Assembly: GCF_900143675.1 (NCBI RefSeq)
Contig: NZ_FRFC01000002.1
Span: forward strand, 1 to 40,396
Direction of reading: 5' to 3'
Source of the DNA: Candidatus Nitrosotalea sinensis
Lineage (GTDB): Archaea > Thermoproteota > Nitrososphaeria > Nitrososphaerales > Nitrosopumilaceae
DNA: 40,396 nucleotides
Below the pieces are notes generated by a model, which was not told the DNA's origin, did no database searches, and saw only the letters and a program-made list of their open reading frames with translations. This document shows positions 1 through 40,396 of this stretch, piece after piece; within the stretch, counting starts at the first letter, position 1; the number at the start of each line of letters is the position of its first letter. Position numbers and translations under genes: made by a program.

Positions 1-2321
1 TTAGTGATAGTTACTGGTTGAAGATCAGTTACAGAGGGATTAGTCAATTGTATTGTATTATTATTTAGCGAAGTTGCCTCCATCGTTATGTTTGTCGGAG
101 TAGCAATTTTTGGTGCAGTGGTGTCAACTACATTAATAGACTGAGTTGCGTTAGAGATATTGTTTGAGGTATCCTTAGCAATCCACAATATGGTAGTCTT
201 GCCTAGTGGGAATGTCTTTGATGCGTTGTTAGTGATAGTTACTGGTTGGATGTCAGTAGCTGTAGCATTACCTATTGGTACTGTATTGTCTTTGAGTGAT
301 GTTGCCTCAAAGGTGACGTTAGATGGAACTGTAAGCTTTGGAGGAATTGTGTGAATTACATCTACTGTTTGAGTGGCATTTGCCTTGTTACCTGCTTCGT
401 CTATTGCAGTCCACAATACAACTGTCTTACCTAACGAGAAGAATTTGGTTGCATTGTTTGTAAGGGATTTTACAATTCCATTATCAGTAACAGTTGCATT
501 TCCAAGTGAAACTGTGTTTTGATCAATAGATGTTGCCTCAAAGGTTACGTTTAGAGGCGGAGATATCTTAGGTGCAGTGGTGTCAACAATATTCACTAAT
601 TGATTTGCAGTAGAAATGTTTCCAGACTGATCAGTAGCAGTCCAAGTAACTGTTGTTTTTCCCAATGGAAATACAGTAGGAGCGTCATTTGTGACAGATT
701 TTATGATTCCATTATCTGTAACTGTGGCATTTCCTAGTGCTACAACATTAGAGTTCTGGCTTGTAGCTTCTTGTGTAATATCGGTCGGAGCATGAATTAT
801 TGGAGGAGTGGTATCTTTTACTGTTACAATCTGGGTTGCTGTTGCTGCATTACCAGAAGTATCTAATGCTTTCCAGGTGACAGTTGTCTTTCCAATTGGG
901 AAATATGGTGGAGCGTCATTTATTACAGATTCTACTCCCACGGCATCATTTACAGAAGGTAATCCAAGATCTACAGAATTATGATCAGGGCTAGTTGCTT
1001 CCACAGTAACAGGCGGAGGAGCTGTCATGACAGGTGGGGTAGTATCTTGCACAGTGATTTTTTGTACTGCCTTTGCTACATTTCCACCATTATCTATTGC
1101 AGTCCAGGTTACCATCGTAATTCCAAGAGGGAATTTTGTTGGAGCATTATTTGCTATTGATGCAACACCACTATCATCTGTTGCAGTTGCTTGTCCTATT
1201 GACACAGGAGTCAAGATTCCAGTTGCTTCAATCGTAATATCAGATGGAGCAGTAATTGATGGAGGAGTGTGATCATTTGGTGCAGTAATTTTTGGATTAT
1301 TTTGTGTATTATTTTGTGTGACTGTTACAGGAGTTGTAGTATTTTGGATCTTTGTTTGATTAACAACAGTTGTTGCCACAACAGGAGTTTGAAGTACAAC
1401 AGGTGAGAATTTTTGTACTCTGTTATTATTCGAGTCTACAACAAAGACATTTCCTGTAGAATCTACTGCTGTTGATATTGGATTATCAAAGAAATCAGCT
1501 CCTGTTCCTTGACTTCCCCAAGACGTTATTGTATTACCGTTGTTATCAAGTTCAACTATTCTGTTGTTTCCACTGTCTGCTACAAAAATATTACCAGACT
1601 TGTCTACAGACATTCCAAGAGGTGTTTTGAAATTTGCACCGGTTGATGCGCTAAAAGATCGTATAAAGACGCCATCTTCAGTAAACTTTTCTATTCTGTT
1701 ATTTCCAGAATCAACTACATAGATACTTCCTTGTGAATCAGCTGTGATTGCACGCGGAGAAAGAAATTGACCATCTCCCAATCCACTCTCTCCAATCGTG
1801 AGTAGATATTTTCCAGTACTGTCAAATTTTTCAATTCTACTGTTTCCAGTATCAGACACATATACGTCACCACTAGGATCTACTGCTACACCTTGTGGAA
1901 GTAAAAATTGACCATGGTTTGTACCTTGTCCTCCCCACTTTGTTACAAATTTCCCAGTAGAATCAAATTTTTGTACATCATTTCTTGCATTATCAACAAC
2001 ATAGATAGAACCATTATTCATCGCAATTCCAACAGGGGCATTAAACTGACCATCTCCACTTCCTTTTGTTCCAAATGTAAATAGAAAGTTTCCATTGTTA
2101 TCAAATTTCTCTACTCTTCTATTACCTAAATCAGTCACATACACATTACCAGAAGAATCAATCGATACCCCTTGAGGGAAAGCAAATTGTCCTGTATTAG
2201 AAAGCCCATAAGAACCCCATTGTGTGGAAAAAGCAGGTGCTGATGCAGCCCAAGAATAATCAACAAACATACTTGACAGTACTAGTGCCATAATCCCAAT
2301 TAGAACTGGGAGAGTCTTCAA
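1..2321 (-). CDS. Secreted NHL-repeat / HYR-repeat surface protein (C-terminus beyond window)
   Basis: A large extracellular protein, incomplete because the frame is still open at base 1. The likely start is TTG at 2321 (LKTLPVLIGIMALVLSSMFV...), which gives a typical signal peptide; a TATA-like TTTTTAG lies about 25 nt upstream. An internal ATG at 2291 would cut the signal short. After the signal come about six NHL beta-propeller blades (roughly 2235-1390), each with the pattern YVVDSGNNRIEKF followed by GQF..P.G. A Thr/Asn/Gln-rich linker follows (about 1390-1260). From about 1260 to the edge there are about six HYR/Ig-like modules with a period near 230 bp, carrying TTVTWTATD and DTTPP signatures. 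This layout is typical of archaeal surface adhesion or scaffold proteins; the function is inferred. Confidence 0.85.
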   Translation of the reverse strand, partial: MKTLPVLIGIMALVLSSMFVDYSWAASAPAFSTQWGSYGLSNTGQFAFPQGVSIDSSGNVYVTDLGNRRVEKFDNNGNFLFTFGTKGSGDGQFNAPVGIAMNNGSIYVVDNARNDVQKFDSTGKFVTKWGGQGTNHGQFLLPQGVAVDPSGDVYVSDTGNSRIEKFDSTGKYLLTIGESGLGDGQFLSPRAITADSQGSIYVVDSGNNRIEKFTEDGVFIRSFSASTGANFKTPLGMSVDKSGNIFVADSGNNRIVELDNNGNTITSWGSQGTGADFFDNPISTAVDSTGNVFVVDSNNNRVQKFSPVVLQTPVVATTVVNQTKIQNTTTPVTVTQNNTQNNPKITAPNDHTPPSITAPSDITIEATGILTPVSIGQATATDDSGVASIANNAPTKFPLGITMVTWTAIDNGGNVAKAVQKITVQDTTPPVMTAPPPVTVEATSPDHNSVDLGLPSVNDAVGVESVINDAPPYFPIGKTTVTWKALDTSGNAATATQIVTVKDTTPPIIHAPTDITQEATSQNSNVVALGNATVTDNGIIKSVTNDAPTVFPLGKTTVTWTATDQSGNISTANQLVNIVDTTAPKISPPLNVTFEATSIDQNTVSLGNATVTDNGIVKSLTNNATKFFSLGKTVVLWTAIDEAGNKANATQTVDVIHTIPPKLTVPSNVTFEATSLKDNTVPIGNATATDIQPVTITNNASKTFPLGKTTILWIAKDTSNNISNATQSINVVDTTAPKIATPTNITMEATSLNNNTIQLTNPSVTDLQPVTIT

Positions 2322-2396
2322 TACTCATAGATTTGCAGAATACTAAAAAGATCTTCTAAGTGAGAAATTGTTACAATTTTGGTCAATTATGGTAAA

Positions 2397-3176
2397 TTAG
2401 AACGGCTTGTTAACTTCTCTTGTAAAGACATAACTTGCAAGAGCAACCATTACAACAACAAAACCACATATTACAGAGAGTTCAATTGCCACAGGCAGAA
2501 TTTGGACTGTGCCAGTCATCATCTGTCTTATGAGTAAGACAGAATAAGTAACAGGATTGAGTCTTGCTACAAATGCAAGCCATGATGGCAGCAGCTCTAA
2601 TGGAAATAGAGCTGGACTTAGCATAAACAAGGGCATACCAAGAAAGTTAATCACGCCCCAGAAGGTTTCTTGAGATTTTGACGTAGCTGCCACAATTACA
2701 GATATTCCTGAAAAACCAAGAGAGAACACGGTAACTGTGAGCAATATTGGAAATATGACAAATAGATTTGCAATATGTACACCTAATGCTAGTGCAATTC
2801 CCAAAATTAGACTAGATTGCAGTGTTGATATCAAAGATATTGCAAGCATTTTTCCAAGTGCTATTGAAGATCGTGAAACAGGCGATACTAGAGCTTTATT
2901 CATAAAGCCATATCGTCTATCCCACAAAGTGTTGACTCCTCCAAATATGCTTGTGAATATTGCAGTAAGCATGATCACACCAGGAGCCATGAATTCAATG
3001 TATGAGCCATGAAATCCTACAGACTGAATTAACGGTCTAGTACTTGCAAAAGTATTTCCCATAACTATTATCCATATAGCAGGCTGGATCAATCGTATCA
3101 GTATCCCACTACGAGATTTTTTATATCGTTTCATCTCCCTCCAGAAAATTGTATATGCATCAACTAGCATTGTCAT
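2397..3176 (-). CDS. ABC-2 type transporter permease (DrrB/NodJ-like)
   Basis: A 259-aa polytopic membrane protein with about six hydrophobic segments and the ABC-2 permease layout: a cytosolic N-terminus (residues 1-25), a long extracellular loop after TM1, and a terminal helix ending in FTREVNKPF. The segment containing NTLWDRRYGFMNKALVSPVSR matches the conserved coupling region of DrrB/NodJ permeases, in which the core DRRxGxxxxxLxSPxSR pattern is clear. Its ATG overlaps the stop of the upstream ATPase gene by 4 bp, so the two are translationally coupled and should form one exporter. The substrate cannot be read from the sequence; drug, lipid or polysaccharide export are all known for the family. 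Confidence 0.9.
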   Translation of the reverse strand: MTMLVDAYTIFWREMKRYKKSRSGILIRLIQPAIWIIVMGNTFASTRPLIQSVGFHGSYIEFMAPGVIMLTAIFTSIFGGVNTLWDRRYGFMNKALVSPVSRSSIALGKMLAISLISTLQSSLILGIALALGVHIANLFVIFPILLTVTVFSLGFSGISVIVAATSKSQETFWGVINFLGMPLFMLSPALFPLELLPSWLAFVARLNPVTYSVLLIRQMMTGTVQILPVAIELSVICGFVVVMVALASYVFTREVNKPF

Positions 3177-4177
3177 GCCCGTATTCTCCTCATTCTCTCC
3201 CGGACTTTTTTTCTATCATATTTTCCATCATCTTCACGAAGTTCACGACCCGTATGAGACAAGAAAACATCATCAAGAGTAGGCTTTGTCAGAGATATAC
3301 TTTCGATCTTTATTGCAAGATTATTTGCATGTTGAAAGATTTGAGGAGTTAGTTGATCTCCACTTGTTGTAAAAATTGTGATCATTGTTCCATCTGTTGA
3401 TACATCCTTTACAGTTGCGATCTTTTTGATATCAGATACAAAAGTATCAATTTTATCAGAAGAGTCAATTTCAAAAACTACAATTTCATTTCCCAGTGCA
3501 TTTTTCAGTTCTCTTGGAGAACCAGTTGTCTTGATTTTACCATTATCAATTATGGAGATGTTATCACATAATTTGTCAGCCTCTTCCATATAATGAGTAG
3601 TAAGAAAAATAGACATACCAAATTCATTGTGAATTTTTTTTATATACTCCCATATTTTGTATCTAGTTTGTATATCAAGACCAAGAGTAGGTTCATCAAG
3701 AAATAGGACTTTGGGCATGTTAAGCAAACCTCCTCCAATATCTAGTCTCTTTCTCATTCCACCAGAATAAGTTACAGCAGCTTCGTGTTGTCTATCAGAT
3801 AGTTCTATTATCTCAAGTATTTCGTCGATTCTCTTAGATCTAATATTTTTCGGAATGTGATTTAATCGTGCTTGGAGTTCCAAATTCTCACGACCTGTAA
3901 GATATTCATCTACAGTAGAATCTTGTTGTACATATCCAATATTTTCTCGAACATCTTTTGCATTAGTTGTGACATCAAATCCTGCAACAAAGGCCTTTCC
4001 AGAAGTAGGTTTTAACAGAGTGGTCAGAATCATAATAGTTGTACTTTTTCCTGCACCATTTGGTCCCAAAAAACCAAAGATTTCTCCATTTTTGACCTTG
4101 ATTGAAATTTCGTTGACTGCTTTCAGACCACTAGAATACACTTTAGAAAGTTTGTCAGTCTCTACAGCATACAACAA
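3173..4177 (-). CDS. ABC transporter ATP-binding protein (DrrA-like)
   Basis: A 334-aa ATPase subunit. Walker A GPNGAGKST is at residues 38-46, the Q-loop VQQD at 83-86, signature YSGGM at 137-141, Walker B VLFLDEP at 157-163 and H-loop TTHYMEEA at 193-200. After residue 220 there is the C-terminal extension typical of DrrA/CcmA-type ATPases. The start is TTG at 4177; no suitable ATG exists and a TATA-like TTTATAA lies about 20-25 nt upstream, which suggests a leaderless transcript. It powers the permease encoded immediately downstream. The Arg-rich C-terminal tail (KYDRKKVRERMRRIRA) is basic and could contact membrane lipids; that is inference. Confidence 0.93.
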   Translation of the reverse strand: MLYAVETDKLSKVYSSGLKAVNEISIKVKNGEIFGFLGPNGAGKSTTIMILTTLLKPTSGKAFVAGFDVTTNAKDVRENIGYVQQDSTVDEYLTGRENLELQARLNHIPKNIRSKRIDEILEIIELSDRQHEAAVTYSGGMRKRLDIGGGLLNMPKVLFLDEPTLGLDIQTRYKIWEYIKKIHNEFGMSIFLTTHYMEEADKLCDNISIIDNGKIKTTGSPRELKNALGNEIVVFEIDSSDKIDTFVSDIKKIATVKDVSTDGTMITIFTTSGDQLTPQIFQHANNLAIKIESISLTKPTLDDVFLSHTGRELREDDGKYDRKKVRERMRRIRA

Positions 4178-4241
4178 AAACTAGGTTATTGATCTGTTAT
4201 AAATTGCTACTATAATCAAAAATACAAAAAGAAAAAAAGAT

Positions 4242-4688
4242 TTACGGATTTTTATATTCGTCTTTTGTCTGTCGAAGGATTACTTTATCACCGACCCCCC
4301 AGATTTCTGATGTGCGGAATATTCTCGAACCAGTAAAACCGGTAGATACTTCAATAGATTCAAGTTCATTTGTGTCAACGGCCATGTGTAGTCTTTTGAT
4401 TTTACCAATTTTATGGCCGTCAATATCCACTACTAGTGAATCTATTCGTATTGGTGCAGAGGATAATAGAACTGATTCTTCTGTGAATCTATCTATATAA
4501 TCACGAGACAGAAAGTGATCTTTGTGTAGCCCCTTGTGAACTGTTATTCCTATTACCTCTAGTGTGTCGGTATTGATGTGTATGTGTTTTACACTACCGT
4601 ATTCGATTCCTTCTCTATCAATGACTTTTTTTCCCTTAAAGTCATCTGCTTTGACTTGTTTGTTGTCATATTGAGCTTGTGTAGCCAT
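4242..4688 (-). CDS. Tandem PRC-barrel domain protein
   Basis: A 148-aa protein starting with MATQAQYDN at 4688. Two PRC-barrel-like repeats are visible: residues 12-60 (FKGKKVIDREGIEYGSVKHI) and 79-125 (PIRIDSLVVDIDGHKIGKI), each with the small beta-barrel pattern D..G..IG.V..I. PRC barrels act in RNA processing (RimM) and in photosynthetic reaction centres; many archaeal copies are uncharacterised. The frame stays open up to 4820, but that extension would overlap the divergent gene and has no better start. Its ATG lies in the palindrome CCATGG, which also contains the ATG of the plus-strand gene at 4687. A TATA-like AATAAAC lies about 22 nt upstream. Confidence 0.85.
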   Translation of the reverse strand: MATQAQYDNKQVKADDFKGKKVIDREGIEYGSVKHIHINTDTLEVIGITVHKGLHKDHFLSRDYIDRFTEESVLLSSAPIRIDSLVVDIDGHKIGKIKRLHMAVDTNELESIEVSTGFTGSRIFRTSEIWGVGDKVILRQTKDEYKNP

Positions 4689-5097
4689 GGGAAGAACTCG
4701 ACAAGTCAGTTTATTGAAGAAGGTATCAGAGTTTTCAATCCAATCGGTTAAATTCTTTACAACCAGAATCAGCCATATGAATATCAAAGATGGAACTTTC
4801 AAGGCCATTCTGGTCACCATAGGAAGAAAAACAGGTAAGGAACATGCTGTTGAGATAAGAGTTGTCTTTTATCAAGGTAAATTCTATTTTTCTAGAAGAA
4901 ATCCTAACAGTGATTGGCTCAAAAATGCACTTGCCAATCCAAGTGTTAAAGTCAAATATCAAGAGCAGACTATTTCAGGCACAGCATTACTTGTAGAGGA
5001 TCAACAATTATGCAAAAAAATATCTCAAATGAAATATTCAGATAAACGATCTGAAGAATCAAGAATAGTTCTAGAAGTTACCCCATGTGAATTATAG
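4687..5097 (+). CDS. Split-barrel flavin/F420-binding protein (DUF385 / nitroreductase-like)
   Basis: A 136-aa protein with the signature VTIGRKTGKEHAVEIRVV at residues 43-60, followed by YFSRRNPNSDWLKNALANP. This matches the deazaflavin (F420)-dependent Ddn/DUF385 family, in which (T)xGRKTG and W..N...NP contact the cofactor. The gene for CofE, an F420 synthesis enzyme, is in the same window at 38.1 kb. Start choice is uncertain. ATG 4687 keeps an N-terminal helix seen in Ddn relatives. ATG 4777 (Met31) would leave an 88-bp divergent promoter region with TTAAATT about 27 nt upstream. The end overlaps the convergent gene by 20 bp. The substrate is unknown. Confidence 0.75.
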   Translation: MGRTRQVSLLKKVSEFSIQSVKFFTTRISHMNIKDGTFKAILVTIGRKTGKEHAVEIRVVFYQGKFYFSRRNPNSDWLKNALANPSVKVKYQEQTISGTALLVEDQQLCKKISQMKYSDKRSEESRIVLEVTPCEL

Positions 5098-5728
5098 TGG
5101 TTTTACCTCGTCTTTCATATTCTTGGCCATCTCGTGTTTCCATTACAACAACGGTAAAAGATACAACATCTCGAAGTTGACATTTTTGGGCGTCCATTTT
5201 TAGATGTAGATCAAGCAGATCAAAATCACCATCTGGAATATTTGATTCGTCAATCGTAACTGGAGCTGTGGAGCTTATCAAAAATCGTTTGTCTTTTTGA
5301 TGCCATCCAAGCTTTGTCTTCATCCCTTCTTTTCCTACAGATTTTATGTTAATGTCAATCATTCCGGGTTTGGCAATAGTATAACCTGATGTATTATTGA
5401 CAAAAACTCCTATCTGAAATGGATATCCTGCAGTGCTTTCAGCCATTTTTTGAATTCCATCATTCATGACTACATCTACTCCCTTGATTGTGGTAGCTAT
5501 TTTTGCAATCCAATCATTTGTTCGTTCCACAATTGCATGTATTTGTGTACGTCTTTTCTTATCTTCATCTTCAGGAAGTTTGTAATAATCAACCCATGCA
5601 AGATAATCACTGCTAATATCTTTGATAAATTGAATACATGTAACTTTGTAATCCTCAACACTTGATGCTCTTTCTGATCCTTCGTCATATGGAACTCCAT
5701 CTTTGTCTAGTGGAAGCATGAGTTTCAT
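5078..5728 (-). CDS. Conserved hypothetical protein, 216 aa
   Basis: I do not recognise a family. The protein is soluble, with no signal or membrane segment. The N-terminal half is predicted helical and charged (residues 20-95, including LPEDEDKKRRTQIHAIVERTN). The C-terminal half looks like a beta-sandwich (residues 100-216) and ends in VVMETRDGQEYERRGKTTIIHMG. A second ATG at 5719 (MLPLDKDG) lies about 18-25 nt from the TATA-like TTAATTATAA and could be the true leaderless start. The 3' end overlaps the split-barrel gene tail-to-tail by 20 bp. Codon use looks native. Confidence 0.7.
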   Translation of the reverse strand: MKLMLPLDKDGVPYDEGSERASSVEDYKVTCIQFIKDISSDYLAWVDYYKLPEDEDKKRRTQIHAIVERTNDWIAKIATTIKGVDVVMNDGIQKMAESTAGYPFQIGVFVNNTSGYTIAKPGMIDINIKSVGKEGMKTKLGWHQKDKRFLISSTAPVTIDESNIPDGDFDLLDLHLKMDAQKCQLRDVVSFTVVVMETRDGQEYERRGKTTIIHMG

Positions 5729-5785
5729 TTTGTTCTCTTATAATTAACCCTAATGCATATATGAGAAAATTTCCATACTGTAATT

Positions 5786-6289
5786 GTGAGTTTTTCTCAA
5801 ATAGTTTCAGAGTTGCAAAAGGAATTAAGATCAAACAATCCACAGATAAGATTTCTTCTCAAAAAAAATCCAGGTCTTGCATTTACTACAATCAATGAGA
5901 TTTCAACAAACATAGGAAGTAAGTATAACGTTAGAATTTCATTAAATTTTCCTGAGAAGGGAAAGATTGAAGATTATGAATCATATGGTACAGAAAATTT
6001 GGGATTCGTATTTCAGAGAAATAGTAGAAACTTTACCATACCAAGAGAATCAATAAAATCAAAAGCGTCAGAGATCTTTAACAGTGTACAAATACAGGAT
6101 GCGTACATGTATGAAGGAAAAGAAGGAGTCAGAGTAATTCACGATAGTTTTAGAATAGATGTCCTGCCTGCATCTCTACATGTGTGGGGCAAGATAAATG
6201 AAGAAATTAGAAATTTTTGTAATTGGCTACTTGAGAATTGTTATGAAGTAAGACCTGCTGCTGGGGCTTTGAGTGAAACCAATTCATAA
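5786..6289 (+). CDS. Conserved hypothetical protein, 167 aa
   Basis: No family recognised. It starts at GTG 5786 (MSFSQIVSELQKELRSN), with a TATA-like CATATATG about 26 nt upstream, consistent with a leaderless GTG start. It is soluble and mixed alpha/beta, with a Lys/Arg-rich N-terminal half and a C-terminal helix (NEEIRNFCNWLLENCYEV). The tail overlaps the convergent gene at 6241 by 49 bp, so the last 16 codons of each gene share DNA. The divergent neighbour at 5728 shares the short intergenic promoter region. Confidence 0.7.
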   Translation: MSFSQIVSELQKELRSNNPQIRFLLKKNPGLAFTTINEISTNIGSKYNVRISLNFPEKGKIEDYESYGTENLGFVFQRNSRNFTIPRESIKSKASEIFNSVQIQDAYMYEGKEGVRVIHDSFRIDVLPASLHVWGKINEEIRNFCNWLLENCYEVRPAAGALSETNS

Positions 6290-6921
6290 GTATAAACAAG
6301 GTTACCATCAGGGTCATAAATTTCAGATTTCACAGGAAGTGGGATATTGTCAACTATCCAAATCTTGTTTATTTTTGCACCTATTCTGTATGATAACAAG
6401 TATGCATCTGCAGAACCAAATGTAAAGGACATTTTTCCAGAATCAGTTACTTTTAGTTTTTCGTGATTTGCTCCAATGTAGAGGTCACCCCACTCTGCAT
6501 CTTTAGCAAGATATTTGTCGTCAGTAGCATAATCACGCATAGAAAAAACAGATTGGTTTAGAATGTCAAAGTATGGTTTTGCCTCAGGGGACGTATCTAC
6601 AAAATAATAAACTAGTCCAATTTTTACAGATTGATCTATTTCTTTTCCACCATCGCTGGGCGTTATTTTGGCAGAGATCTGTTGTCCTCCACCTGAAATT
6701 GTAAGAAACTTGAGATCAGCAGAAAGTTGGGTTTTGTTGTATGATATTTGATACACCATTTCCGGATTAGTTTCAGAACCTTTTCCAATATGCCATTGAC
6801 TTGCATGTACCGGTTCTAGAATATAGCTGGTTTTCATATTTGCGATAAATGGCCAAGCAATTCCTGCAACTGCAGCAATTATGATCACCGCAAAAATAGC
6901 TACTATTCTGATATTTGGCAT
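6241..6921 (-). CDS. Membrane-anchored extracellular protein, 226 aa
   Basis: An N-terminal anchor or signal helix (residues 5-28, IVAIFAVIIIAAVAGIAWPFIA) is followed by an extracellular domain of about 195 residues. Its C-terminal part (NKIWIVDNIPLPVKSEIYDP...VYTYELVSL) matches a segment of the neighbouring 555-aa surface protein (NKIWIDSSVPFPVKAIVYVD...YTLELLQM), and both start their mature domain with a GKG motif. The two are therefore probably diverged paralogues in one operon, 20 bp apart. No catalytic motif is visible. The role is inferred to be at the cell envelope. Confidence 0.75.
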   Translation of the reverse strand: MPNIRIVAIFAVIIIAAVAGIAWPFIANMKTSYILEPVHASQWHIGKGSETNPEMVYQISYNKTQLSADLKFLTISGGGQQISAKITPSDGGKEIDQSVKIGLVYYFVDTSPEAKPYFDILNQSVFSMRDYATDDKYLAKDAEWGDLYIGANHEKLKVTDSGKMSFTFGSADAYLLSYRIGAKINKIWIVDNIPLPVKSEIYDPDGNLVYTYELVSLKAPAAGLTS

Positions 6922-6941
6922 ATTACTTTCAGTTTAGTTTT

Positions 6942-8609
6942 TTATAGTTTAACACTTGACAAGCGTGGATTTATTCTGATGAACAAGATTCCGAGTGTAA
7001 TTACAATTGCCATTATCAACAGAGAACCTAGTGGGAATTCAGGTATTGCAGTACTTACAGTCACAGTTCCAGACAACCATGGACTTGGCTGGTCAAAGTA
7101 ACTGTATGAGCCAGTACTGTTGAAAATATATGAGAAGGTTTGACCAGGTTGTATCAATCCACTGTCGAATTTTCCGTCAGGACCTGCTTGTGCAGAGCCA
7201 CTGGTTATAGTATGAGGTTTATCATCATTATTTGTCCAGGTAATTGTAGTTCCTGGCATAATTGATACATCTTTTTGATCATATGTTATTCCGTTGCTGT
7301 CAGTTGATCCTTTTGGAATACTTACTGATATTTTCATTGGCATTGACATGTTACTGCTAGTGTTATTCATTGGAGTGACTGTTGTAGAATTAGTCGTTGT
7401 AGAATTGGTCATGGTAGAGTTTGTCATAGTATTATTTTGAGTAGTTTGATTTTGTTGTCCAGTTGTACTAACATCAAAACCGCTGAATGGGTCTTGTGTC
7501 TTTATATCAAATTTTACAATGCCTGACAAAGTAGGGTCAGGAGTAGTTCCCTCTGCACCAATACCAAGCATTGCGATTAGTACATGAGATGTAGGAGTAG
7601 TTCCTTTCAATATTGTGGTAACATCATCAGTACCAACAGGTGCAAATAGAGATGAGCGTCCCTTACTTTGAGCTATTGAAGATATTTGTTTTCCTTGATC
7701 ATCTACGGTAAAGATATCATACTGAGTATTGCTATAGGTTTGTGACGGATCAGAATTCTTTTCAAACCATATTCTGTATTCTACAGGACATCCATTATGA
7801 GGATTAGATGGACTGTATCTATATTCTACAATCATAGAGTTTGAATCAGTTGTAACTGAATCATGTACAGAGTCTTGTTCCATGTTAGGAGTATCACATT
7901 GAGGACTGTAACCTTTATGAATTGTTGATGACACATCCAAAAAGCTAGGCTCAGTTGGACTGTTTCCCATTTGTAATAATTCCAAAGTATAATCAGGCGG
8001 TGGCACTCCACTTGTAACATCTACATAGACAATTGCTTTTACAGGGAACGGTACACTGGAATCTATCCAAATTTTATTGTCCACACCCTTGTGCCAGCCC
8101 AGAACATATGTATCAAAAGTTCCTGCTCCTACTGTAACTTTTTCATGATCTACCGGACCTACAGACTGTCCCCCTACAGAACCAGTTCTTCCCCATGCTG
8201 GGACATCAAAGGTTTTTGGAGTATCTTTTGTTGCAAAAGAATCAAGCCAAGATACGGTACTTCTGTAAACTCCCGTATAATCAGAAATATTAGGATCAAA
8301 GGATGTAGGATCAGGAGTAATCTTGCCAATTGTCATGATTCCTTTTTGTGTGTTAGACCCATCAACTGCAACAAATACTACATTCCAGCCACTTCCATCA
8401 CTGGTTTCATTTTTTATCCAAAAGTTCATTTGAAGAGGGGCGCAGTTATGCCAGTCTGTCCAGCATACATTATAACTAAAATAATCTCCTTGCTTTAGGC
8501 CTTTTCCAGGATACCAAGAATCAGTAGATGATGTAGCGTGTACAGATTGAAATGCAACAGGTGATATCAGTAATAATGCAAAGATTGCAAATAAGGAGTA
8601 TTTTTGCAT
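6942..8609 (-). CDS. Secreted surface protein with degenerate cupredoxin domain and PEF-type sorting tail
   Basis: 555 aa. A signal peptide spans residues 1-25 (ending SVHA). A first extracellular domain (26-215) contains the NKIWIDSSVPFPVK segment shared with the downstream gene. A middle beta-rich domain (220-380) is followed by a Thr/Asn-rich linker with NSTMTNSTTTNSTT repeats (about 390-420). A plastocyanin/azurin-like domain (about 427-520) follows. The tail has IPEFPLGSLL, a hydrophobic helix and a short basic end, the layout of the archaeal PEF/PEFG-CTERM signal used by archaeosortases. In the cupredoxin the first Cu-ligand His is present (KPHTITSG), but the usual Cys-His-Met loop is YFDQPSPWLSG, so three ligands are missing. 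A TATA-like TTTAACTAG lies about 30 nt before the ATG. Confidence 0.85.
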   Translation of the reverse strand: MQKYSLFAIFALLLISPVAFQSVHATSSTDSWYPGKGLKQGDYFSYNVCWTDWHNCAPLQMNFWIKNETSDGSGWNVVFVAVDGSNTQKGIMTIGKITPDPTSFDPNISDYTGVYRSTVSWLDSFATKDTPKTFDVPAWGRTGSVGGQSVGPVDHEKVTVGAGTFDTYVLGWHKGVDNKIWIDSSVPFPVKAIVYVDVTSGVPPPDYTLELLQMGNSPTEPSFLDVSSTIHKGYSPQCDTPNMEQDSVHDSVTTDSNSMIVEYRYSPSNPHNGCPVEYRIWFEKNSDPSQTYSNTQYDIFTVDDQGKQISSIAQSKGRSSLFAPVGTDDVTTILKGTTPTSHVLIAMLGIGAEGTTPDPTLSGIVKFDIKTQDPFSGFDVSTTGQQNQTTQNNTMTNSTMTNSTTTNSTTVTPMNNTSSNMSMPMKISVSIPKGSTDSNGITYDQKDVSIMPGTTITWTNNDDKPHTITSGSAQAGPDGKFDSGLIQPGQTFSYIFNSTGSYSYFDQPSPWLSGTVTVSTAIPEFPLGSLLIMAIVITLGILFIRINPRLSSVKL

Positions 8610-8682
8610 GTATTTGCTACAAAAAATGATCTAGTTAAATCTTTCAAATAAGCAAATATAGTGGATTCATTTTATTCCGAAT

Positions 8683-8853
8683 ATGTGTGAATGTGAAAAA
8701 GTCCACATGTATGAAGTAGATTTCAAACTTGATGGAATGGTAGTTGTTCCAACACACAAGAATTGTGGTGATGCCCTCAATGAAAAACAGGTAGACAAGT
8801 TCCAAAAAGAACTAGTCAAAACATGGGGTATAAGAGACGAAAACGAAAAGTAG
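8683..8853 (+). CDS. Small Cys-containing protein, 56 aa
   Basis: An ATG-to-TAG frame of 56 codons encodes a protein starting MCECEKVHMYEVDFKLDG and ending KELVKTWGIRDENEK. It has CxC at residues 2-4, His8, and a later HKNCGD (Cys32). A TATA-like AATATA lies about 25 nt before the ATG, matching the leaderless pattern of neighbouring genes. The composition (charged, amphipathic C-terminal helix) looks like a folded mini-protein and not chance. It converges on the Cys-rich gene at 8893-9033. The function is unknown; metal binding through CxC/His is possible. Confidence 0.65.
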   Translation: MCECEKVHMYEVDFKLDGMVVVPTHKNCGDALNEKQVDKFQKELVKTWGIRDENEK

Positions 8854-8870
8854 GCTTTTAAAAAAGAAAG

Positions 8871-8890
8871 AAAAAAAGGTTCTAAAACCT
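8871..8890 (-). terminator. Hairpin plus T-run terminator of the metallothionein-like gene
   Basis: Read on the minus strand, AGGTT-TTAG-AACCT forms a 5-bp stem with a 4-nt loop and runs straight into seven T residues. It begins 3 nt after the TGA of the Cys-rich gene. On the plus strand the same A-rich tract follows the 56-aa gene, but there it lacks the T-run. Confidence 0.55.
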
Positions 8891-8892
8891 AA

Positions 8893-9033
8893 TCAGAATG
8901 AAGCTACGTGATCTTTGCAAACTGATGCTTTGCAAGTGCAATTACCATCACAAAGACATGAGCCCTGCATTTCACAGTCGCATTCTGTGCTATTTTCAGC
9001 GGATGCTTCGCATCCACATGCTGCATCGGTCAT
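8893..9033 (-). CDS. Metallothionein-like Cys-rich mini-protein, 46 aa
   Basis: A complete ATG-to-TGA frame encodes 46 residues with nine cysteines, eight of them in CxC pairs: C6/C8, C18/C20, C26/C28, C32/C34, plus C39 and one His (H42). The core reads CEMQGSCLCDGNCTCK. There are no aromatics except the final Phe. CxC spacing, small size and low aromatic content are hallmarks of metallothioneins, which chelate Zn, Cu or Cd by thiolate clusters. The gene has its own promoter (TTTTAAAA about 23 nt upstream), a perfect CCCTGCAGGG dyad between TATA and start, and a hairpin/T-run terminator. Assignment to a known family needs a profile search; the metal is unknown. Confidence 0.75.
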   Translation of the reverse strand: MTDAACGCEASAENSTECDCEMQGSCLCDGNCTCKASVCKDHVASF

Positions 9034-9045
9034 ACTTGGGAGATC

Positions 9046-9063
9046 CCCTGCAGGGTTTTAAAA
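9046..9063 (-). promoter_or_regulatory. TATA box with overlapping-downstream palindromic operator
   Basis: On the minus strand, TTTTAAAA (9063-9056) is followed directly by the perfect 10-bp dyad CCCTGCAGGG (9055-9046). The ATG of the Cys-rich gene is at 9033, so transcription would start at or just before it. A GC-rich dyad between TATA and start in an AT-rich genome is a classic position for an archaeal repressor site, possibly a metal sensor. The repressor itself is not identified. Confidence 0.55.
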
Positions 9064-9079
9064 GTTATCGAATTATGGC

Positions 9080-9958
9080 CTAGTTTTTTAGATCTCCAAA
9101 TATTTCAGTTACAGACTGCAACACTGTTACTGCTTGACTGTCTATAACCATTGGATCATTTTCAATATCCATCCCTGTTTTTAGTACATGAATAAACTCA
9201 GGGTTTTTGTGGATTCGGTTTTGAATTTTAAGTACATTTTGCCTGTTTACATATCCAAGATAAAAATAACAATCAGATAGAAGAGAGTTCTTCGCCAGAT
9301 AATCATATTTTTTCTTCACAATACCAGAATTACCATTGTTTTCTATCATATCTGAAAATCCTACAGTAGATTTGGCCATTCTTGAAAGAAGTGATGTAGT
9401 GGATCTTTCAATACCAAGAATATTATGAATTATTGAGAGTTTTTGATTTACTTGATCTTTTTTCATATTTCTTAATGAATCAAGCATATGAGTAGGACTA
9501 GGTCTTTGCATATTGAAACAGAATATGGCATCTGCGAGAGAATAAGAGGCACATTTTATCCATACACCTGCAAACGGATCCTTTAATTTAGCAAAGTCTC
9601 TAGATTTATTGGCAAAGATTCCTGCATCAACAAGACAGCTTCTTGCATGTGAAATTGCAATCTGCTTTCTTTTGTCTTTTATTTTAGATAGAAACATCCT
9701 AAGTTTCCATTCATCATCATTTATGATGCTTAAATTCTGCAACTGATGTAATGTGTCACTTTCAACAGTATCAAAAGAACAATGATGTACCTTGACATAT
9801 TCATCATCCACATTATGAATTGATTCACCAGATTTTCCATCCATTACTGTTATGTTAAATTCACAGCATTCGTAATTAGTTCCATCATTTCTACACCCTC
9901 CTAGACCCACAGGAAAATTTGAAAGTCCCATAGTGTCAGAAATTTGTTTCAAATCCAT
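9080..9958 (-). CDS. Conserved hypothetical protein, ~292 aa
   Basis: No family recognised. I chose ATG 9958 (MDLKQISDTMGLSNFPVGLGG) because the TATA-like TTTATAGC lies about 25 nt upstream; an in-frame TTG at 9994 adds 12 residues. The N-terminal part has a Cys cluster (GCRNDGTNYECCEF), followed by a mostly helical region with charged stretches (KIKDKRKQIAISHARSCL). It is soluble, without signal or membrane segments. The gene stands alone, between the metallothionein-like gene and tRNA-Glu. Normal codon use argues for a real gene, and the Cys residues could bind metal; that is speculation. Confidence 0.7.
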   Translation of the reverse strand: MDLKQISDTMGLSNFPVGLGGCRNDGTNYECCEFNITVMDGKSGESIHNVDDEYVKVHHCSFDTVESDTLHQLQNLSIINDDEWKLRMFLSKIKDKRKQIAISHARSCLVDAGIFANKSRDFAKLKDPFAGVWIKCASYSLADAIFCFNMQRPSPTHMLDSLRNMKKDQVNQKLSIIHNILGIERSTTSLLSRMAKSTVGFSDMIENNGNSGIVKKKYDYLAKNSLLSDCYFYLGYVNRQNVLKIQNRIHKNPEFIHVLKTGMDIENDPMVIDSQAVTVLQSVTEIFGDLKN

Positions 9959-10036
9959 GATGAATGGATAAGACAATTTGCTATAAACTGACAAAGCTGT
10001 TAAAATTTACAAATTTATTCAAAGCCAAAACGTTCC

Positions 10037-10044
10037 TTTAAATT
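10037..10044 (+). promoter_or_regulatory. TATA box of tRNA-Glu
   Basis: TTTAAATT starts 33 bp before the mature tRNA 5' end, close to the archaeal TATA-to-start spacing plus a few nt of leader. Confidence 0.55.
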
Positions 10045-10069
10045 GCTATTCTTTATGGCTTTAATCTAA

Positions 10070-10144
10070 GCTCCTGTGGTGTAGTCCGGCTAAGCATACT
10101 GCCCTCTCAAGGCAGTGATCCCGGGTTCAAATCCCGGCGGGAGC
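10070..10144 (+). tRNA. tRNA-Glu (anticodon CUC)
   Basis: A 75-nt cloverleaf. Acceptor GCTCCTG pairs with CGGGAGC (one G-T wobble). The anticodon arm is CTGCC-CTCTCAA-GGCAG with anticodon CTC at 10106-10108. The T arm is CCGGG-TTCAAAT-CCCGG, and the D loop contains GG. No intron. CCA is not encoded; the gene is followed by ATTTTT. Confidence 0.95.
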
Positions 10145-10190
10145 ATTTTTACATAAACAGTAGAAACCAGAAACAATATTTTTTGATTAT

Positions 10191-11507
10191 TTAGATTTGT
10201 TCTAATTTATTATCCGGAAGTGTGAACTTGAAAGATGCACCTTCCGTATAGCTTGTATCTAGCCAAATTTTCCCACCGTGAGCTTGTACCAAAAGGGAGC
10301 ATATTGACAGACCTAGTCCACTACCCCCATATTGTTTGGAAGAGATTTTCCCTACCTGATAAAATTTTTTAAAAAGATGTTCTACGTGTTCTTGAGGAAC
10401 ACCAGGACCGTTATCAGATATAGTGAAAACTGCATTTGAGTTTTCATCTTTTTCAACACCTATAGTGATTTGTCCACCTTTTGTTGGTACAAAATCTAAT
10501 GAATTTTTTATGAGATTAGAAATTACTTGAGATATCCTTTTTGAATCGCATGAAACAGAGCCTTTTACTTTGATATTAGTTGTAATAGATACCCCCTTCT
10601 TGACACACAGAGGTGTCAATTCAAATATCGTTTGTTGAATAAAGTTTGAAATATCAATATCTTCTTTTTCCAATTTTAGACTTTTCATCTCTAGTTTGTA
10701 TGCGTCAAAAATATCATCAATCAGTGTTTCAAGTTTTTGTGTGCTATTTGAGATTGCTTGAACAGCTTTTTCCTGATCCTCGTTTAATGAGCCGTAAATT
10801 TTAGGATCAAGTAGCATTCCAGTGTAACTTTTTATAACTACTGCAGGAGTCCGCAGATCGTGACTTACCATTGATGCAAATTCTCCTTTTTCTTTATCTG
10901 CTTGAATCAATTCCTTTATTGCAATATCTAATTTTTTAGCAAGATCATTAATTGAGTTGTATGCTCTTGTAACATACAATCCAAAGATTGTAACTAGTAG
11001 AGTCACCAACACAACTGTAACTATAACTTGAGATTTAGCAGTCTCATAAGCTGAGAATGAATCATCATATGGTCTTATAACAAGTAAAGCCCAGGTTGTG
11101 GTAGGCATCTGAATTGCATGATATGAAACAAACATCTTTGTGCCACCTATTGTCTCAATTTTGCTTCCCATCTCACCATTTATTGCCTGTTTGAAGATAT
11201 CGAGTTTTTTTAGCGAGATATTGTTCAAGATCGTATTATTTGTGGATGTTATTACATTTCCATTACTGTCCAAAATTGCGACAAGTGAGTGCATACCCAA
11301 GTAATTTGTAGAGATAGCTTTGTTCACAAGATGTGGATTTGCTTCTTTTATTATGATAGACAGATTATCCACATCAGCATTTCTCCTATCAATTGTAGTT
11401 TGGCGAATGGATTCCACTGCATTTTGTGAAAAATAAGCAATTATGCCAACAGATGCAATTACAACTATAAGAAAGACAAACACAAGTAGGAATCTATCTT
11501 TATTCAT
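10191..11507 (-). CDS. Membrane sensor histidine kinase
   Basis: 438 aa. TM1 is at residues 6-26, an extracellular Cache-like sensing region at about 27-160 (with LVAILDSNGNVITSTNNT, typical of Cache folds), and TM2 at 161-180. HisKA carries the phospho-acceptor His216 in SMVSHDLRTP. The HATPase has N-box NLIKNSLDF (331-339), G1 DNGPGVP (365-371) and G2 GGSGLGL (394-400). All residues needed for autophosphorylation are present. No response regulator lies next to it, so the partner is encoded elsewhere. The adjacent genes (zinc-ribbon membrane protein, secreted protein) may be functionally unrelated. Confidence 0.93.
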   Translation of the reverse strand: MNKDRFLLVFVFLIVVIASVGIIAYFSQNAVESIRQTTIDRRNADVDNLSIIIKEANPHLVNKAISTNYLGMHSLVAILDSNGNVITSTNNTILNNISLKKLDIFKQAINGEMGSKIETIGGTKMFVSYHAIQMPTTTWALLVIRPYDDSFSAYETAKSQVIVTVVLVTLLVTIFGLYVTRAYNSINDLAKKLDIAIKELIQADKEKGEFASMVSHDLRTPAVVIKSYTGMLLDPKIYGSLNEDQEKAVQAISNSTQKLETLIDDIFDAYKLEMKSLKLEKEDIDISNFIQQTIFELTPLCVKKGVSITTNIKVKGSVSCDSKRISQVISNLIKNSLDFVPTKGGQITIGVEKDENSNAVFTISDNGPGVPQEHVEHLFKKFYQVGKISSKQYGGSGLGLSICSLLVQAHGGKIWLDTSYTEGASFKFTLPDNKLEQI

Positions 11508-11618
11508 TTTTGATCTCTTCAGTCATATTTTTGTTGCATCTAGGAGTTAAAATTAATCTTTCAATGAGATTAAGATATTTCTCGCACATGCGTGCAGATA
11601 CTATTTAGGTATGACATG

Positions 11619-12227
11619 CTAGTTTCCAAAATAACTTGTAGTGTAGTTCTTCATGTGATACTGAAGTATTACAATGCCATCAGAATGCTCTGTAACAGAT
11701 ACGCCTCGGATAGAGAATACAGAGCTTGTAAAGTCTTTACTAAGATCTCTTGGCATGTTCAGAATTCCTTTGTAGATACTTCCATCATTAGTAGGGCATG
11801 TCACAGTTATAGACTCACCACTCCCATATGCAAGACAATTATTGTATGATTGAGTGTTAGTAATTGGAAAATTTGAAGAGATTTTTATTTCATTACTAGT
11901 TGTTGCTTGAACTGTATCAGGAATTATGATATGTTCGTTAGAGTATGTCGCCACAAGTCCAAATATGGCAAGCCCAACTACACATACGGCGGCAAGTGAG
12001 AAATGAAAAGAATTTTTTCTATATTTTAATCCGGTTGGAATTTCCTGAGTAACCAGAGGTTTTTGATCTTGCCTGATATCAATCACATCATGTACATGAT
12101 ATTGCATATGAGAAGGTGTATTGCATGATTTACATTTCTTTTGAAGTGATTTTCTACAATGATGACATGATTTAGTACTAACCATGTCCCCTCCACACAT
12201 TCTGCACGATTCATCAGGCATGCGCAT
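11619..12227 (-). CDS. Zinc-ribbon membrane protein with extracellular domain
   Basis: 202 aa. The cytosolic N-terminus holds three CxxC knuckles (C8/C11, C21/C24, C32/C35; SCRMCGG, SCHHCRK, KCKSCN), likely one double zinc ribbon plus a half. Next come a linker, one membrane helix (about residues 74-95) and an extracellular domain of about 105 residues with CLAYGSGESITVTC. TATA-like TTATAAAA lies close upstream; starts at 12227 and 12221 are both possible. The domain order suggests a cytosolic metal or nucleic-acid binding module tethered to an outside domain; no family is recognised. Confidence 0.75.
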   Translation of the reverse strand: MRMPDESCRMCGGDMVSTKSCHHCRKSLQKKCKSCNTPSHMQYHVHDVIDIRQDQKPLVTQEIPTGLKYRKNSFHFSLAAVCVVGLAIFGLVATYSNEHIIIPDTVQATTSNEIKISSNFPITNTQSYNNCLAYGSGESITVTCPTNDGSIYKGILNMPRDLSKDFTSSVFSIRGVSVTEHSDGIVILQYHMKNYTTSYFGN

Positions 12228-12290
12228 ACAAAATTTTTTATAATAATTAAGGAATGCGAAGAATTTGTTCTATGAATTTCTACTAGAGAG

Positions 12291-12716
12291 TTAGTTTACT
12301 GTGACAGTTCTATGTAGTACATCAGTCAGTGGAACTGCAGATGAAAGACTAGTCCATACAAATACCTGTATATTATATTGTCCAGGATGTTGAGGGGTCC
12401 ACACTTTAGCTTCTGTAAATGATTGTCCAGGAGAAATGCCTTTACCTAAAAGTGACGAACCCTCTAGAAAATCTGTTGCTCCATTGCTGTCTATTATTTG
12501 CACTAAATATGTGAGAGTTTGATCAGATGAACCATTATTTGTAAGATTAGATTGCACTCCAATTTGTTGGCCTACTTGAAAGCTGGAAAGTGGTTTTCCA
12601 AAAGTATCAACCAATGCAGGAGGAGTCAATGTGATATTACTAGTCATAGCAAAAGCAGATTGTGCAAATCCAAACAAGATTACAACAGAACCAAGAAGAA
12701 ATAGTGATGTTTTCAA
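12291..12716 (-). CDS. Small secreted Ig-like protein
   Basis: About 141 aa from the TTG start at 12716 (LKTSLFLLGSVVILFGFAQSAFA), which gives a clean signal peptide ending AFA. TTTTATAG lies about 25 nt upstream, so a leaderless TTG is likely; an in-frame TTG at 12749 would add 11 residues. The mature part is a single beta-sandwich-like domain of about 115 residues (LTNNGSSDQTLTYLVQIIDSNG and PGQYNIQVFVWTS), similar in pattern to extracellular CARDB/Ig-like domains. No catalytic motif is visible. Confidence 0.75.
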   Translation of the reverse strand: MKTSLFLLGSVVILFGFAQSAFAMTSNITLTPPALVDTFGKPLSSFQVGQQIGVQSNLTNNGSSDQTLTYLVQIIDSNGATDFLEGSSLLGKGISPGQSFTEAKVWTPQHPGQYNIQVFVWTSLSSAVPLTDVLHRTVTVN

Positions 12717-12802
12717 CAGTTTGAGAAACCTACTATGACTATAAAACAATTACTTATCAATGATTAGCAATGCCAATTATATTGCATCAAGTTTGATAGA
12801 GA

Positions 12803-12964
12803 TCAGACAGTTATTCTTTTGATTACTACTTCATGCCCTTCATAGATATGTGAAGCGTGATTTGCTTTTATTATCTCGCTCATTTTTTGATCTGTAAAGT
12901 ATTTTTCATTATACCTGCCAAGACTTTTCCTACAATTAAAACAGTAGATCTCCTTAAACTCCAC
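12803..12964 (-). CDS. Small CxxC protein, 53 aa
   Basis: A GTG-to-TGA frame encodes 53 residues with C8FNC11 near the N-terminus (EIYCFNCRKSLGRYNEKY), then a helix and HASHIYEGHEVVIKRI. The CxxC with later His residues could hold zinc. A TATA-like TTAAATA lies 22 nt before GTG, the same leaderless geometry as its neighbours. It is 25 bp downstream of the tRNA endonuclease stop on the same strand, so it may also be read through. No family recognised. Confidence 0.6.
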   Translation of the reverse strand: MEFKEIYCFNCRKSLGRYNEKYFTDQKMSEIIKANHASHIYEGHEVVIKRITV

Positions 12965-12989
12965 AATACAAAAAATAGCTTTACTGTAT

Positions 12990-13559
12990 TTAAGACTCTA
13001 TACTAGAATATCCTGGTTGATCTTTATTTTGATGAAATTGGATCTTGGAGATTTTGTAATATATCACCTCACCTCTTCTTTCAATCACTGCAAGTACTGG
13101 TTCTTTTCCCATCGTGGTTATCTCTTCTATTTGCTTTTGTAGAAGACCGATTTTTTCTCGTCTACCCTCTGTAAGTCCAAATACAACATACCTGGTACCT
13201 TTTTCCCCAAATTGCCCTCTCTCATACACTCTAAAGTCAGAACCAAAACCAAAACCATCTTTTGCAACATAACCTCTTGTCCTCAAGTCTCGATATATCA
13301 AAAATTTTGTAAAAGAATCAGGATCAGTTTTCATACATTCTCCAAGCAAGGAATCAAAATCAATTTCAGATTTTCCTCGCAGGAGTTTGAGTTTGTCAAT
13401 ATAGAGCAAATATAGAGATTCGAAGGGTTTGAGAAGAAACTTTTTTCGAGTAATTTCTCCAAATCCTTTTTGTTCCAAATTATGTTGCATATCCTTGTCA
13501 GAAATTAATACATGATCTTTTATCAGCACCCCTTCTACCTTGGATTCTAATTCAGACAT
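12990..13559 (-). CDS. endA: tRNA-splicing endonuclease subunit (EndA family) lacking the catalytic His
   Basis: 189 aa. It matches archaeal tRNA intron endonuclease: N-terminal domain to about residue 75, then YRDLRTRGYVAKDGFGFGSD followed by FRVYERG. The enzyme cleaves bulge-helix-bulge introns with a Tyr/His/Lys triad. Tyr112 (in VYERG) and Lys152 (GKEPVLAVIE) align with Tyr115 and Lys156 of the M. jannaschii enzyme, but the segment where its His125 lies reads QFGEKGTR, with no His. Either this is one subunit of a heteromeric enzyme, or the lineage uses another general acid. It is transcribed divergently from the Lon-like protease. Confidence 0.85.
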   Translation of the reverse strand: MSELESKVEGVLIKDHVLISDKDMQHNLEQKGFGEITRKKFLLKPFESLYLLYIDKLKLLRGKSEIDFDSLLGECMKTDPDSFTKFLIYRDLRTRGYVAKDGFGFGSDFRVYERGQFGEKGTRYVVFGLTEGRREKIGLLQKQIEEITTMGKEPVLAVIERRGEVIYYKISKIQFHQNKDQPGYSSIES

Positions 13560-13604
13560 AGACCCACATTAAACTAGTATCAATATAATATTACTTGTCA
13601 CAAA

Positions 13605-14510
13605 ATGCAATTTGGCAAAAAATCTATTTACGGAACAATAGTATATTCTTCACATATGGTTAATCGATATCTGATATTTTCCTTGGTTGGAATAATAATA
13701 GTTTCAGTTGGGCTAAATTACATCCAATACGAGAAAACACAGCAATTACAGCAAACAATAGCAGAATACCAAAAACAGAATTATAATCAAAAAACAATAC
13801 AGCCAGTGCCTATATTAGATAATCAATCCAGTGCAAAGAATACACCCAGTATTAATGATACAAACCTAAAATCCATATCAGCTGTTGCAGTAAGACCTGT
13901 TCTTGAGAGTGATGGATTTTTTGAGACCACCACGTATGTGGGCACAGTTTTGAAGATAACAGTAGAGATTCGGGATGGTACTGGATTAGTACTTGTCAAT
14001 ACAGCAATACCTACTGGTGTTGACTTTCAAACATCGGCACGAACAGCAGTGCAAGTAGCCCAGAAATACACCAATATTGATCTTTCAAAAAAAGATGTGA
14101 TCTTTTCAATCTCATCTGAGAAACAACAAGAACTACAAGCAGTAGATGGAGGTAGTGCTGGAGGTGCAATGACAGTACTTTTGATATCAGACATGTTGAA
14201 CCACCCCATAAATAACACAGTGCTTATGACTGGTACCATACAAGATGATGGTACAATTGGAAAAATTGGAGGGGCTGCAGAGAAGGCAGATGCGGCAGGG
14301 AAATACGGAGCAAAAACATTTCTAGTTCCAACAGGCCAAGCAGTAGCTCAGATACAAACGTGTGATGAAAGAACAGAAGGATCGTTCACATATAGATCAT
14401 GCACATCCCAAGAAAAACCACTTTCAGAGATAACAGAGAAAGAATACGGTATGAAGGTAGTAGAGATAAGCAGTATCAAAGATGCACTGAATTACTTTAA
14501 TTCTTCATAG
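13605..14510 (+). CDS. Membrane-anchored Lon-like (S16) serine protease without AAA domain
   Basis: 301 aa from ATG 13605; a second ATG at 13656 (MVNRYLIFSLVGIIIVSVG) starts directly at the membrane helix and fits the TATA-like TATAAT at 13584-13589 with a short leader. After one helix comes a coiled-coil/Gln-rich linker (QQLQQTIAEYQKQ), then a Lon protease domain (about residues 95-280). Ser184 in VDGGSAGGAM and Lys227 in GGAAEKADAAG form the catalytic dyad; their 43-residue spacing equals that of E. coli Lon (679/722). No ATPase domain is present. The protease domain probably faces outside, with a role in surface-protein processing; this is inference. Confidence 0.85.
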   Translation: MQFGKKSIYGTIVYSSHMVNRYLIFSLVGIIIVSVGLNYIQYEKTQQLQQTIAEYQKQNYNQKTIQPVPILDNQSSAKNTPSINDTNLKSISAVAVRPVLESDGFFETTTYVGTVLKITVEIRDGTGLVLVNTAIPTGVDFQTSARTAVQVAQKYTNIDLSKKDVIFSISSEKQQELQAVDGGSAGGAMTVLLISDMLNHPINNTVLMTGTIQDDGTIGKIGGAAEKADAAGKYGAKTFLVPTGQAVAQIQTCDERTEGSFTYRSCTSQEKPLSEITEKEYGMKVVEISSIKDALNYFNSS

Positions 14511-14575
14511 ATAATCCAGTTTAGTGACTCAACGGTTAAAATATGGGCTATTAATAAACAGAAAAAAGTGTTATT

Positions 14576-15082
14576 ATGCACGGAGCAAATTACCGCGTTG
14601 GAAATGGCCAACCATATACAAGGAAAAAATACATCAAGGGTAAGCCTCAGATAAAAATTGCAAAGTTTTTCGGAGGAAAAAGAGATGGCGATTATGATTA
14701 TTGCGTACAGCTCTGTTCCAGTCAAAAGATGCAGATAAGACACATGGCAATTGAATCTGCTAGATTAGCTGCCAACAAGGCAATAGAGACAGTCACTGGT
14801 GAAACAGGATATTATTCAACATTAAGGGTTTATCCACATATTCTTCTACGAGAAAATAAGATGATATCAACTGCTGGTGCAGACAGACTGTCTGAAGGAA
14901 TGAGAGGTGCATTTGGCAAAGCTGTTAGTTTAGCAGCTCGTATCAACATAGGACAAGTGATCATGGAAGCACATGTCAAAAAGGAACATTTGGAAATTGC
15001 AAAAAAGGCTTTACACGGAGCATCTGTTAAGCTACCATGCACACCGACAATCAAAGTAATTCCATTGAAAACAGCAGCTTAA
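14576..15082 (+). CDS. rpl10e: Large ribosomal subunit protein L10e (uL16)
   Basis: 168 aa, the normal length. It begins MHGANYRVGNGQPYTRKKYI and contains MRGAFGKAVSLAARINIGQ, the conserved uL16 loop near the peptidyl-transferase centre. ATG at 14576 has TTAATAAA about 24 nt upstream, so it is leaderless. It stands alone, away from the other ribosomal genes of the window. The stop overlaps the convergent small gene by 4 bp. Confidence 0.97.
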   Translation: MHGANYRVGNGQPYTRKKYIKGKPQIKIAKFFGGKRDGDYDYCVQLCSSQKMQIRHMAIESARLAANKAIETVTGETGYYSTLRVYPHILLRENKMISTAGADRLSEGMRGAFGKAVSLAARINIGQVIMEAHVKKEHLEIAKKALHGASVKLPCTPTIKVIPLKTAA

Positions 15083-15354
15083 TTCGATTTTAAAAGATCA
15101 AGAATTTCATGTTGTTTCGAGTTTAGAATATTTAGAAATTCATTAAATTCATCACTGGTAGGATTACGTTTCAGAATTCTTCTGCATTGATAATAAAATG
15201 AATTGTATAGACGTCCGATTACGATTCCATAACCAAATGCATTTTGATTTATCTTTAATTCATTTAGTGCATTTGTAAGTTTAGAAATTTCATCGGACTT
15301 GTCTGCAACTTCGCTTATTTTCTGATTTATTTTTACTTTAAGCTGTTCGTCCAC
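15079..15354 (-). CDS. Small helical protein, 91 aa
   Basis: Unrecognised. The N-terminal 30 residues form a probable coiled coil (KINQKISEVADKSDEISKLTNALNEL), followed by a second helical region with FGYGIVIGRLYNSFYYQCRRIL and a charged C-terminus. It is soluble and its length suits a small dimeric protein. It converges on rpl10e with a 4-bp overlap and has its own AT-rich upstream region shared with the divergent tRNA-Gly. The function is unknown. Confidence 0.65.
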   Translation of the reverse strand: MDEQLKVKINQKISEVADKSDEISKLTNALNELKINQNAFGYGIVIGRLYNSFYYQCRRILKRNPTSDEFNEFLNILNSKQHEILDLLKSN

Positions 15355-15404
15355 TACCTATACTAGAGTCACCTGTTAAAAAAATTATATTCTAAACCGT
15401 ATCC

Positions 15405-15411
15405 TTTAATA
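15405..15411 (+). promoter_or_regulatory. TATA box of tRNA-Gly
   Basis: TTTAATA sits 32 bp before the mature 5' end of tRNA-Gly, the same geometry as at tRNA-Glu. Confidence 0.5.
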
Positions 15412-15436
15412 GACTAGCAATTTCTAAATCGGTTAA

Positions 15437-15509
15437 GCGGTTGTAGTATAGCTTGGTTATTATGCGGGATTGCCAATTCTGCGACCCGGGTCCAAATCCC
15501 GGCAACCGC
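15437..15509 (+). tRNA. tRNA-Gly (anticodon GCC)
   Basis: A 73-nt cloverleaf. Acceptor GCGGTTG pairs perfectly with CAACCGC. The anticodon arm is CGGGA-TTGCCAA-TTCTG (two G-T wobbles) with anticodon GCC at 15472-15474. The T arm is CCGGG-TCCAAAT-CCCGG. No intron and no encoded CC of CCA; only the A follows. The 3' end is 2 bp from the convergent gene at 15512. Confidence 0.95.
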
Positions 15510-15511
15510 AT

Positions 15512-15931
15512 TTACTTGTGTAATCCCTTTCTGATGATATCCAAAGCATTTTGAGCTCGTTCCGGTTTTGGTAGTTGTATCATAAATACATTGGAACTAC
15601 CATATTGAGAACTAGATGAAAGTGTAAGCATTGCAGTATCTGCCAAAGCTTCAAAGAAATCAACAGATTCATTTGCATATATGAGAAATTTTTCTTCAAT
15701 ATTACCCTGTGAAAAAGTCAGAGTTATTCGTACAAAGACATGTCCAAGGCCATCTTGAAGTATGTTGAGATTTGTTTCAACCGACACTGGCTTTCCAGCA
15801 ATTGTTTTCATTATACTTCGGAATTTTTCATCATCTAGAATAATGCATGGAACTTGTTTTCCTTCAAAATCAAATAGTGTCACATCTTTGTGTCGCTGTG
15901 CTAGGAATTTGTCTAATTCTTCGTTTGCCAT
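15512..15931 (-). CDS. Small acidic protein, third gene of ATPase operon, 139 aa
   Basis: Unrecognised. A mixed alpha/beta soluble protein: residues 1-20 helical, then beta-rich segments (VTLFDFEGKQVPCIILDD; LGHVFVRITLTF) and a C-terminal helix (ERAQNALDIIRKGLHK). It is 42 bp downstream of the AAA+-like ATPase gene on the same strand, so it is probably in one operon with that gene and the wHTH gene. It could be an adaptor of the ATPase. TATA-like elements before it are weak, which favours co-transcription. Confidence 0.65.
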   Translation of the reverse strand: MANEELDKFLAQRHKDVTLFDFEGKQVPCIILDDEKFRSIMKTIAGKPVSVETNLNILQDGLGHVFVRITLTFSQGNIEEKFLIYANESVDFFEALADTAMLTLSSSSQYGSSNVFMIQLPKPERAQNALDIIRKGLHK

Positions 15932-15973
15932 AAATGAAAATACTTGGAACTTGTTAAAAAGATACTTGACTGA

Positions 15974-17569
15974 TTAGATAATGCTTAGAGTTTTTGCCAA
16001 GAGTTCAATTCTCTCAGTATCTTCTTCAGCAATTTTCTTGTCATGATATTTGTTGTTAAAGTATATCAGATCTACTATCTTTGATTTATCCATATTTACT
16101 ACAGTAGCATTGTATGGAGTTTGAATTTTTTTGTTTGTAAGTATTATCAATTTATCTACTATTGCAGATTTTGAGATATCAGAGATTTTCTCTATGTCAG
16201 GAATGCCTAATTCATCGGCAATTACTGCAAGTCCCACTTTGGAACCTAGATTATCCTGATACACTGCATCAAAAACCAAGTTTTGTTTTTCTAATTTTTG
16301 TATACTACCCAGTTCATGTTCGAAAATAGTCAAATTCTGTACTGCCTTTCTGATTTCTTTTTCATTATTACCATTTCTTCGTATTGTCAGAAAATCAGAT
16401 ATGGGTATATTCATTATACTTCCTCGCACTCGAAGTCCAGGATACGATTGTCTTATAGCTTCATCGATGACATTTTCATCTACCTTTTTGGCGTCAGACT
16501 GCATTGCTTTTTCCATTGATTGGTACAAGATATTGATAACAGAGCGTACATTTCTAAACTCTGTAAATTCATCATATAACACCCGAATTTGTCCTTCTAA
16601 TTCCTGCTGTGCATCTGTGACAAATTTGTTATTCTTATCTGCATGTTGTATGTATTCGGTAACAATTTCTGCGAGTTCATCTCTAGAGTTTGATCCTGCC
16701 AAGTCTATCTTGTAATTTGCCTTTTCTAGTCTATCAAATACCGATGGATTGACATTTTGTATCTCAAGATAACCAGATGGTGTTGATATCAACAATAGTA
16801 CTGATGCAGGAAGATGTGCGTTTATCACACCTTTGATAAATTCAATAGAGTCTTTGTTACCATCAAGCTCATCAATTTCAAAAACAAGAACCTTTCCCAA
16901 GAATCTATGAGTCAATCTAGATATAGATGACAACATACCTATCAGAGTTTCTAGGTTGTGTGCTTCATCAAAAGAATTAGAGATTACATTTTTGATTAGA
17001 GTTGACTCATGGTAGTTGAATTTATGGATCAGGAACTGTCCAAGATTTTCTACAGATACAGATTGTGTTCCTTTAATGATTTCTTCAGTTTTTTCTTTTA
17101 TGGTCATTCCAGTTAGCTTATTTACAATGCTATAGCCGAGTGCTTTTTTGGCAGAATTATCTCCTTGCTCAGCATTTTCTCTCAAGTAATGGAGGAATTT
17201 AGTACGTAACTGTACAAAAAATTCATTGTCAAATCCCTTTAGTATAGCATCATAGATTCCAGAAATAGACTTTGGTGATATGGTTGACAAGTCAACATAA
17301 GAACATTCCATGTTGTATCTACCTTTTAGACTCTTGACATGTAATGCAAGATGTGTTTTACCAGAACCTACATCCTGTACAACTGTGATGACTCGAAAAT
17401 CTCCATTATCTGCAGTTTTATTCTCAACTTTTCTATTTAATTCCTTGATGCATTCAAGTATTGCAGTTTTTGCTTCCTTGTGTCTTTTTCCTCCAAGTAT
17501 TTTTGCATCTTTTTCCGTAGGAGTTGGACTACTTGGATACGGGTTAAAATCTAGATTGTATGGATACAT
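15974..17569 (-). CDS. AAA+-like P-loop ATPase, 531 aa
   Basis: An NTPase with Walker A QDVGSGKT (residues 65-72), Walker B VLVFEIDELDG (227-237) and a sensor-1-like strand LLLISTPSG (258-266). It is preceded by GGKRHKEA, the kind of box that opens ORC/Cdc6-like and BrxC-like ATPases. A C-terminal region of about 250 residues has helical, possibly winged-helix content (LGSKVGLAVIADELGIPDIEKI). The closest recognisable relatives in layout are Orc1/Cdc6-STAND-type or BREX BrxC-type ATPases, but neither assignment is secure. The start abuts the stop of the wHTH gene (1-bp overlap), so the two are coupled. This suggests a DNA-associated ATP-driven complex. Confidence 0.75.
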   Translation of the reverse strand: MYPYNLDFNPYPSSPTPTEKDAKILGGKRHKEAKTAILECIKELNRKVENKTADNGDFRVITVVQDVGSGKTHLALHVKSLKGRYNMECSYVDLSTISPKSISGIYDAILKGFDNEFFVQLRTKFLHYLRENAEQGDNSAKKALGYSIVNKLTGMTIKEKTEEIIKGTQSVSVENLGQFLIHKFNYHESTLIKNVISNSFDEAHNLETLIGMLSSISRLTHRFLGKVLVFEIDELDGNKDSIEFIKGVINAHLPASVLLLISTPSGYLEIQNVNPSVFDRLEKANYKIDLAGSNSRDELAEIVTEYIQHADKNNKFVTDAQQELEGQIRVLYDEFTEFRNVRSVINILYQSMEKAMQSDAKKVDENVIDEAIRQSYPGLRVRGSIMNIPISDFLTIRRNGNNEKEIRKAVQNLTIFEHELGSIQKLEKQNLVFDAVYQDNLGSKVGLAVIADELGIPDIEKISDISKSAIVDKLIILTNKKIQTPYNATVVNMDKSKIVDLIYFNNKYHDKKIAEEDTERIELLAKTLSII

Positions 17570-18147
17570 TAGATATTCCTCACATAGCCATGAACAAGTC
17601 CACGCATTACAATACCCTCTTGTCCTCCAGAGGATAGTTCGTACTTGTCCTGATTATTTTCAATCAAGTTTGTAGCCATCTGATAGAATTTCTCTTTTGA
17701 TAGATTTTGATGTTCACATATTTTTTCTCTAATTTTATCAAATGGAACCCATCCTATGGATGTGGATGATTCATTTAACGAACTGTTGAACATACCTTCA
17801 AAATCATCATTTTTTGATACGTTAGCCTGGGAGACACATCTTTCCAGTTCCTCTTGTAACGTATCTGCATGTGCTTGCACCTTTGCTAAAGACTGATTCA
17901 TGCCATCTAGCATGTTAAGCATTACCTTGAATTTAGGATCGTTTTGTGTCAAATGTTGGACATAGTTTTCCCTAGTCCATACAAAATATGCTACACCTTT
18001 TTTTTCAATGAAAATCTTCTCTGTTGTCTTTAATTCCTCAAGTATATTTTCACATTCTTTACCAAATATTTTTTTTAGTTCAACCTTCTTTATTCCGCCC
18101 ATTCCAGAGGCATTAATTTTTTCCAGTATCTCGTCTATCACAGGCAT
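17569..18147 (-). CDS. Double winged-helix protein, partner of the ATPase, 192 aa
   Basis: An N-terminal wHTH-like domain (residues 1-55, GGIKKVELKKIFGKECENIL then a KKGVAYFVWTRE wing), a central coiled coil (about 75-112, MLDGMNQSLAKVQAHADTL) and a C-terminal wHTH-like domain (130-185, PFDKIREKICEHQNLSKEKFYQMATNL). Two DNA-binding-type domains bridged by a coiled coil imply a dimer that bridges or recruits. It is first in the operon with the ATPase, whose ATG overlaps its stop. The promoter region holds TTTTATTTAATA 15-25 nt upstream. No named family is recognised. Confidence 0.7.
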   Translation of the reverse strand: MPVIDEILEKINASGMGGIKKVELKKIFGKECENILEELKTTEKIFIEKKGVAYFVWTRENYVQHLTQNDPKFKVMLNMLDGMNQSLAKVQAHADTLQEELERCVSQANVSKNDDFEGMFNSSLNESSTSIGWVPFDKIREKICEHQNLSKEKFYQMATNLIENNQDKYELSSGGQEGIVMRGLVHGYVRNI

Positions 18148-18267
18148 GAATTTACAAAATTTTATTTAATATCCAAGGTGACATAGGATAACAATTTAGT
18201 GAAGATTTGTTACATTCATAGCCAATAACATTCCTGTCAGGCACAAGGCCAAATCCAATCGGTCACA

Positions 18268-18274
18268 TTATAAA
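18268..18274 (+). promoter_or_regulatory. TATA box of C/D box sRNA
   Basis: TTATAAA is 29 bp before the GCAG terminal stem of the C/D RNA, the expected distance for an archaeal start site at about 18296. Confidence 0.6.
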
Positions 18275-18296
18275 GAATACCAAGGTAAGATGCCAT

Positions 18297-18356
18297 GCAG
18301 AATGATGATTGGGTATTCTGAGCACATGATGAATTATACCTGGGGTATCTGACTGC
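18297..18356 (+). ncRNA. C/D box sRNA (2'-O-methylation guide)
   Basis: All four boxes match consensus in order: C ATGATGA (18302-18308), D' CTGA (18318-18321), C' ATGATGA (18326-18332), D CTGA (18349-18352). The D'-C' gap is 4 nt, as is usual. A GCAG/CTGC terminal stem (18297-18300 with 18353-18356) closes the k-turn. Guides are TTGGGTATT before D' (9 nt, short) and a 16-nt stretch before D. A TATA box lies 29 bp upstream, so it is an independent gene in the 270-bp gap between the wHTH gene and msrB. By the N+5 rule the D guide would methylate the C in target ATACC. The target is not identified. Confidence 0.78.
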
Positions 18357-18417
18357 TTTGAAAATATGAAAATTTTCAAGACCAAGGGTTAAATCTTAAA
18401 AGAAATAAAACAAAACA

Positions 18418-18792
18418 ATGGAAACAAAGGATCCCTGGAAGGACAAGCTTACTGCAGAACAATACGACATATGTCGAATGAAAGGAACTGAACCGCCTTT
18501 TACTGGAGCATATTACAATTTTAAAGAAAAAGGAGTTTACAGGTGCCTTTGTTGTGGTGCCCAGTTATTTAGTTCAGAGACAAAGTTTGATTCAGGCACT
18601 GGATGGCCTAGTTTTTGGGAACCAATCTTAGACAACGTAAAAACGGAGAAAGACACCAGTTATGGAATGCTAAGAGTAGAGGTATTGTGTAAAAATTGTA
18701 ATGCACATCTTGGCCATGTATTTGAGGACGGTCCAAATCCTACAGGTTTGAGATACTGTATAAATTCAGCGTCATTGAAATTTGAAAAATAG
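18418..18792 (+). CDS. msrB: Peptide methionine-(R)-S-oxide reductase MsrB
   Basis: 124 aa, a normal single-domain MsrB. It reduces R-methionine sulfoxide in damaged proteins. Structural zinc site: C43/C46 (CLCCG) and C91/C94 (CKNC). Catalytic Cys114 lies in RYCINSASL, with substrate-binding SGTGWPSFW at 59-67. It starts at ATG 18418 with a probable TATA (TTAAATC) about 24 nt upstream. No MsrA is fused or adjacent. Confidence 0.97.
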
Positions 18793-18856
18793 GATTAGAG
18801 GACTGGTAATTGCAAAGTTACCTCGTTATTAATAGTACCGTATGATACCGTAATCT

Positions 18857-18964
18857 ATGTTAAATTGCGAATATTGTCCAAAACAGTTCTTTGAGACTCC
18901 AAATGGTCTAGTAGCAAAGACGTTTCATGAAAGCCTCCATGACCCAGAGTTAGTCAATAACTAA
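18857..18964 (+). CDS. C2H2-type zinc-finger mini-protein, 35 aa
   Basis: ATG-to-TAA, 35 residues, beginning MLNCEYCPKQFFETPNGL. C4-x2-C7 and H24-x3-H28 are spaced like an expanded C2H2 finger, with hydrophobic residues F11/F12, L18 and F23 in core positions. TTATTAATAG lies about 27 nt before the ATG, matching the leaderless pattern of the region, and a T-rich stretch (CTTTTTT) follows the stop. Small C2H2 proteins are known in archaea. Its short length keeps the call moderate. Confidence 0.6.
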   Translation: MLNCEYCPKQFFETPNGLVAKTFHESLHDPELVNN

Positions 18965-19038
18965 ACCTGGTTTTCTTTTTTGTATGAAACAAAATTAGAC
19001 CTCAACTTTTTTATCGACTGGTTTTGTTCTAATTTAAA

Positions 19039-20514
19039 GTGACCAAGCCAAAGCGAGAAGCAAAACCAAGATCTAAGGATTCTACACATGATGCTGTCAA
19101 AAAAATGGCGTCAATATCGGATGCCACAAAGACACTGGCTTCAGAAGTAAAAACAATGTCAAAGATATTTGTCGAGAACCAGAAGATATTGATTTCACTA
19201 AGAGACATGATAACAACTGTAAACTCATCTCTTGATCAAATTCAGAAAAATTCAAGACAAATTAACATAATTGAAGAAGATACTCAGAGACTGTTTTCTG
19301 GAATGAGCCAGGTAAAGGCACATTCCAACATGATAGACAAGATAAACAATCAGATAACAAGGCTACAAGACCATGTTGAGAAGATTCGAGATAAACAAGA
19401 ATCTATGCCAGACACCAACAAAATCATGCAGAGTATTGCTGACAACATAGACTCTACGAGAAATAACACCAAGATGATAATGCACATATCAGAAAAGACA
19501 GAAAAAGTACGAGAAGAGATCAAAAATGTAGCACATACTACAGAGTCACTTGTCAATCTAAGTACAGAGGTAGAAGCATTAAGAAAGAATACAAGTGAGA
19601 TATCAACAAAGACAGAATCGCTTGTCAATCTAAGTAGTGAAGTAAATCAATTGCGAAAGAGTACAGATGAAATATCTACCAAGACAGAATCTCTTGTTAA
19701 TTTACGCCATGAAATTGAAGAAGTTAGACAAAATACAAAGGAAATAGCGTCAAAGACAGAAAAAATGTCCGCACTAGAAGAGAACATAACAGGTTTGAAG
19801 GAAGAGGTTGGCTCTGTAATTACAAAAACAGATTCCATCATACCAGGCTTGGAATCTCAGATAAGAAACGTGGGAGCAGAAATAGATTTTCTCATAAAGA
19901 AAACAGATTCACTATCAGAGCTTGGCAACGATATTAGAAACATAAATTCTGAATTTTCTAATTTCCGAGAAAATGTGATTGGCAAGAATAAAGATCTGGA
20001 TGAAAAGATATCAGATTTTACAGAATTGTTAAACAAGAATTCAGCAGCAATTACAGAGTTTAACAAAAAAACATACGAGATCTCCCAACAATTGCAAGAT
20101 ATCAAACATGTTACTCACAAGACATCTCAGAATACTTCTCATGAAGTGATGGGATTGCTCCGTTTGTCAGAGTTCCAATCAAAGATTAGAATGAGTTCGG
20201 AATCAAAGTATGGCACATTAGAAGACATTGAGAACATGGCAGATCAGACAAAAGATATGATAAACCTGTTTGATAGAATTTCAATCGAAACAGAGACCAA
20301 GATACCATTGCCTCTAGAGGTAAAACAATGGAGCATATCAAAGATTTTGGATTGTGCTGATAGATGGGAGATTAGATTTACAGATGTCTTCAGAATGCTA
20401 ATTACAGAGCTTGGTTCTGACATTGTAAAAGAAGCAATCAGAATAGAACAAGTACGGGATCTTTTCGGTATTCGCGCTGTTGATGAAATAAGACGCGATT
20501 TGAATATAACTTAG
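19039..20514 (+). CDS. Long repeat-built coiled-coil protein, 491 aa
   Basis: Starts at GTG 19039 (TATA-like TTTTTTATC about 29 nt upstream). A short basic N-terminus (KPKREAKPRSKD) precedes a continuous coiled-coil rod (about residues 20-390), including six tandem 24-25-residue units opening TESLVNL or TDS. The C-terminal globular region (400-491) includes PLPLEVKQWSISKILDCADRWE. No membrane helix or signal, so it is cytosolic. The rod resembles methyl-accepting-protein or SMC-like spacers but has no HAMP or ATPase. A structural or scaffold role is inferred. It converges with the glycosyltransferase gene with a 4-bp overlap. Confidence 0.75.
   Translation: MTKPKREAKPRSKDSTHDAVKKMASISDATKTLASEVKTMSKIFVENQKILISLRDMITTVNSSLDQIQKNSRQINIIEEDTQRLFSGMSQVKAHSNMIDKINNQITRLQDHVEKIRDKQESMPDTNKIMQSIADNIDSTRNNTKMIMHISEKTEKVREEIKNVAHTTESLVNLSTEVEALRKNTSEISTKTESLVNLSSEVNQLRKSTDEISTKTESLVNLRHEIEEVRQNTKEIASKTEKMSALEENITGLKEEVGSVITKTDSIIPGLESQIRNVGAEIDFLIKKTDSLSELGNDIRNINSEFSNFRENVIGKNKDLDEKISDFTELLNKNSAAITEFNKKTYEISQQLQDIKHVTHKTSQNTSHEVMGLLRLSEFQSKIRMSSESKYGTLEDIENMADQTKDMINLFDRISIETETKIPLPLEVKQWSISKILDCADRWEIRFTDVFRMLITELGSDIVKEAIRIEQVRDLFGIRAVDEIRRDLNIT
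19540..19974 (+). repeat. Six tandem 72-75 bp in-frame repeats
   Basis: Units start at 19540, 19612, 19684, 19756, 19828 (75 bp) and 19903, each opening with ACAGA(G/A/T)TC or ACAGAAAA. They encode 24-25-residue coiled-coil units. The first three share TESLVNL and are most alike at DNA level, so they duplicated most recently; the last three are more diverged. Confidence 0.8.
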
Positions 20515-22532
20515 GCGTCTTCTTCCAGATCTTTTAGTTTATCTTTTTTCCTTTTCAAGAATGCAAATATTCCAATGATCACTCCAACCCAAATGCTACC
20601 AAATAACATGTTGGATACACTGACATACATGTAGGGAGTGGCATCTAGTAAATTGAATACCAACGTAGTTGCTTGTGCATGAATATTGAGCATACCAGTA
20701 TGAAATGCGGCACTATCTTCAGAGGTGGTAGAGATTTTATCTAATGTATCCTGCATCGTACTAAGATCTCTCTGCATTAAACCAAAATCAGTTTCCTCTG
20801 TAGGAAATATCCAAACAGGGTTTCCAGACTTGGGCAATAGTTGTTTTACAGTTGCAATATCATTATGAATAGACTGTGGATCTGAAGTGGCTTGGATTCT
20901 TGCTAACAGTCCTCTAGATTGATCAAGTGGATAAATCGTATTACCGTATTCCTCAAATGCCATCACAACGCCCAAAACTATCAAACCAATTATGCCAGCT
21001 AATGCAGCTTTGTAGTAACTATTTGCCATTTTTTCCGCCTTTGATTCGACTCTACCTCTTGATTTGCCTTTTTTAAATGTTGAATGAGAAATGCTAAGAT
21101 ATGCAATGTAAAGGAATCCAGCCACCTGTATTCCAATTATTGGTACAAAGATAGGATTATTGGAAAATATTGCAACAAACATACCAATTATACCATATAC
21201 TCCAAAGAATATCTCAAGAAGTGTAGTTTTTGTGAATGGAAGGGCGTATGCTTTATCCCTCCAGTCATCATCATTTTTTATTATTCCAAATTTAGGAGTA
21301 CGCAAAAACTCGTTTTTATTTCCAAACAGAGCATCAAATACTGCAACAGTATTGTTGACGGACATACCAGCAGAGTACACTAGCAAGTAAAGATAAGAAA
21401 GTGCTTTAGACTTCCATTTTTTTGCATACATTTTTTGAATCACAAGCATGTACGCAATAGGCCCCATGGCAAGATATGCAACAATTGTAAGTACTGGCAA
21501 TCCACTTATGATGTAAAGATTAATTTTAGAAGCAAGAAGTATGGGCAGAATCAAAAATTGTGCAAGAACTAGAGGATGAACAATGTGTCTTGTAAGCTGA
21601 ACAAAAGCCTGAACCTTGGTATCAACGGGCATTTTCTTTATTGCAACGTCACCCAGTAACTTTATGGCACACTGTATTGACCCCTTTGCCCATCTGAATT
21701 GTTGTCTTTTTGCAGCGTTCATTTGTACTGGAAGTTCTGCATCCACTACAATGTCTGGAATGAACACACATTTCCAGCCTTTCATTTGAGCTCTATAACT
21801 TAGATCTAGATCTTCAACAAGTGTAGCAGTATGCCATCCACCAGAATCTTCAATACATTGCCTTCTCCAGATTCCAGCTGTTCCATTGAAGCTCATGAAA
21901 AGATGTGAGTTACTTTTTGCTTTTTGTTCTATCAAGAAATGAAAATCAAGACTGAGAGCTTGTGCTTTGGTTATAGGAGAATATTTTTCGTTAACATGAC
22001 CCCATCTGCATTGAACTAGACCTATGTTTGGAGCGCAGAAATAAGATAATGCTTTTTTCAGAAACCAGGTAGGAGGAATAAAATCAGCATCAAAAATGGC
22101 TATAAAATCACCTTTTGCAAACTTCATGGCATTACGTAATGCACCTGCCTTGTACCCCTTCCTGTTTGACCTGCGTATGTGATGTATGTCAAATCCGTTT
22201 TTTTTATAATCGGAAACTAGATTTTCAAGCAATTCATATGTTTCATCATTAGAATCATCAAGAACTTGGATGCACAGTTTGTCTTTTGGATAATCAAGTG
22301 CACATACAGCATTAACTAATCTTGCAGCAACATACTTTTCATTGTATATCGGCAGCTGTACTGTGACAGTAGGAGTTTCTTTTAATTCAACAGAGTTGTT
22401 CTTTTTTTGACGCCGTGAAATCATTACAAGATAATAGAAATTGCAGGTGTAAAGTGTGATAACCATCGCAATACTAAGGAATAAATTCCAAAGAAATTGT
22501 GTCAGAGTATTTGGGATGGCATGTGTCAGCAT
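20511..22532 (-). CDS. Cellulose-synthase-like processive glycosyltransferase (GT2)
   Basis: 673 aa. A membrane helix at about 12-36; GT2 catalytic domain with DD (92-93), DAD (148-150), ED (240-241) and QQFRW (277-281), the D,D,D,QxxRW signature of processive synthases. Several TM helices follow (about 310-480). A C-terminal extension (about 510-673) has two further helices flanking a soluble loop of about 110 residues (QSRGLLARIQATSDP...DTLDKISTTSED), unusual for the family. It makes or exports a polysaccharide from UDP- or GDP-sugars. The nucleotidyltransferase at 33.4 kb could supply precursors, but that link is inferred. Confidence 0.92.
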   Translation of the reverse strand: MLTHAIPNTLTQFLWNLFLSIAMVITLYTCNFYYLVMISRRQKKNNSVELKETPTVTVQLPIYNEKYVAARLVNAVCALDYPKDKLCIQVLDDSNDETYELLENLVSDYKKNGFDIHHIRRSNRKGYKAGALRNAMKFAKGDFIAIFDADFIPPTWFLKKALSYFCAPNIGLVQCRWGHVNEKYSPITKAQALSLDFHFLIEQKAKSNSHLFMSFNGTAGIWRRQCIEDSGGWHTATLVEDLDLSYRAQMKGWKCVFIPDIVVDAELPVQMNAAKRQQFRWAKGSIQCAIKLLGDVAIKKMPVDTKVQAFVQLTRHIVHPLVLAQFLILPILLASKINLYIISGLPVLTIVAYLAMGPIAYMLVIQKMYAKKWKSKALSYLYLLVYSAGMSVNNTVAVFDALFGNKNEFLRTPKFGIIKNDDDWRDKAYALPFTKTTLLEIFFGVYGIIGMFVAIFSNNPIFVPIIGIQVAGFLYIAYLSISHSTFKKGKSRGRVESKAEKMANSYYKAALAGIIGLIVLGVVMAFEEYGNTIYPLDQSRGLLARIQATSDPQSIHNDIATVKQLLPKSGNPVWIFPTEETDFGLMQRDLSTMQDTLDKISTTSEDSAAFHTGMLNIHAQATTLVFNLLDATPYMYVSVSNMLFGSIWVGVIIGIFAFLKRKKDKLKDLEEDA

Positions 22533-22580
22533 GTGAAATTTTCAGCCTGCTGGATTTATAGCCGTACCGCTAGGAGTTAT

Positions 22581-23534
22581 CTATCCTTTCTTTGAAATTT
22601 TGATTGCCTGCACTGGGCATACATTTTCACAAGATAGACAGAAGATACAATCAGGTTCTCGTGCCATCAATGGTTTCTTATCAGATGCTGGATGTCCTTT
22701 GAATTCTGCCCATTCGTAAACTTTGACAGGACATGCATCAATACATGCACCATCTCCTACACAGATATCATAATCTACAGATACAAATTCTCCCCAAATT
22801 CCCAATACTTCGTTTCCTTTTCTTTGACCAAAGACCTTTATCTTATGACTAGATGGAGCAGTAAAAGTTTCAACAACTTTGAGCTTCTTCTTAAAGTCAA
22901 CATCAATTGGTCCTGGTTTTGCTCCCTCATTTGCAACAGGTTCTGCTTCTTGTGCAACTTGTTGTCCTGGCGGAGGAGATGCAGGTTTTGGTTTTGGTTT
23001 AGCATTAGGAACTATCTGAGCTAGAGGAGTCATTTCCTCCAATTCTTTCAGTGCTTGTTCTGGTGACATTTGTTTTGTCTTTACTTCATGATCAATCATC
23101 TTGTCAGCAAGAACACTGTTTCGTAAAATAGTGTCAATTATCATTTTTGCATTTGTATCTGCTTTCTTTCTATAATCTTTAACCCATAAACCATCACCAT
23201 ATTTTTCAACTGGATAAATTTGGTATATCATATCAACAACTTCTCCAGTTACAATCTCAACTTGAACTTCAAGATTTATGGACTTGTATCCTCTTTCGTC
23301 AGGATCTGGCATGTTTTCTTCTGTCCATCTGTATGTAGCATAGACTCTATCAGCAAATTTGTCCATTTCAAAGACTTTCTTGAATCCGGATACAATAGAA
23401 TCAATTTCATAGGAATCTTCTAGTTTTATAGGAAGACGATAAAGACCAAGTTTGTAACTGTGCAAAGGATAGACGCCTCTTTTTGATGTAGCAGATTGAA
23501 CTGTGTACACCTTATCTTTGAGAAGAAGTGACAT
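22581..23534 (-). CDS. Extended dicluster ferredoxin ([3Fe-4S]/[4Fe-4S], Sulfolobus type)
   Basis: 317 aa. Residues 1-170 form an unrecognised mixed domain, 175-210 a Pro/Ala/Lys linker, and 225-317 a ferredoxin. Cluster I ligands C258, C264 and C306 have Asp261 where the usual second Cys would be (CVGDGAC), indicating a 3Fe-4S or convertible cluster. Cluster II uses C296, C299, C302 and C268. The ferredoxin core starts with FGQRKGNEVLGIWGEFVSVD, which aligns with zinc-ferredoxins of Sulfolobales. Of the zinc-binding His residues only one is visible (H230), and the GIHG His is Trp here (GIWG). It would carry electrons, for example for 2-oxoacid:ferredoxin oxidoreductase. Confidence 0.85.
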   Translation of the reverse strand: MSLLLKDKVYTVQSATSKRGVYPLHSYKLGLYRLPIKLEDSYEIDSIVSGFKKVFEMDKFADRVYATYRWTEENMPDPDERGYKSINLEVQVEIVTGEVVDMIYQIYPVEKYGDGLWVKDYRKKADTNAKMIIDTILRNSVLADKMIDHEVKTKQMSPEQALKELEEMTPLAQIVPNAKPKPKPASPPPGQQVAQEAEPVANEGAKPGPIDVDFKKKLKVVETFTAPSSHKIKVFGQRKGNEVLGIWGEFVSVDYDICVGDGACIDACPVKVYEWAEFKGHPASDKKPLMAREPDCIFCLSCENVCPVQAIKISKKG

Positions 23535-23571
23535 CCGACATCAGTATAAGAAAAAGAGTTTAAAAATCTTC

Positions 23572-23904
23572 TCAGTAGTCAGGGCATGTTTCTTCTCGGA
23601 TCTTGCGGTATCGCTGCTCCATTTCAGTTGCATGTGCAAGAACCTGGTCAAATCCATACTTTTCCTTGGAAAAGTACCACCTAATGCCAACTTTATGACC
23701 TATTCCATCCATGTCGTATATCATTCCCTTGTCAGAATCTACGCTGTATTTTTCATCAATAGATCTCTCTTGCACTGTAAGGCCGCGCTTTGTCTTATCT
23801 TCCATGATGAAAAAAGATGGATCATCGATTATTACATAGAATATACCTTTTTTTAGAATTTGAGATTCTTGATCTGTGGAATTATTTTTCAATTGGGTTT
23901 CCAA
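23572..23904 (-). CDS. Hypothetical protein coupled to rhodanese, 110 aa
   Basis: Unrecognised. A soluble, charged protein with a beta-rich first half (KKGIFYVIIDDPSFFIMEDKTK) and a helical end (LAHATEMEQRYRKIREE). Its start lies 23 bp inside the 3' end of the upstream rhodanese gene, so translation is probably coupled. It may work with the sulfurtransferase. No cysteine occurs except near the C-terminus (TCPDY), which could accept a sulfur; that is speculation. Confidence 0.65.
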   Translation of the reverse strand: METQLKNNSTDQESQILKKGIFYVIIDDPSFFIMEDKTKRGLTVQERSIDEKYSVDSDKGMIYDMDGIGHKVGIRWYFSKEKYGFDQVLAHATEMEQRYRKIREETCPDY

Positions 23905-24724
23905 TCATATTACCCCATTCAGTCCACGATCCATCATAGTTTCTAACTTGTGGATACCCAAGTAAATATTTTAGAACAAACCAAGTATGAGAGGATCGTT
24001 CTCCTATTCTACAGTAGCATATTACATCCTTATCAGGAGTAACACCTTTTCCTTCATAGATTTTCTTTAATTCTTCTACTGACTTGAAAGTACCATCAAC
24101 GTCATTTACTGCAGTTGCCCACGGAATATTATTTGCATTTGGAATATGTCCTCCTCGTTGTGCATGTTCCATAGGATATTCTGCAGGAGCAGTTATCTCT
24201 CCAGTGAATTCTTTTGGAGAACGCACATCAACTAGAACAGTATCATTCTTATCAAGAGCTCTTCTTACGTCAAAAAGGTATGCACGAAGTCCTTCATTTG
24301 GAGGCTGTGCAACATAATTTGTTTTTTGTATTTGTGGTTCATCTTTTGTATAAGTCCTTTTTTCAATTTCCCATTTTTTCCTACCACCATTCATTATCTT
24401 GACTTTTTCATGTCCATAATACTTGAAGATCCAAAATACAAATGCTGCAAACCAATTATTGAAATCCCCATACAGTACAACTTCAGACTGGGCTGTTATT
24501 CCATTTCTAGACAAAAGATCCTCAAACTGAGATTTACTGATAATGTCTCGTGCTACAGGATCATTGATGTCACGTTTCCACCAGATCAGACTAGCTCCTG
24601 GGATGTGACCTTGTCTATATGCATTCTCAGGATCATAATCTACTTCTACAATTTTTATGGATTTATTGTTTAGACTGTTTGCAATTGTTTCTGTATCAGT
24701 TAAAACGGGTTGTGCGTAATTCAT
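23882..24724 (-). CDS. Two-domain rhodanese / thiosulfate sulfurtransferase
   Basis: 280 aa with two rhodanese domains. The N-terminal domain (about 7-125) has lost the active Cys (LYGDFNN at the loop), as in classic two-domain rhodaneses. The C-terminal domain (about 145-275) carries the active loop CYCRIGERS with Cys238, and DVRSPKEF at 166-173. It transfers sulfane sulfur from thiosulfate or a similar donor to a thiophilic acceptor. ATG 24724. A second two-domain rhodanese lies 1.4 kb away. Confidence 0.93.
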   Translation of the reverse strand: MNYAQPVLTDTETIANSLNNKSIKIVEVDYDPENAYRQGHIPGASLIWWKRDINDPVARDIISKSQFEDLLSRNGITAQSEVVLYGDFNNWFAAFVFWIFKYYGHEKVKIMNGGRKKWEIEKRTYTKDEPQIQKTNYVAQPPNEGLRAYLFDVRRALDKNDTVLVDVRSPKEFTGEITAPAEYPMEHAQRGGHIPNANNIPWATAVNDVDGTFKSVEELKKIYEGKGVTPDKDVICYCRIGERSSHTWFVLKYLLGYPQVRNYDGSWTEWGNMIGNPIEK

Positions 24725-24811
24725 GTTATCTCTACCATACCAGAATTAAAGGTCATTAATATTTTAATCCATCAGATGCTTTTTAAGTGAAAATAAAATT
24801 ACTATTTTTAA

Positions 24812-25627
24812 TTGGAACTTCACAATGTTGCTCTTGTAAGTAAGGTAGGTTCAAAAGAATCAGAGGATGCTGTAAAAAAGGTCGCTAAAAAACTACTTGC
24901 GAAAAAATCAAAGGTATACACAGTCTCTCCAGTAGAAGTAGACGGAGCCAAAAAAGTCAATGATTTGGAAGAACTCAAGAATACAAAACTTGATTTGACA
25001 ATCACACTTGGAGGGGATGGGACAACTCTACGAACTTTTAGATATTTAGAAAATGAGGTACCAAATCTTGCAATAAACGTAGGCGGAAACAGAGGGATAC
25101 TATCAGAAATAACAATTTCTCAAATTGATACTGCCATTGATCAGATTATTGCAGATAAGATCTTTTTGGATAAAAGAACAAGAGTAGTTGCATCTTGCGG
25201 CGGACAAGATTTTCCACCTGCATTAAATGAGATATACATCAATAGACAAAATCTAACAAAGACTTCATTGTTTGAGATTAAATTTCAAAGCGATACAGTA
25301 ACACAGAAAATGGATGGAGTCATTGTCTCTACACCAAGCGGATCTACAGGTCATTCATATTCATTAGGAGGCCCAATACTTCATGAAAGTTTAGACGTAC
25401 TCATCATAACTCCTGTTGCTCCGGTAAACAAATTACCGTCAATTGTTGTTCCTGATGAGAAAATTGAGATCATAAGTAGTCACGATTCCAACATAATTAT
25501 GGATGCTCAAGTAATCAAGACTGCAAGATTTGATGAAGTGATAACAATCAAGAAATACAAAAAACAAGCAGTATTTGTGCGACTGAAAAAACAAGGTCTT
25601 AGACAGATGAGCAAGCTTGGTTTCTAG
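24812..25627 (+). CDS. nadK: NAD kinase
   Basis: 271 aa. It phosphorylates NAD to NADP using ATP or polyphosphate. GGDGT motif at residues 67-71 (TLGGDGTTLRTF), then GVIVSTPSGSTGHSYSLGGP, the NAD-binding signature with the SGSTG core. Normal length for archaeal NadK. The start is TTG 24812 (LELHNVALVSK); the AT-rich AAAATAAAAT is about 20-25 nt upstream. The 3' end overlaps nob1 by 11 bp, so the two are co-transcribed. Confidence 0.93.
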   Translation: MELHNVALVSKVGSKESEDAVKKVAKKLLAKKSKVYTVSPVEVDGAKKVNDLEELKNTKLDLTITLGGDGTTLRTFRYLENEVPNLAINVGGNRGILSEITISQIDTAIDQIIADKIFLDKRTRVVASCGGQDFPPALNEIYINRQNLTKTSLFEIKFQSDTVTQKMDGVIVSTPSGSTGHSYSLGGPILHESLDVLIITPVAPVNKLPSIVVPDEKIEIISSHDSNIIMDAQVIKTARFDEVITIKKYKKQAVFVRLKKQGLRQMSKLGF

Positions 25628-26135
25628 AGTTTTAGATGCCACATCATTTTATGCCGGAGTTCCATTTTCCTCACAAGAACAGAATTTTACAACTCCTCGA
25701 GTTTTTGAGGAGATAAAACATATCAAGAAAAATCATGATGCAGTGCAAGCCCTAATAGATTTAGGGCGGTTAAAGATCATAGAGCCAGAAAAAAAATTTA
25801 CAGAACTTGTTTTAGAAAAAGCAAGTCAAACAGGCGATCTTCCTAAATTATCAAAAGGAGACATATCGGTACTAGCATTGTGCATACAATTAGATGTAGA
25901 ACTAGTTACAGATGACTATACTGTATCAAATGTTGCAAAACATTTGAACTTGAAAGTCATTCCAATAATGACCAAGGGAATATCGAAAGTCCTAGAGAGC
26001 ATCTATTATTGTCCTGCATGCAATAAAGTATCAAAAAAAATATTAGAGTGTCCCATATGCGGTAGTAAATTAAAAAGAAAGTCAAGCAAGAGGAAATCCA
26101 TTACTGATCCAATCAGCAAAAGAGCCATCGTATAA
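25617..26135 (+). CDS. nob1: Nob1-like PIN endoribonuclease with zinc ribbon
   Basis: 172 aa. A PIN domain (1-125) with acidic residues Asp7 (VLDATSFY), Asp82 (KGDISVLAL) and Asp99/100 (VTDDYTVSN), followed by a C-terminal zinc ribbon C132/C135 and C145/C148 (CPACNK, CPICGSK) and a basic tail. This order is that of archaeal Nob1, which trims the 3' end of 16S rRNA. It starts at TTG 25617 inside nadK. The last 54 bp overlap the convergent rhodanese gene. Confidence 0.9.
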   Translation: MVSRVLDATSFYAGVPFSSQEQNFTTPRVFEEIKHIKKNHDAVQALIDLGRLKIIEPEKKFTELVLEKASQTGDLPKLSKGDISVLALCIQLDVELVTDDYTVSNVAKHLNLKVIPIMTKGISKVLESIYYCPACNKVSKKILECPICGSKLKRKSSKRKSITDPISKRAIV

Positions 26136-26840
26136 TTTCACGTTTTCATATCCTGCAATCTTTAGCTGTGTGAAGAGATTTGCAGCCCTGTGACCTAGAG
26201 TGCAATAACATATCAACTCTCTATCGGTAGGAATCTGTTGTTCTCTAAAAATATGTGAAAGATCATCTTTTTCTTTAAAAAGCATCCCATTTTCTCCAAC
26301 GCCATCAGTGAAAGGAAAAAGTGTAGCATTAGGAATCCTTCCTGCCATAAATTCTTGAGGAGAACGTGCATCTATGATAACAGCATCATCAATTTTTTTG
26401 CGAAGAGATTCTGCTTCAATTCTTATTTCAGCATTAACATTCGGGATGAAAGTTGTTTGTACAGAATTGGTAATTTCTTTTGTTGTAGGAAAACCGTTGT
26501 TTTTCCAAGTAACCATTGACATATCAAGAATTTTTGTTTTAGTATGACCAAAATACAGTAAAGTCCATGCAACTCTTGCAGCTGCTGGATCCATAGAATC
26601 TCCACAGATTATCACAGTTTTTGAGTCATCAATTCCTAGTGAACCAAATAGAGAAGCTGCTGTATCACTGTCAATTACAGGTGTGATGCCATCAGAATTA
26701 CTTTGTAGTACCTTTTCAATTCCAAGAGGATGAGAATTTGGAATATGAGAATAACTATACGCAGTGTTTCCTCTAGAATCAAGTATAACTATATCAGCAT
26801 CATTGTAATGATCAACTAACCATCGGTATGAGACTAGCAA
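26082..26840 (-). CDS. Two-domain rhodanese / sulfurtransferase
   Basis: 252 aa with two rhodanese domains. The C-terminal active loop is CYCTLGHRA with Cys213; the N-terminal domain has CGDSMDPAAA at the equivalent loop and may keep a Cys (79) at a shifted place. It resembles the rhodanese at 23.9 kb but has a different active-loop sequence (TLGHR versus RIGER), so its substrate may differ. The start is TTG 26840. The stop lies 54 bp within the end of nob1 on the opposite strand, an unusually long convergent overlap. Confidence 0.9.
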   Translation of the reverse strand: MLVSYRWLVDHYNDADIVILDSRGNTAYSYSHIPNSHPLGIEKVLQSNSDGITPVIDSDTAASLFGSLGIDDSKTVIICGDSMDPAAARVAWTLLYFGHTKTKILDMSMVTWKNNGFPTTKEITNSVQTTFIPNVNAEIRIEAESLRKKIDDAVIIDARSPQEFMAGRIPNATLFPFTDGVGENGMLFKEKDDLSHIFREQQIPTDRELICYCTLGHRAANLFTQLKIAGYENVKLYDGSFADWISNGFPLA

Positions 26841-26880
26841 TTATTCCATAAGAATCAGTATTTCATATTTGAACGGTTTG

Positions 26881-27564
26881 TTATACATCCAATGTTTTTT
26901 GATCTGATTGTTTATTGTCTTTATTTTTAATATCTAGTATTTTTCTTATTTTTTGTGCACGTGATTCTCCCATTCCATTTATTTTGGCAAGCTCCGCGGT
27001 AGATGCATTCAAAGAATTACTAGCAGAGCCGAATTTCTCCAGCATTCGTGATGCAAGTTTTTCTCCAACACCAGGAAGACTACATAAAATAGACAATTGT
27101 TGTCGTTGCAGATTATTTGATTTTCTGATTTTTTTAAGAAAAGGTCCCTTTACCTCACCTTGTCTGGCACACATCGATATTAACAATTTTGCAGTATGAG
27201 ATGCGTTAGGAGTTGGAATTACTGGAATTTTAAAATCAAGTACAACAGAAGAAATAGCACCATAGAATACGAGTGGATTCTCAGTTATGTTGTCTATCTC
27301 ATCAACATTTCCTTCCAGTATCAAAGCAGGGTGTTCAAAATGTTCTTTGAGTCTATGACATTGATCAAAGAGTCTTCCATCAAAGACAGATGAGATAAAA
27401 TCATTAACACTTTTTCTTTCTACAATTGTTTCAGGTGCTACAATGTAATCACCCACAGGGAGATTCATCATCTCCACCTTGACTCCAATTTGTTTTAAAA
27501 GATCAGGAATGCCGCTTTTTTTCTCGCGTTCATCAACTACCATCCGAAGATCTTCGATTTTCAA
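26881..27564 (-). CDS. xpf: XPF/ERCC4-family nuclease
   Basis: 227 aa, the short archaeal XPF form without a helicase. The nuclease core GDx9ERKx3D is complete: G38 D39 ... E49 R50 K51 ... D55, with VDERE at 10-14. The C-terminal HhH2 region spans about 160-215 (LCSLPGVGEKLASRMLEKFG and INGMGESRAQKIRKIL). It cuts branched or flap DNA in repair, normally with PCNA; no clear PIP box is visible at the end (KQSDQKTLDV). It is the last gene downstream of the exosome cluster on the minus strand. Confidence 0.93.
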   Translation of the reverse strand: MKIEDLRMVVDEREKKSGIPDLLKQIGVKVEMMNLPVGDYIVAPETIVERKSVNDFISSVFDGRLFDQCHRLKEHFEHPALILEGNVDEIDNITENPLVFYGAISSVVLDFKIPVIPTPNASHTAKLLISMCARQGEVKGPFLKKIRKSNNLQRQQLSILCSLPGVGEKLASRMLEKFGSASNSLNASTAELAKINGMGESRAQKIRKILDIKNKDNKQSDQKTLDV

Positions 27565-27587
27565 ATCATCAAGTTTCTACAAATATT

Positions 27588-27980
27588 TTATTTAGGAGTA
27601 TCTGTCTTGGCAGGTCCAGATTGAGAAGCAGGGCCTCTTAGCATCTCTCTGATTTTAGTTTCTGCCTCTTTGAGATTTTCTTTTATTCTAGTTTCTTGTT
27701 TAGATAAAACAGTTAGTCTTGTATTTGCAAGTTCCTTTTTTTCCTCAAGCTCTGTTATTAAGTTAGTTTTTGTAGATTTTACAAGAATTGATCCTGCTGT
27801 TTTATAGACAACATCTTCATCGTTTGCTTTCTTTAACAATTCAAGGGCTCTTTCTGTTTCAAGGTGTTCTGATTCAAGATGCTGTTTTTGCATCATAATG
27901 GATTGAAGATTTTGTTGCAACTGTTGCATCCTGCCTACTTGTTCTTGTAACCATGGAGGAATTTGTTCACCTGCTGACAT
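27588..27980 (-). CDS. pfdB: Prefoldin beta subunit
   Basis: 130 aa, of which the first 110 are typical beta-class prefoldin: helix MQQLQQNLQSIMMQKQHLESE, a short hairpin region (AGSILVKSTKTNLITEL) and a second helix up to about 120. A Ser/Pro/Lys tail follows. It forms the alpha2beta4 jellyfish chaperone that hands nascent proteins to the thermosome. Last gene of the SBDS-exosome-KEOPS series; 23 bp follow pcc1. Confidence 0.88.
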   Translation of the reverse strand: MSAGEQIPPWLQEQVGRMQQLQQNLQSIMMQKQHLESEHLETERALELLKKANDEDVVYKTAGSILVKSTKTNLITELEEKKELANTRLTVLSKQETRIKENLKEAETKIREMLRGPASQSGPAKTDTPK

Positions 27981-28003
27981 GAATTTCTGACTGGTTGTTT
28001 TGC

Positions 28004-28246
28004 TTATATTTTTACCGATTCGATGGAATCATTACTTGCTTGAACTAGTCGCAAAGTGGAATTCAAGTTAGCACGAAGATGTGAAATCTCTTGTGCTTCA
28101 ATTAGAATTGTTATTTTCTTGTCAAGTGAGAAACTCATCTTTGTAGGATTCTCATCATAGAATTTGTTATCAGTTTCAACAGACCTAAAAATGGATTTTG
28201 TATTTTTACCTGCTGTGATTTCTATTTTAGCATTAAAGTTTGACAT
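28004..28246 (-). CDS. pcc1: KEOPS complex subunit Pcc1
   Basis: 80 aa, the usual size. The pattern MSFSLDKKITILIEAQEISHLRANLNSTLRLVQAS is that of the Pcc1 core (beta strand, then helix with LRAxLNSxLRL). It dimerises within the KEOPS complex that makes t6A37 in tRNA. Location between L37Ae and prefoldin beta is characteristic in archaea. The start overlaps the L37Ae end by 14 bp. Confidence 0.82.
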   Translation of the reverse strand: MSNFNAKIEITAGKNTKSIFRSVETDNKFYDENPTKMSFSLDKKITILIEAQEISHLRANLNSTLRLVQASNDSIESVKI

Positions 28247-28448
28247 CGTATGCCAAGCCTGCTACTTTGTAATTACATTTCTTACAGGCCCAAATTCCTA
28301 CTGCTTCTCTTCCAAATCTCTCAGAACCACATTCAGGACACTTTCTCTTGGATTTTAATTGTCTGTGTACAGAAGTGAATTTCTTTCGTGGTTTTAGACC
28401 ATATTTTTGGCCCAATCCTTTGAGTGAAGCTGTCTTACTTTTTACCAT
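28233..28448 (-). CDS. rpl37ae: Ribosomal protein L37Ae (eL43)
   Basis: 71 aa. Zinc ribbon C37/C40 (CPEC) and C55/C58 (CKKC) with the L37Ae motif RKCPECGSERFGREAVGIW. The basic N-terminus (MVKSKTASLKGLGQKYGLKPR) binds rRNA. It lies directly after rrp42 (2-bp gap), in a single operon. Confidence 0.95.
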   Translation of the reverse strand: MVKSKTASLKGLGQKYGLKPRKKFTSVHRQLKSKRKCPECGSERFGREAVGIWACKKCNYKVAGLAYDVKL

Positions 28449-28450
28449 CG

Positions 28451-29254
28451 TTACATCAACTGCTCAAATTGCTTCCTTATTTTTCTTCCTACAGCCAATG
28501 CCATTTCAGAGCACTGCACAAGTTGTTCAGGACTAAATCCATCGTTTCCACCTTTTTGTACAGCGCAAATATTGCCTTCAGAATTTGTTGTAATTGTAAT
28601 TCGTGCATCCATGCAAGCTTCTTCTTCTTTTGTAGGATCAACTAGTACATAATCACCTATCTTTGCCATTGTAACTGAAACTGGAAGAGTCTTTATCGGT
28701 GGTTTGGATGTTACTCCTTCTACAAGAACTGGAGCATCATCTTTTATCTCATATTTTGGAACAGTACAAGAGAGTATTCCAGCCACAGAAGCATATGAAC
28801 AGGCATCAAACAAGTTTCCACCAGAGTCTATCACACTACTATCAATGAACATACCGATGACAGACTTGTCTTCAATTAGAACAAGTTGATGTAAATCAAT
28901 CATTTCGGTTTCTCTTATACCTCTATCAACAACTCTTGCAAGCTCAATTACTTCCTCATTAGGTGGACCTGGTTCTACAGTTGGATCTGCAAGGGGTAAA
29001 ATCTCTGCAGTGCAAATCAAGATACCCTTGTCACCAAGATCTGGGAATGGTTTGTCAGGTTGAATCTTTACACCAGTTATGACTTCAGTGTTTCCTAGTT
29101 TTACTCTTGAAGAACCATTTGCCTTTGGAATTACTCCAGTTTCAATGACTATGGGTCTTTGTTCGTCTAGTGCTCTACCATCAATTCTTTTTCCTGTTTT
29201 TATAAGTTCAAGAATTTTATCTTTCTTTAATTGATCTAGTATTTGAGAACCCAT
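28451..29254 (-). CDS. rrp42: Exosome complex subunit Rrp42
   Basis: 267 aa, the inactive RNase PH-fold partner of Rrp41 in the hexameric archaeal exosome. RIDGRALDEQRP near the N-terminus and SVIGMFIDSSVIDSGGNLFDAC in the middle are conserved. ATG 29254 immediately follows the stop of rrp41. The phosphorolytic site is on Rrp41, but Rrp42 supplies RNA-binding arginines. Confidence 0.96.
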   Translation of the reverse strand: MGSQILDQLKKDKILELIKTGKRIDGRALDEQRPIVIETGVIPKANGSSRVKLGNTEVITGVKIQPDKPFPDLGDKGILICTAEILPLADPTVEPGPPNEEVIELARVVDRGIRETEMIDLHQLVLIEDKSVIGMFIDSSVIDSGGNLFDACSYASVAGILSCTVPKYEIKDDAPVLVEGVTSKPPIKTLPVSVTMAKIGDYVLVDPTKEEEACMDARITITTNSEGNICAVQKGGNDGFSPEQLVQCSEMALAVGRKIRKQFEQLM

Positions 29255-29959
29255 CTATTGTTCACCGCTTTGGAAGTATTTTTCCATCAATGCTTTTCTT
29301 TGTACTTCATACACACGTTTACAACCAACTAATGCAGTTTGCATACATGTTTTGAATTCTTCAGGTTTTAGTATACCGTCAAGTTGTAAGAGAGTAATTT
29401 TTCCAATATTGGGCATCAAGGCTACAGGCATATCTGCCTGACCTTCCTGATCCTCCTCATTGTTGATATCAAGAACTATCTTATCTTCCACTTTACCTGC
29501 AGCACATGCAGACACCAAGTCTCTCATTGGAATTCCAGCATCTGCAAGAGCTACTGCTGCTGCGTCAAGTGCAGCACATCTAGATCCTCCATCTGCCTGT
29601 AGTACTTCGATGAATACATCAATAACAGTACGTGGATAGTCTTTTAGTATAACAGCGGGTTGTAATGCTTCTTTGATAACTTTGGAAATTTCAATTTCCC
29701 TTCGAGATGGAGCAGGATTCTTTCTTTCAGTTACAGAGAAAGGAGACATGTGATATCTGCAACGCAAAATTCCAGAATCTGGATTTGCCATATGTTTTGG
29801 ATGAACATCTCTAGGACCAAATACTCCTGCCAAGATCTTGTTCTTTCCAAATTCAATATACGCAGAGCCGTCTGCATTCTTTAGTACTCCTACCTTAATT
29901 GAGATATCTCTAAGCTCATCTAATCTCCTACCATCACATCTTATTCCATCTTCAGTCAT
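29255..29959 (-). CDS. rrp41: Exosome complex subunit Rrp41 (catalytic)
   Basis: About 234 aa from ATG 29959 (MTEDGIRCDGRRLDELR), which overlaps the rrp4 stop by 8 nt; in-frame TTG/ATG codons at 29995, 29983 and 29971 are possible alternatives. RNase PH fold, with KNPAPSRREIEISKVIKEAL and LQADGGSRCAALDAA, including the phosphate-contacting GSR, and the catalytic Asp in EEDQEGQADMPVALMP. Degrades RNA from the 3' end using phosphate or polymerises A-rich tails. Confidence 0.95.
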   Translation of the reverse strand: MTEDGIRCDGRRLDELRDISIKVGVLKNADGSAYIEFGKNKILAGVFGPRDVHPKHMANPDSGILRCRYHMSPFSVTERKNPAPSRREIEISKVIKEALQPAVILKDYPRTVIDVFIEVLQADGGSRCAALDAAAVALADAGIPMRDLVSACAAGKVEDKIVLDINNEEDQEGQADMPVALMPNIGKITLLQLDGILKPEEFKTCMQTALVGCKRVYEVQRKALMEKYFQSGEQ

Positions 29960-30656
29960 TAATTGTGTCATTATTTTCACCATCTGGTACCCCAAGCATA
30001 GATTTGACTCTTTCAGTCAAATTCGGTGTATGCGCAAGGGCATCAATCATTTTCACTGCTTCTACTGCCTTTAATAATCCCTCGGAATCTTCACAAGAGA
30101 TTACAACCCACCCATTTTGACCTATTGTTATAATTGCTTTAGTAGCCATCTCTATTGTTTGGATCATAGAACCACGTTTTCCAATCAACCTAGGTACTTT
30201 ACTTGGAGAGATCTCTACTAGTTCTCCAGCTTCTATTTTGCCAAGATCTCTGTCCTGTACCGTAAGGAGAGGGTCTCTTGATCTATCAAAATTAGCAATT
30301 CGTGTAGCAACCAAATCACCTACATCAAGTCTCTGTTTTAATTCATCTTTGGTAGGAGAATAGTCTCTGCCAAAAACGTCCTGAGCCGGTAAAAATCCTA
30401 CAAAGCAAGAATTGATATCAAATTCCCAAGACAGCGGGGATGTTCCTATTACTTTGCCAATAACCAAGTCATTTGTCTTTGGCATGTATCCTCCAGTGAG
30501 AGGGATGACTTTGACAGAATTATCGAAAATTTCAGATATACCTACGCATGTTGAGATCATTCTATCTCCATCTTGGTATACATTTTGTTCTGGTCGAAGA
30601 GGTCCAGTTGCTATAACGTCGCCTGGAATAACATATCTTCTTTTTACATCCATCAT
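29952..30656 (-). CDS. rrp4: Exosome cap subunit Rrp4
   Basis: 234 aa. N-terminal domain with VIPGDVIATGP, S1 domain (about 70-145, VGDLVATRIANFDR), then KH domain with IGKRGSMIQTIE (GxxG-type GKRG). Rrp4 forms the RNA entry cap of the exosome. The gene overlaps the SBDS gene by 4 bp (ATGA type) and rrp41 downstream. Confidence 0.95.
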   Translation of the reverse strand: MMDVKRRYVIPGDVIATGPLRPEQNVYQDGDRMISTCVGISEIFDNSVKVIPLTGGYMPKTNDLVIGKVIGTSPLSWEFDINSCFVGFLPAQDVFGRDYSPTKDELKQRLDVGDLVATRIANFDRSRDPLLTVQDRDLGKIEAGELVEISPSKVPRLIGKRGSMIQTIEMATKAIITIGQNGWVVISCEDSEGLLKAVEAVKMIDALAHTPNLTERVKSMLGVPDGENNDTIND

Positions 30657-31357
30657 TTTGCAACCTCAATAGAAGCAGTACCTTTTGTTACAGAACCTAA
30701 TCTATCCATTACATTTGCCCTTGCCGCCGCCGGTATATCTAGTATTACTTTAAGTGCACCATTTGATTGCCATTCTTCTTTTTTCAAAGTTCCAAAAGAT
30801 TTCAAGACAGAGTATGATTGAGCTGCAAATTGTGCCGGTACTAAAATTTCAAGAAGCATGTTTTCAGACTTTAATGGAATTATAGAACGAAGTTGTTCAA
30901 GTATTTCTTTTATCTGCTCATCAGTATTTCGAAAAGGATCAACTGATACTCTTGCATCATCCATGGCTTGTTCTATTCTAAGTGGGGGATGTGGTAGATG
31001 AGATCTTGGGTCTACATATGTTTTTGAAATAAAGTCAACAATTTGTTTACGCTTTTCTGATACCATTTTTCTTCTCTGATCAGTAGTAAGATTTAGATCT
31101 CCTTTTTGGAGCATTATTGTTGCAACTGCAACGGGATCTGTTGTTTTGAATGCTTTCATGAGTTTTTCAGTAGATGCTCTAGTACCTTTATTGGAATCAG
31201 AGTAAATTTCATCAGAAATTAAGACGCCTGAGATGTCCTTACGCTTACCTAGTTTGAACTCCAGAGCAGGATCTGGCTTTACTAATATCTCAAATTTTTC
31301 TCCTTCTACTGAGAACCTCACAATCGTTACTTTTGTATCCATAATTGGGGTATTCAT
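30653..31357 (-). CDS. sdo1: Ribosome maturation protein SBDS / Sdo1
   Basis: 234 aa, standard length. N-terminal FYSH domain (1-90, MDTKVTIVRFSVEGEKFEIL and GTRASTEKLMKAF), helical middle domain, and C-terminal ferredoxin-like domain (EILVPAQFAAQSYSVLKSFG). In archaea and eukaryotes SBDS works in large-subunit maturation, releasing aIF6/eIF6. First gene of the exosome operon; divergent from rpoD. An internal ATG at 31342 (MDTKV) is the alternative start. Confidence 0.95.
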   Translation of the reverse strand: MNTPIMDTKVTIVRFSVEGEKFEILVKPDPALEFKLGKRKDISGVLISDEIYSDSNKGTRASTEKLMKAFKTTDPVAVATIMLQKGDLNLTTDQRRKMVSEKRKQIVDFISKTYVDPRSHLPHPPLRIEQAMDDARVSVDPFRNTDEQIKEILEQLRSIIPLKSENMLLEILVPAQFAAQSYSVLKSFGTLKKEEWQSNGALKVILDIPAAARANVMDRLGSVTKGTASIEVAK

Positions 31358-31427
31358 GCTAGGTATTTATCTATAAAGAAAAACTCGCTAGATTTTTATT
31401 TGGAATTTCAGCCTTTTTTCGTAAGAT

Positions 31428-32063
31428 TTGACTTCTTTAGAAATTGTTCAAGAAAGTGGTAACAATATGGTTGTCAAGTTAAAGGACATACCTGTTCAAT
31501 ACGCTAATGCACTTAGAAGAATCTGTTTAGCAGGAATTCCTACATTTGCAGTTGACGACGTTGTAATTATCGAAAATTCTTCAGTTTTACCAGATGAAGG
31601 AGTAGCACATAGGCTTGCAATGGTGCCACTTAGAACAGATCTGTCAAGATTTGTAGAACCATCAGCCTGTGATTGCCACAGTGAGCTTGGATGCAGTAGA
31701 TGCAGAGTATTACTTGTACTAGATTCAGGCAGTTCTGATACAACACGCACTATTACATCAGCAGAGATCAGTTCAGAAGATGAAGTTGTCAAGCCAGTCA
31801 GTCCAAATATTCCAATTGTTGCACTAGCTCCAAGTCAGAAATTAAAAGTGGAGGCATATGCAAGACTAGGCAGAGGCAACGATCATGCAAAATGGAACTC
31901 TGCAACAATAGCAATTCTTACTGCTACAAATAATCCAAATGAGCACATTTTAACTATAGAAACTACAGGCAGTCTAACTCCAAAAGAAGTACTTCGTGCT
32001 TCAATTGACGAACTAGAAAAGAGATTAGATGAGTTCCAAAAGAATCTAGCCACCCTGGGCTGA
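31428..32063 (+). CDS. rpoD: DNA-directed RNA polymerase subunit D
   Basis: 211 aa. Alpha/Rpb3-type subunit: YANALRRICLAGIPTFAVDD is the dimerisation motif, with MVPLRTD nearby. C81, C83, C89 and C92 (CDCHSELGCSRC) form an Rpb3-like metal loop. The Fe-S domain 3 found in many archaeal RpoD proteins is absent. The start is TTG 31428; TTTTTATTTGG about 30 nt upstream. First gene of the rpoD-L18e-L13-S9 series. RpoN and RpoK, which often follow S9, are not present here. Confidence 0.95.
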   Translation: MTSLEIVQESGNNMVVKLKDIPVQYANALRRICLAGIPTFAVDDVVIIENSSVLPDEGVAHRLAMVPLRTDLSRFVEPSACDCHSELGCSRCRVLLVLDSGSSDTTRTITSAEISSEDEVVKPVSPNIPIVALAPSQKLKVEAYARLGRGNDHAKWNSATIAILTATNNPNEHILTIETTGSLTPKEVLRASIDELEKRLDEFQKNLATLG

Positions 32064-32105
32064 GCATCATATATTATATTTGGGTAAAAGTGGGCAATAT
32101 TACAC

Positions 32106-32453
32106 ATGACTAATCAAGTTGTCATTCAAATGGTCAATACTTTGCGGGTAGCCTCGAAGAAGAACAAGGCTCCAATATGGGAAAGACTAGCAGATCTGGC
32201 CTTGAAACCCACAAGAGCAAAGAGGACAATGAATCTAGGTCAGATTGACAGACTTGCAGCAGACAATGATGTCATCATAGTTCCAGGCAAAGTGCTAGGA
32301 ACTGGAAACTTGTCACACAAAATCACATTATGTTCATTTTCAATATCTACCACAGGTGCAAAAAAAGTAACTGCATCAGGCGGAAAAGTATTAGACATAT
32401 CGCAAATAATTAAAAATCATCCAACAGGAAAAGGAGTGAAAATAATTGGCTAA
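32106..32453 (+). CDS. rpl18e: Ribosomal protein L18e (eL18)
   Basis: 115 aa. KAPIWERLADLALKPTRAKR and IIVPGKVLGTGNLSHKITLCSFSIS are standard eL18 motifs. ATG 32106, 42 bp after rpoD; the region holds a TATATTATATTTG stretch that could add an internal promoter. The end overlaps the L13 start by 8 bp. Confidence 0.96.
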   Translation: MTNQVVIQMVNTLRVASKKNKAPIWERLADLALKPTRAKRTMNLGQIDRLAADNDVIIVPGKVLGTGNLSHKITLCSFSISTTGAKKVTASGGKVLDISQIIKNHPTGKGVKIIG

Positions 32454-32919
32454 ACAAGTTTCCGAAGTAAAATCAAAGAATACAGCACCACAGACTATCA
32501 TAGTAGACGGTTCAAACATGATAGCTGGTAGATTATGCTCTCATGTTGCAAAACTTCTCATAAAAGGAAACAGAGTATCAATTGTCAATTCAGAAAACAT
32601 CATGCTTTCTGGAGACAGAGATGCAATAATTGAACAATATAGAAAATTCTTAGAGATTGCAAGTATCAACAATCCAAGATTTGGTCCATTCCACCCTCGT
32701 AGACCAGACACAATCATAAGCAGAATGGTCAGAGGCATGTTACCAAAGAACAAGCCTTCAGGCAAGACATCTCTGAAAAGACTAAGAGCATATCTCGGAG
32801 TACCAAATGAATTAAGATCTAAAAAGACAACACAGTTTGAAGATGCTAAAATTAGAAGACCTTCTCCATATTATACAACTCTTGGAGAATTAGGTAGAAT
32901 GGTAGGGTGGCACGAATAA
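32446..32919 (+). CDS. rpl13p: Ribosomal protein L13 (uL13)
   Basis: 157 aa. IIVDGSNMIAGRLCSHVAKLLIKGN and FHPRRPDTIISRMVRGMLPKN are typical of archaeal uL13. TTG start at 32446 inside the end of rpl18e, so translation is coupled. The last base of its TAA is the first base of the S9 ATG. Confidence 0.95.
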   Translation: MAKQVSEVKSKNTAPQTIIVDGSNMIAGRLCSHVAKLLIKGNRVSIVNSENIMLSGDRDAIIEQYRKFLEIASINNPRFGPFHPRRPDTIISRMVRGMLPKNKPSGKTSLKRLRAYLGVPNELRSKKTTQFEDAKIRRPSPYYTTLGELGRMVGWHE

Positions 32920-33362
32920 TGGTTAAACTAGAAAGTTACTACGCATCAAGAAAGACTGCTCGTGCACATGCATTCATTACAAAAGGAGCAGGCAGAGTAA
33001 GAATTAACAACATTCCAGTAGAAATGGTTCAACAAGAAGTGGCACGTGAAGTAATGTTAGGACCACTAGAAGTTGCAGGAGACATTAGAAACAAGATAGA
33101 TCTTTCAGTAAGAGTCAAGGGAGGAGGATTCATGGGACAGTCATATGCAAGCGCAATTGCAATATCACGAGCCATGACAGGTTGGACAAAAACAAGAAAA
33201 GAACCAAAAGACCACCCACTCACAAGAACAGTTAGAGAAGATCTTAGAAAACGATTAAACGATTATGACAAACACTTGCTAAGCGGCGACGATAGAAGAA
33301 AAGAACCAAAGAAATTTGGTGGCCCAGGCGCTAGAAGAAGAAAACAAAAGTCTTACAGATAG
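32919..33362 (+). CDS. rps9p: Ribosomal protein S9 (uS9)
   Basis: 147 aa from ATG 32919, which overlaps the L13 stop as TAATG; a GTG four codons upstream is unlikely. ARAHAFITKGAGRVRINNIP, VKGGGFMGQSYASAIAISRAM and the basic end KKFGGPGARRRKQKSYR, whose tail reaches the P-site tRNA, are all diagnostic. It is followed 2 bp later by the nucleotidyltransferase gene. Confidence 0.96.
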   Translation: MVKLESYYASRKTARAHAFITKGAGRVRINNIPVEMVQQEVAREVMLGPLEVAGDIRNKIDLSVRVKGGGFMGQSYASAIAISRAMTGWTKTRKEPKDHPLTRTVREDLRKRLNDYDKHLLSGDDRRKEPKKFGGPGARRRKQKSYR

Positions 33363-33364
33363 CT

Positions 33365-34096
33365 TTGAAAGCTGTAATCTTGGCTGGAGGCCGCGGTATA
33401 CGTGGGAGGCCATTTACAGATTATATTCCAAAAGCAATGATTCCAGTACAAGGACGACCTTTGGTATATCATATTGCCAAATACCTATCAAAATTTGACA
33501 TCATAGATGAGATAATCATATTAGGTGATTTCACAGGCATTGGAAAACAAATAGAGAAATATTTTGAGAATCACATCTCATTTAAAAAACCAATCAAGTT
33601 CATCCAGGACTCACAGAGTGGTACAGGGGGAGATCTTGTACATCTCAAGACAGCAATAGGTAAGAGCGGTGATTTTCTTTTATGGTTTGTAGACAACTTG
33701 TGCCCAATAGATATAGACAATTTGCGCCAATTTCACAAAGATTCTAGAGTAGATGCAACAATTGCAGTAAGAAGATACAGAAAAGAAGAAACGGGTTTTG
33801 CAATAGTTAAGGATGGAATAATACAAGAATTCAAAGAAAAACCAACAATAGAACTACAGATGGCAGAGTGCCTTGGAATATACATCATCAATTCTAAAAT
33901 AATTGATACAATCAAAATAAAAAAACAAAGAAAGAAGAGCTTGAATTTATCATATGATATTTTACAGCCACTATCAAAGAAAGGAAGTATTGCAGCATAT
34001 GACATTGGAAAAACTCAGTGGCTAGACATTGATTCTCCTACACGCGTAGAAAGAAACAAAGAATTGGTAGATACTATAATAAAAAAACTAGATTAA
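33365..34096 (+). CDS. Sugar-phosphate nucleotidyltransferase-like protein
   Basis: 243 aa. N-terminal LAGGRGIRGRPFTDYIPKAM matches the GGxGxRxxPxTxxxPKxM nucleotide-binding signature, although LRPLT is RGRPF here. The second signature is QSGTGGDLVHL, then WFVDNLCPIDI (metal-binding Asp). No C-terminal left-handed beta-helix is present, so only the nucleotidyl-transfer domain. TTG start at 33365, coupled to rps9p. It sits where rpoN/rpoK usually follow S9 in archaea. The sugar is unknown. Confidence 0.85.
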   Translation: MKAVILAGGRGIRGRPFTDYIPKAMIPVQGRPLVYHIAKYLSKFDIIDEIIILGDFTGIGKQIEKYFENHISFKKPIKFIQDSQSGTGGDLVHLKTAIGKSGDFLLWFVDNLCPIDIDNLRQFHKDSRVDATIAVRRYRKEETGFAIVKDGIIQEFKEKPTIELQMAECLGIYIINSKIIDTIKIKKQRKKSLNLSYDILQPLSKKGSIAAYDIGKTQWLDIDSPTRVERNKELVDTIIKKLD

Positions 34097-34665
34097 ATTT
34101 TGTGAGTTTGCTCGTATTGCACAATTTGTTTTTCATGTAACAAAGTTATTGCAATATCATCAAGACCTTCAAGCAGAATTTTTTTCCAGTGTGGTTCTAT
34201 ATCAAATGACATGGACCAACCATCTGCACGTATAGATTGATTTTCTAGATCTACATCAATCTCAGACTTTACTGAAAATAATTTCTGCAGCGATTCTTCA
34301 GACACTGTGATAGGCAAGATCCCATTTTTGAAACAATTGTTATAGAAAATGTCTGCAAATGAGGTAGATATTATAACTTTGAAACCATAGTCATCAAGCG
34401 CCCATACCGCATGTTCACGACTTGAACCACAACCAAAGTTGTCTCGCGCAAGTAAGATCTTGGAATTTTTGTATTTAGGATCATTTAAGATGAAATCTTT
34501 TCTTGGTACATCTTCTTTTTCATATCTCCAATCATAAAACAAGTATTGACCAAATCCAGTTCTCTGAACTAATTTTAGAAATTGTTTGGGTACTATTTGA
34601 TCAGTATCGACATTTACCTTATCAAGCGGCGTAGCAACACTCTTTATTTTTTTGAAAGGTTCCAT
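34093..34665 (-). CDS. leuD: 3-isopropylmalate dehydratase small subunit, bacterial-like
   Basis: 190 aa, the long (bacterial) small-subunit form. NVDTDQIVPKQFLKLVQRTGFGQYLFYDWRY at the N-terminus and RDNFGCGSSREHAVWALDDYG are the family signatures. With LeuC it isomerises 2-isopropylmalate to 3-isopropylmalate. It starts 1 bp after the leuC stop, and its stop overlaps the convergent nucleotidyltransferase gene by 4 bp. Confidence 0.93.
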   Translation of the reverse strand: MEPFKKIKSVATPLDKVNVDTDQIVPKQFLKLVQRTGFGQYLFYDWRYEKEDVPRKDFILNDPKYKNSKILLARDNFGCGSSREHAVWALDDYGFKVIISTSFADIFYNNCFKNGILPITVSEESLQKLFSVKSEIDVDLENQSIRADGWSMSFDIEPHWKKILLEGLDDIAITLLHEKQIVQYEQTHKI

Positions 34666-34666
34666 G

Positions 34667-36079
34667 TTAGTTCAAATCCAATTCTCGTACATCTACAAAG
34701 TGTCCATAAATTGCAGCTGCTGCAGCCATCACAGGGCTTACAAGATGAGTTCTTCCTCCAGCACCCTGTCTTCCTTCAAAGTTTCTATTTGAAGTGCTGG
34801 CGCATCTTTCTCCTGCTTTTAAGATATCAGGATTCATACCAAGGCACATGCTACATCCAGACTCTCTCCATTCAAATCCAGCATCTTTGAATATTTTATC
34901 CAGTCCGAGATCTTCCGCATTTTTCTTTACAAGCTGGGATCCTGGAACAACCATTGCTCTTACTTTGGGGGATACTTTTCTTCCTTTGACAACTTTGGAA
35001 GCCTCCATCAAGTCTTCAAGTCTGGAATTAGTACATGAGCCTATGAATACTCTATCAATTACAATATCAGTAATTGCAGTACCAGGTTTGAGACCCATAT
35101 ACTGTAATGCTTTCTCAGCTCCTTTTTCCTGTTCAGTACTACCTTTTCCATATTCAGTAGGAAATGGTACATTCTCAGTAACATCACTAGTCATAGCAGG
35201 ATTTGTTCCCCAGCTTACCTGTGGTGCAATATTATCAGCATGCAGCGTAAAGGACTTGTCAAATTTTGCTCCACTATCTGTTTTTAGATTTTCACGCCAC
35301 ATATTCACATATTCCTCATAATTTTTTGGAATGTATCTTCTTCCACGCAAATATTGGAATGTTTTTTCATCAGGTGCAATCAATCCTGCTCTGGCACCTG
35401 CCTCTATAGACATGTTACATATTGTCATTCTCTGTTCCATTGTTAATTCAGATATTGCATCGCCTCTATATTCAATCACTGTCCCTGTTCCTCCAGCTGT
35501 TCCAATTTTTTTAATTATTGATAAAATAATGTCCTTTGCTGTTATAGCATGTGGATTTTTTCTCTTTCCTAAAATGTTGATTTCAAAAGTTTTCGGTTTT
35601 TCCATCATGATGCATTGAGTTGCAAGAACATGCTCAACATCACTTGTTCCAATACCAAAAGCAAGTGCACCAAATGCACCGTGTGTTGATGTGTGGCTAT
35701 CGCCACAGACAATAGTAGTACCAGGAAGTGTGATACCAAGTTCAGGACCTATTACATGAACTATGCCTTGGTTTGGACTATTAATATCAAATAATGTAAT
35801 TCCGAATTCTTTACAATTTTTCTCAAGTGTTTTGATCTGGGTTGCTGATGTTTGATCAATTATAGGCAACGATCTATCACTAGTTGGAACATTGTGATCC
35901 ATTGTTGCAAATGTAAGATCGGTACGTCTGACTTTTCTCTTGTTTATTCGTAGACCATCAAATGCCTGTGGAGATGTCACCTCATGTACAAGATGCCTAT
36001 CCACATAGAGAAGAGAACGACCGTTTTCTTGTGCTACTATATGAGAGTCCCAAATCTTTTCAAAAAGTGTCTGCGGCAT
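34667..36079 (-). CDS. leuC: 3-isopropylmalate dehydratase large subunit, bacterial-like
   Basis: 470 aa, the full bacterial-type Leu[21 protein letters not shown] at the start, [21 protein letters not shown] in the middle. 4Fe-4S ligands are the Cys in [13 protein letters not shown] and the pair in [10 protein letters not shown]. Operon with leuD. The 196-bp upstream region holds a 7+5+7 dyad and 22-bp direct repeats. A second, archaeal-type pair follows at 36.3-38.0 kb. Confidence 0.95.
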
Positions 36080-36105
36080 TCAGATAGTGATTGTGAGAAC
36101 CGGAG

Positions 36106-36119
36106 ATATAATAGTATAA
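36106..36119 (-). promoter_or_regulatory. Probable leuC core promoter
   Basis: Read on the minus strand, a TTATACTATTATAT stretch lies about 27-40 nt before the leuC ATG at 36079. Either half could serve as TATA box, giving a leaderless or about 10-nt-leader transcript. Confidence 0.5.
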
Positions 36120-36143
36120 AATAGAATTTTCCAGGCTTGACTG

Positions 36144-36162
36144 CAAATATTCATCATATTTG
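36144..36162. promoter_or_regulatory. Perfect 7+5+7 dyad upstream of leuC
   Basis: CAAATAT-TCATC-ATATTTG is a perfect inverted repeat with 7-bp arms. It is centred about 40 bp upstream of the TATA-like region and 74 bp upstream of the leuC start. The size and position fit a dimeric regulator such as an Lrp/AsnC-type protein acting as activator. The protein is not identified. Confidence 0.55.
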
Positions 36163-36176
36163 TATATGATTTCATG

Positions 36177-36240
36177 TCTGGACTGGCAACGCAACACATA
36201 GTGTGATCTTTGGACATTCCTGGACTAGCAACGCAAGACA
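36177..36240. repeat. Two 22-bp direct repeats, 42 bp apart, upstream of leuC
   Basis: TCTGGACTGGCAACGCAACA (36177 on) and CCTGGACTAGCAACGCAAGA (36219 on) start 42 bp apart and differ at three of 22 positions; the core GCAACGCAA is identical. 42 bp is four DNA turns, so both copies face the same side. The GC content is above the surroundings. They lie in the 196-bp region between leuD2 stop and leuC start. Between them is CACATAGTGTG, a small dyad. Confidence 0.7.
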
Positions 36241-36275
36241 GTATATAGGGATACCAGAAATCAAGTTTCCAAAAA

Positions 36276-36758
36276 CTAGGGTTTGTAGTTAAAAAGCCCT
36301 CCTGCTTCTACTATTTTGCCTATTATTTCTGGAAAAGGCTTCATTTTGTATACCTTGTTTTTGGTGAGATTTGTGATCTCATTTTTAGATATGTCAACTT
36401 CCAACGAGTCGCTATCAGATATGTCCTTGTATGCACTCTCATCAATTTCAATAGGCAACAAAAATGCTCCATCTACTGCATTCCTATAGAATATTCTTGC
36501 AAAAGATAAGGCAAGCACCGCCTTTATTCCTGAATGAGACAAAGCTATAGGAGCATGTTCTCTTGAAGAACCACATCCAAAGTTTTTTCCTGCTACAATA
36601 AAGTCACCTGGTTTTACCCTCTTGTGAAAGTCTTTGTCAAGTCCTTCCATAGCATGTGTTGCAAGTTCTGCATAATCATGAATCTTAAGATATGGACCAG
36701 GTAGTATAACATCAGTATCAATATTGTCCCGTTCATATTTTATTACAGAACCTTTCAT
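36276..36758 (-). CDS. leuD: 3-isopropylmalate/homoaconitase-family small subunit, archaeal type
   Basis: 160 aa, the short archaeal form. NIDTDVILPGPYLKIHDYAEL, then GKNFGCGSSREHAPIALSHSG. In the substrate loop, YLKI sits where M. jannaschii isopropylmalate and homoaconitase subunits have loop variants (YLRT for homoaconitase), so it does not settle the substrate. Its ATG overlaps the large-subunit stop by 4 bp. Confidence 0.9.
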   Translation of the reverse strand: MKGSVIKYERDNIDTDVILPGPYLKIHDYAELATHAMEGLDKDFHKRVKPGDFIVAGKNFGCGSSREHAPIALSHSGIKAVLALSFARIFYRNAVDGAFLLPIEIDESAYKDISDSDSLEVDISKNEITNLTKNKVYKMKPFPEIIGKIVEAGGLFNYKP

Positions 36759-38032
36759 CTAATATCCCTCGGATCAGTAATTTTTCCTGTTATTGCAGAT
36801 GCAGCTGCCACAAGTGGTGATGCAAGATATGTTTGAGATTCTACATGACCCATTCTTCCTGGGAAGTTCCTGTTTGTAGTGCTTACACATATCTCATCTT
36901 TTGCCAATACTCCCATGTGAGCACCACAGCAGGCTCCACATGTAGGAGGGCCAACAACAACACCAGCATCCATGAAAATTTTTAACAATCCTTGATCCAT
37001 TGCTTTTCTAAATATTGACATTGCAGCAGGTAATACCTCAGTCCTTACCTTGACAGTCTTCCCCTTTAGAATTTTTGCTGCAGCCTCCAAGTCTTCTAGC
37101 TTTGCACCAGTGCACGAACCAATGTACGCCTTGTCAATTTCAACAGATGACAAATCACGTGCAACAACAGTATTTTCAGGTGAGAATGGTTTTGCCACAA
37201 TTGGTTCCATTTCAGATGCTTCATACTCGTAAATTTTTTCATATTGTGCATCCGGATCACTGTGCACTTCATTGTACTTTGTAACTCCCCTAGCAGCAAG
37301 ATAATCACGTGTTTTTTGATCCGGTTCAACAATTCCACTTTTAGCACCAGCCTCTGTAGTCATATTTGCAAGGGTTAGTCTGCCTTCAACAGACATTTCA
37401 GATATTCCCGTTCCACCAAACTGCATTGTTTTATATGCTGCACCATCAGTCCCAATGTCACCAATTATCTTCAAGATCAAATCTTTTGCCATCACATGAT
37501 CAGGAAGTTTTCCATTAAGTTTGAAAAATAGTGTTTCAGGCACCTTAAACCAAATCTTTCCATTTATCAATACATATGCAACATCAGTATGTCCAAGCCC
37601 TGCAGCAAATGCACCCAAGGCACCAGTAGTATTAGTATGAGAGTCACCACCTACGTATACCTCACCTGGAAGTACCATTGCCTCTTCATGAGACAAGGTA
37701 TGACATATCCCATATTGTCCCATTCCATACTTGAAATGTTTCTTGATTCCAAATTGCTTTGTAAAGTTTGTCAACATTACAACATTTTGTGCAGATATCT
37801 TGTCTGCGGCTGGTACAAAGTGATCCTCTGCGACCCACACTCTTTCTGGATCCCAAATCTTATCAATCGTCATGCCCTTCTTTCGTAGTTTTTCAAATAC
37901 TGCAAGAACACCAGGACCTGATACATCATGTACCATCACCTTGTCAACATTAACAAATACTACATCTCCAGGAGCGACACTTGTTTTTCCAGAAGCACGA
38001 GCTAAAATCTTTTCAGTAATGTTCAATATCAA
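36755..38032 (-). CDS. leuC: 3-isopropylmalate/homoaconitase-family large subunit, archaeal type
   Basis: 425 aa, the archaeal class (shorter than the 470-aa LeuC next door). ITEKILARASGKTSVAPGD at the start; GGDSHTNTTGALGAFAAGLG; cluster Cys in YIGSCTGAKLEDL and PPTCGACCGAHMG. Could act in leucine, isoleucine (citramalate) or 2-aminoadipate lysine synthesis as homoaconitase. TTG start at 38032 (38026 is an alternative TTG); TTTTAATTTC about 22-27 nt upstream. Divergent from cofE with a 66-bp control region. Confidence 0.9.
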   Translation of the reverse strand: MILNITEKILARASGKTSVAPGDVVFVNVDKVMVHDVSGPGVLAVFEKLRKKGMTIDKIWDPERVWVAEDHFVPAADKISAQNVVMLTNFTKQFGIKKHFKYGMGQYGICHTLSHEEAMVLPGEVYVGGDSHTNTTGALGAFAAGLGHTDVAYVLINGKIWFKVPETLFFKLNGKLPDHVMAKDLILKIIGDIGTDGAAYKTMQFGGTGISEMSVEGRLTLANMTTEAGAKSGIVEPDQKTRDYLAARGVTKYNEVHSDPDAQYEKIYEYEASEMEPIVAKPFSPENTVVARDLSSVEIDKAYIGSCTGAKLEDLEAAAKILKGKTVKVRTEVLPAAMSIFRKAMDQGLLKIFMDAGVVVGPPTCGACCGAHMGVLAKDEICVSTTNRNFPGRMGHVESQTYLASPLVAAASAITGKITDPRDIR

Positions 38033-38070
38033 AACTTGATGTGGTAGAAATTAAAATGTTTGGAGAACCC

Positions 38071-38090
38071 TAAATAGTAATTACTATTTA
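38071..38090. promoter_or_regulatory. Perfect 20-bp palindrome in cofE / leuC2 divergent promoter
   Basis: TAAATAGTAATTACTATTTA is a perfect palindrome. It ends 8 bp before the cofE ATG (38099) and includes the only TATA-like element (TAAATAG) at the right distance, 22-28 nt, for cofE. A bound dimer would block cofE initiation. It is 13 bp upstream of the probable leuC2 TATA region (TTTTAATT at 38051-38058), so one site could affect both genes. Confidence 0.6.
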
Positions 38091-38098
38091 AAAACAAC

Positions 38099-38869
38099 AT
38101 GACGCTCACAGTTATTCCCTTGAAATCTACATTAAAGAAAGAAAAGTTTGATTTGTTTCAAAGTCTTGTAACGGATCTTGGTAACGCAAATACCACCCCA
38201 CAAAATGGAGACGTAATTGTAATTTCAAGCAAATATGTTGCAAATTCACAGGGAAGAGTTTTGGAAGCCAGTAAAGTCATAGCATCTCAGGATGCAGAAG
38301 AAATTGGCAAAAAATTTCAAATGAAACCAAACATGGCTGAAATAATTTTAAGAGAATCAGATACGATATTTGGAGGAATACCAGGATTTGTCATAACATC
38401 ATCAGATAACATAATGGCACCCAATGCAGGAATAGACAAATCAAATACCAAGGGTGGAACCATAGTTCTTTATCCAAATGAACCATATCGTGAAGCAGAA
38501 CATCTGAGAAGAAAGTTTCTACTAAGATACAACACACATGTAGGAATAATAATTGCAGATAGTAGACTGATGCCTGGAAGAGTAGGAACCGTAGGAGTTG
38601 CAATATCATGTGCAGGTATAGAACCTACAACAGATCTTCGAGGACAGAAAGATCTGTATGGAAATTCTCTCAAAGTAACTTTTCAAGCAGTGGCTGATGA
38701 TCTTGCATCTATTGCAAATCTAAAGATGGGAGAAGGTTCAGATGCCACTCCAAGCGTATTGATAAGAGATTCAGATGCAATATTGACTAACAGAGAGATA
38801 AGAGAGGACGAGATGGCCATACCATACGAACAATGTGTCTATGTTCGTGGACTAGGTACGAGGATTTAA
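38099..38869 (+). CDS. cofE: Coenzyme F420-0:L-glutamate ligase CofE
   Basis: 256 aa, the single-domain archaeal CofE. NGDVIVISSKYVANSQGR, then MAEIILRESD, and RPGRVG-like MPGRVGTVGVAISCAGIEP plus DLRGQKDLYG. It adds gamma-linked glutamates to F420-0 using GTP and divalent metal. Together with the split-barrel gene at 4.7 kb it indicates F420 use in this organism. ATG 38099; regulated region overlaps the palindrome at 38071-38090. Confidence 0.95.
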   Translation: MTLTVIPLKSTLKKEKFDLFQSLVTDLGNANTTPQNGDVIVISSKYVANSQGRVLEASKVIASQDAEEIGKKFQMKPNMAEIILRESDTIFGGIPGFVITSSDNIMAPNAGIDKSNTKGGTIVLYPNEPYREAEHLRRKFLLRYNTHVGIIIADSRLMPGRVGTVGVAISCAGIEPTTDLRGQKDLYGNSLKVTFQAVADDLASIANLKMGEGSDATPSVLIRDSDAILTNREIREDEMAIPYEQCVYVRGLGTRI

Positions 38870-38910
38870 CACAACTATAGTTTTAATAGAGCTGCAATGG
38901 ACGGCAAGCT

Positions 38911-39462
38911 ATGGTAGAGTTCCTTACTAGATACCCCAAGACGCTGTCATTTCTAGACGGTAAGAAGGACAAAGTCATGGTGGATACTAAAGGAGTTGAA
39001 CAGCTTACCATAGTAGTAAAGAAGAGTGTAGAAGAATTGCTAAAGATCTTTTCAAACGAAGGCTTTACTCATGTAAAATTCGAACACAAACAAGAGACCC
39101 AGATAGGCAGTGGCTTATCACTCAAATTGAAAAAACCATGGGAGATGCATGTAAGACTGCTAGAAATGAAAAAGGGATTAGTAGCAATACAGGCAGAAGT
39201 AGAAGTATCAAGAGATTACCTTCAACATTTGTTTTGCCAAAGAACTCCAGTATTTTATGAGGTAGAAGAATTATTGAAAAAACACCAAATCGAATACAAG
39301 ATTTGGAATGAAAGAATTAGAAAATACGTAAGTACAGTTTTGGACAATTACAAGGTCAAACTTGTTACCCCAAGTTTTCCAGTATTAGCATGGAAACCAA
39401 TGGTGTATGTAATTTCAACAATAGGCGTACTATACCTGTTCAAGTACATCATGACCGTCTAG
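38911..39462 (+). CDS. Hypothetical protein with C-terminal membrane helix, 183 aa
   Basis: Unrecognised. Residues 1-155 are soluble, alpha/beta and charged (VEQLTIVVKKSVEELLKIFSNEGF; SLKLKKPWEMHVRLLEMKKG), and resemble a small-molecule or lipid-binding fold in pattern only. Residues 160-183 form one helix (PMVYVISTIGVLYLFKYIMTV), so it is tail-anchored with its bulk in the cytosol. TTTTAATAG lies about 27 nt before ATG 38911. It follows cofE by 41 bp but has its own promoter. Confidence 0.7.
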   Translation: MVEFLTRYPKTLSFLDGKKDKVMVDTKGVEQLTIVVKKSVEELLKIFSNEGFTHVKFEHKQETQIGSGLSLKLKKPWEMHVRLLEMKKGLVAIQAEVEVSRDYLQHLFCQRTPVFYEVEELLKKHQIEYKIWNERIRKYVSTVLDNYKVKLVTPSFPVLAWKPMVYVISTIGVLYLFKYIMTV

Positions 39463-39630
39463 AACCTTCATTTAGTCAAAATTTTTACAATTAAAAGCCA
39501 TTTTTGTCTATTTCATTTCTCATTCAATTAGAGTAGATGAGTCATGTTCTATCGAAAAAACATTAGACAGACCCCTGAGTGGTTTTATTCAGATTAGTTA
39601 CTTGTCGTTTCCGTTGTTACTATCGTAGTC

Positions 39631-40197
39631 TTAGTGATTATTCTGAGTTGCATCTGTGATTGCATCTTCGGCATGCTTCCATGCATTGCTGTAGTGTTCT
39701 ATTCCAGCTGCAAATTGTCCCTTGCCAATCTCAGTTGATGCCTGTGTCATCTCTTTTTGTGCTTGTGTAATATCATTTTGTGCATCTTTTGCATGGTCAC
39801 CAGTCAATCCATTGGCAGTAGTGTTAGCATCAGAGATTGCAGTCGTGGCAAGTTTTTGGTCTACATCAGTTAGTGTTGATATGTCATTTTGTAATGTAGT
39901 TACTACTGATGATGACTCTTTCTTTTCCTTAATTATATCCGTTAGATGATCTACTGCTTGTTTTTCATAGTCAAATACCTTATCGCCTTTCTTTACAATT
40001 AGATGGATGCCATCTGATTGCCAGAGGTTTGCGTTAACACTGTCTTGTACTGCATCTATTGCCTGCTTGAAGTCTTGCTGGTCATCATGGCCTGCAGGCG
40101 TAATGGCTAGGAGGCTTGGGATTACACCTTGTTTCTCTTGAAGGAATGTCGATATTGTAACTGTAAATGATGCAGTATTCCGCCCGCTTACAAAAAT
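39631..40197 (-). pseudogene. 5'-truncated ORF of a surface-type protein, 188 aa, no start codon
   Basis: A continuous frame of 188 codons runs from an in-frame TGA (40198-40200) to TAA (39631-39633) and has no ATG, GTG or TTG in its first two thirds; the first is a TTG (about codon 126) and the first ATG about codon 147. The product reads like a real protein: SGRNTASFTVTISTFLQEKQ at the start and GQFAAGIEHYSNAWKHAEDA near the end. That last motif (Y.NAWKHA) is common at the C-terminus of archaeal secreted proteins. The upstream TGA lies within the end of the 145-bp inverted-repeat element, so the 5' part was probably cut off by its insertion; a sequencing frameshift is the alternative. Confidence 0.6.
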
Positions 40198-40338
40198 TCA
40201 AGGCGCCATCTAGGGCAGGGGCAAAGCAAACCGGCTCTTGCCGGGCTTGCTATCAACGCACACCTCTGCGCATGCCCGCGCTTCTCGTCGGTTTGGTTTT
40301 TGTCTTTTGACGTTCTGCCTAGATGGCGCCTTGAATTT
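40194..40338. mobile_element. GC-rich 145-bp element with 24/25-bp inverted ends (MITE-like)
   Basis: Left end 40194-40218 and right end 40315-40338 are inverted copies sharing AAATTCAAGGCGCCATCTAG, with a one-base indel after it. The interior is much richer in G+C than the rest of the window and holds a stem (CCGGC-TCTT-GCCGG, with outer AGCAA/TTGCT). No clear target duplication is seen, and no transposase. A 45-codon frame (minus, ATG at about 40347) spans it, but has no recognisable product. It could be a miniature transposable element or a structured RNA. Confidence 0.6.
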
Positions 40339-40358
40339 CTTTTGCATGGAGGAAAAAG

Positions 40359-40396
40359 AGAGGAGGCTGTTTGAGCGACGTCCGTTTGCCTCCTCT
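40359..40396. other. Second inverted repeat at window edge
   Basis: AGAGGAGGC (40359-40367) and GCCTCCTCT (40388-40396) form a perfect 9-bp stem with a 20-nt loop. It lies 20 bp from the 145-bp element and touches the window end, so it may be longer. Read on the minus strand it is followed by CTTTTT, like a terminator. Confidence 0.5.

Follow-up and report, generated by a model that had tools for sequence, protein, structure and literature searches.

A metallothionein-like protein of 46 residues that is nearly universal in the Nitrosopumilaceae and a candidate for copper storage

Does a minus-strand reading frame for only 46 amino acids (aa) in Candidatus Nitrosotalea sinensis, an ammonia-oxidising archaeon (AOA) of the family Nitrosopumilaceae, encode a genuine protein, and if so, what could this protein do? 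The frame is located in a stretch of 40,396 nucleotides, which was analysed as a whole and is called the window here.

8893-9033, minus strand: metallothionein-like gene, 46 aa with nine invariant Cys (family conservation, dN/dS, frame openness)

The translation, MTDAACGCEASAENSTECDCEMQGSCLCDGNCTCKASVCKDHVASF, bears out the preliminary description of a 46-aa frame with nine Cys in CxC pairs, the exact arrangement being four CxC motifs and one single Cys. A Cys content of 20% (9/46), four CxC motifs and one Phe fit the structural class of metallothioneins, i.e. short chains with about 15-30% Cys, CxC motifs and few aromatic residues. The strict Cys conservation of this class was found as well, both in the standalone protein and in a fused form. 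Standalone members lack a signal peptide. A count of open segments of 30-90 aa that contain nine or more Cys and four or more CxC motifs gave one in the window and none among 41,598 segments from 60 first-order Markov windows.

In an alignment of 26 sequences from diverse genera, comprising both forms, the nine Cys and D19 are invariant, while most other positions vary. Besides D19, Q23, G7 and the start MSDAACGC are conserved. Across 29 close relatives dN/dS has a median of 0.20 and third codon positions are the most variable; only frame 0 is open in all 29, and the other five frames are not kept open. The sequence evidence thus confirms that the frame is a real gene.

The frame with its Cys pattern is present in 228 of 250 Nitrosopumilaceae genomes, with all 22 genera represented; of 131 good assemblies, 127 carry it. 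When 400 genomes of the class were searched with a profile, 22 of 82 genera gave matches. Among the matches listed all were Nitrosopumilaceae, and the remaining 60 genera of the sample yielded none. Nearly all of the 80 best loci from a scan of named genomes carry the label Nitrosopumilaceae as well. One locus bears the label Alphaproteobacteria and another the label Nitrososphaeraceae, in both cases probably through an error of binning or labelling. A contig in an Alphaproteobacteria MAG (L142) bears the archaeal fused gene, probably owing to a binning error. Carriage by viruses was considered and rejected, since a scan of viral contigs yielded no relative. The preliminary description had made its case depend on conservation of the frame and its Cys pattern in relatives, and this was clearly found: the frame is near-universal, its Cys residues are invariant and it is under purifying selection.

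The same description had assigned complete control elements to the gene. These are located as follows.

9056-9063, minus strand: TATA box TTTTAAAA, centred about 26 nt before the ATG, with the same spacing in 56 of 56 distinct loci
9046-9055, no strand assigned: dyad CCCTGCAGGG between TATA box and start, a perfect palindrome here, not conserved as such
8860-8890, minus strand: terminator with a 5-bp hairpin (8877-8890; fold -3.1 kcal/mol) and a T-tract, the latter found downstream of most relatives

A [CT]TTAAA box is centred 25-27 nt upstream of the ATG in every one of the distinct loci, and a conserved island extends from about -40 to -1. In archaeal promoters this is the spacing expected for a transcription start at the ATG. 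Consequently, judged from promoter geometry, the transcript is probably leaderless. All four elements, i.e. TATA box, dyad, hairpin and T-run, were found where they had been described, but the importance of the dyad had been overstated. Only two of the 29 close relatives, this genome and one other, have it in perfect form; elsewhere the position reads CCCTGTGTGGG, CCCTGTAGGAG or similar, and what is conserved is the TATA box followed by CCCTG. It had been suggested that the dyad be sought upstream of other metal genes. However, CCCTGCAGGG is a single copy in the 1.6-Mb genome, and the TATA-CCCTG box has one exact site genome-wide. Since the perfect form is neither conserved nor repeated, the dyad is weak as an operator; a regulon was rejected in view of the single sites, and the uniqueness of the promoter motif provides no tie to a copper regulon. 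Hairpin and T-run are both present, but only the T-tract is the conserved part. The hairpin is weak and is kept only among close relatives.

The genomic setting is usually similar across the family: a convergent 56-aa gene on one side, a 304-aa gene on the other and a secreted protein nearby.

8683-8853, plus strand: convergent 56-aa neighbour with conserved MCxCxKxH and THKNCG, syntenic with the metallothionein-like gene
9080-9994, minus strand: upstream 304-aa gene, syntenic across the family, without a Pfam match
6942-8609, minus strand: secreted 555-aa protein with a plastocyanin-type domain and a PEF sorting tail, its N-terminal part syntenic across the family

The 56-aa neighbour matches no family model. 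Its conserved Cys and His residues (MCxCxKxH, THKNCG) may form a metal site. Since this gene also occurs in other AOA families, including Nitrososphaeraceae, it is probably the older of the two, and the metallothionein-like gene arrived beside it later. Outside the genus, the cupredoxin domain of the 555-aa protein is not general; relatives there have only the N-terminal part. Clear copper-homeostasis genes were not found among the conserved neighbours.

How does this family relate to known metallothioneins? No model recognised it in Pfam and NCBIfam scans. The prokaryotic metallothionein profile PF02069 gave no match at E<=1 among 26 members, and the eukaryotic/vertebrate profile PF00131 matched one of the 26 at E=0.058, short of the cut-off. 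The nearest solved analogue is the beta domain of a fish metallothionein (PDB 1m0j, MT_nc), at a non-significant E of 5.5. Vertebrate beta domains (1m0j, PF00131) share with the archaeal family six Cys arranged as CxC-5-CxC-3-CxC; they differ in the first and last spacers, and the archaeal protein consists of a single domain. Most simply, the likeness in spacing to the fish domain is convergent. A second, different metallothionein-like protein, MANCGCGAQHKSHCKCETTGKCDCGSNCTCVDCRDPRHGKHR, is present in two copies in one Nitrosotalea genome (G212; L187, L189, L191), and its Cys spacing is nearer still to that of vertebrate beta domains than the spacing of the main family. This genome also encodes a Csp, and the main family is represented in it by additional copies (L181, L185). 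SmtA/BmtA proteins (PF02069) are also small, Cys-rich and cytoplasmic, but the archaeal family lacks a conserved His and does not match their profile. The copper metallothionein MymT of mycobacteria was discovered as a small ORF that had not been annotated (PMC7558416). Compared by description only, MymT is short and Cys-rich like the archaeal protein and belongs to a different lineage. We know of no membrane-fused form of MymT.

Such a fused form does exist in the archaeal family. Many genomes encode a protein of some 450-490 aa whose C-terminal tail is a second copy of the domain, with an identity of about 55-79%. This form was seen in several genera, including Nitrosopumilus and Nitrosarchaeum.

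L116:2774-4135, L038:178-1635 and L060:1504-2652: loci of the fused form and its membrane protein family

The fused protein is modelled with a signal-type helix at its N-terminus and a confident ectodomain; a single transmembrane helix is predicted at 317-344 and is followed by basic residues. From this we infer that the metallothionein-like tail would lie on the cytoplasmic face of the membrane. The identity of the membrane protein was not revealed by Pfam, by NCBIfam (no useful match) or by sequence comparison with the PDB (no significant match), and the ectodomain model gave no significant fold match in the PDB. The Nitrosotalea orthologue has no tail and is located beside the same cofD-like gene. 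Tail-less orthologues end in GSMPKGWKP (several other genera) or RKHWADKFDE. Genera g1, g14, g16 and g18 showed a tail-less membrane protein and, of the two forms of the domain, the standalone one alone. On a tree of 42 columns, too few for a detailed history, the labels standalone and fused require 3 changes. The tree is compatible with the standalone form being the older one. As an architecture, a membrane protein with a metallothionein domain attached would be unusual.

Which metal could be bound? Copper is the strongest metal demand in these archaea (PMC13003922), and 13 plastocyanin-type matches reflect the copper dependence of the Nitrosotalea genome. In the literature covered, the cytoplasmic copper store Csp is reported only for the sister group Nitrososphaeraceae (PMC7554672, PMC7785015); it responds to copper in N. 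viennensis (PMC7785015). Csp shares the role proposed here, the storage of Cu(I) in the cytoplasm of an oxidiser that depends on copper, but it exceeds 100 aa and folds into a four-helix bundle whose helices are rich in Cys, unlike the 46-aa protein. In this Nitrosotalea genome no match to Csp (PF03860) was found. In a sample of 300 genomes Csp is present in 18 Nitrososphaeraceae versus 4 Nitrosopumilaceae, in agreement with its reported gain by the Nitrososphaerales ancestor (PMC7554672). The four Nitrosopumilaceae genomes with these sporadic Csp genes are G212, G211, G050 and G137. Nearly all Nitrosopumilaceae have the metallothionein-like protein, whereas Csp is found mostly in the sister group. 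This contrast is a correlation, and a partial one, since even the group typical of Csp does not have it throughout. Both the contrast and the fused form go beyond the preliminary description.

The metallothionein-like nature proposed there is supported by size, Cys content, CxC pattern and spacing; on these grounds a metal-thiolate protein is far more likely than any other identity. Copper is favoured as the cargo because of the plastocyanin-type matches and the lineage contrast with Csp. We infer metal binding, copper preference and a role in buffering or storage, and give a probability of about 0.6 to a cytoplasmic metallothionein that mostly buffers or stores Cu(I), is made from a short leaderless transcript and has a membrane-tethered form in several genera. 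Several metal ions would be bound in a cysteine-thiolate cluster of the cytoplasmic protein. The likeliest cargo, Cu(I), would be buffered and stored for copper-dependent proteins of ammonia oxidation and electron transfer, and free Cu(I) would be held low. As the terminal part of a membrane protein with one span, the domain would provide the second, tethered form at the cytoplasmic face.

It is rather unlikely, though worth consideration, that the protein serves not copper but Zn(II)/Cd(II) or d10 metals in general, as a metal buffer or a thiol redox buffer. Nine Cys correspond to the M(II)3-Cys9 content of a cluster in vertebrate beta domains, the Cys spacing overlaps with that of the fish domain and most metallothioneins bind several metals; against this stand the dominant copper demand and the lack of a conserved His, which SmtA-type zinc metallothioneins have. 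Less probable still is a small module for protein interaction or regulation that holds Zn or Fe-S at one or two structural sites and whose fused copy would recruit partners to the membrane protein. The fusion in several genera and the conserved D19, Q23, G7 and MSDAACGC start, suggestive of some fixed structure, fit such a module. However, the chain is small with few aromatics, and nine Cys in a pattern of four CxC motifs without CxxC knuckles or His are, to our knowledge, no zinc-finger or Fe-S ligand pattern. A spurious frame, for which shortness and the failure of family models could be cited, has practically no probability left: conservation, dN/dS, the open frame, invariant Cys, promoter spacing and the Markov windows refute it.

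Returning to the Cu(I)-buffering metallothionein, we tentatively propose, as a possibility short of an even chance, that it represents an archaeal metallothionein family which extends through the whole lineage and has no sequence relationship to known ones. This family would stand in for Csp in storing the copper of Nitrosopumilaceae, and a duplication would have given rise to its membrane-tethered form, which may deliver Cu(I) to the membrane with its copper enzymes or take it up from there. A search for archaeal or AOA metallothioneins in mostly open-access literature found nothing relevant and no report of this family, although an earlier mention is possible.

Nitrosopumilaceae are among the most abundant cells of the ocean, and their metabolism relies on copper enzymes. 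The metallothionein-like family is present in almost all members of this abundant archaeal group, and no Pfam or NCBIfam model recognises it. A near-universal, very short gene is a candidate for the cytoplasmic copper store of Nitrosopumilaceae, where the published Csp store concerns the sister group.
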